Positions 1 through 64,000 of a DNA stretch of 64,000 bases are shown here, one piece after another. Position 1 is the first letter of the stretch, and each line of letters opens with the position of its first letter. The stretch is from positions 124,001 to 188,000 of the forward strand of contig NZ_ATUP01000001.1 in NCBI RefSeq assembly GCF_000420265.1, in the 5' to 3' direction. The notes beneath the pieces were generated by a model. That model was given only the letters and a program-made list of their open reading frames with translations, was not told the origin of the DNA and ran no database searches. This DNA comes from Oceanicaulis alexandrii DSM 11625. GTDB lineage: Bacteria > Pseudomonadota > Alphaproteobacteria > Caulobacterales > Maricaulaceae. The position numbers and the translations under genes were made by a program.

Positions 1-156
1 GCTTTCGCAGAGGCTGAAGACGTTGGATTTGGCAAGGTGGGCCAGCCGCTCCGAGCGGCTCTCACCGGTGGCGCGCCAGCGCCGGATATGAGTTTCGTAC
101 TGGCGGTTCTGGGACGCGATGAAGTTCTGGATCGGCTCAATGACGTGATGGACTAG
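1..156 (+). CDS. gltX: Glutamyl-tRNA synthetase, C-terminal end (partial)
   Basis: An open frame enters the window at base 1 and stops with TAG at 154-156. Its last 51 residues include the stretch [14 protein letters not shown] followed by a short helix ending in DRLNDVMD. This matches the conserved end of bacterial glutamyl-tRNA synthetases, the anticodon-binding helical bundle in which K-x-x-QPLR-x-ALTG is typical. The enzyme charges tRNA-Glu in the cytoplasm. The 5' part lies outside the window, so length and catalytic motifs cannot be checked. It lies 56 bases upstream of gltA on the same strand. Confidence 0.85.
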
Positions 157-212
157 GTCGCGCCCCTTCACAGGCCGCGTTCATCATGACCCATAGAAAA
201 GGGGTTGGAGAT

Positions 213-1517
213 ATGGAAAACAAGATTCAACCGAAAGGTTCCGCACAGCTGTCGATTAATGGCGAGACTTATGACCTGCCTGTGTATGGCGGCTCCATCG
301 GTCCGGACGTCATCGACATTCGTGCGCTTTATAAAAATGCGGGTGTTTTCACCTTTGACCCCGGTTTCACGTCCACCGCGTCATGCGAAAGCCAGATCAC
401 CTATATCGACGGCGATGAAGGCACGCTTTTGTATCGCGGCTATCCGATCGATCAGCTGGCCGACAACGCCAGCTTCATCGAAGTCGCCTACCTGCTGCAA
501 AACGGTGAACTGCCGAACGCCAAGGAACTCGAAGAGTTCGATTGGACGATCCGTCGCCACACCATGCTGCACGACCAGTTTGACCAGTTCTTCCGCGGCT
601 TCCGTCGTGACGCGCACCCGATGGCGATCATGGTCGGCACTGTGGGCGCGCTGTCCGCGTTCTATCACGACTCTACGGACGTCAATGATCCGAAGGCCCG
701 CCTGATCGCGAGCCATCGCATGATCGCGAAAATGCCGACCATCGCGGCGCGGGCGTACAAGTATCACATCGGCCAGCCCTTTGTGACTCCGCAGAACGAT
801 CTCGATTACGCGTCCAACTTCCTGCAGATGTGCTTTGCGGTTCCGGCGGAGAAATACGAAGTCTCCCCGACCCTGGCGCGCGCCATGGACAAGATCTTCA
901 CCCTGCACGCCGATCACGAGCAGAACGCGTCGACTTCGACCGTGCGTCTCGCCGGCTCTTCGGGCGCCAACCCGTTCGCCTGCATCGCGGCCGGCATCGC
1001 CTCGCTGTGGGGCCCGGCGCATGGCGGCGCCAATGAAGCGGCGCTCAACATGCTGGCGGAAATCGGTTCGGTGGAGAACATCCCCGAATACGTCGCCAAG
1101 GCAAAAGACAAGAACGATCCGTTCCGCCTGATGGGCTTTGGCCACCGCGTGTACAAGAACTACGATCCGCGCGCCAAAGTGATGCGCGAAACCTGCCACG
1201 CCGTGCTCGACGAGCTGGGCGTGCGCAATGATCCGCTTCTGGCCGTCGCCATGGAGCTGGAGAAGATCGCGCTGGAAGATCCGTACTTCGTCGAGAAGAA
1301 GCTCTATCCGAACATCGACTTCTATTCGGGCATCACCCTGAAAGCCATGGGCTTCCCGACCGAGATGTTCACCGTGCTGTTCGCCCTGGCCCGCACTGTC
1401 GGCTGGATCGCGCAATGGTCGGAAATGATCGAGGATCCGAGCCAGAAAATCGGCCGTCCGCGCCAGGCCTTCACCGGCGCGACCGCCCGCGACTTCGTCG
1501 GCATCGACAAACGCTAA
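213..1517 (+). CDS. gltA: Citrate synthase (type II)
   Basis: Condenses oxaloacetate with acetyl-CoA to citrate, the entry step of the TCA cycle, in the cytoplasm. The 434-residue product has the three catalytic residues in their family contexts: His near 270 in [10 protein letters not shown], His near 311 in [14 protein letters not shown], and Asp near 369 in NIDFYSG. The length is close to the E. coli hexameric enzyme. An in-frame ATG at 186 also exists. The start at 213 is preferred because a GGTTGGAG purine run sits just upstream and MENKIQ fits the usual N terminus. It follows gltX and ends at a strong terminator. Confidence 0.96.
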
Positions 1518-1544
1518 TCGGCTTATAAGTAGATTACAAAAAAG

Positions 1545-1570
1545 ACCGGCGAAGCAGTAGCTTCGCCGGT
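1545..1570. terminator. Bidirectional intrinsic terminator between gltA and the XRE regulator
   Basis: An 11-bp perfect stem (1545-1555 with 1560-1570) closes a 4-base loop. It is followed by TTTCTTTT on the + strand and, read on the minus strand, by a run of six T. It sits between the convergent ends of gltA and the small regulator gene, so it can serve both. Confidence 0.9.
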
Positions 1571-1587
1571 TTTCTTTTGTCAGCACA

Positions 1588-1818
1588 CTAGCCTTTCAGC
1601 GAGCCGAATCCATCTCGTGAAAACAAGTCATCGAGCCCAACTCCCAGCGTCTCAGACAGCCTTAGCGCAACTTCGATGGTGGGATTGAACTGGCCCCGCT
1701 CGATGGCCCCGATCGTCTGGGGGTGGACCTGAACCCGGTTCGCCAGCTCCTGCCGGGACAAGCCGCGATCCACGCGATAGGTCTTCACCCGGTTCTGGAA
1801 GGCGACGGGATCAGCCAT
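1588..1818 (-). CDS. XRE-family helix-turn-helix regulator, small
   Basis: A 76-residue protein that is almost entirely one HTH_3/XRE DNA-binding domain: an N-terminal helix, then SRQELANRVQVHPQTIGAIERG as the helix-turn-helix, then NPTIEVALRLSETLGVGLDDLF. No effector domain is visible. The chosen ATG (1816-1818) overlaps the stop of the upstream membrane gene by 8 bases, so the two are probably translationally coupled. An ATG at 1834-1836 is a weaker alternative. Paired HTH plus small membrane protein genes are common, and the regulator often represses its own operon. A dyad over the operon promoter supports that here. Confidence 0.85.
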   Translation of the reverse strand: MADPVAFQNRVKTYRVDRGLSRQELANRVQVHPQTIGAIERGQFNPTIEVALRLSETLGVGLDDLFSRDGFGSLKG

Positions 1819-2368
1819 CTGCGTCCCCATCCTCATCGCCTGAAAAGTTGAAATCAGAGGCTTTCAACGTCCAGGCCAGCACCAGTTGAGGTCCGGACAG
1901 GGCTAGTGCGATCGCCGCCAAGCCTACACCGATTGAATATCCTGCTGGCAAGGGCGACGCGCCAACCGCCGCGACGATGACCAGAAGCGCGAGCGCCAGT
2001 TTCAGCCCTTGCCGAGTCGCCATGGCGACAAGCGCTTGCTGCCGCTCATCATAGGGCTCCCCCGGCACGGCGAAGGCTGGTCGACTAGCCAGATAAAGCT
2101 TTCTGTCCAGCCAGATCGCAGCCCCCGCGCCAATCAGCAGAACGGGCGCAAGCCCCGTCATGGACTCAATAATCGCCGTTTGCGCGATCAGGGCCTGAAG
2201 GACGCCGTCGATCACGACGGACAGCACGATTGCGAAGACCACAAACATCATCACGGTCAGGACCACCAATGGGCGCCGTTTGGACGTCTGCGCCCAGGCT
2301 TGCGCCTTTTGTGGATCGTCGCTGGAGTCAGCGATGTAAAAACCGTGGAGCGGGCCCTGAGCACGCAT
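1811..2368 (-). CDS. Four-helix membrane protein of unknown function
   Basis: The 185-residue product has about four hydrophobic segments: two near residues 33-55 and 70-90, then two in the C-terminal half (about 123-140 and 145-165). They are separated by a soluble loop with a YDERQQ motif. It ends in a very acidic tail (SGDEDGDADG). The start is well supported by AGGAGG just upstream of the ATG. I do not recognise the family with certainty; the DER motif recalls DUF2178-type proteins that are also encoded beside small XRE regulators. It is the first gene of a two-gene operon with that regulator. Confidence 0.7.
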   Translation of the reverse strand: MRAQGPLHGFYIADSSDDPQKAQAWAQTSKRRPLVVLTVMMFVVFAIVLSVVIDGVLQALIAQTAIIESMTGLAPVLLIGAGAAIWLDRKLYLASRPAFAVPGEPYDERQQALVAMATRQGLKLALALLVIVAAVGASPLPAGYSIGVGLAAIALALSGPQLVLAWTLKASDFNFSGDEDGDADG

Positions 2369-2396
2369 GATGACCTCCTGCTTAAGCTTCGAAAGA

Positions 2397-2425
2397 TAGT
2401 ATATATGCTACATTTCTAAGCGCAA
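2397..2425 (-). promoter_or_regulatory. Promoter of the membrane protein/XRE pair with an overlapping dyad
   Basis: Read on the minus strand, TTGCGC (2420-2425) and TATACT (2398-2403) are separated by 16 bases. A 14-base imperfect palindrome, TAGTATATATGCTA, at 2397-2410 covers the -10 element. That placement is what an autorepressing HTH dimer would use. The promoter is fairly certain; the operator role is inference. Confidence 0.6.
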
Positions 2426-2455
2426 GCATGTCCCTTGTATGGAATCAGTCACCGC

Positions 2456-3640
2456 TCAGATCAGGGACAACACCGCCGCGGCGGCGTTCGCGGACGGAGA
2501 TCCGCCTTCACCGCGCATATGATCGGTCACCGCACGCAGCTTGGCTGATATGTCCGACCGGCGCTCAGGATCATCCAGCAAGGCGCCGACGCTGTGCGCC
2601 AGCACATCGCCCCGACACTGGGTCTGGACATGTTCTGGGATCAGCATTTCGTCTGCGGCGATATTGGCGAGCGAGATGTATTTGGATTTCATCAGGAAGA
2701 ACCGCGCCGCCGCCCAGGCCAGCCAGCCCAGACGATAGGCCGCAACCGTAGGCACGCCCAAACGCGCCAGCTCCAGCGTCACCGTGCCTGAACAGGCCAG
2801 AGCCACATCCGCAGCATGGAACGCGTCCCGGCGCTCTTCGCCATCCACGATGATCAGATCTTCAAAGGCGGGCTCCGCCTTGAGCATCTCCCGCGCCTGC
2901 GCCGCAATAGACGGAGCCAGCGGGGTGACCAGCTTGAGGTCCGGCCGCTCGGCCTTTAAACGGCGGGCGGCGTCGGCGAAGCGCGGGAATAGCCGGGTCA
3001 ATTCCGAAGCCCGACTGCCGAACAAGACCAGCAAAAGCGGATCCTCGGGGCTGACGCCGTGACGGGCGCGAAAAGCCGGGCCGTCGCCGCTGAGGTCACG
3101 CTCAAGCGCCGGATTGCCCACAAAGCTCACATCCATGCCGTGTTCGGTGAAGTATGGCGCGTCAAACGGATGAATCGCCAGGAGGTGATCAAACGTGTCT
3201 GCTGCGACTTTGGCGCGCTCGCGCCGGGCCGCGAAGACCTGAGGCGCCACATATTTGATCAACGGCACGTCCGGCAAAGCTTCACGCAGTTTCCAGGCGG
3301 CGCGCAGCATGAACCCCCACGAATCAATCAGCACCACAGCATCCGCGCCAAACGCCTTGGCGGCGTCCGCGGTCTCCTGAGCGCGCTGATGGACGAGGTT
3401 GATGATTTTCAGCCCGTCAAACAGTCCAAAAACCGACAGCTCGGAAATGTCAAAGGGAGAGACGGCGCCGCGCTTCGCCATCTCTGGCCCGCCAACGCCG
3501 GCGATCTCGACATCCGGGCGTAGTACGCGCAGGGCGTCGATCAGATCGCCCGCCAGCGCATCGCCAGACGGTTCCGCCGCCACCAGGAAAATCCTGGGCG
3601 CACGCGCCAGATCAGTGTTTGCGGTCAGAGTTTCGGTCAT
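2456..3640 (-). CDS. lpxB: Lipid-A-disaccharide synthase
   Basis: Glycosyltransferase family 19 enzyme that joins UDP-2,3-diacylglucosamine and lipid X into the lipid A disaccharide at the inner face of the inner membrane. The 394-residue product starts after the chosen ATG with a short leader, then FLVAAEPSGDALAGDLI, the hallmark N-terminal motif. GVGGPEMAKRG, LIDSWGF, KYVAPQVFAARR and LLVLFGSRASEL follow in the family order. The upstream reading frame is open for 24 more codons, but the family start is MTETL. It overlaps lpxI by 29 bases and is the last gene of the lipid A block. Confidence 0.95.
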   Translation of the reverse strand: MTETLTANTDLARAPRIFLVAAEPSGDALAGDLIDALRVLRPDVEIAGVGGPEMAKRGAVSPFDISELSVFGLFDGLKIINLVHQRAQETADAAKAFGADAVVLIDSWGFMLRAAWKLREALPDVPLIKYVAPQVFAARRERAKVAADTFDHLLAIHPFDAPYFTEHGMDVSFVGNPALERDLSGDGPAFRARHGVSPEDPLLLVLFGSRASELTRLFPRFADAARRLKAERPDLKLVTPLAPSIAAQAREMLKAEPAFEDLIIVDGEERRDAFHAADVALACSGTVTLELARLGVPTVAAYRLGWLAWAAARFFLMKSKYISLANIAADEMLIPEHVQTQCRGDVLAHSVGALLDDPERRSDISAKLRAVTDHMRGEGGSPSANAAAAVLSLI

Positions 3641-4496
3641 CGGCGACACCCGCCAGCTCGTCCATAGATACGGCCCAGACTGCGAGCCCCGCCGCATCGG
3701 CGGCGCGCGCAACAGCCTCCCGGCCTAAAACCATAGCCCCGCCCGCAGGGATGACGATACCGGCGAGACCCGCGCGCGCGGCGCCCTCAACCGTAGAGAC
3801 GCCGATCACCGGCAAATCAATACGCCGTTCCTGATCGGGCTTGGGACGTTTGGCGAGCACGCCCTTGCGGGTCATGGCGGAGCCTCTCAGCTCGGGCGGC
3901 AAGCCGGCGACGCGCGCCAGCATCTGATCGGTGCCTTCCTGCGCTTCCACGGCCAGCACAAGCCCGTCGCACACCACAGCGCCCTGCCCGATATCCTCCG
4001 CGCCCGTCACCCCAGCGATATGAAGCGCCTTGGCGGCGTCCGCCCGCACGCCTGGGCTCGGCTCGACCGTGCCGATCAGACCAGGATCGACCAGAAGCTC
4101 GTCCGCAATGTCATTGGCCCCGATGACTGTGAAACCCTCTTTCTCGAAGAACCCGACAATGGCGCGCAACAGCGCGTCATCGCCCCGGGTCGCGGCCGCC
4201 AGCGCCTGGGGCAGAAAGGTCATGCCCTTCAGGTCAGGTTTGAGCGCCGAGAAATCTGGCCGTGTCACGATGCCGGCGAAGCAGACTGCGTCGCAATCGG
4301 CCAGACGCAGATCCTTCACCACCTGCCCCAGCTGGGCGATGCCGCGAATGATCGGGCTCTCATAACGAGTCGGATCGGCAAATCCTTTGAGCGCGATGAC
4401 GCACGCCAGCCGGTCTCCGCCCTGAGCGGCTTCGGCCACATAGACAGGAAGGTCGCCGCCCCCCGCAATCAGCCCCAGACGCTCAAACTCCGCCAA
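3612..4496 (-). CDS. lpxI: UDP-2,3-diacylglucosamine pyrophosphatase LpxI
   Basis: A DUF1009/LpxI protein of 294 residues. It hydrolyses UDP-2,3-diacylglucosamine to lipid X, the step done by LpxH in enterobacteria. LGLIAGGGDLPVYVAEAA at the N terminus and the C-terminal domain with RKGVLAKRPKPDQERRIDLPVIG are typical. Its place between lpxA and lpxB is the usual alphaproteobacterial arrangement and supports the call, since no lpxH is present in this cluster. It starts 3 bases after the lpxA stop. Confidence 0.93.
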   Translation of the reverse strand: MAEFERLGLIAGGGDLPVYVAEAAQGGDRLACVIALKGFADPTRYESPIIRGIAQLGQVVKDLRLADCDAVCFAGIVTRPDFSALKPDLKGMTFLPQALAAATRGDDALLRAIVGFFEKEGFTVIGANDIADELLVDPGLIGTVEPSPGVRADAAKALHIAGVTGAEDIGQGAVVCDGLVLAVEAQEGTDQMLARVAGLPPELRGSAMTRKGVLAKRPKPDQERRIDLPVIGVSTVEGAARAGLAGIVIPAGGAMVLGREAVARAADAAGLAVWAVSMDELAGVADDRNSDRKH

Positions 4497-4499
4497 GAC

Positions 4500-5291
4500 C
4501 TAGCGCCCCTCTGGCGAACAAAGCGGGCGTTTGGCCGGAGTGCGGATGAACTCAACGATATCCATCACTTCAGGCCGGTTCTCAAACAGACGCGCCGCGT
4601 CCTCGATGCGTTCATTGAACGCGCCTTCATTGGCGAAGACCAGACGGTATGCCGCGCGCAGATCATGGATCGCATCGCGCGCAAAGCCGCGACGTTTGAG
4701 CCCGACCAGGTTGAGACCCGCCAGCGCACCGAGATTATCCACCATGCCATAGGGAATAACGTCGCCCGTCACCGGGGCGCCGCCGCCGATAAAGGCGTAC
4801 TTGCCGATCCGGCATTGCTGGTGCAACGCCGACAGCCCGCCCATGATCACGTAATCGGCCACCGTGGAATCACCGCCCAGCGTCGCATTGTTGGCGAACA
4901 CCACATGGTTTCCGACGGTGCAGTCATGGGCCACATGCGCCCCGACCATGAAGAAGTTATCAGAGCCGACCTGGGTCACGCCCTTCGCGGTTTCGGTGCC
5001 CATATGCATGGTCACCTGCTCGCGCAGAATGTTGCGATCCCCGACGATCAGCCGCACATCGCCGCCCTTGAACTTGAAGTCCTGGGGCGGTTCGCCAAGC
5101 GAAACGAACGGGTGCAGCAAGCAGTCCGCGCCCAGATCCGTCTGACCACTCAGCGTCACATGAGAGATCAGGCGCGTGCGGTCGCCGATCTTCACATTCG
5201 GACCGACAGTGCAGAACGGGCCGATCTCGACGCCGTCGCCAAGCTGGGCGCTGTCGTCTACAAGGGCGGTAGGATGGATGGTGTGAGTCAT
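4500..5291 (-). CDS. lpxA: UDP-N-acetylglucosamine acyltransferase
   Basis: First committed step of lipid A synthesis: transfer of a 3-hydroxyacyl chain from ACP to O-3 of UDP-GlcNAc, in the cytoplasm, as a trimer. The 263-residue product begins with [27 protein letters not shown] and continues as hexapeptide repeats forming a left-handed beta helix. [24 protein letters not shown] and [16 protein letters not shown] are the active-site and substrate segments. The start at 5291 is the family start; the frame is open further upstream. It lies between fabZ and lpxI. Confidence 0.95.
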
Positions 5292-5301
5292 GCTCGCTCC
5301 G

Positions 5302-5760
5302 TCAGGCTTCGCGCGGCGCAGACGTCGCCGAGAAGGTCGCATCCGCGCATCGGACGCCGTTCACGCGCGCTTCGCCCTTGAATTTGAAAACGCCGCGGCG
5401 GTTCGCAGTGACCTCAACGGGCATCTCCAGCACATCACCGGGACGGACAGGACGCCGGAATTTGGCTTGCTCGACACCCATGAAATAAATCAGCGTGTTG
5501 GAAATGTCCGCATTGAGCGTTTTTGACATCAGGATTGCGCCCGTCTGGGCCAGCGCCTCGATGATCAGCACGCCGGGCATGACCGGGTTTTCGGGGAAAT
5601 GCCCCTGAAAGTGCGGTTCGGCGGCCGAGACGCACTTGAATCCGACAATGGACTCTCCCGCCACATAGGCTTCCGCCCGGTCCACCATCAAGAACGGATA
5701 GCGATGGGGCAGACGGCGCAGGATTTCATCAGGCCCGATGGCCGTGGACTCATCGCTCAT
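5302..5760 (-). CDS. fabZ: 3-hydroxyacyl-ACP dehydratase FabZ
   Basis: Hot-dog fold dehydratase of type II fatty acid synthesis, acting on 3-hydroxyacyl-ACP. The 152-residue protein contains [12 protein letters not shown] and [24 protein letters not shown], with catalytic His at about 54 and Glu at about 68. FabZ competes with LpxA and LpxD for the same hydroxyacyl-ACP pool, which explains its place between these genes. Its start codon overlaps the end of lpxD by 4 bases. Confidence 0.95.
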
Positions 5761-6785
5761 GTCTCATCCTTCTTGCGATCAGGTTTGGACTTGCGTCCAA
5801 CCGCACGCCGCAACCAAGCCGTCTCCCGCATGAAGCTCTGGATGGGCTGCGCGGGCGACCCCGCCCAGGTTTCCCCCGGCGGCACGTCCTTCATCACGGC
5901 GGCGTCCGCCGCAAGCCGAGCCCCGGCGCCGATTTTCAAATGGTCTGCAACGCCCACACGGCCGCCAAATTGCGCGCCAGCGCCAATGATGGTGCTGCCT
6001 GAGATGCCGGCAAACGCCGCCATCACCGCATACTCGCCCACATCCACGTTATGGCCGATATGGCAGAGATTATCGATCCGCGCGCCCTTGCCGATCCGGG
6101 TGTCCTTGAGCATGCCGCGATCCACGGTCGCGTTGGCGCCGAGCGTCGCCTCGTCTTCGATAACCACGCGCCCCAGATGCGGCAGGGTGAACACCTCACC
6201 CTTTTCATAGGCCAGGCCGAAGCCGGCCTCCCCGACAACCGCGCCTGCGGAAATTTCACATTTCGCGCCAATCAGCGCGCATTGCACATTCGCGCGAACG
6301 CCGATCCGTGTGTGCGCGCCGATGACGACGCCAGGCCCGATAATCGCTCCGGCCTCAATGCGCGCGCCTTCGCCAATGACAGCATCCGGGCCGACGATGA
6401 CGCCGGGCGCCAGACGCGCTGTTTCGGCAATCTGTGCAGTGGAGTGAATGAAGTCCGCGCCGTCATGAAATCGCGTAGTCAGGAGCCGGGCCGCCGCCTG
6501 CGCAAAACCTGCGCGTGGAACCCGGTGCACCAGAACAGCCTCGCAATGGGGCAAGGCGTCCGCCCAGCTGGCGTCCGGGACAATCGCGACGCCAGCAACG
6601 GGCGGCGTTTCCGGCGGCGCTTTGCCGGCCTGAAACATCAACTCGCCCGGCTGCGCCGCGTCAGGTGTTGAGACGTCAAAAACAGCGACATCGCCGTCGC
6701 CGATCAGGTCAGACCCGATAAGCGCGGCGATGTCAGAAGCCTTGAGCGGGCCGAGCCGCTCAAAAAATCGCGGGTCGGCCCCCAT
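5757..6785 (-). CDS. lpxD: UDP-3-O-acylglucosamine N-acyltransferase
   Basis: Adds the second hydroxyacyl chain to UDP-3-O-acyl-glucosamine in lipid A synthesis. The 342-residue product has an N-terminal uridine-binding domain (about residues 1-110). Long hexapeptide repeats follow (VIGEGARIEAGAIIGPGVVIG), then the catalytic-site segment IDNLCHIGHNVDVGEYAVMAA. A helical C-terminal tail rich in Lys/Arg binds ACP in the family. It follows skp with 12 bases between. Confidence 0.95.
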   Translation of the reverse strand: MGADPRFFERLGPLKASDIAALIGSDLIGDGDVAVFDVSTPDAAQPGELMFQAGKAPPETPPVAGVAIVPDASWADALPHCEAVLVHRVPRAGFAQAAARLLTTRFHDGADFIHSTAQIAETARLAPGVIVGPDAVIGEGARIEAGAIIGPGVVIGAHTRIGVRANVQCALIGAKCEISAGAVVGEAGFGLAYEKGEVFTLPHLGRVVIEDEATLGANATVDRGMLKDTRIGKGARIDNLCHIGHNVDVGEYAVMAAFAGISGSTIIGAGAQFGGRVGVADHLKIGAGARLAADAAVMKDVPPGETWAGSPAQPIQSFMRETAWLRRAVGRKSKPDRKKDET

Positions 6786-6797
6786 ATCAGACCAACC

Positions 6798-7403
6798 TTA
6801 TTGCTGCTGTTGAGCAGGCTGGGTGGGAACGCGCACGCGGTTGACCGGCGTGGTCGAGATCCGCTGGTTCAGGCGCTCGATCGCAGACTGGCTGATGTCG
6901 ACGGAATCTGCGGCATAGACCACCACAGAGCGGTCGATGAGCACGTCCGCATTGCGTTCATTGACGATCTCTTGCAGCACTTCCTGCAGGATCGGCAGAA
7001 CAGGACGCATGGCCTGTTGCTCGGTCGCTTGCAGTTCCTGAGCGCGAATGCGGCGGGTCTGCTCGAAGGTCGCCGCGTCACGCTGCAGGCTTTCATAGCG
7101 CGCAGCCAGGTCGGGACGCTGGCGGATCGCGTCTTCGGACAAAGCCGAGAGCTCAGCGTTCAGCGCTTCGCTTTCAGACTGGATCGCAGCCTGTTGCGGC
7201 TGAAGTTCGGCCTGGATCTCCTGACCGATGGCTTCAAGTCGCGTGGTGATGTGCTGGCCGACAGCGCTCTCTCGCAAGATGCGCTGTTCGTTCATGACCA
7301 GCACGCCTTGAGCAAAGCTCGCAGCGCTGAAGCCGATGCTCAAAGCCAGGGCTGCGGCGAGCATGCGCAGCGGGCGCATAGTGGCGAAAATCTGACGTTT
7401 CAT
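6798..7403 (-). CDS. skp: Periplasmic chaperone Skp/OmpH
   Basis: A 201-residue secreted protein. The N terminus MKRQIFATMRPLRMLAAA with a hydrophobic core ending in FSAASFAQG is a signal peptide. VLVMNEQRILRESAVGQHI follows, then a long coiled region rich in Gln, Glu and Ala (about residues 60-130), as in the tentacles of Skp. It carries unfolded outer membrane proteins across the periplasm to BamA. It ends in a Gln-rich tail (PAQQQQ). The chosen ATG lies 4 bases after the bamA stop; the longer frame upstream runs into bamA and lacks a signal peptide. Confidence 0.9.
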   Translation of the reverse strand: MKRQIFATMRPLRMLAAALALSIGFSAASFAQGVLVMNEQRILRESAVGQHITTRLEAIGQEIQAELQPQQAAIQSESEALNAELSALSEDAIRQRPDLAARYESLQRDAATFEQTRRIRAQELQATEQQAMRPVLPILQEVLQEIVNERNADVLIDRSVVVYAADSVDISQSAIERLNQRISTTPVNRVRVPTQPAQQQQ

Positions 7404-7407
7404 GAGT

Positions 7408-9813
7408 TTAGAACCCCGTTCGTGTGCTGAAGCGGAAGAACGCCCCTTGGTCGTAATCTTCCTTGATAAAGGCGTGCGCCAGGTCAAACCGCACCGGGCC
7501 GAAAGGAGAATCCCAGAAGATGCTCATACCGGCCGATGCGCGCAGCGCCAGGTCGTCAACGGTGAAGATGGCCGCGTCCGTGCCATCATCGGCGATCTGG
7601 TCGTCATCGGGAAGGACGCCGACCGTGCCGAATTCAGTAAACAGGCTGCCGCGAATGCCATATTGCTCCGGCAGACCCAGCGGGAAGCCCATTTCCAGAG
7701 CGCCGATGGCGTAAAAATTACCGCCCAGAGCGTCGCCGGAGACAAACTCATCGCCGTCTTCCAGCGCTTCATCGCGTCGCTGCACGACCCGAGGGCCGAT
7801 ACCGGCGGTTTCAAAGCCGCGGAACGAGTTCCCGCCTTTGAAGAAGCGGTCATTGATTCGCGCCGTGTCGCCGCCCCAGGAGAACAGATAGCCGGCAGAC
7901 CCGGTGGCGCTGAACACCAGGCGATCGCGCCAGACGCTGCGATAGATGCCGCCCTGCAGCTCGGAGCGGACATACCGCACATCCCCGCCGAGACCGGCGA
8001 AATCCTGGTTGAAGCTCAGCTGGAAGCCCCGGGTCGGTTCCCGATAATCGTCCGTCCGGTTCCAGCGCAGCGAATAGCCCATCAGCGAAGTGACGCGTGA
8101 GCCGGCAGCGCGCTGAATGGATTCCGAGACGCCCGAATAGGTCGTCACGTCATCGGTGCGCATCGTATAGCTGACGCCTGCCTGCACAGCCCGCGTCAGC
8201 GGGAAACCGGCGCGCAGGGTGAAGCCCGTTGATTCCGTCTCAAACGAGGCTTCGCTCGAGAAATCAGAGCGCACGCGGAACAGGTCAAAACCTGCGGCCA
8301 GATTGCGATCCAGGAAGCGCGGCTCGGTGAAGCGGATATCGATCTGCTGCTGGCGCGAGCTGGTGGAGACCCGCAGACGCAGGAACTGGCCACGGCCGCG
8401 CAAATTGCGCTCGGAGATCGAGAAATCGACCAGGAAGGAGTCCGTCGATGAGAAGCCGGCGCCGAAGGCCAGTTCACCGGTCGGCTGTTCCGCCACGCGC
8501 ACCTGAACCTGGGCGCGATCAGGCGCGCTGCCCTGGATCGGCTCGACCTGGACGTCTTCAAAGAAGCCCAGCTGCCCCACACGCGAGCGCGACACGTTCA
8601 CAAGGGCCTGATTGAAGGCGTCGCCCTCCACCAGATCCAGCTCGCGGCGAATGACGCGGTCCAAGGTGCGCGTGTTGCCGATGATGTCGATGCGCTCGAT
8701 GTAAACGCGCGGGCTTTCCTCGATCACGTAGGTGATGTCGACCGTCTGGTCTTCCCGGTTCAGCGCCACGCGCGGGCTGACATCCACAAAGGCGTAGCCA
8801 GCGGCGCCCGCGGCGAAGGTGAGCGAATCCGTGGCGTCCTCGATCAGGCTGCCCACGTAAAGGCGGCCCGGCTGGGTCGGCAGAACCGCTTCGAGATACT
8901 CGATGTTCAGATCAGAGATTTCAGTTTCGACGCTTATATCGCCGAACTCATAGCGCTCGCCCTCATCCATGGTGAAGGTGACGTAGAATTCAGATTGATC
9001 AGGCGCCAGCTCGGCGGAAACCGACGTGACGCGGAAATCTGCAAAGCCGCGGTCATTGTAGAAGGTGCGCAGCTGCTCACGGTCATATTCGATCCGGTCC
9101 GGATCGTAATTGTCGTTCGAGCTGAAGAATTTCCACCATCGCGCCTCGGTGGTGACGATTTCGCCGCGCAGTCGGCGGTCAGAATACGCTTCATTGCCCA
9201 CAAACGAGATGCGCTCGACGCCCGTCACCGGGCCTTCAGAGATTTCAAAGACCAGATCAACCCGGTTTTGCGGCAGCTCGACGATTTGCGGGGTCACTTG
9301 AGCCGCGAACCGACCCGAACGGCGATACACTTCGAGAATGCGCTGCACATCTGACTGCACCCGGGAGCGGGTGAAGATGGCGCGCGCCTGAAGCTCGATC
9401 TCGTCGGTGATCTTCTCGTCGTTGATGGCGCGATTACCCTCGAGAATCACACGGTTGACGATGGGATTTTCTTCCACAAACAGAACCAGGGACGCGCCGT
9501 CGACCGCCACCCGGACGTCCGAGAAGAGGTTGGTGCTGTAAAGGGTCTGGATCGACAGGTTGATCAGGCGCGAATTGGGCAGGTCGCCCGGCTGGATCAG
9601 CAGATAGGACAGAATCGTATCCGCTTCGACGCGCTGATTGCCTTCCACAAGGATTTGCAGGATGGGCTGCTGGGCTCGCTGCGGCGCACTTTCCACCTGC
9701 GCCGTCTCCGGCGTGGAGGCTGCGGGGTTAACGCCCGCATCCTGCGCATGGCCGACGCCTGCGGTGATCACGCTCAGGAGCGCAGCCGCCAATCCTTTGA
9801 AAATCACATTCAT
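7408..9813 (-). CDS. bamA: Outer membrane protein assembly factor BamA
   Basis: Core of the beta-barrel assembly machine in the outer membrane. The 801-residue precursor has a signal peptide (MNVIFKGLAAALLSVITAGVGHAQ). About five POTRA repeats follow (ILVEGNQRVEADTILSYL marks the first), then a C-terminal 16-strand barrel. The barrel contains RGF-type loop motifs (FFKGGNSFRGFETAGIGPR), and the protein ends in the aromatic beta signal (TRTGF). The start at 9813 places the signal peptide at the N terminus. The neighbours rseP and skp match the conserved order. Confidence 0.96.
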   Translation of the reverse strand: MNVIFKGLAAALLSVITAGVGHAQDAGVNPAASTPETAQVESAPQRAQQPILQILVEGNQRVEADTILSYLLIQPGDLPNSRLINLSIQTLYSTNLFSDVRVAVDGASLVLFVEENPIVNRVILEGNRAINDEKITDEIELQARAIFTRSRVQSDVQRILEVYRRSGRFAAQVTPQIVELPQNRVDLVFEISEGPVTGVERISFVGNEAYSDRRLRGEIVTTEARWWKFFSSNDNYDPDRIEYDREQLRTFYNDRGFADFRVTSVSAELAPDQSEFYVTFTMDEGERYEFGDISVETEISDLNIEYLEAVLPTQPGRLYVGSLIEDATDSLTFAAGAAGYAFVDVSPRVALNREDQTVDITYVIEESPRVYIERIDIIGNTRTLDRVIRRELDLVEGDAFNQALVNVSRSRVGQLGFFEDVQVEPIQGSAPDRAQVQVRVAEQPTGELAFGAGFSSTDSFLVDFSISERNLRGRGQFLRLRVSTSSRQQQIDIRFTEPRFLDRNLAAGFDLFRVRSDFSSEASFETESTGFTLRAGFPLTRAVQAGVSYTMRTDDVTTYSGVSESIQRAAGSRVTSLMGYSLRWNRTDDYREPTRGFQLSFNQDFAGLGGDVRYVRSELQGGIYRSVWRDRLVFSATGSAGYLFSWGGDTARINDRFFKGGNSFRGFETAGIGPRVVQRRDEALEDGDEFVSGDALGGNFYAIGALEMGFPLGLPEQYGIRGSLFTEFGTVGVLPDDDQIADDGTDAAIFTVDDLALRASAGMSIFWDSPFGPVRFDLAHAFIKEDYDQGAFFRFSTRTGF

Positions 9814-9848
9814 GAAAGGCCCTCGTCCCTCGCCCGCGACGTCCCCTG

Positions 9849-11042
9849 TCACAGGAACTGTCCGCGCAAATAGCTCAAATCATTCCAAGTGGCCACCAAG
9901 AACATGGCCAAAATCAAGCCAAGACCCAGCCGAAACCCCATTTCCTGAACGGAGGGGCTTGGCGGGCGCTTCGCTATCGCTTCATAGGCGTAGTACACAA
10001 GGTGCCCGCCGTCGAGAACCGGAATGGGCAGAAGATTCATTAACCCCAGTCCGACGCTCAGCAGGGCGGACAGCGCCAACATCACCACAAACAGCCGCTC
10101 AAGACGCGTTAGCAGGCCGACTGGCTGGGCCGCGCCGCCATCGCTGACCGCCAGATTGGCGAGTTGCCCCGCCGTGGTGGCGATCCCGACCGGGCCGTTG
10201 ATATGTTCTGTGGATGCTCGCCCCGTGACCAGTCGCGACAGATAACTGATGATCGTGCCGGTCGTCTCGACCGTTCGCGTCACGCCGTAAATCGGCGCTT
10301 CCCAGAGCGCGGGTCGGACCACCTGGATCTGCGCATCCTGAGAGACGCCCACCCCCATGAATCCGACAGCGCGCTCGCCGCCCAGGCCGTCAGGCCGCAA
10401 GGTGCGATCGGGCGTGACGGTGAGCTCAACAGGCGATCCGTCACGCTCGACCGTGAAACGGATGGGCTGATTGGCGCGGGTGGCGACATATTCGCGGATC
10501 GAGTTGAAATTGCTGATCTGTGATCCGTTGATCTCTGTCACAAGATCGCCGGGCATGAACCCGCCTTGCGCCGCCGCAGAGCCCTCTTCCACCACGCCGA
10601 TGCGCGGTTCGATCACCCGCTCGCCATTCATCACGCCGAGGATCGAGAACAACACCATCGCCAAAAGGAAGTTGGCCAGCGGCCCCGCCGCCACAATGAA
10701 GGCGCGTTGCCAGACCGGTTTGAAATGCAGCACGCTATCGGGATCGGGATGTTCAGCGCGCAGTCTGTCGAGCGTTTCGTAATCCGGCGCGCTGGCGGCG
10801 TTGGCGTCGCCGCGGAACTGCACAAACCCGCCCAGGGGCAGTGCGCTGACTTTCCAGACCGTTCCAAGCTTGTCGGTGCGCGAGACCAGCGTCGGGCCAA
10901 ACCCCATTGAGAACGCATCCGCTTGTACGCCGCAGAGCCGCCCGGCCCAGTAATGGCCCAGCTCGTGAATGATCACGACGAACCCCATCACCATGACAAA
11001 GGCGAGAATGGACAGGGTTCCGGACCCAAGCCAGTCGAGCAT
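9849..11042 (-). CDS. rseP: Site-2 metalloprotease RseP
   Basis: Intramembrane zinc protease that cuts anti-sigma factors and signal peptide remnants in the inner membrane. The 397-residue product has the zinc motif HELGH at residues 26-30 within the first helix. A periplasmic PDZ region lies around residues 140-220 (GGFMPGDLVTEINGSQISN), and the second active-site motif NLLPIPVLDGGHL sits near residue 345. A final membrane span follows. Only one clear PDZ domain is visible, where E. coli RseP has two. It sits between dxr and bamA. Confidence 0.94.
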   Translation of the reverse strand: MLDWLGSGTLSILAFVMVMGFVVIIHELGHYWAGRLCGVQADAFSMGFGPTLVSRTDKLGTVWKVSALPLGGFVQFRGDANAASAPDYETLDRLRAEHPDPDSVLHFKPVWQRAFIVAAGPLANFLLAMVLFSILGVMNGERVIEPRIGVVEEGSAAAQGGFMPGDLVTEINGSQISNFNSIREYVATRANQPIRFTVERDGSPVELTVTPDRTLRPDGLGGERAVGFMGVGVSQDAQIQVVRPALWEAPIYGVTRTVETTGTIISYLSRLVTGRASTEHINGPVGIATTAGQLANLAVSDGGAAQPVGLLTRLERLFVVMLALSALLSVGLGLMNLLPIPVLDGGHLVYYAYEAIAKRPPSPSVQEMGFRLGLGLILAMFLVATWNDLSYLRGQFL

Positions 11043-11067
11043 GTAGTCTCCTTACGCAGCGGCCGCT

Positions 11068-12249
11068 TTAACGGGTTCGCTGCTTAACCGCGTCCATCGC
11101 CAACCGGCGGCCTTGCCGGTCCACGTCCAACACAGCCTCAAAGTCAGATGGCTGCACGGATGCGACGCCGTCTGCTTCCCCTCGCTCCAGAGAGTCAGAG
11201 ACACATGCCGCGATGTCAAGAAAGCCTATCTGACCATTCAGAAAGGCGGCGACCGCCACTTCATTGGCCGCATTGAAAATCGCTGGCGCGCCCCGCCCCG
11301 CATCAAAGGCGGCTCGCGCCAGGCCAAGCGCAGGAAACCGCACCGGATCAGGAGCTTCGAAGGTAAGCTGGCTGAGCTTGGCGAGATCGAGCCGCTCGAC
11401 AGGCGTCTCAAGCCGGTCAGGCCAGGCCAGGGCGTGAGCGATGGGCGTGCGCATGTCCGGCATGCCAAGCTGAGCGAGCATGCCGCCGTCTGCGTACTCC
11501 ACCAGGCCATGAACAATGGATTCCGGGTGCACCAGAACATCCACATCGGTTTGAGGCAGACCGAACAGATGGCACGCCTCTATGATTTCAAGACCCTTGT
11601 TCATCATGGTGGCGCTATCCACCGAGATTTTCGCGCCCATGGTCCAGGTCGGATGCGCCACCGCCTGCGCCGGGCTCGCTTGCCCCATCTGCTCGAGCGT
11701 CCAGTGCCGGAACGGGCCGCCCGATGCGGTGAGGATGATCTGGCGAATGCCAGCGCGCTGCTTTTCGTCAAAGGCCTGGAAGATGGCGTTATGTTCTGAG
11801 TCCACGGGCAACAGGCGGGCCCCCGCCTCCCGCGCAGCGGTCATGAACAGATCCCCGGCGCAAACCAGCGCTTCCTTGTTGGCGAAAGCCACTGCTGCAC
11901 CGCGACGCACGGCCTCCAGCGTCGGCGGCAGTCCGGCTGCGCCGACGATCGCCGCCATCACCCAGTCCGCAGACATGCGCGCGGCTTCACAGACAGCGTC
12001 AGGCCCGGCGGCGCTGCGAATGGATGTGCCTTGCAGCGCAGCCTCGAGCGCAGGCCCGGCTTCCGGATCGGCGACGGCGCAGAACTGCGCCTTCGTCCGG
12101 ATCGCAAGCGCGGCCAGGTCAGCGGACTGGCTGTTCGCCGTCAGCGCCACGACATCAAACGCGCCCTGGGGCGCCCGTTCAATCAGATCCAGCGTCGCGC
12201 GCCCGACAGAGCCGGTCGCGCCCAGAATTGTAACGGTCCGTGCGCTCAT
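11068..12249 (-). CDS. dxr: 1-deoxy-D-xylulose 5-phosphate reductoisomerase
   Basis: NADPH-dependent second step of the MEP isoprenoid pathway. The 393-residue product starts MSARTVTILGATGSVG, the nucleotide-binding glycine motif. ANKEALVCAGD and LPVDSEHNAIFQ hold the metal-binding Asp and Glu, with TASGGPFRHW and TMGAKISVDSATMMNKGLE downstream. The start at 12249 overlaps the end of cdsA by ATGA. It supplies precursors for UppS, encoded two genes upstream. Confidence 0.95.
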   Translation of the reverse strand: MSARTVTILGATGSVGRATLDLIERAPQGAFDVVALTANSQSADLAALAIRTKAQFCAVADPEAGPALEAALQGTSIRSAAGPDAVCEAARMSADWVMAAIVGAAGLPPTLEAVRRGAAVAFANKEALVCAGDLFMTAAREAGARLLPVDSEHNAIFQAFDEKQRAGIRQIILTASGGPFRHWTLEQMGQASPAQAVAHPTWTMGAKISVDSATMMNKGLEIIEACHLFGLPQTDVDVLVHPESIVHGLVEYADGGMLAQLGMPDMRTPIAHALAWPDRLETPVERLDLAKLSQLTFEAPDPVRFPALGLARAAFDAGRGAPAIFNAANEVAVAAFLNGQIGFLDIAACVSDSLERGEADGVASVQPSDFEAVLDVDRQGRRLAMDAVKQRTR

Positions 12250-13100
12250 GCGCCCCCTCCAGGCCATCCGCCCGGCCCGACCCAGGACCATATCCCGGCG
12301 AAAAGGGCCGCCATCATCAGCGCATCCACCCGGTCCAGCACGCCGCCATGCCCGGGGATCACCGTGCCGGCATCCTTGACCCCGAAGCGGCGCTTGGCCA
12401 GCGACATCAACAGATCACCCGCCACCGCCGACAGCGCCGTGGGCGCAGCCAGCATCGCACCATGCCTTGGGTCCCAGCCCGCCCACCAGGCCGAAAACGC
12501 GCCGGCGATCACACCAAAGGCGAGCCCCGCAACCAGCCCCGCCCAGGTCTTGTTGGGGCTCGCGGCGGGTAACAGCTTCCAACCGCCCAGCCAGGACCCC
12601 GCCAGATAGGCGAACGTGTCCGCCGCCCAGACGACGCTGATCAGAAAGACGACGCCAGCCAGTCCCGCACTCTCCTCATGACGCAAAGCGCCCAGAACGC
12701 TCGCGGCCAGCGCCACATACGCAACGCCGAACAAGGCCTCATAACCCCGGCTGCGAGGTCTCCGGTCTGCGTAGGCTGCGAGAGCGCCGCCCAGGATCCA
12801 GGCCGCAGCCCCCAAAAGCTCAAGCTGGCTGGCGAGCATCACCCCGCCCACAGCGGTGCCTGTGGCGATCGCAAAGGCGCGCGGCGGAGCCATCGGATCG
12901 GACATGCGCACCCATTCCCACGCCATGGCGGCGGAGAAAGCGGCGATGAAGATGGAAAACGCCGACCCGCCCCAGATCACCAATCCGATTGAGACAGGCG
13001 CAAGCACCAGCGCGGACAGCACCCGTCTGGAGAACATGGGATCGCCGCGCATAGGCTTGCGAGGCGCGGTGGTGCTTTCAGGGTCATCAGGGTCAGCCAT
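12246..13100 (-). CDS. cdsA: Phosphatidate cytidylyltransferase
   Basis: Makes CDP-diacylglycerol for phospholipid synthesis in the inner membrane. The 284-residue product is strongly hydrophobic with about eight spans. It carries the CDS signature near the C terminus: KRRFGVKDAGTVIPGHGGVLDRVDALM, including the conserved Asp-rich end. VVWAADTFAYLAGSWLGG precedes it. The ATG at 13098-13100 overlaps the uppS stop by 8 bases and gives a short soluble leader; the longer upstream frame lies inside uppS and is unlikely. Confidence 0.93.
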   Translation of the reverse strand: MADPDDPESTTAPRKPMRGDPMFSRRVLSALVLAPVSIGLVIWGGSAFSIFIAAFSAAMAWEWVRMSDPMAPPRAFAIATGTAVGGVMLASQLELLGAAAWILGGALAAYADRRPRSRGYEALFGVAYVALAASVLGALRHEESAGLAGVVFLISVVWAADTFAYLAGSWLGGWKLLPAASPNKTWAGLVAGLAFGVIAGAFSAWWAGWDPRHGAMLAAPTALSAVAGDLLMSLAKRRFGVKDAGTVIPGHGGVLDRVDALMMAALFAGIWSWVGPGGWPGGGA

Positions 13101-13812
13101 GGCGCACGCCGCCATAGCGACGGTCCCGGCTGGCGTATTCAGACAAGGCGGCCTCAAAGGCTGATTTGTCAAAGTCCGGCCAGAGCGTGTCCATAAAGAC
13201 GAATTCGGCGTAAGCGGCTTGCCAGAGAAGAAAGTTGGAGATGCGGCGTTCACCGCTGGTGCGGATCACCAGATCTGGGTCGGGCAGGTCAGCCGTGTCC
13301 AGATAACGGGCGAACTCGGCTTCGTTCAGTGCGGACAAATCGCCGTCATGGGCCTTGGCTGCACGCTGCGCGGCGCGGACGATCTCGTCACGGCCGCCAT
13401 AATTGAAGGCGATGTTGAGAAAGAAGGCGTCATTGTCCGCGGTTCGCGTTTCCACAGACTCTATCAGGCGCAGCAACTCATCGCTCAGCCCCTCGCGGCG
13501 GCCCAGGATGCGCACGCGAACGCCTTCGGCATGCAACCGGTCGAGATCGGCCGCCACGAACCTCCGCAACAGCTCGAACAGCGCCTCGACCTCGGCGACG
13601 GGACGGTTCCAGTTCTCGGTGGAAAAGCTGAAGAGGGTGAGATAGCGCACCCCAAGCTGACCGGCGGCGCGCACGGCCTCGCGCACCGCCTCAACCCCTT
13701 TGCGATGACCAAAGGCGCGCGGGCGCCCCCGAGACGCCGCCCAGCGACCATTGCCATCCATAATGATGGCGACGTGCTGCGGCGTCTGGCCGGACGGTTC
13801 GGTCTCGCTCAT
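13093..13812 (-). CDS. uppS: Undecaprenyl diphosphate synthase
   Basis: Cis-prenyltransferase that makes the C55 lipid carrier for peptidoglycan. The 239-residue product has VAIIMDGNGRWA with the catalytic Asp near residue 19. FGHRKG, TLFSFSTENWNRP, FNYGGRDEI and the C-terminal PDLVIRTSGERRISNFLLWQAAYAEFVF follow, all diagnostic for the family. It begins 55 bases after frr, with a GC-rich hairpin in the gap. Confidence 0.96.
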   Translation of the reverse strand: MSETEPSGQTPQHVAIIMDGNGRWAASRGRPRAFGHRKGVEAVREAVRAAGQLGVRYLTLFSFSTENWNRPVAEVEALFELLRRFVAADLDRLHAEGVRVRILGRREGLSDELLRLIESVETRTADNDAFFLNIAFNYGGRDEIVRAAQRAAKAHDGDLSALNEAEFARYLDTADLPDPDLVIRTSGERRISNFLLWQAAYAEFVFMDTLWPDFDKSAFEAALSEYASRDRRYGGVRHG

Positions 13813-13836
13813 GGAAACGGCCCTCCCGCCGTTACA

Positions 13837-13861
13837 GGGCGCCGCCCTAGGGCGGGCGCCC
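13837..13861 (-). other. GC-rich intercistronic hairpin between frr and uppS
   Basis: A near-perfect inverted repeat of 10-12 bp (one bulged G) with a CTAG loop, seven bases past the frr stop. No T run follows, so it is more likely to stabilise or pause the transcript than to terminate it. Confidence 0.45.
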
Positions 13862-13867
13862 GTCCCA

Positions 13868-14425
13868 TCAGACCTGAGTGATCTCGTCCTGCTTGGTCTT
13901 CAGCAGGGTGTCGATGGACGCCACTTTGGCGTCGGTCAGTTTCTGGATCTGGTCAGCCAGCTTCTTGTGCTGGTCTTCGCTGATCTCGTTGTCTTTTTCG
14001 TCGCGCTTGAGCTGATCCATGCCGTCGCGTCGCACATTGCGCACGGCGACCCGGGCGTTTTCCGCGTAGGAGCCGGCGGTCTTGGCCAGCTCGACGCGGC
14101 GCTCTTCATTGAGCGGCGGAATCGGAATGCGCAGGGTTTCGCCTTCGGAGACCGGGTTCAGGCCCAGCGAGGAGTTGCGAATCGCCTTTTCCACAGCGCC
14201 GGCCAGAGTTTTGTCCCAGACCGAAATCGTAATCATCCGCGGCTCAGGCACGGAGACATTGCCGACCTGGTTGATCGGGGTCAGCGCGCCATAGGCTTCA
14301 ACCTTGATCGGGTCGAGCAAGCTGGCGTGAGCGCGACCGGTGCGCAGGCCGGCGAATTCTTTCTTGAGCGCGTCAATCGCGCCATCCATGCGGCGCTCGA
14401 TGTCTTTGATGTCGAAACCGGACAT
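13868..14425 (-). CDS. frr: Ribosome recycling factor
   Basis: Works with EF-G to split post-termination ribosomes. The 185-residue product has the family's exact length and motifs: [34 protein letters not shown] near the N terminus and [27 protein letters not shown] in the C-terminal helix. It lies between pyrH and uppS, the common order in proteobacteria. Confidence 0.97.
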
Positions 14426-14444
14426 GTCCGTGTCTCCCCTTTAT

Positions 14445-15209
14445 TTATGCGGCTGAGCTGGATGAGCCGCCCACGACCGTACACGTGCCCTCGCCATCCA
14501 GAACCCGGGCGAGACCGCCCTGCTCTCGAATGTTGAACACCACGATCGGAATCTGGTTGTCGCGCATCAGCGTCACCGCCGAGGCGTCCATAACTTTGAG
14601 ATCGCGCGCCAGAACGTCGATATAGTCAAGGGACTCAAACCGTTTGGCCTGCGGATTTTTACGCGGATCGTCATCATAAACGCCGTCCACGCTGGTGCCT
14701 TTGAACAAGGCGTCACACCCCATTTCGGCGGCGCGCAGGGCGGCGGCCGTGTCGGTGGTGAAAAACGGATTGCCCGTGCCTGCGGCGAAAATCACGACGC
14801 GTCCGCGCTCCATATGGCGCACAGCGCGGCGGCGAATATAAGGCTCGCACACGGTGGTCATGGGAATGGCGGACTGGACGCGGGTCTGGACGCCGACACG
14901 CTCGAGCGCGGTCTGCATGGCCAGCGCGTTCATCACCGTCGCCAGCATGCCCATATAGTCGGCGGCGGCGCGCTCCATGCCCTTGGCGGCGGCGGTCAGA
15001 CCGCGGAAGATGTTTCCGCCGCCAATCACCAGGCACAGCTCGTAGCCAGCCTCGACCGCTTCGCCGACTTCGCGGGCGATGCGATCTGCAGTTGTCATGT
15101 CGATGCCGTAGGGCTGATCGCCCATCAGGGCTTCACCGGAAACCTTCAAAAGAACCCGTTTATAGGGGCCTTTAGGCGTAATGAGCGGTCGGTCCTCGGT
15201 GTCGGTCAC
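14445..15209 (-). CDS. pyrH: Uridylate kinase
   Basis: Phosphorylates UMP to UDP, a hexameric amino acid kinase fold enzyme controlled by GTP and UTP in the family. The 254-residue product has [39 protein letters not shown] and [18 protein letters not shown] chose the GTG at 15207-15209 because a GGAG lies six bases upstream and [11 protein letters not shown] is a typical short leader. A longer frame to 15266 would have to start inside the tsf-pyrH spacer hairpin. Confidence 0.93.
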
Positions 15210-15247
15210 GGCAAACTCCGCATGATTGCTGTCTTCAGATGGAGTCC

Positions 15248-15277
15248 GGCCCGGACGTGACTTCACACGCCCGGGCC
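15248..15277 (-). terminator. Hairpin after tsf, partial terminator candidate
   Basis: On the minus strand a 12-bp stem (one G-U pair) closes a 6-base loop seven bases past the tsf stop. No T run follows. It may attenuate or process the rpsB-tsf message before pyrH. Confidence 0.5.
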
Positions 15278-15284
15278 GAAACCT

Positions 15285-16226
15285 TTAGCCTTTAGCGACG
15301 GCTGCGACTTCAGCGGCGAAGTCTTCTTCTTTTTTCTCGACGCCTTCGCCCAGAACCATGCGGACGAAACCGGTCAGTTCGATCGGTGCGCCTGCATCGC
15401 CTTCAGCCGCCTTGATGGCTTCGGCGACGGTCTTGTCGGTGTCGAACACGAAGACCTGCTTCAGGAGCACGACTTCTTCGTAGAACTTGCGCAGACGGCC
15501 TTCGACCATTTTCTCAATGATCTGCTCAGGCTTGCCGGATTCACGGGCCTGGCCGGCGAACACTTCACGCTCTTTCTCGACCACGGTCTGGTCCAGCTCG
15601 CCCTCATGGACGGCCAGAGCCGGTGCGGGAGAGCCAGCAGCGACGTGCATGGCGACCTTGCGGCCCAGCTCGGCGAGAACCGCCTTGTCGCCTTCAGACT
15701 TCAGCGCAACCAGCACGCCGATCTTGCCCATGCCGTCGCCAGCCGCGTTGTGCACGTAAGCTGCGACAACGCCCGGATCCACAGACAGGGTGGCGGCGCG
15801 GCGAACCGACATGTTCTCACCAATCTGAGCGATCAGATCGGTCATGGTGTCGGCCACGGACTTGCCAGAAGACATCTGAGCCGCGTTCAGCGCGTCCACA
15901 GAGTCAGCGTTGATCGCCAGAGCGGCGATCTCGCCAACAGCTTTCTGGAAGATTTCGTTGCGTGCAACGAAATCGGTCTCTGCGTTCACTTCAACAGCGG
16001 ACGCAGCCATGCCAGCGCCTTTGTCTTCAGACTTGACGGCCACCAGGCCTTCAGCTGCGACGCGATCTGCTTTTTTCGCGGCTTTGGACAGGCCTTTCTT
16101 GCGAAGCCAGTCGACGGCGGCTTCCATGTCGCCGTCAACTTCCACAAGCGCCTTCTTGGCGTCCATCATGCCGGCGCCGGTTTTGTCGCGAAGCTCTTTG
16201 ACGAGAGCGGCGGTGATCTGAGCCAT
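15285..16226 (-). CDS. tsf: Elongation factor Ts
   Basis: Guanine nucleotide exchange factor for EF-Tu. The 313-residue product starts with the UBA-like domain [56 protein letters not shown] follows, a core motif that contacts EF-Tu. Two dimerisation-type repeats make up the rest. It directly follows rpsB, as in nearly all bacteria. Confidence 0.97.
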
Positions 16227-16260
16227 GGGGAGGTCTCCTTGGATCGCGCGTTTGGCGCTA

Positions 16261-17106
16261 TTAGGATTTGGCGTCTTCAGCCGGCGCTTCCGCAGCAGCG
16301 GGCGCGGCTTCGGCGGCGGGTTCTTCGGTCGGAGCGGCTTCGCTCTCGTCCACGCCCAGAGCCATTTCGCTCGGCGCTTCAGATTCGCCCAGATCCATGC
16401 CCAGAGCGGCCTGGCTGTCGGCGATGCCGTCCAGCACGGCGTCCGCGATCAGGTCGCAATACAGCGACAGGGCGCGAGAGGCGTCGTCATTGCCCGGAAT
16501 CGGGAAATCAATCGGATCCGGGTCGCAATTGGTGTCCAGGATGGCCACGACCGGGATGTTCAGGCGCTTGGCTTCCTGAATGGCGATGGACTCCTTGTTG
16601 GTGTCGATCACGAACATCAGGTCCGGCGTGCCGCCCATTTCCTTGATGCCGCCCAGGGAACGCTCGAGCTTTTCACGCTCGCGGGTCAGCATCAGGATTT
16701 CTTTCTTGGTCAGACCGGTCGGGCCGCCTTCGGCGTCCAGCAGGGTCTCCAGCTCGCGCAGACGCGCGATGGACTTGGAGATGGTCTGCCAGTTGGTGAG
16801 CGTGCCGCCCAGCCAACGGTGATTCATGTAGTATTGCGCACAGCGCGACGCGGCCAGAGAGATCGGCTCGGCGGCCTGGCGCTTGGTGCCCACGAACAGA
16901 ACGCGACCGCCTTTGGCGGCGACTTCACGCACCTTCACCAGCGCCTGGTGCAGCAGCGGAACGGTCTGCGACAGGTCGATGATGTGGATGTTGGCGCGTT
17001 CGCCGAAGATGTAATCTTTCATCTTCGGGTTCCAGCGGTGGGTCTGGTGACCGAAGTGACAGCCGGCTTCGAGCAGCTGGCGCATGGAGAAATCAGGAAG
17101 AGCCAT
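16261..17106 (-). CDS. rpsB: 30S ribosomal protein S2
   Basis: Structural protein of the small ribosomal subunit. The 281-residue product begins [29 protein letters not shown] and contains [10 protein letters not shown] and [10 protein letters not shown]. The C-terminal tail, from about residue 235, is an Ala/Glu/Pro-rich extension ([21 protein letters not shown]) beyond the E. coli length of 241; such tails are seen in alphaproteobacterial S2. The ATG at 17104-17106 is the family start. Confidence 0.96.
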
Positions 17107-17199
17107 AATTTTAGGTCCTTTTTCCGGTTGGCCTCCGCGGAGCGGAGCCGCTCGCCTCATCTGACATCCAGCTTGGGCGTCAGACATGACTTGCGGCAC

Positions 17200-17234
17200 C
17201 GGAGCGACTTTTCACCTGAAAAGCCGAAGCTCCG
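17200..17234 (-). promoter_or_regulatory. Structured 5' leader of rpsB
   Basis: Between the promoter and rpsB the transcript can fold into a hairpin. Its outer 6-bp arm is 17200-17205 with 17229-17234, and its inner 6-bp arm is 17208-17213 with 17218-17223. A small internal loop separates them and a 4-base loop closes the top. It would begin about a dozen bases into the mRNA. S2 leaders are autoregulated by the protein in other bacteria; that this one is S2-bound is inference. Confidence 0.5.
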
Positions 17235-17252
17235 CGTGCGGGATCGGGCGCG

Positions 17253-17281
17253 CTTATACGGGCAGCAGCCCAAAGCTGCAA
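17253..17281 (-). promoter_or_regulatory. Promoter of the rpsB-tsf-... operon
   Basis: Minus-strand TTGCAG (17276-17281) and TATAAG (17253-17258) are separated by exactly 17 bases, a good housekeeping-sigma promoter. The expected start is near 17246, giving a leader of about 140 bases before rpsB. Confidence 0.65.
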
Positions 17282-17359
17282 GCCATGAGAGCGGACTTTC
17301 CGCCTCTGCCTGCCGCTTGAACTGTCATTTCTGAGGCCAAGGACGCCCAGAGGTGCAGC

Positions 17360-20812
<3,453 letters not shown>

Positions 20813-20873
20813 GACGGGCGCTCCAGATCTGGCGGACTCACCGCTTCATTCTAGCGCCCGTCCGGCGCCGAGG

Positions 20874-20966
20874 TCAGCCTGCGATTGCGGCGGACAGGCT
20901 GAGAGCCACAGCGATGAAGCCTACGATCACAGCGGCGGACGTCATGTCTTCAATCAGGTTACGCAT
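20874..20966 (-). CDS. 30-residue single-span membrane peptide
   Basis: A short frame with strong start signals. AAGGAG (20975-20980) lies eight bases before an ATG, giving MRNLIEDMTSAAVIV and then a continuous hydrophobic stretch of about 20 residues ending AAIAG. The product is one membrane helix with a short charged N terminus. It has its own promoter and a leader hairpin (20985-20990 with 20998-21003) just ahead of the ribosome site. I do not recognise the sequence. Its size and topology recall the Caulobacter SOS division inhibitor SidA (29 residues), but no homology is claimed. It could also be a small subunit or a chance frame; the start signals argue against chance. Confidence 0.6.
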   Translation of the reverse strand: MRNLIEDMTSAAVIVGFIAVALSLSAAIAG

Positions 20967-21024
20967 GGGGACAACTCCTTGATCAACTGCGTCTAAAGCA
21001 GTTATTCCTGTTTTGTTCCATTGC

Positions 21025-21053
21025 ATATTTTCTGCTTTTGTTCCGACCGTCAA
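21025..21053 (-). promoter_or_regulatory. Promoter upstream of the 30-residue peptide gene
   Basis: Minus-strand TTGACG (21048-21053) and AAATAT (21025-21030) are 17 bases apart. Two copies of GGAACAAAA, 26 bases apart, flank the -10 element, one in the spacer and one just after it. The expected start is about 50 bases ahead of the peptide start codon. Confidence 0.55.
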
Positions 21054-21099
21054 GTCGTTTTTGATTCGATCTGAAAAGCTGCGGAAAACCCGCAACTTG

Positions 21100-21114
21100 G
21101 AACACTTGGAGAAC
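21100..21114. promoter_or_regulatory. LexA-box-like direct repeat (GAAC-N7-GAAC)
   Basis: The + strand reads GAAC, seven bases, GAAC, which is the direct-repeat form used by LexA in Alphaproteobacteria (GTTC-N7-GTTC on the other strand). It lies in the short gap between lolD and the 30-residue peptide gene, about 47 bases upstream of the -35 element. One or two such matches are expected by chance in 64 kb, so the role is unproven. Confidence 0.35.
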
Positions 21115-21129
21115 GGAATTGGAGGCGCG

Positions 21130-21819
21130 TCAGGCGCTCGTGAACGGGACGACGCGGCCGCGATCCAGCGTTACGACGCGATCCATGCGCGACGCCAGCT
21201 CGTGATTGTGCGTGGCGATCAACGCCGCCGCCCCGGCCCCGCGACACGCGTGCGCGAGCGCTTCAAACACCTGATCGGATGTGGCGGGATCAAGATTGCC
21301 CGTAGGCTCGTCCGCCAGCAGAATGCGCGGTTCGTTCACCAGAGCCCGTGCAATCGCGACCCGCTGCTGCTCGCCCCCTGACAACTGCCCGGGACGATGG
21401 CGCAAGCGCCCGCCCAATCCCAAAGCGGTCAATTGGGTCTCCGCCGCCTCACGTGCGACCTTGTGGCTGGTTCCAGAGATCATGCGCGGCAAGGCGACAT
21501 TATCCAGAGCGTCCAGTTCAGGCAGCAAATGATGAAATTGATAGACGAACCCCACCTCACGGCGGCGCAACGCCGTCCGGTCGCGCTCCGACAGCGCCAG
21601 CCCGTTCTGACCGCCGATCCAGACTTCGCCGGCATTGGGCGCCTCAAGCAACGCCGCCGCATGAAGCAGCGAGGATTTGCCTGAGCCAGACGGCCCCACC
21701 AGCCCCACGAGCTCGCCGGGATTGAGGTCGAGATCGGCGTCGGTCAGAACCTCCAGCCGCTCGCCCTCGGTTTCATAAATGCGCGTGATGCCCTTTAGGG
21801 AGAGCGCTGGCTTACTCAT
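21130..21819 (-). CDS. lolD: Lipoprotein-releasing ABC transporter ATP-binding protein LolD
   Basis: ATPase of the LolCDE complex that extracts lipoproteins from the inner membrane. The 229-residue product has Walker A GPSGSGKS at 42-49, a Q-loop in [17 protein letters not shown], signature [15 protein letters not shown] and Walker [13 protein letters not shown]. The ATG at 21817-21819 overlaps the lolC stop by 8 bases. The longer upstream frame is antisense-like low-complexity sequence inside lolC and is rejected. Confidence 0.95.
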
Positions 21820-23155
21820 AGCGGAGCGCCTCCACAGGATCGATGCGGCCCGCGCGCCAGGACGGCGCCAGCGTGGCCACCAGGGACGCGAACACCCCCC
21901 AGAAGGACACGAACGCCACCTCGCCCCAATCGAGCCGCGCCGGCAGGCGATAGAGCGAATAGACGCTGGGGTCGAACACGTTGACGCCGCTGGCCCAGGA
22001 CACGAAATCCTGGATCGGGCCAATGCCGATCACCGCCAGCAATCCCAGGGCGATGCCGGCCAGCGTGCCCAGCACGCCCACCGCCGCCCCGGCGATGAGG
22101 AAAATACGCATGATGGCGCCCTGACTGGCGCCCATGGTGCGCAAAATGGCGATGTCGCGGGTCTTGTTCTTCACCAGCATGACGAGACCGGAGATGATGT
22201 TCATCGCGGCGATCAGCACGATGGCCGAAAGAATGAGCCGCATGGCGACCCGCTCGACTTGCAAGGCGTTCCAGAACGCCTGGTTCTGCCGCCGCCAGTC
22301 AAACATGACGCTGCCCTCAGGCGCGATGGCGCGGATGGCCTCGATCACCGGTTCGGGCGCATCGGGATCGGCGATACGGACGTCGATATAATCGCCCTGA
22401 GCGGGCCGATTGAAAAACAGCGCCGCCTGGTCAAGCGGCATGTAGATGAGGATCTGGTCCAGGTCCTGAACCCCCACGCTCAGAAGCCCGCCAATGGTGT
22501 AACGCTTGGAGCGCGGCGTCATGCCGAGCGCGGTGGTGGCGCCTTGGGGCGACACCAGGGTCACCTGGTCGCCTACGCCAACGCCGAGCTGAGCGGCCAT
22601 GACCGTGCCCATGATGATCACGTCGCCGCCATTACGCCCCGCCCCGAAATCATCAATCGAGCCAGACACAAGCCCGCCGCCGACCGCATCCGCGCCTTGC
22701 GCGCCGGTGATCAAATCAAAACGCGCGAGATCGTCAGGCCGGACGCCGGACACCTGCGCAAAGGCGGCGGATCGCCCTGACGTCACCAGCGCTTGTCCGG
22801 TCGCAACCGGGCCTGCCTGGCGCACGCCCTCCAGCTCGCGAATCCGGTCCGCCAGCGTCAGCGCCGCCTCACCCTGCTCAGACGGGACATAAACATAGAT
22901 ATGAGGCTGAACGCCCAGAAGCCGCGTCAGAAGCTCGTGCCGGAACCCGTTCATCACGCTCATGACCGTGATCAGCACCGCGACCGCCAACATGATGCCC
23001 ACAAACGAGATCACCGAGATCAGCGTCACGCCGCCATGTTTCTTGCGGGCGCGCAGATACTTGAACGCCAGCATGAATTCATAGCCGGAGAACGGCGCCG
23101 CGCCTGAGGATGGCGGCGTATCAGGCGCTACTGTTGACGCGGCGTCAGAGCTCAC
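21812..23155 (-). CDS. lolC: Lipoprotein-releasing system permease LolC/LolE
   Basis: Membrane subunit of the lipoprotein exporter, 447 residues. An N-terminal span ([30 protein letters not shown]) is followed by a large periplasmic domain and three C-terminal spans of the FtsX/MacB type ([28 protein letters not shown]). A single LolC/E-type gene next to lolD is usual in alphaproteobacteria, where one protein forms the homodimer. The start is GTG, overlapping the proS stop by four bases (GTGA). Confidence 0.93.
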
Positions 23156-24480
23156 TTGAACGCGCCCTCCACCAGGCGATTGACGGCGTCTTCAAGGCTG
23201 AGCTCATGGCGCTCGCCAGAGGCGCGAATCTTCACCTCGACCTTGCCCTCTTTCAGGCCGCGCGGACCGATGACCACCTGATACGGCACGCCGATCAGGT
23301 CCATGGTGGCGAATTTCGCGCCTGCGCGCTCATTGGTGTCGTCCAGAAGCGGCTCAAGCCCGGCTGCGTCGAGCTTGGCGTAGACATCACTGGACGCGGC
23401 GTCGCACGCCTCGTCGCCCGCGCGCATATTGATCACGCCTGCGCCGAACGGCGCGACGGCATCAGGCCAGATCACGCCGTTCTCGTCATGGCTGGCTTCG
23501 ATGATCGCGCCCAGAAGACGCGACACGCCGACCCCGTAAGAGCCCATATGAACCGCCGTGTCCTTGCCGTCCGGCCCGGTGACCAACGCCTTCATCGGGT
23601 CAGAATACTTGGTCCCGAAATTGAAGATATGGCCCACTTCGATGCCGCGCGCGGAAACGCGTCGCTCTTGCGGCACTTCCGCTTCAAAGCGCGCGGCGTC
23701 GTGCATTTCCTCGGTGGCGGCGTAGAGCGCGGTGCGCTCGTCGACCAGCGGCTGAAGATCACCGTCAAAATCGACCTCACCCGGCGCGGGCATGTCCACC
23801 AGCCGGGCGTCACAGAACACTTCGCTCTCACCGGTTTCGGCCAGGATGATGAATTCGTGCGACAGCTTGCCGCCAATCGGGCCGGTGTCCGCCCGCATCG
23901 GCACGGATTTGAGGCCCATACGCGCAAACGTGTTCAGGTAGGCCACAAACATTTTATTGTAAGCCTTTACAGCACTGTCGTAATCCAGGTCGAAGGAATA
24001 GGCGTCCTTCATCAGGAATTCGCGGCCGCGCATCACGCCAAAGCGGGGGCGGATCTCGTCGCGGAACTTCCACTGGATATGATAGAGGATCTTCGGCAAG
24101 TCCTTGTAGGACCGGCAATAGCCGCGGAAGATCTCCGTGATCATCTCTTCATTGGTCGGACCGTACAGAAGATCGCGCTCATGGCGGTCGACAATGCGCA
24201 GCATCTCCTTGCCGTAATCGTCATATCTCCCGCTCTCACGCCACAGATCCGCCGGCTGCAAGGTCGGCATCAAAAGCTCGATCGCGCCGGCGCGGTTCTG
24301 TTCCTCGCGCACGATATTTTCGATCTTGCGCAGCACCCGCAGCCCGAGCGGCAACCAGGCGTAAATCCCCGCCGCTTCCTGGCGGATCATGCCGGCGCGC
24401 AACATGAGCTGATGAGAGACGATCTGCGCGTCAGAAGGGGTTTCCTTCAAAACAGGCAGGAAAAAACGGGACAGGCGCAT
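23152..24480 (-). CDS. proS: Prolyl-tRNA synthetase (short, alphaproteobacterial type)
   Basis: Class II synthetase charging tRNA-Pro. The 442-residue product has [35 protein letters not shown] (motif 1), [25 protein letters not shown] (motif 2), [16 protein letters not shown] (motif 3) and a C-terminal anticodon-binding domain. It lacks the roughly 180-residue editing insertion of the E. coli enzyme, which is the known alphaproteobacterial form. It is the first gene of the proS-lolC-lolD run. Confidence 0.96.
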
Positions 24481-24517
24481 GGGGCAAGAATCCGGCGACT
24501 ATGAAAACAGCGGGAAC

Positions 24518-24540
24518 CCAACGATTAGACTTAGCGTTGG
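24518..24540. promoter_or_regulatory. 23-base imperfect palindrome between proS and the DMT permease
   Basis: Arms 24518-24528 and 24530-24540 are complementary at 9 of 11 positions (CCAACG/CGTTGG outside), centred on 24529. It lies in the divergent intergenic region, so it may be an operator for one of the two genes. No regulator is known. Confidence 0.35.
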
Positions 24541-24553
24541 AGAAGGACAAGCC

Positions 24554-24634
24554 ATGCAGACCCGCCCCGCCTCACTGAACTCATACGCCAAACGCCGGAT
24601 CACTCCTAATGAGCGAACGCCCCGCCTCTTCTGA
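24554..24634 (+). CDS. Candidate 26-residue upstream frame overlapping the DMT permease start
   Basis: An ATG at 24554 has an excellent ribosome site (AAGGA six bases upstream) and opens a 26-codon frame, MQTRPASLNSYAKRR and on, ending with TGA at 24632-24634. It overlaps the first 26 bases of the permease gene in another frame. The permease ATG itself has no clear ribosome site, so its translation may depend on ribosomes that read this frame. The peptide resembles nothing I know; a regulatory role is inference. Confidence 0.35.
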   Translation: MQTRPASLNSYAKRRITPNERTPRLF

Positions 24635-25559
24635 CAGCCAAACCTCTCAAAAAGCGCTCACGATCACGCAACTGATCGCAGGCATGGCGATGTTCGGATC
24701 GGCCACGCCCGTCAGCAAGATCGTCACCCAGGCTGCGCCTGTGTTCATCGCCTCTTTGTTCCGTGTGGGACTGGGCGCGGTGTTTCTGGCGCCCCTCGCC
24801 TGGCGACGCCGTGACACCGTCCGCGACATCGCGACGGCCGACTGGGTGCGGATCGGCTTCATCGCTCTCTTCGGCATGGTAGGTTTTTCCGCCTTCATGC
24901 TCTACGGCATGCGGCTCGCATCCGGCGTGACGGGCGCCGTGGTGATGAGCACCACGCCAGCGGTGACGGCCGCCGCCTCCATGGCGTTTCTGGGAGACAG
25001 ATCCACCTGGCGCAAGCTGGTCGCGATTGGCTGCGCTGTTTCAGGCGTCCTGATCTTGCAACTGGGCGGCTCTGGCGCTGAAACTGGCGGCTCGCTCTGG
25101 GGCGTCGTTCTGGTGTTCGCAGCGGTGTGTTGCGAAAGCGCCTATACGCTTCTGGGCAAGACTCTGACCAAGAGCATGGACCCTGTGCTGGTGGCCTTTC
25201 TGGCGTCGGCGCTCTCCATTCCGCTCTTTGTTCCGCTGGCGGTCTGGCAATGGCCGTCATTCACGCCGTCCGACTTTGACGCCGGCGTCTGGACCGCGCT
25301 GGTCTGGTATGGCGTGGGCACCCTCGCACTGGGCAGCTGGCTCTGGTATGCGGGCGTTCAGAAAGCCGAAGGCGCGACCGCAGCGGCGTTCATGGGCGTG
25401 ATGCCGGTGTCCGCGCTTGTTCTATCCTACATCCTGCTTGGCGAGGCGTTCGCCTGGGTGCACCTGGCCGGCTTCGCGGTGGTGTTTTCAGGCGTCATGC
25501 TGATGAGCTGGGAGCACGCCAGCATGTCAGATGACAGCGAGACTCCAGAGGAGGACTGA
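24609..25559 (+). CDS. DMT-superfamily permease (EamA family)
   Basis: A 316-residue inner membrane protein with about ten spans in two EamA repeats. The first starts at ITQLIAGMAMFGSATPVSKIV, and the second at GGSLWGVVLVFAAVCCESAYTLLGKTL. Such proteins export amino acids, metabolites or drugs; the substrate cannot be read from the sequence. It ends in an acidic cytoplasmic tail (SDDSETPEED). It stands alone on the + strand, divergent from proS and convergent with the DUF1467 gene, which ends three bases away. Confidence 0.88.
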   Translation: MSERPASSDSQTSQKALTITQLIAGMAMFGSATPVSKIVTQAAPVFIASLFRVGLGAVFLAPLAWRRRDTVRDIATADWVRIGFIALFGMVGFSAFMLYGMRLASGVTGAVVMSTTPAVTAAASMAFLGDRSTWRKLVAIGCAVSGVLILQLGGSGAETGGSLWGVVLVFAAVCCESAYTLLGKTLTKSMDPVLVAFLASALSIPLFVPLAVWQWPSFTPSDFDAGVWTALVWYGVGTLALGSWLWYAGVQKAEGATAAAFMGVMPVSALVLSYILLGEAFAWVHLAGFAVVFSGVMLMSWEHASMSDDSETPEED

Positions 25560-25562
25560 TCG

Positions 25563-25919
25563 CTAGTCGTACTCGATATAGCTCGGCCCCCAGGTCAGGG
25601 AGTCCAGATCGACCAGGCCAAATTCAAGGATCGTGAACAGGACCAGCCACACTCCCGCAGTCAAAACGGTGGCGAGCCACATCTTCTCTTTGATGCGAGG
25701 CGATACGGGCGCGCCGGGCTCGGAGCCTTCGACCACATCATCATCTTCAAACTGCCCGCGGACCTTGAGCGGCAAAACGCCCAGAAACAGCATCCACCAG
25801 GAAATCAGGAAGATCACCACGCCAGTGACCAGACCCACGCCACGGTCGGGCAAAAAGCCCTGCGCGATCCAGATCACAAAGACCAGGCCCAGAAGGGCGT
25901 ATTCCGCATAGCGCCTCAA
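25563..25919 (-). CDS. DUF1467 family membrane protein
   Basis: A 118-residue protein with three hydrophobic segments: two at the N terminus (YALLGLVFVIWIAQGFL and VTGVVIFLISWWMLFLGVLPL) and one near residue 90. VRGQFEDDDVVEGSEPGAP lies between, followed by SPRIKEKMWLATVLTAGVWL. The pattern WWMLFLGVLPLKVRGQ...G...GAP fits DUF1467, a family of unknown function found next to mce and rnj in alphaproteobacteria. The likely start is TTG, overlapping the mce stop by four bases. Confidence 0.82.
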   Translation of the reverse strand: MRRYAEYALLGLVFVIWIAQGFLPDRGVGLVTGVVIFLISWWMLFLGVLPLKVRGQFEDDDVVEGSEPGAPVSPRIKEKMWLATVLTAGVWLVLFTILEFGLVDLDSLTWGPSYIEYD

Positions 25920-26356
25920 TGGTCCGCCTCGCCCTGGTATAGCGCCGGGTCCTGCATCAGCTCGACCAGCACGCCGCCTGTGTCCTTGGGATGGACGAAG
26001 ATCACTGGCACCCCATGGGCGCCGATATAAGGCTCTCCGGTCCCGAGCACCGTCGCGCCGCGCTCCACCATGGCGTCACGCGCTTTGACGATGTCCTCGA
26101 CCTCAAAGCACATATGGTGCTGACCGCCCTTGGGGTTCTTTTCGAGGTATTTGTGGATCGGGCTCGCCTCGCCCAGAGGCTCGATCAGCTCGATTTGCAT
26201 GTTCGGCAAGGTCACAAACACCACCCGGACGCCCAGATGCGGGAAATCCTTGGTTTCGGTCCGCTCGGTCGCGCCATAAAGCTCGGCATAGACCGCCGCA
26301 GCGGCGTCCACATCCGGCGTCGCAACGCCCACATGGTTCAAACGTCCCAGCTTCAT
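25916..26356 (-). CDS. mce: Methylmalonyl-CoA epimerase
   Basis: Interconverts the R and S forms of methylmalonyl-CoA in propionate breakdown. The 146-residue product is a VOC-fold protein with LGRLNHVGVATPDVDAAAAVY at the N terminus and GGQHHMCFEVEDI in the middle. HPKDTGGVLVELMQ near the end supplies metal ligands His and Glu. It lies between RNase J and DUF1467, in the order often seen downstream of nuo in this class. Confidence 0.92.
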   Translation of the reverse strand: MKLGRLNHVGVATPDVDAAAAVYAELYGATERTETKDFPHLGVRVVFVTLPNMQIELIEPLGEASPIHKYLEKNPKGGQHHMCFEVEDIVKARDAMVERGATVLGTGEPYIGAHGVPVIFVHPKDTGGVLVELMQDPALYQGEADH

Positions 26357-26374
26357 GACGACTCTCCGTGCTTA

Positions 26375-28045
26375 TCAAACCGTGAGAATAATGGCTTCCA
26401 CATGGGGTTTCTTGCCCCAGATCCGGCTCGCCTCCCGCCGCACGCCGCGGCGGATCGCTTCTTCAACCGCGCCCGGATCCTTGCGCGCCCGACGATCCAG
26501 GCGTTTGAACGCGGTGTCCGCCGCCTCCGCCAGATCATCCAGGAAGTCATCAAGGTCATAGGCATGGGTGGACGCCACGCCCATGGCGCGCACATCAATT
26601 TCTGACACCAGCTCGCCGTCCGCCAGTACGGCGGCGACGGTCAGATGACCATTATAGGCCAGACGGCGGCGCTCCTTGATGGATTCCGCATCCGCCTCGG
26701 TCAGGAAATTGCCGTCCACATGAAGGCGCCCCGCAGGCGCTTCATCCACGATGGAGGCGCCGTCCTGGGTGATGCGAATGATCGAGCCATTGCGCGGCAC
26801 CACGGCGTTGGGCACCTGAAGGTCACGCGCCAGCTGGGCGTGCTCGACCAGATGGCGATATTCGCCATGCACCGGGATCGCGGTGGTGGGCTTGGCCCAG
26901 GCGTACATCTGGCGCAATTCGTCCCGGCAGGGGTGGCCCGAGACGTGGATATGCTCGTCGCGCTCGGTGATGATGTCCACGCCGCGCTCGGCCAGACGGT
27001 TCATCAGATCAAAGATCCCGCGTTCGTTTCCGGGAATAATCCGGGAGGAGAAAATCACGCTGTCACCTTTATTTAGCGTGACATTGCGATGTGATCCCTC
27101 AGCAATGCGCGACAGTGCGGCGCGCGGTTCGCCCTGAGAGCCTGTGCACAGCAGCAAGATCTTGTCGGGCGGGAAATAGCCGATCTCCTCTTCCTCGATG
27201 AAGGGCTGGCAATCGGCCAGAAGACCGACCGCTTTCGCGGCCTGGGTCATCCGGTGCATGGACCGGCCCACCAGGCAGACGCGACGCCCATTGGCTTCGC
27301 CTGCGCGGATCGCGGTTTCAAGGCGCGCGACATTGGACGCGAACGCCGCGATGGCCACGCGGCCCGTCTGCTTGCCGACGAGCTCGATCAGGTTGTCGCG
27401 CACATCGCTTTCAGAGCCGGATTCCCCTTCGGTGAAGACATTGGTGCTGTCGCACACCATCGCCATCACGCCCTCTTCGCCCGCCGCTTCCAGCGCGGCG
27501 ACATCGGTCGAAGCGCCGATCAGCGGTTCGGGATCGATCTTCCAGTCGCCGGTGTGCAGCACCGTGCCGACCGGCGTGCGGATGATCACGCCATTGGGTT
27601 CGGGGATGGAGTGGGTCAGCGTCACCAGCTGCATGTCGAACGGGCCCAGCTCGAACCGCGTGTGCAGGTCGATCTCGTGCAGCGCCACCTGATCGAGCAG
27701 GCCATGCTCGGCCAAACGATCGCGCATCAACCAGGCCGTGAACGGCGTCGCGTAGATCGGACATTCCAGCTGACGCCACAAATGCGCCACCGCGCCCATA
27801 TGGTCTTCGTGGGCGTGGGTCAGCACGATGCCCAGTAGCTGGTGCTTGCGCTCCGCGATGAAGCGCGGATCCGGGGTGATGATGTCCACGCCCGGCGTGG
27901 TCAGGTCGCCAAAGGTCACCCCGCAATCGAGTATGATCCATTTGCGATCTTCTTCGGGACCATAGCCATAAAGGTTCAGGTTCATCCCGATCTCGCCGGA
28001 GCCGCCGAGCGGGACGAAATACAATGCGTTGTCAGTCTGGCTCAC
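26375..28045 (-). CDS. rnj: Ribonuclease J
   Basis: Metallo-beta-lactamase-fold nuclease with 5' exonuclease and endonuclease activity in RNA decay and rRNA maturation. The 556-residue product has [20 protein letters not shown], the zinc motif HAHEDH at 77-82 and DCGVTFGD. The beta-CASP part includes [31 protein letters not shown]. It overlaps the end of coaX by four bases. Its presence alongside an RNase E system is usual in alphaproteobacteria. Confidence 0.95.
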
Positions 28046-28836
28046 GATGCGTGAATCCCCTCGCCTTGAGGCGCGTTACGTTTCCAGATTTCCAGAAGGC
28101 CCCGCATGGTCAGATCAGGGTCGTAATGGTCGATTGTGCGCGCCGCGTCCTCAAACAGGGAAACAACGCCGCCAGTAGCAATAACGGTCATGGGCTGGCC
28201 GTACTCGGCTTTGAGCCGCGTCACAAGCCCGTCGATGAGATCGACATAGCCCCAGAACACGCCCGACTGCATGGCGCCGACGGTATCCCTGCCCATAACC
28301 CGTTGAGGTTTCTCGATTGCGATGCGCGGCAGTCGCGCCGCAGCCTGATGCAGCGCTTGCATGGAGAGGTTGATGCCCGGCGCGATCACCCCGCCTTCAA
28401 AATTACCATCGGCGGAGACCACGTCGAAGGTCGTGGCCGTGCCGGAATCCACGATGATCATCGCGCCGTCATACCGCACCCGGCCGCCAAGCGCGTTCAC
28501 CAGACGGTCTGCGCCCGCTTCCTCGGGACGCGGCAGGTTCACGCCCACGCCCAGATCCACATGCGCATCGCCCACAACCACAGGATCAGCGCCCACATAG
28601 CGCCGCGCCAGATTGCGCAGGTTGAACAGCGATTGCGGCACCACGGAAGAGATCACGCAACCCTTTAAGTCTTTAAGATCAAGCCCCTGAAGTTGAAGCA
28701 GTTGCTGCAACCAGACAGCATATTCATCCGCCGTGCGCGTGGAATGGGTCGCGGTGCGCCATTGCGCGCGCCAGTCATCGCCGTCATGCACGGCGAACAG
28801 CGTGTTGGTGTTGCCGCAATCAATCGCGAGAAGCAT
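28042..28836 (-). CDS. coaX: Type III pantothenate kinase
   Basis: First step of coenzyme A synthesis, phosphorylating pantothenate; the type III enzyme is not feedback-inhibited by CoA. The 264-residue product has [19 protein letters not shown] (phosphate-binding Asp), [26 protein letters not shown] and GFGxG-like elements of the ASKHA fold. It follows birA by 24 bases, a frequent pair in bacteria. Confidence 0.94.
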
Positions 28837-28860
28837 GGACCGGCTCCTTGGAGCGGCGCA

Positions 28861-29622
28861 TCAGGTTGAAGCGCCGGGGAAAAAAACGTCACCAGCGGAG
28901 ATAAAGCGCCGACCGCCATCTTTCAAATCAAGTCGCAGCGAGCCGTCCGGCCCCAGATCGGCGAACACGCCCTCCAGGGTTTCGGTTTCCAGTCGGACGA
29001 CGCAGCGTTCGCCCAATCCGTGAACGCGCGACAGCCAGGCTTCACGGATCGGCGTGAACCCATCCTGAGCCCATCGGTTCAGCCAATGGTCAAAGCGTTG
29101 GGAAATACGTTCAGCGGCGTCCTCCACGCTGAGTTCAGCGCCCTGAGCGCGCAGATCCGTGGCCGGGCGCTCGGAGTCTTCAGGGTGGTGGCTGAGATTC
29201 ACGCCGATGCCGACCGCCAGCCACAGCCCGCCGTTCGCATGCTGGCCGGATTCCAGCAAGATGCCGCTGATCTTGCGTCCGCCCACGAGGACGTCATTGG
29301 GCCATTTCAGGCGGACGCGGTCAGGGTCCAGAACACTGGCGCACAGATCACCGACCGCCAAAGCCGCCGCAAAGGACAGCTGGGCGGCCCGCGCCGGCTC
29401 GCAATCAAGCCGGTAGAGCCCGGTTGCGAAGAGATTGCCCGGTGTCGAGGTCCAGACGCGCCCCCGGCGCCCTCGCCCTGAACTCTGACGATGCGCAACG
29501 ATCCAGAGCGGACCCGTTGCGCCCGCCATCGCCTGACGTTTGGCTTCCTCGTTGGTGGAGTCCAGCGTGTCGAAATAGGTGATCGGCAGGCCGGGCTTAG
29601 CCGCCAATGCCTGCCCCGGCAT
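28861..29622 (-). CDS. birA: Biotin-[acetyl-CoA-carboxylase] ligase (no DNA-binding domain)
   Basis: Attaches biotin to the carrier domain of acetyl-CoA carboxylase and other carboxylases. The 253-residue product has FDTLDSTNEEAKRQA, the biotinyl-AMP loop SSGRGRRGRVWTSTPGNLFAT, and KWPNDVLVGGRKISGILLES, plus a small C-terminal beta domain. It lacks the N-terminal winged helix of the E. coli bifunctional BirA, so it is a ligase only. It overlaps the 3' end of nuoN by 26 bases and is probably cotranscribed with nuo. Confidence 0.94.
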   Translation of the reverse strand: MPGQALAAKPGLPITYFDTLDSTNEEAKRQAMAGATGPLWIVAHRQSSGRGRRGRVWTSTPGNLFATGLYRLDCEPARAAQLSFAAALAVGDLCASVLDPDRVRLKWPNDVLVGGRKISGILLESGQHANGGLWLAVGIGVNLSHHPEDSERPATDLRAQGAELSVEDAAERISQRFDHWLNRWAQDGFTPIREAWLSRVHGLGERCVVRLETETLEGVFADLGPDGSLRLDLKDGGRRFISAGDVFFPGAST

Positions 29623-31048
29623 TGACCACGAGCGCGATGATCACGCCCACGACCGGCATGGACACCGCCACCAGAGCCGCCAGACGCGACACGATGGCCG
29701 GACCGGCCGGCGCCGGCAGGAAATCGCCATTGGGCTCGTCAAACCAGATCACCTTGATGACCCGCAGATAGTACGCGATCGACACGGTGGAGAAGAGCAC
29801 CGCCAGAATGACCAGCCAGATCAGACCCGCCTGCACCGCCGCATAGAACACGAAGAGCTTGCCAAAGAAGCCGATCATGAACGGCATGCCGCCAATGGAG
29901 AACATCAGGGCTGTCATAGACCAGGCGAGCGCCGGGCGGGTCTGCGACAGACCGGCCAGATCCTCGATCCGCTCCACCATGCCCTCAGAGCGACGCATGG
30001 AGAGGATGACGGCGAACGCGCCGGCGACGCCGATCACGTACAGCGTCATGTAGAACAGCACCGACCACAGGCCGAGCGCGGTGCCGGCGGACAGACCGAC
30101 CAGCACATAGCCCATATTGCCGATGGAGGAGTAGCCCATCAGGCGTTTGATGTTGGACTGCATCAGCGCGCCGAACGAGCCGAACGCCATCGACAGCACC
30201 GCCATCACCATGGTGACTTGCTGCCATTGCTCGGTCATCGGGCCGAACGGCTCCATCAGAACGCGGGCCAGCAGCACCATGGCCGCCAGTTTCGGCGCGG
30301 TGGCGAAGAAGGCGGCGACCGGAGTGGGCGCGCCTTCATACACATCCGGCGTCCACATGTGGAACGGCGCAGCGGACACCTTGAAGGCCAGACCGGCGAT
30401 CACGAAGACCAGGCCGAACAGCAGACCCATATTCTGGCCGCCTTCAGCCGCCGCGACAGCGATGGCGTCAAATGCGGTGGAGCCTGAGAAGCCGTAAACC
30501 AAAGACGAGCCGTACAGCAGCAGACCCGAGCTGAGCGCGCCCAGCACGAAGTATTTCAGGCCCGCTTCGGACGCACGCAGGGAGTCGCGGTTGAACGCAG
30601 CAAGCACGTAGAGCGCCAGAGATTGCAGCTCCAGGCCCAGATAAAGCGTGATCAGGTCGTTGGCTGACACCATCACGCTCATGCCGGTGACGGCGAGCGT
30701 CACCAGGACCGGGTATTCAAACCGGGCGAGCTGTTCGGCGCGCAGGTAATGCCCCGCCAGCACCAGAGCCACCGCACCGGCGAGATACACAGCCGTCTTG
30801 GCGTACATGGAGAAGGAATCGAGCACGAACGCGCCGTGAAAGGCCGTGCCGCCCGGGCTTTGCGCCATCCAGACCGACACGCCAGCCGCCACGATCAACA
30901 GCGCCGTCGCCAGCGTCATGATGCGTTGGGCCGCCTTGGCCTCGCCCTTGGTGTAGACCCCGATGAGCAAGAGCGCCATGGCGCCGACAGAGAGCAGAAG
31001 CTCCGGCGTCAGCAGTTGAAGGTCGGCGAGCAGCGTCGAAACAGTCAT
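29597..31048 (-). CDS. nuoN: NADH-quinone oxidoreductase subunit N
   Basis: Proton-pumping antiporter-like subunit of complex I, with about 14 spans in 483 residues. LYLGLELQSLALYVLAAFNRDSLRASEAGLKYFVLGALSSGLLLYG holds the conserved Glu and Lys of the channel. FKVSAAPFHMWTPDVYEGAPTPVAAFFATAPKLAA and RLMGYSSIGNMGYVL follow. It is the last nuo gene, 12 bases after nuoM. Confidence 0.96.
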   Translation of the reverse strand: MTVSTLLADLQLLTPELLLSVGAMALLLIGVYTKGEAKAAQRIMTLATALLIVAAGVSVWMAQSPGGTAFHGAFVLDSFSMYAKTAVYLAGAVALVLAGHYLRAEQLARFEYPVLVTLAVTGMSVMVSANDLITLYLGLELQSLALYVLAAFNRDSLRASEAGLKYFVLGALSSGLLLYGSSLVYGFSGSTAFDAIAVAAAEGGQNMGLLFGLVFVIAGLAFKVSAAPFHMWTPDVYEGAPTPVAAFFATAPKLAAMVLLARVLMEPFGPMTEQWQQVTMVMAVLSMAFGSFGALMQSNIKRLMGYSSIGNMGYVLVGLSAGTALGLWSVLFYMTLYVIGVAGAFAVILSMRRSEGMVERIEDLAGLSQTRPALAWSMTALMFSIGGMPFMIGFFGKLFVFYAAVQAGLIWLVILAVLFSTVSIAYYLRVIKVIWFDEPNGDFLPAPAGPAIVSRLAALVAVSMPVVGVIIALVVNAGAGIGG

Positions 31049-31060
31049 GACCTGTCCTTG

Positions 31061-32608
31061 CTAGTGCGCAGCGGTTTCAGCCGGCGCGACGTCAGAGGCG
31101 ATCGCCTCGACCGTCTGCGCGGACTGGTAGTGCTGAATGAGTTGGTCCACGGAGGCGCGAGTGGTGTCGGTGATCGGCGTCGAGAAGAAACCGAAATACA
31201 CCGCCAGCACGGCCAGAACGCCCAGATTGATCCATTCGCGGCCATTGAGGTCGGTCGCGGTTTCAAGCTTGGGATTGGTGATCACGCCGAAGACGACTTT
31301 CTTGTAGGCGACCAGCATGTAGACCGCCGAGAAGATCACGCCGAGCGCAGCGCCGGCGGCGACCCGCGGATCCACCTGGAAGGCGCCGGTCATGGTCATG
31401 ATCTCGCCAATGAAGCCCGACGTGCCCGGAAGCCCGACATTGGCCATGGCGAACAGGCCGAACACGGCCGCAAACACCGGCATCTTGTGCACGAGGCCGC
31501 CGTAGAAGGAGATCTCGCGGGTGTGGAAGCGGTCATAGATCACGCCGATGCACAAGAAGAGCGCAGCGGAAATGACGCCGTGGCTGAGCATCTGGAAGAT
31601 CGCGCCCTGCACGCCGAGCTCGGTCATCGTGAAGATGCCCAGGGTTACAAACCCCATATGAGCCACGGACGAATAGGCGATCAGCTTCTTGATGTCGGTC
31701 TGACGGAAAGCGATCAGCGAGGTGACGACAATGGCGATGATCGACAGCACGAACACCATCGGCGCGAAGAAGTCGCTGGCGTTCGGGAACATCGGGATCG
31801 AGAAGCGCAGGAAGCCGTAGCCGCCAAGCTTCAGCAAGATGCCCGCCAGAATCACAGAGCCCGCCGTCGGCGCCTGCACGTGGGCGTCCGGCAGCCAGGT
31901 GTGCACCGGCCACATCGGCATCTTCACCGCAAAGGACGCGAAGAAGGCCAGCCACAGCCAGATCTGAAGATCACGGGCGAAGGGATGCGCCAGCAGCACC
32001 TCGATATCGGTGGTGCCGACCTGGACGAACATCACGATCATCGCCGCCAGCATCAGAACCGAGCCGATGAAGGTGTAGAGGAAGAATTTGAACGCCGCGT
32101 AGATCCGGTTCTGACCGCCCCAGACGCCGATGATCAGGAACATCGGGATCAGCGAGCCTTCAAAGAAGATGTAGAACAAGATCATGTCGAGCGCGCAGAA
32201 CACGCCGATGACCAGGGTCTCAAGCAGCAAGAAGGCGGCCATGTAATCGGCGACGCGCTTGTCCAGCTTCCAGCTCGACAGGATGCAGATCGGCATCAGG
32301 AACGCCGTCAGCACCACGAACAGGACCGAAATGCCGTCCACGCCCATCTTGTAGGAGATGCCGAGCGCGGGCAGCCAGGGCAGGTTTTCCACGAACTGGA
32401 AGCCAGCCTGTGAGGAATCAAATTCAGCCACCAGCAGGAGCGACAACGCAAAGACAAAGAGCGACACGAACAGCGCGACGCCCTTGGCGTTGCGGTCCAG
32501 CACCGCGCTTTCCTCGCTGCGCATCAGGGCGCGCAGCAGCAAGATCGCGACCGCCCCGAGAGCGGGCAGGAAGGTGATGGCGGAGAGGATGGGAAGTTGA
32601 CCGAGCAT
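31061..32608 (-). CDS. nuoM: NADH-quinone oxidoreductase subunit M
   Basis: Second antiporter-like membrane subunit of complex I, 515 residues, about 14 spans. YKMGVDGISVLFVVLTAFLMP, FEGSLIPMFLIIGVWGG with the conserved Glu, and KMPMWPVHTWLPDAHVQAPTAGSVILAGILLKLGGYGFLR are diagnostic. The C terminus is a short Ala/Glu tail. It lies between nuoL and nuoN. Confidence 0.97.
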   Translation of the reverse strand: MLGQLPILSAITFLPALGAVAILLLRALMRSEESAVLDRNAKGVALFVSLFVFALSLLLVAEFDSSQAGFQFVENLPWLPALGISYKMGVDGISVLFVVLTAFLMPICILSSWKLDKRVADYMAAFLLLETLVIGVFCALDMILFYIFFEGSLIPMFLIIGVWGGQNRIYAAFKFFLYTFIGSVLMLAAMIVMFVQVGTTDIEVLLAHPFARDLQIWLWLAFFASFAVKMPMWPVHTWLPDAHVQAPTAGSVILAGILLKLGGYGFLRFSIPMFPNASDFFAPMVFVLSIIAIVVTSLIAFRQTDIKKLIAYSSVAHMGFVTLGIFTMTELGVQGAIFQMLSHGVISAALFLCIGVIYDRFHTREISFYGGLVHKMPVFAAVFGLFAMANVGLPGTSGFIGEIMTMTGAFQVDPRVAAGAALGVIFSAVYMLVAYKKVVFGVITNPKLETATDLNGREWINLGVLAVLAVYFGFFSTPITDTTRASVDQLIQHYQSAQTVEAIASDVAPAETAAH

Positions 32609-32614
32609 GAGACC

Positions 32615-34747
32615 CTACGCTCCAGCGCCAGCGATCAGCCACAGGGCCAGTCCGAGGACCCCGATGAGCATCACGAATGCATAGTGATAGAGATAGCCGC
32701 TCTGCAGCTTGGCGATCCGGCGGGCCGAGGACATCGCCGTGGCGGCGATCCCGTTCGGTCCCAGACCGTCGATGATTTTCTGGTCGCCGAACTTCCAGAA
32801 CAGATCCCCCAGACCGCGCGTGGCCCGGACGAATGTGGCGTTGTAGATCTCGTCCACATACCATTTGTTCAGCAGGAAGCGGTGCAGCGGACCGCTCTTC
32901 TCGGCGATACGGCGCGGCAGCTCAGGATTGGCCATGTAATAGTACCAGGCCAGCGCAAAGCCGAGCAGCGTCACCGCCACAGGCGCAAACAGCACCCAGG
33001 TGGGCGGATGGTGCCCGGCATGCTCGCCATCATGAGCATCGCCATGATCATCAGCGGCGCTGACAGCGTGTTCCTGAGCCGAATGGGCCTCATCGTCGGA
33101 CATGGCCGCTTCCAGCGAGGCGGCTTCCGCCTCGCTCAGCTCGACGCCATGCTCGTCGGCGTGGCTCTGGCCATAGCCTTCGACCAGATGACCGTAATTG
33201 CCTTCAGCGTAAGGTCCGGCCGGCAGGCTTTCCTCCCAGAAGGTCAGAGCGCCCTTGCCGACGAAATCGGACTTGAACGCCATGCCGGCGAACAAGGCGC
33301 CGATGGCCAGCAGCACCAGCGGGATCACCATGACGGGACCGCTTTCATGGGCGTGCTTGAGCACCTCTTCCTTGCCGCGGTGCTTGCCGTGGAAGGTCAT
33401 GAAGATCAGACGCCAGGAATAGAAGCTGGTCAGGCCTGCCGCGATGACGCCGATCCAGAAGGCGAACATGCCGAAGGCGACGCCGTCCTGGCCCATCATG
33501 AAGGCTTCCTCGATGATCATATCCTTGGAGTAGAACCCGGCGAAGCCGATCCCCAGGAGCGGAATGCCCACGCCCGTCAGCGCCAGCGTGCCGATGATCA
33601 TCATGATCCAGGTGACCGGCAGCAATTTGTAGATGCCGCCCATATTGCGCATGTCCTGCTCGTCATGCAGGCCGTGAATGACCGAGCCTGCGCCGAGAAA
33701 CAGAAGCGCCTTGAAGAAGGCGTGCGTGAACAGGTGGAACATGGCCGCCGAATACAGCCCCAGACCCGCCGCGAAGAACATGTAGCCCAGCTGCGAACAG
33801 GTCGAGTACGCAATCACGCGCTTGATGTCGTTCTGCGCCAGCCCCACGGTCGCCGCGAATAAAGCCGTCGACGCGCCGATAAAGGTGATGAAGGCGGAGG
33901 TGTTGGGCGCCAGTTCGAAGATCGGATAGGCGCGGCACACCAGGAACACGCCCGCCGTCACCATGGTGGCGGCGTGGATCAGCGCGGACACAGGCGTCGG
34001 GCCTTCCATCGCGTCGGGCAGCCAGACGTGCAGGAAGAACTGTGCAGACTTGCCCATGGCGCCGATGAACAGCAGGAAGCCGATCAGTTCGAGCACTTTG
34101 AAATTCATGCCGAAGAAGGCGATGGTTTCATCCACCATGCCCGGAACCTGGGCGAACACCTCATCAAACTGCAACGACCCGAACACCAGATAGATCGCCA
34201 TGATGCCGAGCGCGAGGCCGAAATCGCCGACGCGGTTGGTCACGAACGCCTTGATGGCGGCGCTGGTGGCGCTCTCTTTCTGGTACCAGAACCCGATCAA
34301 GAGGTAGGAGGCGAGCCCCACGCCCTCCCAGCCGAAGAACATCTGGATGAAATTGTCCGCCGTCACCAGCGACAACATTGCGAAGGTGAACAGCGACAGA
34401 TAGGCGAAGAACCGCGCGCGGTGCGGATCATGGGACATGTAACCCCATGAATAGACGTGCACCAGCGAGGACACCGACGTGATCACGACCAGCATGACCG
34501 CCGACAGCGTGTCCAGGCGGATCGCCCAGTTGATCTCGAAATTACCGACCGCCATCCATTGCGCCAGCTCGATCGTGCGGGCGTTGCCGCCGACCGCGAC
34601 GTCAAAGAACAGCACGACAGAGCCGAGCGCCGCCGCGATGGTGGCGCCGGTGGTCAGGATCTGGGCCAGACGGTCCCCAATCTGCTTTTGCAGCAGACCG
34701 GCGATGATGGCCGCCAGAAGCGGGGCGAAGACGACGATATAAGCCAT
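32615..34747 (-). CDS. nuoL: NADH-quinone oxidoreductase subunit L
   Basis: Largest antiporter-like subunit of complex I, 710 residues. DTLSAVMLVVITSVSSLVHVYSWGYM, FFGWEGVGLASYLLIGFWYQ, KSAQFFLHVWLPDAMEGPTPVSALIHAATMVTAGV and VIAYSTCSQLGYM give the family. It should carry the long lateral helix near the C terminus. An unusual His- and Asp/Glu-rich insert lies at about residues 528-584, before the final helices. It begins nine bases after nuoK. Confidence 0.97.
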   Translation of the reverse strand: MAYIVVFAPLLAAIIAGLLQKQIGDRLAQILTTGATIAAALGSVVLFFDVAVGGNARTIELAQWMAVGNFEINWAIRLDTLSAVMLVVITSVSSLVHVYSWGYMSHDPHRARFFAYLSLFTFAMLSLVTADNFIQMFFGWEGVGLASYLLIGFWYQKESATSAAIKAFVTNRVGDFGLALGIMAIYLVFGSLQFDEVFAQVPGMVDETIAFFGMNFKVLELIGFLLFIGAMGKSAQFFLHVWLPDAMEGPTPVSALIHAATMVTAGVFLVCRAYPIFELAPNTSAFITFIGASTALFAATVGLAQNDIKRVIAYSTCSQLGYMFFAAGLGLYSAAMFHLFTHAFFKALLFLGAGSVIHGLHDEQDMRNMGGIYKLLPVTWIMMIIGTLALTGVGIPLLGIGFAGFYSKDMIIEEAFMMGQDGVAFGMFAFWIGVIAAGLTSFYSWRLIFMTFHGKHRGKEEVLKHAHESGPVMVIPLVLLAIGALFAGMAFKSDFVGKGALTFWEESLPAGPYAEGNYGHLVEGYGQSHADEHGVELSEAEAASLEAAMSDDEAHSAQEHAVSAADDHGDAHDGEHAGHHPPTWVLFAPVAVTLLGFALAWYYYMANPELPRRIAEKSGPLHRFLLNKWYVDEIYNATFVRATRGLGDLFWKFGDQKIIDGLGPNGIAATAMSSARRIAKLQSGYLYHYAFVMLIGVLGLALWLIAGAGA

Positions 34748-34756
34748 GACCGTGCG

Positions 34757-35068
34757 CTAGCCCTTCATCAGGTTGACGTCATCAACCGCGATATCGCCGC
34801 GGTTGCGGAAGAAGACGACGAGAATGGCGAGACCGACCGCCGCTTCGGCGGCCGCGACCGTAAGAATGAACATGGCGAAGACCTGGCCGGTCAGATCGCC
34901 CAGATGGGCGGAAAACGCGACCATGTTGATGTTCACAGACAGCAAGATCAGCTCGATCGACATCAGAAGAATGATGACGTTCTTTCGGTTCACGAAGATG
35001 CCGAAAACGCCAATGGTGAACAGGATCGCCGCCAGGGCGAGATAATGACCCAAACCAACTTCAAGCAT
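34757..35068 (-). CDS. nuoK: NADH-quinone oxidoreductase subunit K
   Basis: Small complex I membrane subunit with three helices, 103 residues. [45 protein letters not shown] contains the conserved membrane Glu of the proton path, and [20 protein letters not shown] holds the second. The start codon overlaps the last base of nuoJ. Confidence 0.97.
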
Positions 35069-35676
35069 CAGCCAATCCCCTCGCCGCTTTTGATGTCGAC
35101 GATCTCGACGGAGTCTTCGCGCTTGCGATTGACCTGAGCGTGCATGTCCTGGCGCTTGACGCCGTCGCGATGGCGCAGGGTCAGCACAATGGCGCCGACC
35201 ATGGCGACCAGCAGCACGAGGCCCGCAAGCTGGAAGAAGAACACGTAGCGGTCATAAATGAGCGCGCCCAAGGCGGCGACATTGGTCATGTCGTCCGGCG
35301 TCGGCGATTGCAGGGCGGAGCTGGCGCTGTCGGCGCTGACCCAGCCCAGCCCCGTGGTCGCCAGAATGCCGGCGAGCGCGATGGCCACCAGGCCGCCGAG
35401 CGGCGCGTGACTGATGAAGCCTTCCTTGAGCTGGGCGAAGTCGATGTCGAGCATCATCACCACGAACAGGAAGAGCACCGCAACCGCGCCCACATAGACG
35501 ATGACCAGGATCATCGCCAGGAACTCGGCCCCGAGAAGGACGAACAGCCCCGCCGCCGAAAAGAAGGCGAGGATCAAGAACAGCACCGCTCGAACCGGGT
35601 TCTTGGCGATCACCACCATCAAGGCGGAGAACACGGCGGTCGCTGAGAGAATGTAGAAGGCCGCTGCTGACAGCAC
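35068..35676 (-). CDS. nuoJ: NADH-quinone oxidoreductase subunit J
   Basis: Complex I membrane subunit, 202 residues with five spans. [52 protein letters not shown] is the conserved core, followed by a variable periplasmic loop and a last helix. The C-terminal tail is soluble and charged. It lies 104 bases after nuoI, the widest gap within the nuo operon. Confidence 0.96.
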
Positions 35677-35780
35677 TGTTGCCCCCCTTACGGGCGACGA
35701 GCTGAGGCTCGCCGGACTGAGATCAAGTGGAGCGGGAGAGAATCCCCAGCCCCGGTATGGAGTCGCGCGCCGTGATAGCG

Positions 35781-36269
35781 TTAACGGTAGCGCGCGTCGA
35801 GTTCGAGGTTCCGCGCAATTTCACGTTCCCACCGGTCGCCGTTATCGAGGAGCTTGGCTTTGTCGTAGTAGAGCTCTTCGCGGGTTTCGGTGGCGAATTC
35901 GAAATTCGGCCCCTCAACGATTGCATCCACCGGGCATGCCTCCTGGCAATATCCGCAATAGATGCATTTGGTCATGTCGATGTCATAGCGCGTGGTGCGG
36001 CGCGAGCCGTCCTCGCGCGGTTCGGCTTCAATGGTGATCGCCTGCGCCGGGCAAACCGCTTCACACAGCTTGCAGGCGATGCAGCGCTCTTCGCCATTGG
36101 CGTAGCGGCGCAGCGCGTGTTGGCCGCGGAAGCGCGGGCTCAGACGTCCCTTTTCAAAGGGATAGTTGATGGTCGGCTTCTTGCGGAAGAAGTACCGCAT
36201 GCCAAGTGCGAACGCGCCCCAGAAGTCCATCAGGGCGGCGCCGCGCAGGGTTTGTGCAATCCGGCTCAT
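35781..36269 (-). CDS. nuoI: NADH-quinone oxidoreductase subunit I
   Basis: Peripheral-arm ferredoxin-like subunit holding two [4Fe-4S] clusters (N6a, N6b) that pass electrons to NuoB. The 162-residue product has [16 protein letters not shown] and [16 protein letters not shown], each with the CxxCxxCxxxCP pattern. The frame start at 36269 gives the usual short amphipathic N terminus [16 protein letters not shown]. It lies after nuoH. Confidence 0.97.
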
Positions 36270-36285
36270 GTCAGATCCTTAGCCC

Positions 36286-37338
36286 TTAACCAGCGTTCGA
36301 GTAGGCGACGATGCCGCCCATAAGCGCCACGGCGGCCAGCGAGGTGGGCAGGAAGATTTTCCAGCCCAGACGCATCAGCTGGTCATAGCGGTACCGGGGC
36401 ACCAGTGCTTTGACCATGGCGAACATGAAGAAGAAGAGAACCACCTTGATCGCGAACCAGAACACCGGGGGAACCCAGGTGAACGGAACGATATCAAACG
36501 GCGCATGCCAGCCGCCCATGAACAGGACGGTCATGAGGGCGCACATCAGAACGATGTTGAGATATTCGCCGATCATGAACAGCAGATACGGGGTGGAGGA
36601 GTATTCCACCTGATAACCGGCTACCAGTTCGGATTCCGCTTCGGGAAGGTCAAACGGCGGACGGTTGGTTTCCGCCAGCGCCGAGATGAAGAACATCACG
36701 AACATCGGAATGGTGATCACGAACACCGGGACCGGGAACATGTCGAACGACAGCACATGCCAGTTCCAGAACCCGCCGGCCTGCGCCTCGACGATATCGG
36801 TCAGGTTCATGCTGCCGACCATGAGAAGGATGGTCACCAGAATGAAGCCGATGGAGACCTCATAGGACACCATCTGCGCCGCCGAGCGCATGGCGCCCAG
36901 GAACGGATATTTCGAGTTGGACGCCCAACCGCCGATGATGATGCCGTAAACGCCCAGCGAGCTGATGGCGAAGATATAAAGGATGCCGACATTCAGGTCC
37001 GAGATGACCCAGCCCGGGGCGACCGGGATCACCGCCCAGGTGATAAAGGCGAAAGTCAGCGTCAGAAGCGGCGCCAGAATGAACAGCGGCCGGTCCGCGC
37101 CGGCGGGCACGATGATTTCCTTCAGGACGAACTTGATGAAGTCCGCAAAGGACTGCAGCAGGCCGAACGCGCCGACCGTGTTGGGGCCTTTGCGCATCTG
37201 AACCGCTGCCCAGACCTTGCGGTCCATCAGCAGCAGGAAGGCCAGCGACAGCAGCAAGACGACCATGAAGCCCAGGATCTGGCCTACAGACGCCAGCGTG
37301 CCCCAGAGCGGTCCCCATTGAGTGACGAAATCGTACAT
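36286..37338 (-). CDS. nuoH: NADH-quinone oxidoreductase subunit H
   Basis: Membrane subunit that forms the quinone chamber with NuoB and NuoD, 350 residues with eight spans. [64 protein letters not shown] and the final [18 protein letters not shown] are the family motifs. The ATG at 37336-37338 gives [12 protein letters not shown]; the longer frame overlaps nuoG and is not needed. Confidence 0.97.
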
Positions 37339-37343
37339 GCGCC

Positions 37344-39455
37344 CTACTCCGCCGCTTGCAGGGTTTGCCGCGCCGCCGTCGCCGCAGCTGAACACTCAGC
37401 CATGGTCTTGGACGCCCGCGCGATCGAATTGGTAAAGTAGAAGTCGGTGACCGCGCTCGTGAACGGCGCGTCGGACACATCGCCCGCCTCACCCAGCTCG
37501 GCCGGTTTGAATTCAGCCGAATTCAGAGCGCCCGGTGCGTGGTCAATCTGGCCCAGGATCTCATGATCCCCGATCAGCTTGGCGCGCAAAGCGTTCAAGT
37601 CGTTATATGGCAGCGTCTTGCCAAGGCGTGCGGACAGAGCGCGGAAGATGGCCCAGTCCTCTTTCGCCTCGCCCTTGGGGAACACAGCGCGTTCGGCCAT
37701 CTGAACCCGGCCTTCGGTGTTCACGTAAAGGCCCGGTTTTTCGGTGTAAGCTGCGGACGGCAATACCAAATCCGCGCGTTGCGCGCCTTTTTCGCCATGG
37801 TGGCCCACATAGATCACGAAGGCGGAGCCCAGCTTGGCCATGTCGATCTCGTCCGCGCCCAGAAGCACGACGGTGTCCACGTCGTCCGACGCCGCGCCCT
37901 CAAGAATGGCGGTGGTGTCGCGGCCGCCTTCGCCCGGCACGAAGCCGAGATCAAGCGCGCCGACGCGGCTCGCCGCCGTATGCAGCACGTTAAAGCCGTT
38001 CCAGCCGTCTTTCACTGCGCCGATCTTGTCCGCGAGTTCGCCCGCCGCGCGCAGCACCTGCGCGCCATCTTCACGCGCCAGCGCGCCAGCGCCCAGAATA
38101 ATCATCGGACGCTCGGCGTCTTTCAGGGTCTTGATGAAGCCCGAGCGCTTGCCGCCAAGAGCTGCGAGGTCTTTGGCGCCCTCGCCCACATGGGCATAGT
38201 CATAGGTCAGGTCGTGGGCTTCGCCGATGACGCCGATCTCGCACTTGCCGGTCAGCCAGCGCTGACGGATGCGGGCGTTCATCACCGCCGCTTCCACGCG
38301 CGGATTGGCGCCGACGATGAGAATGGCGTCGGCCTGATCAATGCCCTTGATCGTGGAGTTGAAAAGATAACTTTCGCGCGGACCGGCGCCGAGTTTCGAG
38401 CCGTCCTGACGCGCGTCGATAGATTTGACGCCAAGCGCATCAAACAGCTCTTTCGCGGCGTAGAGTCCCTCGACATCGTTCATATCGCCGGCGATGACGC
38501 CGATTTTGGACGCGTCGCCTGAGAGCTTCTCTTCGGCAATGGTCAGGGCTTCATCCCAATCGATCGGCGCGAGCTTGCCGTCTTTCTTGGCGAACGGGCG
38601 ATCCAGACGCTGGCGACCAAGGCCATCCCACACAAAGCGGGACTTGTCGGAAATCCACTCTTCATTCACGTCGTCATGCAGGCGGGGCATGATGCGCAGC
38701 ACGGCGCCGCCGCGGCTGTCGACGCGGATGTTGGAGCCAAGCGCGTCCATCACGTCGATGGTCTCGGTCTTGGTCAGCTCCCACGGACGCGCATTGAAGG
38801 CGTAGGGGCGAGAGGTCAGCGCGCCCACCGGGCACAGATCGATGACATTGCCCGACAGTTCGGACGTCATGGACTGTTCCAGATAGGTGGTGATCTCCAT
38901 GTTCTCGCCACGGCCGATCGCGCCCAGCTCGGGCACGCCCGCGATCTCGGTGGAGAAACGGACGCAGCGCGTGCACTGGATGCAGCGGGTCATCTCCGTC
39001 TTGATCAGCGGACCCATGTATTTTTCTTCGACCGCGCGCTTGTTCTCGTCAAAGCGGGAACCGGAGCGGCCATAGGCCAGGGACTGGTCCTGAAGGTCGC
39101 ATTCGCCGCCCTGGTCGCAGATCGGGCAGTCGAGCGGGTGGTTGATCAGGAGGAACTCCATCACACCCTCGCGCGCCTTTTTCACCAGCGGGCTGAGCGT
39201 ACGCATTTGCGGCGGCTCGCCATTGGGCCCGCCGCGCATGTCGCGCACCAGGAAGGCGCAGGAGGCGACGGGTTTGGGCGCGCCCACCAGCTCCACCAGG
39301 CACATGCGGCAGTTGCCCGCCACAGACAGACGCTCGTGATAACAGAAGCGCGGGATTTCCCGGCCTGCCGCTTCGGACGCCTGAAGCAGGTTGTAATCGT
39401 TGGGGACGGTGACTTCCTCGCCGTCGATCACGATGGTGCGCAGATTATCAGACAT
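37344..39455 (-). CDS. nuoG: NADH-quinone oxidoreductase subunit G
   Basis: Large iron-sulfur subunit of the NADH arm, 703 residues. The N-terminal [2Fe-2S] ligands lie in [15 protein letters not shown] with a fourth Cys shortly after. [18 protein letters not shown] and [10 protein letters not shown] bind [4Fe-4S] clusters, and [10 protein letters not shown] closes them. The C-terminal two thirds is a molybdopterin-oxidoreductase-like domain without the cofactor role. It lies nine bases after nuoF. Confidence 0.97.
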
Positions 39456-39464
39456 GTCTGGTTC

Positions 39465-40772
39465 CTACTCCGCAGCCTGGGGCGTGAACACCGGCTTGCC
39501 GGCGCGGTAGTTGTTGATGCGATCTTCGATCTCGGAACGGAAATGGCGGATCAGACCCTGAACCGGCCAGGCCGCCGCATCGCCGAGCGCGCAGATGGTG
39601 TGGCCTTCCACCTGGCCGGCGACGTCCAGAAGATCGTCAATCTCGCTCGTCTCCGCTTCGCCGCGGGACATGCGATCAAGCACGCGCCACATCCAGCCGG
39701 TGCCTTCACGGCACGGCGTGCACTGGCCGCAGCTCTCGTGCTTGTAGAAATACGAGATGCGCGCGATCGCTTTGACGAGATCGGTGGACTTGTCCATCAC
39801 GATCACCGCCGCCGTGCCCAGACCCGATTTGTGCTCTTTCAGAGCATCGAAATCCATCAGCACGTCGTCGCAGATCTCTTTCGGCAGCAATGGCACGGAC
39901 GAACCGCCCGGAATGACCGCCTTGAGATTGTCCCAGCCGCCGCGCACGCCGCCGCAATGGGTCTCGATCAGGGTCTTGAGCGGGATGCTCATCACCTCTT
40001 CGACATTACACGGCGCGTTCACATGGCCCGAGATCGAGAACACCTTGGTGCCGGCGTTGCCCTCGCGGCCAAAGCCTGCAAACCAGTCCGCGCCGCGGCG
40101 CAGAATGGTCGGCGCGACGGCGATGGATTCCACGTTGTTCACAGTCGTCGGCGCGCCATACAGGCCGGCGTTCGCCGGGAATGGCGGCTTCAGGCGCGGC
40201 TGACCCTTCTTGCCTTCCAGGCTTTCGAGCAGCGCGGTTTCCTCGCCGCAGATGTAAGCGCCGGCGCCGTGGTGGATGTAGAGATCGAAATCCCAGCCAT
40301 GGACATTGTCCTTGCCGATCAGCTTGGCGTCATACGCCTCCTTGATGGCGGCTTCCATCCGGCCCAGCTCGAACTGGTACTCACCGCGGATATAGATGTA
40401 GCAAGCGTGCGCCTGCATGGCGAAAGACGCGATCAGGCAGCCCTCGATCAGGGTCTGGGGATCATTGCGCATGATCTCCCGGTCCTTACAGGTGCCCGGT
40501 TCGGATTCGTCAGCGTTCACCACCAGATAGTGCGGGCGAGCCCCCACTTCCTTGGGCATGAACGACCATTTCAGACCGGTCGGGAAGCCCGCGCCGCCGC
40601 GGCCGCGCAGACCGGACTTCTTCATCTCGTCGATGATCCAGTCCCGGCCCTGATCCAGAATGTCCTTGGTGGCGTTCCAGTGACCGCGTTGCTTCGCGCC
40701 TTCAAGGCGCCAGTCATGGCGGCCATAGAGGTTGGTGAAGATCCGGTCTTGATCCTGCAATAGCTGGGTCAT
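39465..40772 (-). CDS. nuoF: NADH-quinone oxidoreductase subunit F
   Basis: NADH-binding flavoprotein of complex I, 435 residues. [19 protein letters not shown] binds FMN and [20 protein letters not shown] and [19 protein letters not shown] follow, and the [4Fe-4S] cluster N3 is bound by [12 protein letters not shown] with a later Cys in [13 protein letters not shown]. It oxidises NADH and passes electrons to the cluster chain. It starts three bases after nuoE. Confidence 0.97.
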
Positions 40773-40775
40773 GGA

Positions 40776-41816
40776 TTACCCTTCCGCCTTGCCGGCCAGG
40801 GCTTTCGCCTGGTCGATCCAGTTATCGCGCTCGATCCGGCCGCGCAGCTTCAGCGCCGCATCGACCCAGACCGCTTCTTCAGCGCTCCAGCTTGCGATCT
40901 GGCTGTAATGATAAACGCCGATTTCGTTCAGCGAGGTTTCAAGCTTCGGCCCGAGACCGGTCAGCTTTTTGAGATCGTCGGCCTTGCCGCTCGGCTTTTT
41001 CAGGAGCTTGGGCTCCTTGCCGGCGCCAGCGTCCGCTGCAGCGCCTTTCGGCGCAGGCGATTTCGCCTTGGCTTTGGGCTTGGCCTTGGTCTCGGCTGAC
41101 TTTTCCTGCGGCTTGGCGGGCTCCGCCTTGCGCACGTCAGCATCGGTCGCGCCCTTGGTGTTGGGCAGCTTGACCTTTTTGGCGCGCGAGCCGTCATACA
41201 GGCTCTCATCGACCAGGGTCAGGGTGGTCGCCTGGGTCGGCTCAGAGCAAGAGCGCCCCGAGATCGGGCCCGCCTTGACCTCTTTGCCGGCGCGCAGATC
41301 GTCGAGCATCTGCTCGAGCGCATCCGCCGTCAGGTCTTCGTAATAGAGATCGCCTTCAGTGTTGGAGATCTGGACCATCGGCGCATTGGCGCAGGCGCCC
41401 AGGCACTCGACTTCTTCCCAGGCCAGAAGGCCGTCCGAAGAGACGTATTCGCGCCCCTTCTTGCCGATCTTTTTCTCGCACACCGCCTTGAGGTCATCCG
41501 CCCCGCGCAGCCAGCACGGGGTCGTGCCGCACACCTGGATCAGGTGTTTGCCGGTCTGGGCGAGATTGAACATGGTGTAGAAGGTCGCCACTTCGTAGAC
41601 GCGGATATACGGCATGCCGCAGCGTTCCGCGATCTCGCGCATGGCGGGTTCTGACACCCAATTGTCCTGCTTTTGCGCGATCCAGAGCAGCGGAATGACC
41701 GCTGACGCCTTGCGCTCTTCAGGGTATTTGGCGAGCCAGAACTGGACCTTGGCTTCGCTCTTCTCATTGAAGACGAAGCTTTCGGGTTGCTCGGCGGCGA
41801 TGCGACGCGCGCTCAT
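40776..41816 (-). CDS. nuoE: NADH-quinone oxidoreductase subunit E, C-terminally extended
   Basis: Thioredoxin-fold [2Fe-2S] subunit beside NuoF. The first 190 or so residues are the canonical protein with ligands in [11 protein letters not shown] and [11 protein letters not shown]. At 346 residues it is about twice the E. coli length (166). A Lys/Ala/Pro-rich linker (about residues 225-275) follows, then a C-terminal module of about 60 residues, [19 protein letters not shown] and on, resembling a helix-hairpin-helix fold. Such extensions are known in alphaproteobacterial NuoE. It overlaps nuoD by four bases. Confidence 0.96.
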
Positions 41817-43003
41817 CGGTCAATCTCCCCGAACACGATGTCGAGTGAGCCCAGGATCGCGGAGACGTCCGCGAGCATGTGGCCCTTATTGAGGTAATCC
41901 ATGGCCTGAAGGTGCGCGAAACCAGGCGCGCGAATTTTCAGGCGATAGGGTTTGTTGGTGCCGTCGCCGATCAGGTAAACGCCGAACTCGCCCTTGGGCG
42001 CTTCAACGCAGGCATAGGCCTGACCTTCGGGAACATGCACGCCTTCGGTGTACAGTTTGAAGTGCTGGATCAGCGCTTCCATGGACCGCTTCATCTCGGC
42101 GCGACGCGGCGGCGCGAACTTGGAATCCACCGGCAGCACATCGCCCTGGTTCTCCTCGCGGGAGAGCCAGTCGCAGCACTGCTTCATGATCTTCATGGAT
42201 TCCCGCATCTCTTCCATGCGGCACAGATAGCGGTCGTAATTGTCGCCGTTCTTGCCCAGCGGAATCTGGAATTCCAGCTCGTCATAGACTTCATAGGGCT
42301 GCGAGCGGCGCAGATCCCAGGCCATGCCCGAACCGCGCACCATGACGCCGGAGAAGCCCCATTCAAGCGCATCCTGCTTGGACACCACGCCGATATCGAC
42401 ATTGCGCGCCTTGAAGATGCGGTTCTCGGTCAGAAGGGTCTCGAGATCGTCCACATGCTGGGTGAACTGGTCACACCAGGCGTCGATATCGTCAATCAGC
42501 TCTTGCGGCAGGTCCTGGTGAACGCCGCCCGGACGGAAATAATGAGCGTGCAAGCGTGCGCCGGAGGCGCGCTCGTAAAAACCCATCAGCTTCTCGCGCT
42601 CTTCAAAGCCCCAGAGCGGCGGGGTCAGCGCGCCCACATCCATCGCCTGCGTGGTGACGTTCAGCAAATGGTTCAGGATACGGCCGATTTCAGAATACAA
42701 GACGCGCACATAAGAGGCGCGCTTGGGCACGGGAATGCCCGCAAGCTTCTCTATCGCCAGGCAGAACGCATGCTCCTGGTTCATCGGCGCCACATAGTCG
42801 AGGCGGTCAAAATAGCCGATGCCTTGCAGATAGGTCTTGTGCTCCAGCAGCTTCTCGGTGCCGCGGTGCAGAAGACCGATATGCGGGTCCACGCGCTCGA
42901 CCACTTCGCCATCCAGCTCCAGCACCATGCGCAGCACGCCGTGGGCGGCGGGGTGAACCGGACCAAAGTTGATCGTGAAATTGCGGATGTCGGTTTCAGC
43001 CAT
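41813..43003 (-). CDS. nuoD: NADH-quinone oxidoreductase subunit D
   Basis: 49-kDa subunit that lines the quinone site with NuoB, 396 residues. [44 protein letters not shown] is the conserved N-terminal quinone-site segment. [18 protein letters not shown] and a C-terminal D-I-V-F-G-E-I-D-R ending are diagnostic. It is separate from NuoC here, not fused as in E. coli. Confidence 0.97.
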
Positions 43004-43008
43004 GACGT

Positions 43009-43623
43009 TTACGCCTTCCCTTCCGCTTTCTCATCGCCGGGCAGCACGTATTTCGCGCCTTCCCAAGGGCTGAGGAAGTCAAAGTCACGGTAGTCCTGAA
43101 CCAGCTCGACGGGCTCGTAGACCACGCGCTTCTGCTCGTCGTCATAAACGACCTGGTTGAAGCCCGAGAGCGGGAAGTCCTTGCGCAGCGGATGACCATG
43201 GAAACCATAATCGGTCAGGATGCGGCGCAGGTCGGGGTGGTGGTCAAACAGGATGCCATACATGTCGAAGGCTTCGCGTTCATTCCAGTTCGCCGCCGGA
43301 AACAGCTCGACGACAGAATCGACCGCTGTGTCTTCATCCGTGCTCAGCACCACGCGAATGCGCTGGTTCAGATGCATGCTCAGAAGGTGATAGACCACGT
43401 CAAACCGATCCGCGCGAGACGGCCAGTCCACGCCGCAAATATCGATCAGCGTCGTGAAGCGGCACAGGGCGTCGTCACGCAGGAAACGCAAAACCTTCAC
43501 CACGCGGTCGCGGTGAATGGTCAGCGTCAGTTCCTCATGGGCGACATCCACACTGCGGACATCGTCGCTAAGCGCCGCAGAGATATGCGCGCCCAGTTCT
43601 GTCAGCGTTTCGGTCTTGCTCAT
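43009..43623 (-). CDS. nuoC: NADH-quinone oxidoreductase subunit C
   Basis: 30-kDa peripheral-arm subunit of complex I, 204 residues. Its signature is [41 protein letters not shown]. It helps assemble the Q module and holds no cofactor. It lies five bases before nuoD. Confidence 0.97.
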
Positions 43624-43647
43624 AAGAGCGTCTCCTGGACAGGCGCC

Positions 43648-44211
43648 TTAGCGCTCAATCGAGCCTTCGCGGCGAATTTTCTTCTGAAGCTGCAAGATGC
43701 CGTACACAAGAGCCTCAGCGGTCGGCGGGCAGCCCGGCACATAGATGTCGACCGGCACGATGCGGTCACAGCCGCGCACCACAGAATACGAATAGTGGTA
43801 ATAGCCGCCGCCATTGGCGCAGCTGCCCATGGAGATGACATAGCGCGGCTCAGGCATCTGGTCGTAGACCTTGCGCAAAGCCGGAGCCATCTTGTTGGTC
43901 AGGGTGCCGGCCACGATCATCACGTCGGACTGGCGGGGCGAGCCGCGGGGCGCAGCGCCCAGACGTTCCACGTCATAACGCGGCATGGAGGCTTGCATCA
44001 TCTCCACCGCGCAGCAGGCCAGACCAAAGGTCATCCACATCAGCGAGCCGGTGCGCGCCCAGGTGATGAGGTCGTCGGCGCGCGCCACAAGAAAGCCCTT
44101 GTCGGCCAGCTGATCGCTGACGCCGTCAAAGAACGGATCGTGCTTTTGCGGGTCGTAATGCGGCGTCTTGGCAGTCGCGGCGGCGCCCGCCGGAACAATC
44201 AGGTCAGACAT
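43648..44211 (-). CDS. nuoB: NADH-quinone oxidoreductase subunit B
   Basis: Carries terminal [4Fe-4S] cluster N2, which reduces quinone. The 187-residue product has [11 protein letters not shown] with the tandem Cys pair, and [45 protein letters not shown] with the other two ligands. The start MSDLIVPAG at 44211 is preferred; the longer frame lies within the end of nuoA. Confidence 0.97.
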
Positions 44212-44216
44212 GAGCC

Positions 44217-44582
44217 CTACTCCCAGTCCAGCGCGCCTTTGCGCCACTCATAAAGAAAGCCAACCGTGAGAACCCCCAGGAAGACCATCATCGACCAGAA
44301 GGCCGTGATGCTGCCGTCGAAGATCGGGAACAACCAGGGGAAGAGGAATGCGACTTCCAAGTCGAAGATGATGAACAGGATCGCCACCAGATAGAAGCGC
44401 ACGTCGAATTTCATCCGCGCGTCGTCAAAGGCGTTGAAGCCGCATTCATACGTGGAGACTTTTTCCGGATCCGGATCAGACGGCGCCAGCACGAAAGCGG
44501 CGAGAATGAACGCCAGGCCCAGCCCAGCGGCTATGCCCAGAAAGATCAGGATCGGCAGATATTCCAACAGGAGCGCGTTCAT
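44217..44582 (-). CDS. nuoA: NADH-quinone oxidoreductase subunit A
   Basis: Three-helix membrane subunit of complex I, 121 residues. [39 protein letters not shown] is the family signature, with the conserved loop and membrane acids. The ATG at 44580-44582 gives [15 protein letters not shown], the usual start directly before the first helix. It is the first gene of nuoABCDEFGHIJKLMN. Confidence 0.96.
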
Positions 44583-44914
44583 GAGAGGTCGCACCTTCCC
44601 CGCATCAAGATGGCCAATGGGCCGAAGCATCACAGCTGTTCATTCGGTCAGATAAATCCAAACAAACGCTTGCACAGTGAGTCCCCGGCCGCGGTTGAGG
44701 CGGAAGCTAGTCCGGTGACTGCCCGCTCGCAAGCCGAAAGCACTGTCCAAATGCGGTCTAATATGGGGAAAAGACGACAATAATTGCGAATGCTTCTCAG
44801 TTACCGAACTAATCCTTTCAAGTGTTTCATTTTCTGCAACAGATCCAGCCATGATACGCCGTACGTATGGGCATGATGACGCAACAGCGTCCACATTCGG
44901 CCAGGGGCATCTAC
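44583..44914. other. Divergent intergenic region between nuoA and the exporter operon
   Basis: 332 bases with no convincing gene. On the minus strand TTGCGA (44728-44733) and TAGCTT (44705-44710) are 17 bases apart, a weak candidate nuo promoter with a leader of about 120 bases. The + strand holds a candidate promoter for the exporter, listed separately. The middle part is AT-richer than its surroundings. Confidence 0.4.
44784..44813 (+). promoter_or_regulatory. Candidate promoter of the MacA/MacB-type operon
   Basis: TTGCGA (44784-44789) and ACTAAT (44808-44813) are 18 bases apart, about 100 bases upstream of the adaptor gene. The match is moderate. Confidence 0.35.
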
Positions 44915-46387
44915 GTGAAACGCATTTTACTCGCAGGCGGAGCGATTCTCGCCGCCGCAGCATTGATTTGGTTCCTCTTTTTACGCGGGGACGCCGCAGC
45001 GACCGGCGACCTTCTCGTGGAGACCTCTCCTGTTGAGGCGCGCGACATCTCGCGAATCGTTTCCTCCTCAGGCGCCATCGCGCCCCTGATCACCGTTGAG
45101 GTGGGCTCACAGCTATCCGGTCAGGTGCTTGAGCTGCATGCCGACTTTAATGACCAGGTCTCTTCAGGCGATCTCCTGGCGCGCATCGATCCGCAGACCT
45201 TCCAGACGCGCGTCGAGGAGGCTCAGGCCACGCTGCAAGTCGCGAGCGCCCAGGTCTCTGTGGCGGAGGCCAATCTGGAACGCGCGCGGGTGGATCGTGA
45301 AATCTCCCAACGCAATTTCGATCGGGCGCAGGAGCTGGTCCAGCGCGGCACCTATTCAGCCGCTCAGTATGACGCAGCGGAATCAGAGTTGGCGGCGGCC
45401 AATGCGGCGCTATTGGTGGCCCAGGCCAATTTGCGGAACTCCCGGGCCAGCGAACAGCAACGCCGCGCTTCGCTTGAAAGCGCGGAAGTGGATCTGGAGC
45501 GCACTTTCATTCGATCTCCCATCGAGGGCGTCGTGATCGACCGCCAGATTGATGAAGGCCAGACCGTGGCTGCATCCTTTAATGCGCCCGTGCTGTTCCT
45601 GATCGCGCAGGACCTGTCGCGCATTCAGATCGAAGCGGAAATCGATGAAGCTGATATTGGTCAGATTGATGAGGGTCAGACCGTCACCTTTGACGTGGAC
45701 GCCTATCCCGACCGGGAATTTGCCGGTGAAGTCACCCAGGTGCGCCTCGCCGCCACCAATGAAGGCAATGTGGTCACCTATACGGTCGTGATCCAGGCGG
45801 ACAATCCGGGCCAGCGCTTGCTGCCGGGCATGACGGCGAACGTCTCAATCGTGACCGGTCAGGTCGAGGGCGCGCTGTCCGTGCCGAACGCCGCGCTGCG
45901 CTTCGCCCCGCGCGGCGCGGCGGAAAGCCTGGTCGTCGCCGCTGAAGACCAGGCGGACGGCGGCCAACGCGGCGGTCGCGGCGGCGCCGGCATGATCGAC
46001 CGGCTCGCCGAAGAGCTTGAGCTGACCGATGAGCAGCGCAGCGAAGCCGAACGCGCCTTACGTGAAACCTTCCAACAAATGCGCGCCCAGTTCCAGAACC
46101 CCGCCCCCGGCGCCGCGCGTCCCAATCCGCAAGCGCTGATCCGGCGCGCTCTGTCTGACATTCTGACCACAGAACAATTGGCGCGATATGACCAGATGAG
46201 CCAGGAGCGCTCGCGCCAACGCGATCAGGTGCGCCGCGGCTCGATCTGGATTGAAACCGCCGAGGGCCGCCTTCAGGAACGCCAGGTCGGCATCGGTCTT
46301 TCTGACGGGCAGTACACCCAGATCCTCGGCCCTTCGATCACCGAGACGGATCGCGTCGTCACGCGCGTTCGCGAGACCAACGGATGA
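44915..46387 (+). CDS. macA: MacA-like periplasmic adaptor (HlyD/RND-MFP family)
   Basis: Membrane fusion protein linking an inner membrane ABC exporter to an outer membrane channel. The 490-residue product has an N-terminal anchor (VKRILLAGGAILAAAALIWFLFL). SSSGAIAPLITVEVGSQLSGQVLELHADFNDQVSSGDLLARIDPQTF is the lipoyl half. A long coiled-coil hairpin and the second half (FIRSPIEGVVIDRQIDEGQTV) follow, then beta-barrel domains. An unusual Gly-rich and helical insert lies near the C terminus. I chose the GTG at 44915 because AGGGG lies seven bases upstream; an in-frame ATG at 44867 has no ribosome site. The symbol denotes family, not proven substrate. Confidence 0.85.
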   Translation: MKRILLAGGAILAAAALIWFLFLRGDAAATGDLLVETSPVEARDISRIVSSSGAIAPLITVEVGSQLSGQVLELHADFNDQVSSGDLLARIDPQTFQTRVEEAQATLQVASAQVSVAEANLERARVDREISQRNFDRAQELVQRGTYSAAQYDAAESELAAANAALLVAQANLRNSRASEQQRRASLESAEVDLERTFIRSPIEGVVIDRQIDEGQTVAASFNAPVLFLIAQDLSRIQIEAEIDEADIGQIDEGQTVTFDVDAYPDREFAGEVTQVRLAATNEGNVVTYTVVIQADNPGQRLLPGMTANVSIVTGQVEGALSVPNAALRFAPRGAAESLVVAAEDQADGGQRGGRGGAGMIDRLAEELELTDEQRSEAERALRETFQQMRAQFQNPAPGAARPNPQALIRRALSDILTTEQLARYDQMSQERSRQRDQVRRGSIWIETAEGRLQERQVGIGLSDGQYTQILGPSITETDRVVTRVRETNG

Positions 46388-47067
46388 CCGAGCCACTCAT
46401 TCAGGCGCGCAGTCTGACGCGCGTCTATACTCTGGGCGGCAGTAACGTTTACGCGCTCGCCGGAGTGGATTGCACCATCAACGCCGGCGAATACGTCGCC
46501 ATCATGGGGCCTTCCGGCTCCGGCAAATCCACCTTCATGAACATGGTGGGAGCGCTGGACCGGCCCAGCTCTGGCGAACTTGTGATCGCCGGGGAAGCCC
46601 TGTCGGGCATGACGCCTGACGAGCTGGCTGACTTTCGCAATCGCAAGGTCGGTTTCGTGTTCCAGCAGTTCAACCTGCTGCCGCGCACCACGGCGCTCGA
46701 CAATGTCGCCCTGCCCCTGCTCTATCGCGGAATGCCTCCCAAACAGCGTCAGGAACGCGCCGCGGAATGCCTGACGATGGTCGGGCTCGGGGACAGGATG
46801 GACCACCATCCGTCCCAACTCTCCGGCGGTCAGCAGCAGCGTGTCGCCATCGCCCGCGCCCTGGCGGGCAAGCCCTCCATCCTGCTGGCGGACGAACCCA
46901 CAGGCGCTCTCGACAGTCAGACCACGATTGAGGTGCTTGATATTCTCGATCAACTCAATGCCGAGGGCATCACGATCGTGCTCGTCACGCACGAAAACGA
47001 AGTGGGCTCTCGCGCCAGACGCCGGATCTGGTTCCGGGACGGCCTGATCGTGGAGGACGACCGATGA
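46384..47067 (+). CDS. MacB-type ABC transporter ATP-binding protein
   Basis: ATPase of the exporter, 227 residues. Walker [10 protein letters not shown] is near residue 40, with [26 protein letters not shown] as Q-loop, signature [15 protein letters not shown] and Walker [16 protein letters not shown]. In E. coli MacB the ATPase and permease are one chain; here they are two genes, overlapping the neighbours by four bases on each side (ATGA). Substrates of such systems include macrolides, peptides and lipids; none can be assigned here. Confidence 0.93.
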   Translation: MTEPLIQARSLTRVYTLGGSNVYALAGVDCTINAGEYVAIMGPSGSGKSTFMNMVGALDRPSSGELVIAGEALSGMTPDELADFRNRKVGFVFQQFNLLPRTTALDNVALPLLYRGMPPKQRQERAAECLTMVGLGDRMDHHPSQLSGGQQQRVAIARALAGKPSILLADEPTGALDSQTTIEVLDILDQLNAEGITIVLVTHENEVGSRARRRIWFRDGLIVEDDR

Positions 47068-48314
47068 ACATGATGGCGGCGATTGGAGTTGCGCTGACAG
47101 CTTTGCGCGTCAACGCCCTGCGCAGCTTCCTGGCCATTCTGGGCGTGATTTTCGGCGTCATGGCCGTGATCACGACCGTCTCGCTGGCCGATGGCGCCAG
47201 CCAGGCCGTGCAGGACCAGATTTCCTCTCTGGGTTCGAACTCGCTCAACATTCGCGCCGGGTCCAATAATCGCGGCGGACGGCGTGGCGGCGCCGGCAGC
47301 GGTACGCCCTTTTCCTCTGATGATGTCGACGCCATGCGCAATCAGGTGGACGTGGTCGTGGCGGCCTCCGGCACGATCGACGGAGCCGTCACCGCGGTCG
47401 TGGACGGCGTGAACTGGCCGACGCAAATCACGGGCGTTCATCCCGATTATCTCGAAATCCGCGACTGGACGGTCTCGGACGGCCGCATGTTCTCCGTAGT
47501 CGATGTGGACCGCAGTTCCCGCGTCGCGGTTCTGGGTCAGACCGTGGCGGATGAACTCTTCCCCTCAGGCGGCGCCATCGGCGCTTCGGTCCGGCTCAAC
47601 AGCCAGCCGTTTGAAATCATCGGCATCCTGTCCGAGCGGGGCCAGTCGAGCTTTGGCCAGGACCAGGACGACATCATCATGGCGCCCATCTCCACCGTGC
47701 GCTCGCGCGTGGTGGGCTATTCGCGCGCTGGCGTGCGGGATCCGGTCCAGCGGGTCTGGGTGAAGATCGCCGCGGGCGAGGACATGGATTACGCGACGGA
47801 AGAGCTGGAAAACTTCCTGCGCGTCCTGCGCGGGATTGATCCCGGAGAGGACGACGATTTTCAGGTCCGCAACTTCGCTGAATTCATCACCGCCTTCCGC
47901 GCCACTGAAACCGTCATGGGATTGCTGCTAGCTGTGGCGGGTTTGATCACCCTGATCGTCGGCGGCATCGGCATCATGAACGTGATGCTGGTCTCGGTGA
48001 CCGAACGCACGCGTGAAATCGGCCTGCGTCTCGCCATCGGCGCGCGCCGGGCGGACATCCGCAATCAGTTCCTGATTGAATCGGTCGTGCTGTGTTCGGT
48101 GGGCGGCGTGCTGGGTCTGTTGTTCGGTCTGGGTCTGGCGCTCAGCATCGAGCAGTTCGCGCCAGCGCTGGGCGTCAACCTGAACGTGGCGGTGAAACCC
48201 ACCATCGCGTTGGTCGCGATTGGGGCCTCGACGCTGGTCGGCGTTCTGTTCGGCTTTTATCCAGCGCACCAGGCCAGCCGCCTCGATCCGATCACGGCGC
48301 TGCGCCACGAATAA
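47064..48314 (+). CDS. MacB-type ABC transporter permease
   Basis: A 416-residue permease with one N-terminal span (LRVNALRSFLAILGVIFGVMAVITTVSLADG) and a large periplasmic domain of about 230 residues. Three C-terminal spans carry the FtsX motif GGIGIMNVMLVSVTERTREIGLRLAIGARRADIRNQFLIES. A Gly/Arg-rich patch (NNRGGRRGGAGSG) sits at the base of the periplasmic domain. It is the last gene of the adaptor-ATPase-permease operon, and no outer membrane channel gene is adjacent. Confidence 0.93.
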   Translation: MNMMAAIGVALTALRVNALRSFLAILGVIFGVMAVITTVSLADGASQAVQDQISSLGSNSLNIRAGSNNRGGRRGGAGSGTPFSSDDVDAMRNQVDVVVAASGTIDGAVTAVVDGVNWPTQITGVHPDYLEIRDWTVSDGRMFSVVDVDRSSRVAVLGQTVADELFPSGGAIGASVRLNSQPFEIIGILSERGQSSFGQDQDDIIMAPISTVRSRVVGYSRAGVRDPVQRVWVKIAAGEDMDYATEELENFLRVLRGIDPGEDDDFQVRNFAEFITAFRATETVMGLLLAVAGLITLIVGGIGIMNVMLVSVTERTREIGLRLAIGARRADIRNQFLIESVVLCSVGGVLGLLFGLGLALSIEQFAPALGVNLNVAVKPTIALVAIGASTLVGVLFGFYPAHQASRLDPITALRHE

Positions 48315-48342
48315 AGCCCTCCCCCGAAATACGAAACCATCA

Positions 48343-48372
48343 GAGGCCGCTCCGTCAGGCGCGGCCTCTTTT
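48343..48372 (+). terminator. Intrinsic terminator of the exporter operon
   Basis: An 8-bp stem, GAGGCCGC (48343-48350) with GCGGCCTC (48361-48368), a 10-base loop and a TTTT tail, 28 bases after the permease stop. Confidence 0.85.
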
Positions 48373-48436
48373 GCATCCATTTCGAACCAAGCAGGCATCT
48401 GACTTTGAACATTCATGATTTCAAAGCGAGCCCGCC

Positions 48437-49141
48437 ATGACCACCACGCCCCGCCCCCTCATGTTACTGGAGGTCCTGATCGCAGCCCTCGCCGCGATGA
48501 CGATCAAAGCCCTGATCGGCCTCGTCTTGTGGCGCTATGCCGGGCCCTTGACCCTGCTGATCGTTTTGTCGGGACTAACCGTCTATTTGCACTGGCGGGG
48601 GCTGGGTTGGCGGTCCTTTGGTCTAATCAAACTGCCCAAGCTGAAATCCTGGCTCCTGCTGCCTCTGCAAGCTTTGCTCGGCGTCGTGGTCATTCTGGCG
48701 ACGGGTGTGGGCTCAGCCTCTATCGGGACCGCTTTGGGTTTTGAGTTCATGGGTCAGGAGCCCGCAGGCGTCACGGATCGCTTCGGCGCGGTCGCGGACG
48801 GAAGCCTGCCTCATTACCTGTTATGGCTCGCAATCTCGATCCTTGCGGCGGGCCTAGGCGAAGAGCTGTTCTTTCGCGGCTACATGATCAACCGGCTGCG
48901 TGACGCCTTAGGATCAGGCGTTGTGATGACCGCCGTCAGCGTGATCTTGCCAGCGCTCTATTTCGGCTACGGTCATGTGTATTATCAAGGATTGCGAGGC
49001 CTTATAACGACCGGTCTGATCGGGCTTTCACTCGGCCTTCTGTTCCTGATCTACAAACGCAATCTGTGGCCCCTGGTGATCGCCCACGCCGCCGTGGACT
49101 GCCTTGTGTTCACAGCGTTGTATTTCAATCTGGACATCTAG
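48437..49141 (+). CDS. CPBP-family intramembrane metalloprotease
   Basis: A 234-residue membrane protein of about seven spans in the CAAX-protease/bacteriocin-processing (CPBP, Abi) family. The three active-site motifs are present in order: EELFFRGYMINRL (EExxxR, about residue 142), FGYGH (FxxxH, about residue 175) and HAAVDC (HxxxD, near the C terminus). Targets of bacterial CPBP proteins are mostly unknown. It stands alone between the exporter terminator and a hairpin near the tRNA-Asp genes. Confidence 0.88.
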   Translation: MTTTPRPLMLLEVLIAALAAMTIKALIGLVLWRYAGPLTLLIVLSGLTVYLHWRGLGWRSFGLIKLPKLKSWLLLPLQALLGVVVILATGVGSASIGTALGFEFMGQEPAGVTDRFGAVADGSLPHYLLWLAISILAAGLGEELFFRGYMINRLRDALGSGVVMTAVSVILPALYFGYGHVYYQGLRGLITTGLIGLSLGLLFLIYKRNLWPLVIAHAAVDCLVFTALYFNLDI

Positions 49142-49154
49142 ACGCACACTGTCA

Positions 49155-49180
49155 GCCGGCGCCTGACGACAGGCGTCGGC
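49155..49180. terminator. Strong hairpin between the CPBP gene and tRNA-Asp
   Basis: An 11-bp stem (one G-U pair) with loop ACGA begins 13 bases after the CPBP stop and lies 45 bases past the 3' end of the second tRNA-Asp on the other strand. No T run on either side, so efficiency as a terminator is uncertain. Confidence 0.5.
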
Positions 49181-49224
49181 GATTGTGAAACGCGTCTGAA
49201 AGTCGGGAAATATTCGATCTGAAC

Positions 49225-49301
<77 letters not shown>

Positions 49302-49335
49302 TCAGATCAATGCGTCGATAAGCTCGGCGCCAACT

Positions 49336-49355
49336 AAAACGCCGCTCGAAGCGGC
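49336..49355 (-). terminator. Terminator-like hairpin between the two tRNA-Asp genes
   Basis: On the minus strand GCCGCT and AGCGGC pair around loop TCG and are followed by GTTTTAG. It lies 18 bases past the first copy, so transcription of the second copy depends on readthrough or its own promoter. Confidence 0.6.
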
Positions 49356-49372
49356 ATGTCCTGATGATCTGA

Positions 49373-49449
<77 letters not shown>

Positions 49450-49488
49450 TCAGATCATCTGCGGCGCTGGGCCGCGTCAGGAAGCGTG

Positions 49489-49517
49489 TGTCTAAAGGCG
49501 CACCCGCGAAGGGTCAA
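49489..49517 (-). promoter_or_regulatory. Promoter of the tRNA-Asp genes
   Basis: Minus-strand TTGACC (49512-49517) and TAGACA (49489-49494) with a 17-base spacer. The predicted start is about 33 bases before the 5' end of tRNA-Asp copy 1. Confidence 0.65.
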
Positions 49518-49613
49518 GCGGGTTTTGCCAGCAAATGCAGCGTTCGCCTGTGGGAAAATCACAGCGTTGTGAGCCCGCTCGCCGCGGGCCCGGGACGACG
49601 CTAAGCTGACCTG

Positions 49614-50897
49614 ATGACCCAGCCCCGTTTCGTCCTGAGAACCGCCCTTCTCCTCGCGCTCATCACGCCCTTGATGCTCGGCCTCGCCGCATCGTGCAGC
49701 CCCGTGCGCTATATCATGATGACCGCCAATCCCCATGGCGCGGGTCCGGCCGCGGAGCCGCCTCTGCCTGGGCTGAGCGCAGGGCTGGAGGGATGGATCC
49801 AGACCCGCCCCCAGGTCGCACAATCGCTGTCTGACACGCTGTTCGGCGCCCCGTTGCCCGCCGCGGATGTGCAGGTCATAGAACGCGAACTGATCGATCC
49901 GCAGGCCTATCATCAATCGGGCGTACTGGAGCGGGTATCGCTTTCCATCGCGCTTGAAAACGGCGGTCAGGGCGCGATTGAGCTGGCGCTGATTACGCCG
50001 CGCGATGCTCAAGGCCCGGTTCCGGTCATTCTGATTCCCAGCGATTGCGGCTTGCGCGCCCAGCTGCGCCGTCCTGACTGGCCTCAATCCCAAAACCCGG
50101 TTCCAGGCTATTGCGAACCCTCGGGCTCGGCGCTCGAAGACTTCGCAAGCAGCTTTTTCGGCGATTACGTGGTCAGCCCGCCGCTTGAGCAGATCCTGCG
50201 GCGCGGCTATGCGGTCGCCGCCTGGCATGAAAGCGATATCGCGCCCGACCGCGCAAGCGTTCATGACGCAACACTCCGCGCGCTCAATCTCGACCCAGAC
50301 GCGCCTGACAGGCCCGGCGTGATCGGGGTCTGGGCGTGGATGATGAGCCGTGTGGCCGATCATCTTCAAACCGATTCCCGCATCGCGTCCGACCAGCTGA
50401 GCGTCATGGGCCATTCACGCCGCGCCAAAGCGGCTTTGCTGGCGGGCGCACGCGATGAACGCTTCGGCGTCGTGATCGCGCACCAGTCAGGCACCGGGGG
50501 CGCCTCGCTGCACCGGGACAATCTGGGCGAACCGCTCGCCTCGATCACACAAAACTATCCGCACTGGTTCGCGCCCGCCTATGCGACCTATGCAGACCGC
50601 GAAGACGCCTTGCCGCTGGATGCGCATTATCTTCTGGCGATGATCGCGCCGCGCAGCGTGCTCCTGGGCAATGGCCGCCGCGATGTCTGGTCTGACCCGG
50701 CGGGCGCCTGGCGCGCGGCGGAAGCGGCGAGCCCGGTCTGGTCGCTTTATGGCGAGGACGGGCTGATGCAGGACAGTCTTGAAGAGATGAACGTCACCGG
50801 CCGTATCGCGTTTCACATCCGCCCCGCCACGCATGGCGTGCGCGGGGAAGACTGGGATGCGTTCTTGCGCTTTCTGGATACGCAGTTCGGAGCGTGA
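49614..50897 (+). CDS. CE15-like alpha/beta hydrolase (glucuronoyl esterase family)
   Basis: A 427-residue secreted hydrolase. The N terminus is a signal sequence ending near LGLAASCSP, possibly a lipobox with the Cys as anchor. The nucleophile motif is MGHSRRAKAALLAGARDERF (Ser about 268), close to the GxSRxGKxAL motif of carbohydrate esterase family 15. HQSGTGGASLHRDNLGEPL, YPHWF, LPLDAHYLLAMIAPRSVLLGNG and the late His in THGVRGEDW (about 407) also follow that family's order. CE15 enzymes cleave esters between lignin and glucuronic acid; many homologues have unknown substrates, so the exact one is not assigned. No glycan-use cluster surrounds it. Confidence 0.75.
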   Translation: MTQPRFVLRTALLLALITPLMLGLAASCSPVRYIMMTANPHGAGPAAEPPLPGLSAGLEGWIQTRPQVAQSLSDTLFGAPLPAADVQVIERELIDPQAYHQSGVLERVSLSIALENGGQGAIELALITPRDAQGPVPVILIPSDCGLRAQLRRPDWPQSQNPVPGYCEPSGSALEDFASSFFGDYVVSPPLEQILRRGYAVAAWHESDIAPDRASVHDATLRALNLDPDAPDRPGVIGVWAWMMSRVADHLQTDSRIASDQLSVMGHSRRAKAALLAGARDERFGVVIAHQSGTGGASLHRDNLGEPLASITQNYPHWFAPAYATYADREDALPLDAHYLLAMIAPRSVLLGNGRRDVWSDPAGAWRAAEAASPVWSLYGEDGLMQDSLEEMNVTGRIAFHIRPATHGVRGEDWDAFLRFLDTQFGA

Positions 50898-50911
50898 TCA
50901 GCGTCCGAACG

Positions 50912-51130
50912 CTAGCGCCATTGCTTGATGCGGCCCTCGCGCACTTCGGTCAGCTGTTCGCCGCCTTCCGCGCCCAGCATGGCCCGGCTCCAACCGAGCC
51001 GCCAGGCGGAATAGGCGCGCTGACGGTCATCGCCCTCAAGCCCCGCCTCGTCCATCGCTTTGAGGAAGGCGGCGTAAGTCTCAAAGTCGGTGTCGATATG
51101 AGCGGCGATAAACGCGTCATACGGGGTCAT
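50912..51130 (-). CDS. Small hypothetical protein, 72 residues
   Basis: Begins MTPYDAFIAAHIDTDFETYAAFLKAMDEAGL, predicted mostly helical and acidic, and ends VREGRIKQWR. A GGGGAG (51139-51144) eight bases upstream supports the ATG at 51130; a longer frame to 51160 would need a TTG. I do not recognise a family. It lies 14 bases from the convergent esterase end and downstream of tRNA-Val on the same strand. A hairpin (51152-51169) precedes its ribosome site. Confidence 0.6.
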   Translation of the reverse strand: MTPYDAFIAAHIDTDFETYAAFLKAMDEAGLEGDDRQRAYSAWRLGWSRAMLGAEGGEQLTEVREGRIKQWR

Positions 51131-51258
51131 CAGGCTTGCTCCCCAAGCCAGGAGGCGCAATGACGCCTCTCAGACCTGAAACACTGGCTGAGCCGTCTTC
51201 CGACGGCAATGGGGAAATATCCCGACACGTCTCGTCCTGTGAGAAAACTTGAGCCGGA

Positions 51259-51334
51259 TGGTGGGTGGTGACGGGGTCGAACCGCCGACCTACTGGGTGT
51301 AAACCAGTTGCTCTACCAGCTGAGCTAACCACCC
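51259..51334 (-). tRNA. tRNA-Val (anticodon TAC)
   Basis: 76 bases with encoded CCA. Acceptor GGGTGGT pairs with ACCACCC. The D arm is GCTCAGCTGGTAGAGC, and the anticodon stem ACTGG/CCAGT closes loop TTTACAC with anticodon TAC. The T arm contains GGTTCGACC. Its 5' end is only 25 bases past the pheA stop. Confidence 0.96.
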
Positions 51335-51356
51335 GCTCCCGACTCGGAAGGACGCT

Positions 51357-51386
51357 CTTTTAGCCTTCAAGCGAGGTCGGCTTCAA
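51357..51386 (-). promoter_or_regulatory. Candidate tRNA-Val promoter inside the end of pheA
   Basis: Minus-strand TTGAAG (51381-51386) and TAAAAG (51357-51362) are 18 bases apart. The -10 element includes the pheA TAA. The predicted start is about 16 bases ahead of the tRNA, a plausible spacing. Cotranscription with pheA is the alternative. Confidence 0.4.
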
Positions 51387-52526
51387 GCGGTCTGAACCGT
51401 AAGAGCCGAAGCGCCGGACAGATTTCGCATAGCCGGACAGATGCTCCAGCGCCTTGGCCACGGTTTTGTCCTCTTCATGGCCTTCCAGATCGAGAAAGAA
51501 CATCTGCTCCCAGGGCGATCCGGGCACCGGCCGGCTCTCGAGCTTGGTCATGTTCACCCCGTGCTGGCGGAACCCGTCCAGAGCATCCACCAGTGAGCCG
51601 GACGCGTCCGAGGTGATGAAGACCAGCGAGGTCTTGCACGGCAAGAGCGGGGATGCCGGGGCCGGGTCAACCGCCAGAGCGACAAAGCGGGTCTCATTGC
51701 CTTCAAAGTCGGAGATCATCGGCTCGATCAGGTTCAGACCGAACAGGCGCGCGGCGTCCGGCCCTGCCACAGCGGCCACTTCAGGCCCTTCATCAAGCGC
51801 ACGTTCCAGCGCCCGCGTGGTGGAAGTCACCGGAACTTTCTTCAGATCGGTGCGCGAATTGAGCCATCGCTGCGCCTGACGCAGCGCCTGGGGGTGGCCG
51901 TAAACTGTGCGCACGGGCCCCAGATCACTCGCCTTGCCCATCAGCGCATGCTGGATCTTCATATGGTGCTCGCCGGCGATCTTCAGGTTTGAATCACGCA
52001 GCAGGTCATAGACTTCGTTGACGCCGCCCGTGGCCGTGTTCTCGATCGGCAGGAAGCCGTAATCGGCTTCGCCATTTTCTAGCGCTTTGAAGATCGACGC
52101 GTAATCACGCTTGATGACCGGCGCGACGCCCGAATACCGGCCCGAGAAGTGCGCGTTCGCCGCGAACTGCGAATAGGAACCCGGCCCGCCCAGATAGGCG
52201 ACCCGCGCCTCGGTCAGCATGGCGTCACCGACGCGTGCATCCAGACCGGCGCGCTGTCGGCGCAGGGAGTCGTCGATGATCGCCTGGAACAGGGTTTCAA
52301 CGAAGCTGTCAGACAAGCCGTACTCGCGCCCCTTGGCCACGGCGCGCTCGATAACGGCGCGCTCGCGATCCGTATCGCGCACTGGACTGTGCTCGCCCGC
52401 TTTCAACGCCCCAAGCGCTTCACCCAGACGCCGGCGTTCGGCCAGGATTTTCAAGATCTCTGAATCGGACGCATCGATCGCCTGTCGCAGAATTAGACGC
52501 TCATCGCGCGGCTCGGTCTGGCTCAT
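51360..52526 (-). CDS. pheA: Bifunctional chorismate mutase/prephenate dehydratase (P-protein)
   Basis: Makes prephenate and then phenylpyruvate in phenylalanine synthesis. The 388-residue product has an AroQ-type mutase domain (about residues 8-95, ILRQAIDASDSEILKILAERRRLGEALG). A dehydratase domain (about 108-285) carries YLGGPGSYSQFAA, FLPIENTATGGVNEVYDLL and the catalytic ETRFVAL. A C-terminal ACT domain has the Phe-binding ESRPVPGSPWEQMFFLDLEGH. The ATG at 52526 has GGGAG six bases upstream. It is preceded by a complete attenuator, so Phe controls both enzyme and transcription. Confidence 0.96.
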   Translation of the reverse strand: MSQTEPRDERLILRQAIDASDSEILKILAERRRLGEALGALKAGEHSPVRDTDRERAVIERAVAKGREYGLSDSFVETLFQAIIDDSLRRQRAGLDARVGDAMLTEARVAYLGGPGSYSQFAANAHFSGRYSGVAPVIKRDYASIFKALENGEADYGFLPIENTATGGVNEVYDLLRDSNLKIAGEHHMKIQHALMGKASDLGPVRTVYGHPQALRQAQRWLNSRTDLKKVPVTSTTRALERALDEGPEVAAVAGPDAARLFGLNLIEPMISDFEGNETRFVALAVDPAPASPLLPCKTSLVFITSDASGSLVDALDGFRQHGVNMTKLESRPVPGSPWEQMFFLDLEGHEEDKTVAKALEHLSGYAKSVRRFGSYGSDRLKPTSLEG

Positions 52527-52540
52527 GGCCGACTCCCATT

Positions 52541-52564
52541 AAAAAACCCCGCCGAAGGGCGGGG
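52541..52564 (-). terminator. Attenuator terminator in the pheA leader
   Basis: On the minus strand CCCCGCC (52558-52564) pairs with GGCGGGG (52547-52553) around loop CTTC, followed by six T at 52541-52546. It ends 14 bases before the pheA start codon. Its left arm overlaps the 3' arm of a competing antiterminator: 52594-52607 can pair with 52560-52572, 12 pairs with one mismatch and one bulge. This is the standard layout of ribosome-mediated attenuation. Confidence 0.88.
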
Positions 52565-52594
52565 CTGGTGACTTCATCTTGCAAGCAAGCAGCG

Positions 52595-52657
52595 TCAACC
52601 GGCCCCGAGAGGACGATAGAAATAGCCGCCGAAGACAAAGAGGTTCGTGTTCATCAT
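52595..52657 (-). CDS. Phenylalanine leader peptide of pheA
   Basis: A 20-codon frame, MMNTNLFVFGGYFYRPLGAG, ending in TGA. It has three Phe codons and two Tyr codons clustered mid-peptide, as in attenuation leader peptides for aromatic amino acids. Its last codons and stop lie in the 5' arm of the antiterminator, so ribosome position decides the fold. No ribosome site precedes it, and the promoter predicts transcription starting at or next to the ATG. That suggests a leaderless start, as known for the alphaproteobacterial trp leader peptide. An in-frame ATG at 52669 is an alternative start. Confidence 0.8.
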   Translation of the reverse strand: MMNTNLFVFGGYFYRPLGAG

Positions 52658-52664
52658 GCATCGC

Positions 52665-52694
52665 AGCATGAAACCGTATGCCGCGTACGGTCAA
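52665..52694 (-). promoter_or_regulatory. Candidate promoter of the pheA leader
   Basis: Minus-strand TTGACC (52689-52694), an 18-base spacer and CATGCT (52665-52670). The -10 match is weak, but the -35 is good. The implied start falls at about 52657-52658, on the leader ATG. It is back to back with TTGACA (52713-52718) reading toward the cyclophilin gene. Confidence 0.45.
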
Positions 52695-52769
52695 GCCCTT
52701 TTGGCCGGACAATTGACATTCCGCCTGCAACACCGCCCGATAGCGTCACCCTCTCAAAGGACACGCCCC

Positions 52770-53369
52770 ATGCCTGCACTCTTCACTGCGTTCTCAGTCG
52801 CAGCCCTCACCCTGGCGCTTCCCCAGGCGGTCATCGAAACCAGCCACGGCGCCATCGTGGTCGAACTTGATGAGGCCGCCGCGCCTTTGAGCGTCGCCAA
52901 TTTCATCGCTCACGCCCAGGCGGGGCATTTCGATGACGGATCTTTCTATCGCTCAGTCCGCGACGATAACGAGCGCGAAGGCGTGGTTCCGATGAACCTT
53001 ATCCAGGGCGGGCACAGCTTTGACGGGTTGGCTGAGGCTGAGGGTATCGCCCATGAATCAACCCTCGACACCGACCTGAGCCACACGCGCGGCGCCATCT
53101 CCATGGCGCGCGACGAACCTGGCACCGCCACCACAGAGTTTTTCATCATGATTGCCGACTATCCCGGCCTCGACGCCGGGCCGGATGGCCGCAACCCCGA
53201 TGAAGCCGGATACGCGGTGTTCGGCGAAGTGATCGAGGGCATGGATGTGGTGGAACGCATCTGGATGAGCCCGACCAGCCTGGACAGTGCGCCGGACGAC
53301 TTCCCTTACCCGCAATTCTTGACGGAGCCGGTCGTCATTGAAACGGTCCGCATCCGCAACGCGGACTAG
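52770..53369 (+). CDS. Periplasmic cyclophilin-type peptidylprolyl isomerase
   Basis: A 199-residue protein with a signal peptide (MPALFTAFSVAALTLALPQA) and a cyclophilin domain. IETSHGAIVVELDEAAAPLSVANFIAHAQAGHFDDGSFYRSV is the first half; IQGG, GAISMARDEPGTATTEFFIMIADYPGLD and YAVFGEVIEGMDVVERIW follow. The active-site Arg lies in the FYRSV segment. It would help fold envelope proteins. The ATG at 52770 has AAAGGA eight bases upstream, while the frame upstream of it overlaps the pheA leader on the other strand. TTGACA at 52713-52718 is a likely -35. Confidence 0.9.
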   Translation: MPALFTAFSVAALTLALPQAVIETSHGAIVVELDEAAAPLSVANFIAHAQAGHFDDGSFYRSVRDDNEREGVVPMNLIQGGHSFDGLAEAEGIAHESTLDTDLSHTRGAISMARDEPGTATTEFFIMIADYPGLDAGPDGRNPDEAGYAVFGEVIEGMDVVERIWMSPTSLDSAPDDFPYPQFLTEPVVIETVRIRNAD

Positions 53370-53372
53370 GAT

Positions 53373-53801
53373 CTAGCTTTTCAGCTCGAGACGCAGCGTG
53401 TTCAGACGCTGGGCGACATCGCTGGCGATCTCCTCGCCCATCATTTTCTCAAGGCGTGCGTTGACCGCTTCAAAAGCTACACGGGCGCGCTCAGCCTTGG
53501 CGAGGCCATCTGTCGTGACTTTCAGGCGCCAGCGGCGGCGATCGTTTTCATCGCGCGTGCGTTCGATCAGGCCTTCACGCTGAAGCCGCGCCACCATCTG
53601 GGTCACCGCCGGTTCTGACAACTCCAGACGCACGGCGATATCGCTCTGGGTCGCGTCAGGGTCATTCAGCACTACGCCAAGAAGCGCGGCTTGCGCGACC
53701 GTGAGGCCCGCCGCCTCGATAACAACGGAATCCGCTTCCTGGCGAAGCCGTTCGGCGCTTTTGATCACGGCGGAATACAAACGGGGGCTGCTGGCGCTCA
53801 T
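53373..53801 (-). CDS. MarR-family transcriptional regulator
   Basis: A 142-residue winged-helix regulator. GLTVAQAALLGVVLNDPDATQSDIAVRLELSEPAVTQMVARLQREGLIERTRDENDRRRWRLKVT holds the recognition helix and the wing with its DxxDRR motif. Flanking helices should form the dimer interface. It is divergent from an amidohydrolase gene, and a perfect 13-base palindrome lies between them, so it probably controls one or both. The ATG at 53801 is chosen over a TTG at 53810. Confidence 0.9.
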   Translation of the reverse strand: MSASSPRLYSAVIKSAERLRQEADSVVIEAAGLTVAQAALLGVVLNDPDATQSDIAVRLELSEPAVTQMVARLQREGLIERTRDENDRRRWRLKVTTDGLAKAERARVAFEAVNARLEKMMGEEIASDVAQRLNTLRLELKS

Positions 53802-53836
53802 GGTTTTCAAGTCTCTTGTTCTTAGGGCCGCGCACC

Positions 53837-53849
53837 CATTAGCCTAATG
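53837..53849. promoter_or_regulatory. Candidate MarR operator
   Basis: Perfect palindrome CATTAG-C-CTAATG in the 71-base divergent gap. It lies seven bases upstream of a TATAAT (53857-53862) that serves the amidohydrolase, so a bound dimer would block that promoter. Role is inferred from symmetry and position. Confidence 0.5.
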
Positions 53850-53872
53850 CTTAAGTTATAATGGAGTTGCGA

Positions 53873-54688
53873 ATGATCATAGACGTGTGGGGGCAGATTC
53901 TTACGACACGGATGACGCAAACTCCATGGCTTGGTTCACTTTTACGCTGGATGAAGGCTGAACAAACCGACCTGGAGTTGAGTGAAAGCGCCACATTGAG
54001 AGCTATGGACCAGGCTGGCGTCGACCTGATGATCCTCAGCGCCTGGAGCGCCCCTGAAGGCTGGCTGATCACCAATGACGAAGTGGATGCAGCCATAAAC
54101 ACTGCCCCGGATCGATTTCGCGGGTTTCTGAGCGTGGACATCAGCCAGCCCGAGGCCGCCGCGAAAACCATTCGCGACCGTTATGACGGCGAGCGCTTCG
54201 TTGGCGTCCGCGTATTACCCTGGATCTGGAACCTGCCGCCTAATCACGCCTGGTATTATCCGGTCTACGCCGCGTGTGTGGAGGTCGGTGCGCCGTTCTG
54301 CACCCAGATCGGCCATACCGGGCCGTTGCGCCGCTCCGAGGTCGGCCGGCTCATTCCCTATATCGAAGATGTCTTGCTGGACTTCCCTTCGCTCAAGGTC
54401 GTCGGCGGGCATGTGGGCTTTCCATGGGTGAACGAGCTGACCAGTCTGACCTTGAAATTTCCCAATCTGTATGTGGACACCTCCGCCTACGCCCTGCACC
54501 GGCTGCCGCCAGACTTTCAGACCTATATGAAAGGCCCGGGTCGCGACCGGGTCATGTTTGGCTCCAACTGGCCGATGATAACGCCTGAAAAATGCCTGAA
54601 AGGGCTCGATGCGCTGGAGCTCGACCCGGTTCACAAGGATCGCTTCCTGTCCGGCATCGCCCAGGACGTCTTTGGCCTGAAAGCCTGA
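53873..54688 (+). CDS. Amidohydrolase-2 family protein with altered metal motifs
   Basis: A 271-residue TIM-barrel protein of the amidohydrolase_2 family (ACMSD, LigI and decarboxylase relatives). VDLMILSAWSAPEGWLITNDEVDAAI, DRFRGFLSVDISQPEAA, FCTQIGHTGPLRRSE, VVGGHVGFPWV, NLYVDTSAYALHRLP and VMFGSNWPM give the barrel order. The usual N-terminal D-x-H-x-H is D-V-W-G-Q here, and the usual G-S-D before the last strand is G-S-N, so the canonical metal site is incomplete. The start at 53873 has GGAG six bases upstream. Probably controlled by the divergent MarR protein. The reaction is not assigned. Confidence 0.82.
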   Translation: MIIDVWGQILTTRMTQTPWLGSLLRWMKAEQTDLELSESATLRAMDQAGVDLMILSAWSAPEGWLITNDEVDAAINTAPDRFRGFLSVDISQPEAAAKTIRDRYDGERFVGVRVLPWIWNLPPNHAWYYPVYAACVEVGAPFCTQIGHTGPLRRSEVGRLIPYIEDVLLDFPSLKVVGGHVGFPWVNELTSLTLKFPNLYVDTSAYALHRLPPDFQTYMKGPGRDRVMFGSNWPMITPEKCLKGLDALELDPVHKDRFLSGIAQDVFGLKA

Positions 54689-54692
54689 TGCA

Positions 54693-54724
54693 AAACGGCC
54701 CCGGACGGATGTCCGGGGCCGTTT
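54693..54724. terminator. Bidirectional terminator between the amidohydrolase and lon
   Basis: A 13-14 bp perfect stem with loop GGAT (54707-54710), flanked by AAAA on the left and TTT on the right, four bases after the amidohydrolase stop. Both convergent genes can use it. Confidence 0.88.
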
Positions 54725-54745
54725 CAGTGTCAATTGTCGTGTCAG

Positions 54746-57157
54746 TTAATGCGGGCGCTGCTCGCCCCCGCCGCTGACTTCAGTGGAGCCGGGAAGCGCG
54801 GCCAGCGCCGCCGCATCCGCTTCCGTCCACTCGATCGGCTGGATCGGCTCGGTCAGCGCGACATTGAGGACTTCCTCAACCGTTTCGACCGGGATGATCT
54901 TGAGCCCTTCCTTGACGTTGTCCGGGATTTCGGCGAGATCCTTTTCATTGTCCTTGGGGATCAGCACCGTCTTCACGCCGCCGCGCAGGGCCGCCAGCAT
55001 CTTCTCTTTCAGACCACCAATAGGCAGCACGCGGCCGCGCAAGGTGATCTCGCCGGTCATAGCCACATCCTTGCGCACCGGCACGCCAGTGAGCGTGGAG
55101 ACGATGGCGGTGATCATGGCCCCGCCTGCAGACGGGCCGTCCTTGGGCGTGGCGCCCTCGGGGACGTGAACGTGGATGTCGGTGGTGCGGAAGACCGTGG
55201 GCTTGATGCCCAGGGTCGGCGCCCGGCTTTGAACATAGGAGTTCGCCGCCGAGATCGATTCCTTCATCACCTCTTTGAGGTTGCCGGTCACCGTCATCTT
55301 GCCGCGACCGGGCATCTGAACCGCTTCGATGGTCAGAAGATCGCCGCCGACCTCAGTCCAGGCGAGGCCCGTCACCAGGCCCACCTTGTCCTCGGTTTCC
55401 GTCTCGCCAAAGCGGTGTTTGCGCACGCCTGCGAATTCATCGAGGTTTTCAGCGTTGATGATGATGTGGTCGCCCTCGCCCGCAACCAGCTTGCGCACGG
55501 TCTTGCGCGCAAGCCGTGCGATCTCACGCTCCAGATTGCGCACGCCGCTTTCACGGGTGTAATAGCGGATCAGATCGCGCAAGGCGCTGTCCTCAATGGT
55601 CCACTCAGCTTCCTTGAGCGCATGCACCTTGAGCTGTTTTGGGATCAGGTGACGGCGCGCGATCTCAACCTTCTCATCCTCGGTGTAGCCCGCGATCCGA
55701 ATGATCTCCATCCGGTCGAGAAGCGGTTGCGGCAGGTTGAGCGTGTTCGCCGTGGTGATGAACATCACGTCGGACAGATCGTAATCCACTTCCAGATAGT
55801 GATCGTTGAAGGTGGAGTTCTGTTCCGGATCGAGCACTTCCAGCAACGCCGACGCTGGATCGCCGCGATAGTCCGCGCCCAGCTTGTCGATCTCATCGAG
55901 CAGAATGACCGGATTGGTCGACTTGGCTTTTTTCAGCGACTGGATGATGCGCCCCGGCATGGAGCCGATATAGGTGCGGCGGTGACCGCGGATCTCGGCT
56001 TCATCGCGCACGCCGCCCAGAGACACGCGCACGAACTCACGTCCCGTCGCTTCCGCGATGGAGCGTCCCAGCGAGGTCTTGCCCACGCCCGGCGGGCCCA
56101 CAAGGCACAGGATCGGGCCGCGCATCTTCTTCACGCGCGTCTGCACCGCCAGATGCTCGATAATGCGTTCCTTGACCTTCTCAAGCCCGAAATGGTCGCG
56201 ATCAAGCACCTGCTCGGCCACGCCCAGATCTTTCTTCAGACGTTTGCGCTTGCCCCAGGGCAACGCCAGCATCCAGTCGAGATAATTGCGCACCACGGTG
56301 GCTTCCGCCGACATGGGGCTCATCTGGCGCAGCTTCTTGAGCTCCGCCTCGGCCTTTTCGCGCGCCTCCTTGCTGAGCTTGGCGTCGGCGACTTTCTGCT
56401 CAAGCTCGGACAGCTCTTCACGGCCGTCATCGCCCTCGCCCAGCTCGCGCTGGATCGCCTTCATCTGCTCATTGAGATAATATTCGCGCTGGGTCTTCTC
56501 CATCTGCCGCTTCACGCGGTTGCGGATTTTCTTCTCGACCTGCAGCACGCTGATCTCGCCTTCCATCAGCGCAAACACCTTTTCCAGGCGCTCCACCACA
56601 TTGGAATTGGCCATCAACGCCTGCTTCTCGGCGATCTTCACCGACAGATGCGCCGCGATCGTGTCCGCCATCTTGGCGGCGTCCGTGATCTCGCCCACAG
56701 CGGCCAGCGCTTCAGGCGGCACTTTCTTGTTCAGCTTGACGTAGTCTTCGAACTTTTCGGCCGCTGCGCGCATCAGCGCCTCGACTTCCGCCGGATCGGC
56801 CAGTTCTTCTTCGACCAGTTCAGCTTCAGCTTCGAAATAGGCCTGATTGTCCAGAAAGCGGGTGATGGTCATGCGGCGACCGCCTTCGACCAGTACTTTG
56901 ACCGTGCCGTCGGGCAGCTTGAGAAGCTGCAGCACAGACGCCACGACGCCATCGTTGTAGACCGCTTCATGGGCCGGATCGTCATCAGCCGCATTCTTCT
57001 GGGTGGCCAGAAGGATCTGCTTGTCCGCGCGCATCACTTCCTCGAGCGCCCGCACAGATTTCTCGCGGCCCACAAACAGGGGCACGATCATGTGCGGGAA
57101 GACGACGATGTCGCGCAGCGGCAGCAGGGGAAGCGTTTTAGTTTCGCTCATAGTCAT
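54746..57157 (-). CDS. lon: ATP-dependent protease Lon
   Basis: Cytoplasmic AAA+ serine protease that removes damaged and regulatory proteins; in Caulobacter it degrades cell-cycle regulators. The 803-residue product has the N-terminal LAN domain ([34 protein letters not shown]), a coiled middle and Walker [22 protein letters not shown] is Walker B. The protease domain has [14 protein letters not shown] (catalytic Ser) and [17 protein letters not shown] (catalytic Lys). GGAG lies seven bases before the ATG. It is separated from the upstream peptidase gene by 185 bases. Confidence 0.97.
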
Positions 57158-57342
57158 TCTCCAAGGGGCCGGGTCGCTCCCGAACCGGGGCGCAACTCAA
57201 CCTCGCCGACCCTTGCGGCGCCGGCCTCACGACCTGGCCCGCTCATCAAGCCGAGCCTCGCCGTGTTTGCATGCCTAAACAAGTGGAGGCGGCGCCTTGC
57301 AGCTTCAAGCCTGAGGCTCAGCGCAGATTGCAGCGCAGGCCC

Positions 57343-58767
57343 CTAGCGGGTGATGAAAGCCGGCTCAGCGCGCGCCTCGATGCAGGGCGCCAGACTCGTA
57401 TCTGCGATCATCTCATCGTGTGATGAAAAAAATCTCACAGCAAGCGACATGGCGCAGCCATCGCCATCCCACTGGGTGCTTTCAGTGTGAAACCCGCCGG
57501 GGAGAACGATGACGCGACTGCGGCTGAGGGTGCGGGCCGCATCATACCCCCAGGCCGGAGGGGTGAGCGCGTCCAGTTCTCCCGCCAGGATCAAGGTCGG
57601 CGCATCGCTTGTAGTGATCGCCACCTCAGATGCGGGTCGCGGAGGCACAGCCCAGCTCTCACACGTCTCGGGTGTGAAAGTGGCGCTGTCGATCCCGGCG
57701 AAACTGTCCGGCAAGGGGCCGTTGCGGCGCTGGGCGTAGGGCAGCGCTTCGCTGCACCACACAGACAGGCGCACACCCCAGTCAAAATCAGAAACGCCAT
57801 AACTCTGGGACGTCGCGCCTTCCATACGGGTCGCCTGATCCATCAAGAGCGGCGCGCGCGCCAAATCAGCAGCGGAGCCGAGCGGAACCGAATTCACAAG
57901 AGTCCGCTGGCACACCTGGTCGGCTTCACACGCTCTGGGAGCGGCTTCGACCGCTGCGAAGAATCTGGCCTCGAGGTCCGGAAAAGCCGTGTCACACTCG
58001 GTTTGAGCGGCGCACATCTGCGCGACCCGTCTCAAAGCCTGTTCAAGATTAGCAGGGTATGCGTCGTCAAAGCGCGCGCTGTGAGGCAAAGGCGAGTCCA
58101 GAACCATGGACTGGACGCGCTCGGGATAATCCCGCGCATAGGTCAGGGCCAGCCGCGTACCGTAAGACAGAGCGAACAAAGACCATTGCTCAAAGCCCAG
58201 CACCTGCCGCAAGGCGTCTATGTCAGACGCGCTGGCGGCGCTGTGATAGGCGTCGCGCCTTACGCCCTGCGCATCAAGCGCCGCGCGACACTCTTGCAGA
58301 GCCGTCTCCAGCCGCGCCTCAGCGCCCGGCTTCGCGCTCGCCAGAGCCGGACCGATCGCTTCACACCGAAGGGAAGGCTCGGCGTATTGCGTCCCGCGCC
58401 GTCCCAGAATGACGAAATCGCGTTCCACGCTCCAGAGATAGGCGCCGGGATACTGCGCCGCAGATAACCCGCCCACCCCCGGCCCGCCTGGTAGAAACAG
58501 AACCGGCGCCAATCCTGGATGGGGCTCGGCCGCGCGGATGTGGATGACAGGCAGCCGGAGCTCCAAGCCATCTTCAGGATTGTCGCTTTGCGCGACAATC
58601 AAATAGCCGCGCTGATAGCGAGCGCCGCTCACCTCAATGGGAAACGCCGACCCTTCCGCCACCGGTTCAAACCGGGGCAGCGCGGCCTGTGACCAAGCCG
58701 GGGCCGTCAGCGTCAACACGGCGCACAATGCGATCAGCGCCTTGCGGACCTGATTTGATATCGCCAT
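57343..58767 (-). CDS. Secreted alpha/beta hydrolase, proline-iminopeptidase/TAP-like
   Basis: A 474-residue protein with a signal peptide (VRKALIALCAVLTLTAPAWSQA). The alpha/beta fold has LFLPGGPGVGGLSAAQYPGA as oxyanion segment and LFALSYGTRLALTYARDYPERVQSMVLDSPLP as nucleophile elbow (S-Y-G). A cysteine-containing lid follows, then a C-terminal TAP-like part with LILAGELDALTPPAWG (Asp) and VLPGGFHTES (His). Relatives are S33-family peptidases of the periplasm. The start at 58767 places the signal peptide first. It lies between clpX and lon but is insulated from clpX by a terminator. Confidence 0.86.
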   Translation of the reverse strand: MAISNQVRKALIALCAVLTLTAPAWSQAALPRFEPVAEGSAFPIEVSGARYQRGYLIVAQSDNPEDGLELRLPVIHIRAAEPHPGLAPVLFLPGGPGVGGLSAAQYPGAYLWSVERDFVILGRRGTQYAEPSLRCEAIGPALASAKPGAEARLETALQECRAALDAQGVRRDAYHSAASASDIDALRQVLGFEQWSLFALSYGTRLALTYARDYPERVQSMVLDSPLPHSARFDDAYPANLEQALRRVAQMCAAQTECDTAFPDLEARFFAAVEAAPRACEADQVCQRTLVNSVPLGSAADLARAPLLMDQATRMEGATSQSYGVSDFDWGVRLSVWCSEALPYAQRRNGPLPDSFAGIDSATFTPETCESWAVPPRPASEVAITTSDAPTLILAGELDALTPPAWGYDAARTLSRSRVIVLPGGFHTESTQWDGDGCAMSLAVRFFSSHDEMIADTSLAPCIEARAEPAFITR

Positions 58768-58789
58768 GCGCGCCCCCTGCCCAGACAGC

Positions 58790-58818
58790 AAAAAGGCTGC
58801 ACCGGGGGTGCAGCCTTT
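58790..58818 (-). terminator. Intrinsic terminator of clpX
   Basis: A 12-bp perfect stem (58792-58803 with 58807-58818) around a 3-base loop. Read on the minus strand its right arm ends in TTTTT. It lies 57 bases past the clpX stop. Confidence 0.88.
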
Positions 58819-58874
58819 GAAGCCTAGTGCGGGGTGCAATTCTGAAGCGAATTAACTCCCGGTAATGTAGACGA

Positions 58875-60146
58875 CTACGCGCCCTGCTTCGGTGCAGCCT
58901 CGCCTTTGGACTTGGCGTAGATGTACAGCGGGGTGGCGTCGCCGGTGACGACTTCGGCGTTGACCACCACTTCCTCGACACCCTCAAGGCTTGGCAGGTC
59001 AAACATGGTGTCGAGCAAAATGCCCTCCATGATCGAGCGCAGGCCGCGCGCGCCGGTCTTGCGGTGGATCGCCTTGTTGGCGATGGCGGTCAGAGCATCC
59101 TCGGTAAAGGACAGGCCGACGCCTTCCATTTCGAACAGGCGCTGATACTGCTTGACCAGAGCGTTCTTCGGCTCGGTCAGGATCTGAACCAGGGCGTCAA
59201 CGTCGAGATCTTCCAGCGTCGCGATCACGGGCAGACGACCGACGAATTCAGGGATCAGACCAAACTTGGTCAGATCATCCGGCTCGACTTCAGACAGGAC
59301 TTCACCCTGACGGCGGGCGTCAGGATCGCGCACATCAGCGCCAAAGCCCACGGCGGAGCCTTTGCCGCGCTGGGAGATGATGCTTTCGAGGCCGGCGAAC
59401 GCGCCGCCCACGATGAACAGGATGTTGGTGGTGTCCACTTGCAGGAATTCCTGCTGCGGATGCTTGCGGCCGCCCTGGGGCGGGACCGAAGCCACCGTGC
59501 CTTCCATGATCTTCAGAAGCGCCTGCTGCACGCCCTCGCCCGACACGTCGCGGGTGATCGAGGGGTTGTCGGATTTACGGCTGATCTTGTCGATTTCATC
59601 GATATAGACGATGCCGCGCTGGGCGCGTTCGACATTGTAGTCCGCCGATTGCAGCAGTTTGAGAACGATGTTCTCCACGTCCTCGCCCACATAACCGGCT
59701 TCGGTCAGGGTGGTCGCGTCGGCCATGGTGAAAGGCACGTCCAGAATGCGCGCCAGCGTCTGCGCCAGCAGCGTCTTGCCGCAACCCGTCGGGCCGATCA
59801 GCAGGATGTTGGACTTGGACAGCTCCACCTCGCCGTTCTGACCGGCATGGTTGAGACGCTTGTAGTGGTTGTGAACGGCGACCGAGAGCACGCGCTTGGC
59901 CTTGGCCTGGCCAATCACATAGTCCTGCAGGACCTGGAAGATTTCCTGCGGGCTGGGCACGCCCTCATTGGACTTCACAAGCGAGGTTTTGTTCTCCTCG
60001 CGGATGATGTCCATGCATAATTCAACGCATTCATCGCAGATGAAAACCGTAGGCCCTGCGATGAGCTTGCGGACCTCATGCTGGCTTTTGCCGCAGAATG
60101 AGCAATACAGCGTGCTCTTTCCGTCGCCTGTGGTCGCCTTGGTCAT
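58875..60146 (-). CDS. clpX: ClpX, ATPase subunit of ClpXP protease
   Basis: AAA+ unfoldase that feeds proteins to ClpP. The 423-residue product has the zinc-binding domain [32 protein letters not shown] (about residues 12-45). Walker A is [15 protein letters not shown], the pore-loop region is [10 protein letters not shown], and Walker B is [11 protein letters not shown]. The IGF-like ClpP-docking loop region lies around [16 protein letters not shown], and sensor motifs around [13 protein letters not shown]. The ATG at 60146 is the family start. It follows clpP but has its own 232-base upstream region with the clpP terminator, so it is probably transcribed separately. Confidence 0.97.
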
Positions 60147-60310
60147 GGCTGCTCCCGTCGGTCCCGCTGTGCGCCGTGGCGCGGTTGGTTCGCTTTGGCC
60201 TAAATTCGTCAAAAGTGACTCGGCCCGTTCCTGCAAGATCAAGGCCGGACCTTAGCGAAACGTTTCTAAAGCGCATGTGATCACAGCCAGAGGGGGGTGA
60301 TCAAGCATGC

Positions 60311-60343
60311 AAAACCGCGCTGGCCTGATCTGGCGCAGCGCGG
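60311..60343 (-). terminator. Intrinsic terminator of clpP
   Basis: On the minus strand an 8-bp stem (60336-60343 with 60315-60322), with a possible inner GCC/GGC pair, is followed by TTTT (60311-60314). It lies 37 bases past the clpP stop, so clpX needs readthrough or its own promoter. Confidence 0.8.
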
Positions 60344-60379
60344 CTTGGGTGCTCAGAACCGAGACAGACCTGACTTAAA

Positions 60380-61003
60380 TCAGGACGCTTCGGGTCCGCC
60401 GCGCTTCTCGTAAACATGGTCGATCAGGCCGAAATCCTTGGCCTCCATCGCATCCATGTAGAAGTCCCGATCCAGCGTTTTCTCGACTTTTTCGAGCGGC
60501 TGGCCGGTGTGTTTGACGTAAATCTCGTTCATCCGGCGCTTGATCTTGAGGATGTCCTCGCCGTGACGCTCGATATCCGCCGCCGTGCCGCGGAACCCGC
60601 CAGACGGCTGGTGCAGCATGATGCGGGCGTTCGGCGTCGCAAAACGCATGTCCTTGTCGCCAGCCGTCAGCAGCAGCGAGCCCATGGAGGCCGCCATGCC
60701 GACGCAGGCCGTGGCCACCGGGCAGCTGATATATTGCATGGTGTCATAGATCGCGAGACCTGCGCTCACCGACCCGCCGGGCGAGTTGATGTACATGGCG
60801 ATCTCTTTTTTCGGGTTTTCCGATTCGAGGAAAAGCAGCTGAGCCACCATCAGGCTCGCCATATGGTCTTCGATCGGCCCGGTGACGAACACGATGCGTT
60901 CCTTCAGCAGGCGCGAATAGATGTCGTAGGCGCGTTCGCCCCGCGCACTTTGCTCGACCACCATGGGAACGAGGTTCATCATCACATCCTGCGGCTCACG
61001 CAT
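60380..61003 (-). CDS. clpP: ClpP protease subunit
   Basis: Barrel-forming serine protease of ClpXP and ClpAP. The 207-residue product has [20 protein letters not shown], catalytic Ser106 in [12 protein letters not shown] and His131 in [13 protein letters not shown]. The Asp lies in the segment after [24 protein letters not shown]. It follows tig and precedes clpX, the common proteobacterial order. Confidence 0.97.
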
Positions 61004-61106
61004 AGCCAGCTCCTCAAGGAAAGCAGTGTTCGTCTAGGTCGGCCGGATATGGCCATGGATCAGCACTGTGACAAGGCCCGCGCCTGGGCGCAAACCCTCA
61101 AATGCA

Positions 61107-61158
61107 CAAGGCCCGGGCCTTTTTCCTCTCGTTCGAGAAGAAACCGACCCAGGCCTTG
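61107..61158 (-). other. Long inverted repeat between tig and clpP
   Basis: A 52-base near-continuous hairpin: an outer arm of about 11 bp (61107-61117 with 61148-61158) and an inner arm of about 10 bp around loop AA. It starts 26 bases past the tig stop and has no T run after it. It may terminate, pause or protect the tig transcript. Confidence 0.55.
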
Positions 61159-61184
61159 ATGGTCCCGTCAGGGTTAAGACTGGA

Positions 61185-62615
61185 TTAGTCCTCGTCGGAC
61201 TTTGCAGCCTTTTTCTTCGGAGCCGCCTTTTTCTTGGCCGGAGCCTTCTTCTTGGCGGGCTTTTTCTCTTCGGCGGCGGGCGCCTCGTCGTCCTCAGCAA
61301 ACAGGGTTTCGCGATCGACTTCCTCGTCGGTCACATCAGCCAGTTCGAGAATGTAATCGACGACTTTCTCTTCATAGATCGGCGCGCGCAGGGCCTGAAT
61401 GGCGCCCGGGTTCTTTTGATAGAACTCGACCACTTCACGCTCACGGCCCTGGAAGCGGACAGCTTCCTGGTTCACGGCGCGCGACAGCTCTTCCTGCGTG
61501 ACGTCCACATTGGCTTTCCGGCCGATTTCCGCCAGCACCAGGCCCAGACGCACGCGGCGCGCAGCGATCTTGCGGTAATCGTCCTTGAGCTCGTCCTCGG
61601 ACTTGCCCTTGTCTTCATCGTCAAGCTGGTCGTTCTCGATGGCGTTCTGGACTTCGCGCCAGATCTGCTCGAACTCCTGCTCGACCATTTTCTCAGGCAG
61701 CTCGACAGAGCCGTGTTCAGCGTCGAGCGCGTCCAGCAAGGTGCGCTTGACCTTCATGCGAGAGGCCTGGCCGTGCTCGCTTTCAAAACGCTTGATCAGC
61801 GCGTCCTTGAGCGCTTCGAGATCAGACAGACCCAGGCGTTCAGCCAGCGAATCGTCGATCTTGGTTTCGCCCGGCCCCTGAACGCCCTTCACTTCGGTGG
61901 CGAAGACCGCGTCTTTGCCGGCCAGGTGTTCAGCCTGATAATCTGCGGGGAAGGCCACCTTGATGTCGACCTTGTCGCCGGCTTTCGCGCCGATCAGCTG
62001 ATCTTCAAAGCCCGGGATGAACTGGCCGGAACCGATCACCAGCTCAGCGCCTTCAGCAGCGCCGCCCTGGAATTCTTCGCCGTCGATGGAGCCGACGAAG
62101 TCGATCACGACCTTGTCGCCGTCCGCAGCCTTGCCGGACTTGTCTTCATAGGACACCGACTGCTTGGCCAGCTCTTCAAGCGCCTCGTCGACCTGTGCGT
62201 CAGCCACTTTGGCGACGGGGCGGGTCAGCTTGAGGGTCTTGGGATCGACCGTCTCAAATTCCGGCATGATCTCGAGGCTGATCTCAAACGAGAAATCAGC
62301 GCCGCTTTTCAGAACGTCTTCCGCATCGGATTTCACATCCACGGCCGGCTGGGAGGCCGGGCGGATCTTGCGCTCGTCCAGGGTTTCCTGGGTGGCTTGC
62401 GGGACCAGCTCCTGAAGGATGTCGCCCATGATGGAGGCGCCGAACATCTTGCGGATGTGGTTGGCGGGCACCTTGCCGGGGCGGAAGCCCTTCAGGCGCA
62501 CTTCAGGACGGATCTCTTCGATCTTGGCGGTCAGTTTCGCTTCGAGCTCCGACGCGGGCACGACAACCTCAAACGTGCGCGAGAGCCCTTCAGCGGATTT
62601 TTCAACTACGTTCAT
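61185..62615 (-). CDS. tig: Trigger factor
   Basis: Ribosome-bound chaperone and prolyl isomerase. The 476-residue product has the ribosome-binding segment RLKGFRPGKVPANHIRKMFG (about residues 38-57). A FKBP-like domain follows (about 150-235, with GDKVVIDFVGSIDGEEFQGGAAEGAELVIGSGQFIPGFEDQLIG), and then a long helical C-terminal domain. It ends in a Lys/Ala-rich tail of about 28 residues (KKPAKKKAPAKKKAAPKKKA), making it longer than the E. coli protein (432). Confidence 0.96.
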   Translation of the reverse strand: MNVVEKSAEGLSRTFEVVVPASELEAKLTAKIEEIRPEVRLKGFRPGKVPANHIRKMFGASIMGDILQELVPQATQETLDERKIRPASQPAVDVKSDAEDVLKSGADFSFEISLEIMPEFETVDPKTLKLTRPVAKVADAQVDEALEELAKQSVSYEDKSGKAADGDKVVIDFVGSIDGEEFQGGAAEGAELVIGSGQFIPGFEDQLIGAKAGDKVDIKVAFPADYQAEHLAGKDAVFATEVKGVQGPGETKIDDSLAERLGLSDLEALKDALIKRFESEHGQASRMKVKRTLLDALDAEHGSVELPEKMVEQEFEQIWREVQNAIENDQLDDEDKGKSEDELKDDYRKIAARRVRLGLVLAEIGRKANVDVTQEELSRAVNQEAVRFQGREREVVEFYQKNPGAIQALRAPIYEEKVVDYILELADVTDEEVDRETLFAEDDEAPAAEEKKPAKKKAPAKKKAAPKKKAAKSDED

Positions 62616-62643
62616 CTTGGCGAGGCCTTGTTAGAATGCGGTC

Positions 62644-62680
62644 GCCGCCTTGCTCAAACGTGCAAATGCACGCGGGCGGC
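62644..62680 (-). other. Hairpin in the tig leader
   Basis: A perfect inner stem CGTGCA/TGCACG (62659-62664 with 62667-62672, loop AA) lies inside a looser outer arm (62644-62649 with 62675-62680). It sits between the candidate promoter and the tig start. Confidence 0.35.
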
Positions 62681-62698
62681 GGCCGGGAATGAGCGCGC

Positions 62699-62727
62699 GT
62701 TATGTCACGCAGAATTTGCTGACGCAA
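62699..62727 (-). promoter_or_regulatory. Candidate tig promoter
   Basis: Minus-strand TTGCGT (62722-62727) and CATAAC (62699-62704) are 17 bases apart in the tamB-tig gap. The match is moderate. The leader would be about 80 bases. Confidence 0.4.
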
Positions 62728-62831
62728 CGCCCAGCGGCGGTGAATGTGTGCAGCCCGGCCTCTCGCTCTGGAAAATCAAGGGCGTCAAACGGGTGCAGGC
62801 AAGGATTAAACAGCATGCTCCCGCCGCGGAC

Positions 62832-64000
62832 TCAATCGAAACTTCTGCGCCAGCTGAGCGAGATCTCATTGCTGGAATCACCACTGACCTCGGACGCCAG
62901 GACGAATGACGGGGACAGACGCCATTCGATACGGGCGGCCCCCAGCGCCTGCCCCACGCCAGTCTCGAGCTCCAGATAGACATCTTCGGTCAATTGCCGT
63001 CCGCCCAATACGCTCACGGCGCCATCGCCGTTCTGACGAACATCGAGCCGGTCCATGCCCAAAACAGCGCGAACCCCCGCCATGGCGTCAAGCCACCCCG
63101 CGCCAGACAACTGGGCGGCGAGCTGTGACGCCTGCAAAGGACTGAGATCAGAAACACCGGACCCAAACAGGAGCCGAGACAAGATCTCGTCTTCGGGCAG
63201 GCTGGGCGTGCTTTCAAAAGACACCTCCGGCGCCCGCACCGATCCCTCAACACGCCCGATCACAGTCAGATCGCTGGTTTCATGAAGAGCCTCGATCGCG
63301 ACGCGGCTTTGATTGACCGGACCGTCAAAGGTCACGCGTCCTGTCGTCAGGGTGAACGGCGCCGTCAGCAAGGACGCCTGCCCTGCAATCAAAGTCGCCT
63401 GGCCGGACAGATTCGGCCGGGTCGCCGTACCCGTCACATGCACGTCGGCGGACCATTCAGAGGTGAAGGCGCGGCTGGAGACGAACAACCTGTCATCCGC
63501 GCGCAGGTGATAATCGAGCTCGAGCCGGATCGGACGACGATAGGCGCGATCAAGACTGTCAGGCCGGTTCAGCTCCACTACTTCAATCTGGGGGATGGAC
63601 GGGCCGCCATTGCCGCCCGCGCTCGGACGCACATCCAGGCGCTGCACGTCTGCTTCGCCCGTCACCGTCAGAACCCGCTCGCTGAGGGTGAAGTCGGCAT
63701 AGCCGGACGCCCCGCCTGACAATTCCGGGCGGTCTACAAGATGGAGCCGGTTCAGCTCGATACGCCCTTCCCCTTCAAAACCGCCCTCGGTCATCCGAAA
63801 TTCGGCCTGCGCATTGGCGCCGCTCTTCGCATCCTCGCCGACACGCAGCGATTCAATGACCAGCGCGCCATTGCGCCAGCCCCCCTGAGCGTTGATCGGC
63901 TCAAAACTGCGGCCGGCGATCGCGGAAGAAAGCGCGCCGTCTGTAAAGCTGACGACGCCGGACGTCTCCATCCCTTCAATCGAAGCGTCGACGGACAAGA
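62832..64000 (-). CDS. tamB: TamB-like translocation and assembly module protein (C-terminal part, partial)
   Basis: The frame runs from the window edge to TGA at 62832-62834, giving 388 or more C-terminal residues. The last 200 or so match the DUF490/TamB domain: DYHLRADDRLFVSSRAFTSEWSADVHVTGTATRPNLSGQATLIAG, VTFDGPVNQSRVAIEA, SFESTPSLPEDEILSRLLFGSGVSDLSPLQASQLA and the terminal SNEISLSWRRSFD strand. The upstream part is beta-rich repeats. TamB spans the periplasm from the inner membrane and moves phospholipid or helps insert outer membrane proteins. The N terminus lies outside the window. Confidence 0.9.
   Translation of the reverse strand, partial: LSVDASIEGMETSGVVSFTDGALSSAIAGRSFEPINAQGGWRNGALVIESLRVGEDAKSGANAQAEFRMTEGGFEGEGRIELNRLHLVDRPELSGGASGYADFTLSERVLTVTGEADVQRLDVRPSAGGNGGPSIPQIEVVELNRPDSLDRAYRRPIRLELDYHLRADDRLFVSSRAFTSEWSADVHVTGTATRPNLSGQATLIAGQASLLTAPFTLTTGRVTFDGPVNQSRVAIEALHETSDLTVIGRVEGSVRAPEVSFESTPSLPEDEILSRLLFGSGVSDLSPLQASQLAAQLSGAGWLDAMAGVRAVLGMDRLDVRQNGDGAVSVLGGRQLTEDVYLELETGVGQALGAARIEWRLSPSFVLASEVSGDSSNEISLSWRRSFD

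Follow-up and report, generated by a model that had tools for sequence, protein, structure and literature searches.

The pheA gene of the marine bacterium Oceanicaulis alexandrii DSM 11625 is probably controlled by a ribosome-mediated attenuator of the pheL type, with a leader that would be translated from a leaderless start and would read both phenylalanine and tyrosine codons because PheA probably supplies both amino acids. It is a known kind of attenuator in a variant that appears to have been re-tuned to tyrosine; related cases may be among the proteobacterial attenuators that Vitreschak and colleagues surveyed in 2004. The locus lies in a 64,000-nucleotide stretch of contig NZ_ATUP01000001.1, here called the window, and its features are collected in Table 1. 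The pheA product is a bifunctional chorismate mutase / prephenate dehydratase (P-protein) with an ACT domain, as identified by domain search, and the gene upstream of the attenuator has the opposite orientation. The first-pass annotation had read this region as a phenylalanine attenuator, and its coordinates and counts, including a leader with three Phe and two Tyr codons, are correct base for base; the terminator that it placed ahead of pheA is present as a stem-loop followed by six T residues, with 14 bases between the end of the T-run and the pheA ATG, and its 12-pair antiterminator was reproduced by duplex computation, with one mismatch and one bulge.

Table 1. Features of the pheL-pheA locus, in window coordinates
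Feature	Position	Strand	Description
-35 element	52689..52694	minus	TTGACC; TTGAC position shared across Maricaulaceae leaders
-10 element	52665..52670	minus	CATGCT, weak; Maricaulaceae pattern CANNNT
Putative transcription start	52657..52658	minus	Leader ATG or 1 base earlier, judged from the -10 position
Leader ORF pheL	52595..52657	minus	20 codons, peptide MMNTNLFVFGGYFYRPLGAG then stop
pheL control codons	52595..52657	minus	F7, F9, Y12, F13, Y14, read from the ORF
Possible protector hairpin	52604..52613	minus	Leader UCC with antiterminator-arm GGG; weak
Antiterminator 5' arm	52594..52607	minus	Last leader codons and stop codon
Antiterminator 3' arm	52560..52572	minus	Shares bases with the terminator 5' arm
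Intrinsic terminator	52541..52566	minus	GCCCCGCC-CTTC-GGCGGGG, T6; stem-loop 52566-52547, T-run 52546-52541
Shine-Dalgarno-like GGGAG of pheA	52533..52537	minus	Identified from sequence
pheA	51360..52526	minus	CM_2, PDT and ACT domains; ATG at 52526

In the mechanism that we propose, transcription would begin at the leader ATG or one base before it, so that the leader would be translated without a ribosome-binding site. A ribosome slowed at the Phe or Tyr codons would expose the last leader codons, which would then pair with the terminator 5' arm as an antiterminator and let transcription continue into pheA; if the ribosome instead ran on to the stop codon, it would cover the antiterminator 5' arm, letting the terminator form and stop transcription short of pheA by those 14 bases. 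The switch would respond to a shortage of tyrosine as well, since tyrosine is most probably made from phenylalanine by a hydroxylase, with no TyrA and with PheA supplying both amino acids. Termination would, as follows from the anatomy, release a short RNA that starts with the leader ORF.

The arrangement recurs in a single family. Bifunctional PheA, called at E <= 1e-80, was found in 36 of the 299 genomes of the order sample, all of them Maricaulaceae (genera among the relatives include Oceanicaulis, Maricaulis, Glycocaulis, Marinicauda, Woodsholea and Hyphobacterium), and examination of every upstream region placed a leader ahead of the gene in 33 of the 36; no leader precedes pheA in G005, G020 and G036, and the leaders of G026 and G203, missed by the filter, were entered by hand. 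With further loci, the comparison set comprises 39 distinct leader sequences, and the peptide alignment, which takes in loci fetched later, 40 distinct leader peptides. The first-pass annotation had staked its reading on conservation in close relatives, and the leader, its Phe and Tyr codons and the hairpins do recur across Maricaulaceae. Hyphobacterium-type loci (L020, L021, L046 and L047) carry a bifunctional pheA shortly after lon, without a leader.

Codons for two amino acids are frequent in the leader peptides, which carry on average 3.05 Phe and 2.05 Tyr codons in 21 codons across the 39 distinct leaders. At least one Tyr codon is present in 38 of the 39 and at least two in 36, and at least two Phe codons are present in 35. 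What is new is that, within the pheL leader, Tyr is conserved better than any other codon: it occupies one aligned column in 35 of the 40 distinct peptides, followed by an adjoining Phe and a late Gly at 32 of 40 each. In each of four leaders (L006, L008, L009 and L010) a single Phe codon is accompanied by two Tyr codons. By a crude measure, the G-run of the antiterminator arm lies 9 nt or more downstream of the start of every one of the 80 Tyr codons and of 114 of the 119 Phe codons, and the distances of the Tyr codons are compatible with stalling.

A metabolic reason for reading tyrosine is suggested by the gene content of the genome. PDH_N gave no match in the window's genome, which is rated complete, and was positive in all 14 control genomes; a closer TyrA query returned from it just a 19.6-bit match, to an ORF that Pfam assigns to glycerol-3-phosphate dehydrogenase. 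The genome does encode a phenylalanine hydroxylase, which passes the NCBIfam cut-off for phenylalanine 4-monooxygenase (268.1 vs 264.75). Since TyrA is not detectable and the hydroxylase is present, PheA probably feeds both phenylalanine and tyrosine, and tyrosine in this organism is most probably made from phenylalanine by the hydroxylase.

We searched 37 leader-bearing genomes for TyrA and the hydroxylase, the closer TyrA query covering 20 of them. The hydroxylase is present in all 36 genomes whose leaders carry Tyr codons; 24 of these 36 are without TyrA, by no match or a match below the cut-off, except for G006, which scores 26.6 bits against a cut-off of 26.5 and is not confirmed by the closer query. 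The other 12, all from the Maricaulis genus group, have a TyrA-like gene (61-80 bits) and the hydroxylase together and keep their Tyr codons, so the absence of TyrA alone is no predictor. The single genome with a Tyr-less leader, G034, has TyrA at 88.2 bits, and the hydroxylase was not found in it; its congener G017 has Tyr codons and the hydroxylase and no TyrA. The two Hyphobacterium genomes G020 and G036, in which the leader is absent, have the hydroxylase and no TyrA above the cut-off. Tyr codons thus likely go with the hydroxylase rather than with the absence of TyrA, a link that we hold as likely and not more firmly because the contrast rests on one reversal, that in G034. The earlier suggestion that the leader senses both aromatic residues gains support from the strongly conserved Tyr codon together with this apparent metabolic reason.

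Other candidates in this part of the analysis were set aside. Three weak TyrA-like matches proved to be glycerol-3-phosphate dehydrogenase, by Pfam in G000 and G014 and by reading of the frame in G026; others of this kind occur in G004 and G007. The idea that the Tyr codons are due to PheA being the sole chorismate mutase was rejected, because a second CM_2 gene is present in the window's genome and just one in G034, whose leader is Tyr-less. The hydroxylase itself lies beyond the window (G000:C1:1313156-1313884; locus L253 462-1628); of seven proteins scanned around it, five have Pfam families, none of them for tyrosine breakdown as read, and two have no family. An insert splits the Biopterin_H match into two halves in 15 of 15 genomes searched of the window's genus, and is 26 residues long in the window's genome.

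Genetic data have led to the proposal that Dyella, Echinicola and Legionella make tyrosine from phenylalanine by the hydroxylase (PMC7311316); as described in the available part of that paper, Dyella and Legionella resemble the window's genome in lacking TyrA and having the hydroxylase. The same part ties the hydroxylase route to no attenuation, and the main text mentions neither Maricaulis nor Oceanicaulis. No link between the hydroxylase route and a pheA leader appears in the available parts of PMC7311316, PMC1173090, PMC1262725 and PMC2965389, and a search of the open-licence PMC literature gave no match on alphaproteobacterial tyrosine synthesis by the hydroxylase together with prephenate dehydrogenase.

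The most serious competitor, which we nevertheless regard as unlikely, is a classic attenuator that senses phenylalanine only, in which Tyr codons are tolerated next to the Phe codons but exert no control. Gammaproteobacterial leaders are nearly pure Phe: of 60 distinct leaders, 40 are free of Tyr codons, 17 carry a single one and 3 carry two, in a list that demanded at least four Phe codons and is therefore biased toward this explanation; the retention of at least two Phe codons in 35 of the 39 Maricaulaceae leaders agrees with it as well. It does not, however, lead one to expect that Tyr should be the best conserved internal residue, that four leaders should keep two Tyr codons beside one Phe, or that among the 37 genomes searched Tyr should be lost just in the one where the hydroxylase was not found. 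We therefore prefer a leader that reads both amino acids.

The claim that the leader may be leaderless draws support from the geometry of its promoter. From TTGAC to the leader ATG the distance is 35 nt in 16 leaders, 36 nt in 11 and 37 nt in 12, together all 39; in the -10 pattern CANNNT, the C and A are present in 39 of 39 and the final T in 38, and the element ends 6-7 nt before the leader ATG in every case. The filter by which most leaders were gathered required TTGAC about 28-48 nt upstream, so the presence of TTGAC is partly selected and the narrow spacing of 35-37 nt is not; in an unfiltered listing (L001-L023) the same spacing was found in 20 of 20 leaders. Pairing with the anti-Shine-Dalgarno sequence averages -1.4 kcal/mol for the leaders vs -6.4 kcal/mol for the pheA starts, of which 30 of 37 reach -4 kcal/mol or better (two of the 39 loci yielded no pheA start by the rule used). 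We infer from the fixed spacing and the weak mean match that the 5' end falls at the ATG or one base before it; the -10 of the window itself (CATGCT) is poor. As far as the sequence tells, there is no sign that transcription begins within or beyond the terminator, which would count against the attenuator.

The leader might instead lie on a longer mRNA from an upstream start and be translated through a ribosome site or by coupling. The weak -10 and the lack of a sigma-70 consensus site would fit such a transcript, as would the 7 of 39 leaders whose anti-Shine-Dalgarno pairing reaches -4 kcal/mol or better and the E. coli pheL, which has a ribosome site and a TTGAC 55 nt before its ATG. A longer transcript would not, however, explain why the 35-37 nt spacing is fixed in all 39 leaders with a near-invariant CA...T in the -10, and the upstream neighbour in the window is oppositely oriented; we consider it improbable, more so than a leader that senses phenylalanine only, and retain the leaderless start.

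Taken singly, the window says little about folding or termination. Its leader fold is at chance (z = -0.32), a sigma-70 consensus scan returned no site, the locus's own -10 included, and 3 terminator-like sites in 1.4 kb, two of them this hairpin, compare with 1.2 +- 1.1 expected; these single-sequence statistics are at chance, so the case rests on the relatives. There, every one of the 39 distinct Maricaulaceae leaders folds into a strong hairpin followed by a T-rich tail, which is short in L016 and L130, and the six loci fetched later likewise have the hairpin. A stricter ungapped terminator rule failed to find the hairpin of L037 and put four others, whose stems are bulged, in the wrong place.

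For the antiterminator we compared the region around the stop codon with the region through the terminator 5' arm in 16 hand-grouped clade representatives. Own-partner duplexes average -28.6 kcal/mol vs -23.9 +- 0.88 kcal/mol for permuted partners, and none of 20,000 cross-species permutations, which leave clade base composition in play, equals the own pairing; for the distal part of the antiterminator by itself, which omits the C-run, 12 of 20,000 are as good. Against foreign partners the mean z of the window's clade is -1.46 and those of three Maricaulis groups are -0.08, +0.24 and +1.00; in the latter two groups the own arms pair no better than foreign ones, and the Maricaulis arms are nearly invariant. 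The Maricaulis subset (13 leaders) folds by itself into the antiterminator, through mostly invariant pairs. Considered individually, only 7 of the 39 distal helices pair better than shuffled sequences at the 5% level, and that of the window does not (0.27).

Column-wise tests gave a more mixed picture. In ten alignable sequences 84.0% of cells are paired vs 79.7 +- 1.2 in shuffles, none of 500 shuffles being as high, and two pairs are changed on both sides, as many as in 21 of 500 shuffles; slid controls of this alignment partly exceed its covariation score, which makes the test weak, and per-column covariation is modest. The antiterminator was not recovered by RNAalifold from an alignment of 23 leaders or from a MAFFT alignment of 26, a failure that we attribute to arms that shift register between genera, and a covariance model built from the ten sequences matched just those ten among 44 loci. 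Overall, an antiterminator mutually exclusive with the terminator is predicted to form between the last part of the leader and the 5' arm of the terminator, and the reading of the region as a phenylalanine attenuator is borne out by conservation and by the coevolving antiterminator arms.

Two further helices were considered. A small hairpin of the leader CC run with the G-run might act as a protector, on weak support: RNAalifold includes three of its pairs in the consensus for 23 leaders, of which two vary one-sidedly and the third is changed on both sides in a single sequence. A second helix, joining the Phe codons to the spacer ahead of the terminator, had seemed compensated between L001 and L002 and was rejected: 19,936 of 20,000 permutations were as good, and among the 16 clade representatives its own partners pair worse than permuted ones. 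A GCGCGCG-like stretch follows the leader stop codon in many relatives (L017, L023, L054 and L130) and is absent from the window.

That the terminator is constitutive and the small ORF fortuitous, with no translational regulation, would agree with single-sequence statistics at chance and is very improbable, given that across Maricaulaceae the control codons and terminator are conserved and the antiterminator arms coevolve.

The nearest PheA proteins outside Maricaulaceae are gammaproteobacterial, such as those of Pseudoalteromonas, Shewanella and E. coli. In a quick tree of 88 proteins, which carries a long-branch warning, gammaproteobacteria and Maricaulaceae separate from 15 other P-proteins with an SH-aLRT of 100, and Maricaulaceae form a single group with an SH-aLRT of 79. 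The gammaproteobacterial pheL/pheA resembles the locus in the window in having a P-protein gene, a Phe-coded leader and a terminator directly before pheA; it differs in that the window's system has many Tyr codons, is G+C-rich and scores 25.2 bits with the Rfam Phe_leader model RF01859, below the gathering cut-off of 55. L002 and L023 score 28.2 and 27.5 bits on the leader strand, and L011, L015, L018, L019 and L055 give no match up to E 10. Because the wrong strand of gammaproteobacterial loci reaches 24.7-32.5 bits, and the Trp_leader model scores L002 at 28.8 bits, level with its Phe_leader score, the 25-28 bits of Maricaulaceae carry no weight alone. Shewanella loci L087 and L102 score 85.1 and 77.1 bits, and three Pseudoalteromonas loci 53.4, 40.5 and 39.2 bits; Shewanella pheA is listed among leader-peptide-attenuated genes in the available part of PMC2659441.

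Promoter spacing divides these gammaproteobacterial leaders. Among chosen rows with a leader, whose group labels are partly by reading, the -35-to-ATG distance is 33-38 nt, much as in Maricaulaceae (35-37 nt), in 8 of the 9 Shewanella-like rows, 10 of the 11 Alteromonas-like rows and 6 of the 12 from Pseudoalteromonas. It is 55-62 nt in 7 of the 9 E. coli-like rows and in all 4 Vibrio-like ones, as well as in the Alteromonas-like L164 and Pseudoalteromonas L073; the remaining gammaproteobacterial rows fit neither class. Other P-protein rows were left out of these counts, their small ORFs resembling the end of the upstream gene. In part of Pseudoalteromonas (L066, L073, L076, L098, L099 and L107, from P. 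luteoviolacea, rubra and others) pheL is without TTGAC at 35 nt, so the promoter or the start differs there. The simplest story would be a leaderless pheL-pheA cassette from a common ancestor of Maricaulaceae and these gammaproteobacteria, with a ribosome site gained later in the line of E. coli.

Tentatively, and at slightly less than an even chance, we suggest that in Maricaulaceae the pheA attenuator was re-tuned to a Phe/Tyr sensor, with Tyr the chief control codon because tyrosine is made only or also from phenylalanine by the hydroxylase, and with Tyr codons lost on a return to TyrA; in this proposal leaderless pheL, which Maricaulaceae would have in common with Shewanella and Alteromonas-type bacteria, would be the older version, and the E. 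coli leader with its ribosome site a derived one. If so, the leader senses the end product of a pathway that runs past the product of its own gene, and leader codons could document how a pathway is wired, here tracking tyrosine synthesis, in a natural experiment on how control codons follow metabolism. A leaderless attenuator would also require the polymerase to be coupled to ribosomes that initiate with no ribosome site, and the textbook E. coli pheL may not be ancestral.

The first-pass annotation had drawn an analogy with the alphaproteobacterial trp leader, which is fair where the leaderless start is concerned; the gammaproteobacterial pheL is the closest relative. In S. meliloti trpL/trpE (rnTrpL, peTrpL) the leader peptide and RNA act in trans, and, in the available part of the source, trpL resembles the pheL proposed here in being a leaderless ORF at the transcript 5' end (PMC7298713). 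Attenuation there releases a small RNA carrying the ORF (PMC7298713), as the window's pheL may also do; trpL differs from the window's pheL in amino acid and in gene. A scan of the 760 bases ahead of trpE in the window's genome found no start of a small ORF carrying two Trp codons. The open-licence PMC literature gave no match on alphaproteobacterial pheA leader-peptide attenuation, Tyr/Phe-codon attenuators or leaderless pheL.

Several RNA genes were noted nearby. A tRNA-Val (tac) lies downstream of pheA at 51259-51334 (-), and tRNA genes lie downstream of pheA also in L002, L011, L015 and L019. Two tRNA-Asp (gtc) genes at 49225-49301 and 49373-49449 (-) are near each other and have the same score, and a match to the rpsB sRNA at 17106-17240 (-) scores 40.3 bits against an Rfam cut-off of 40.
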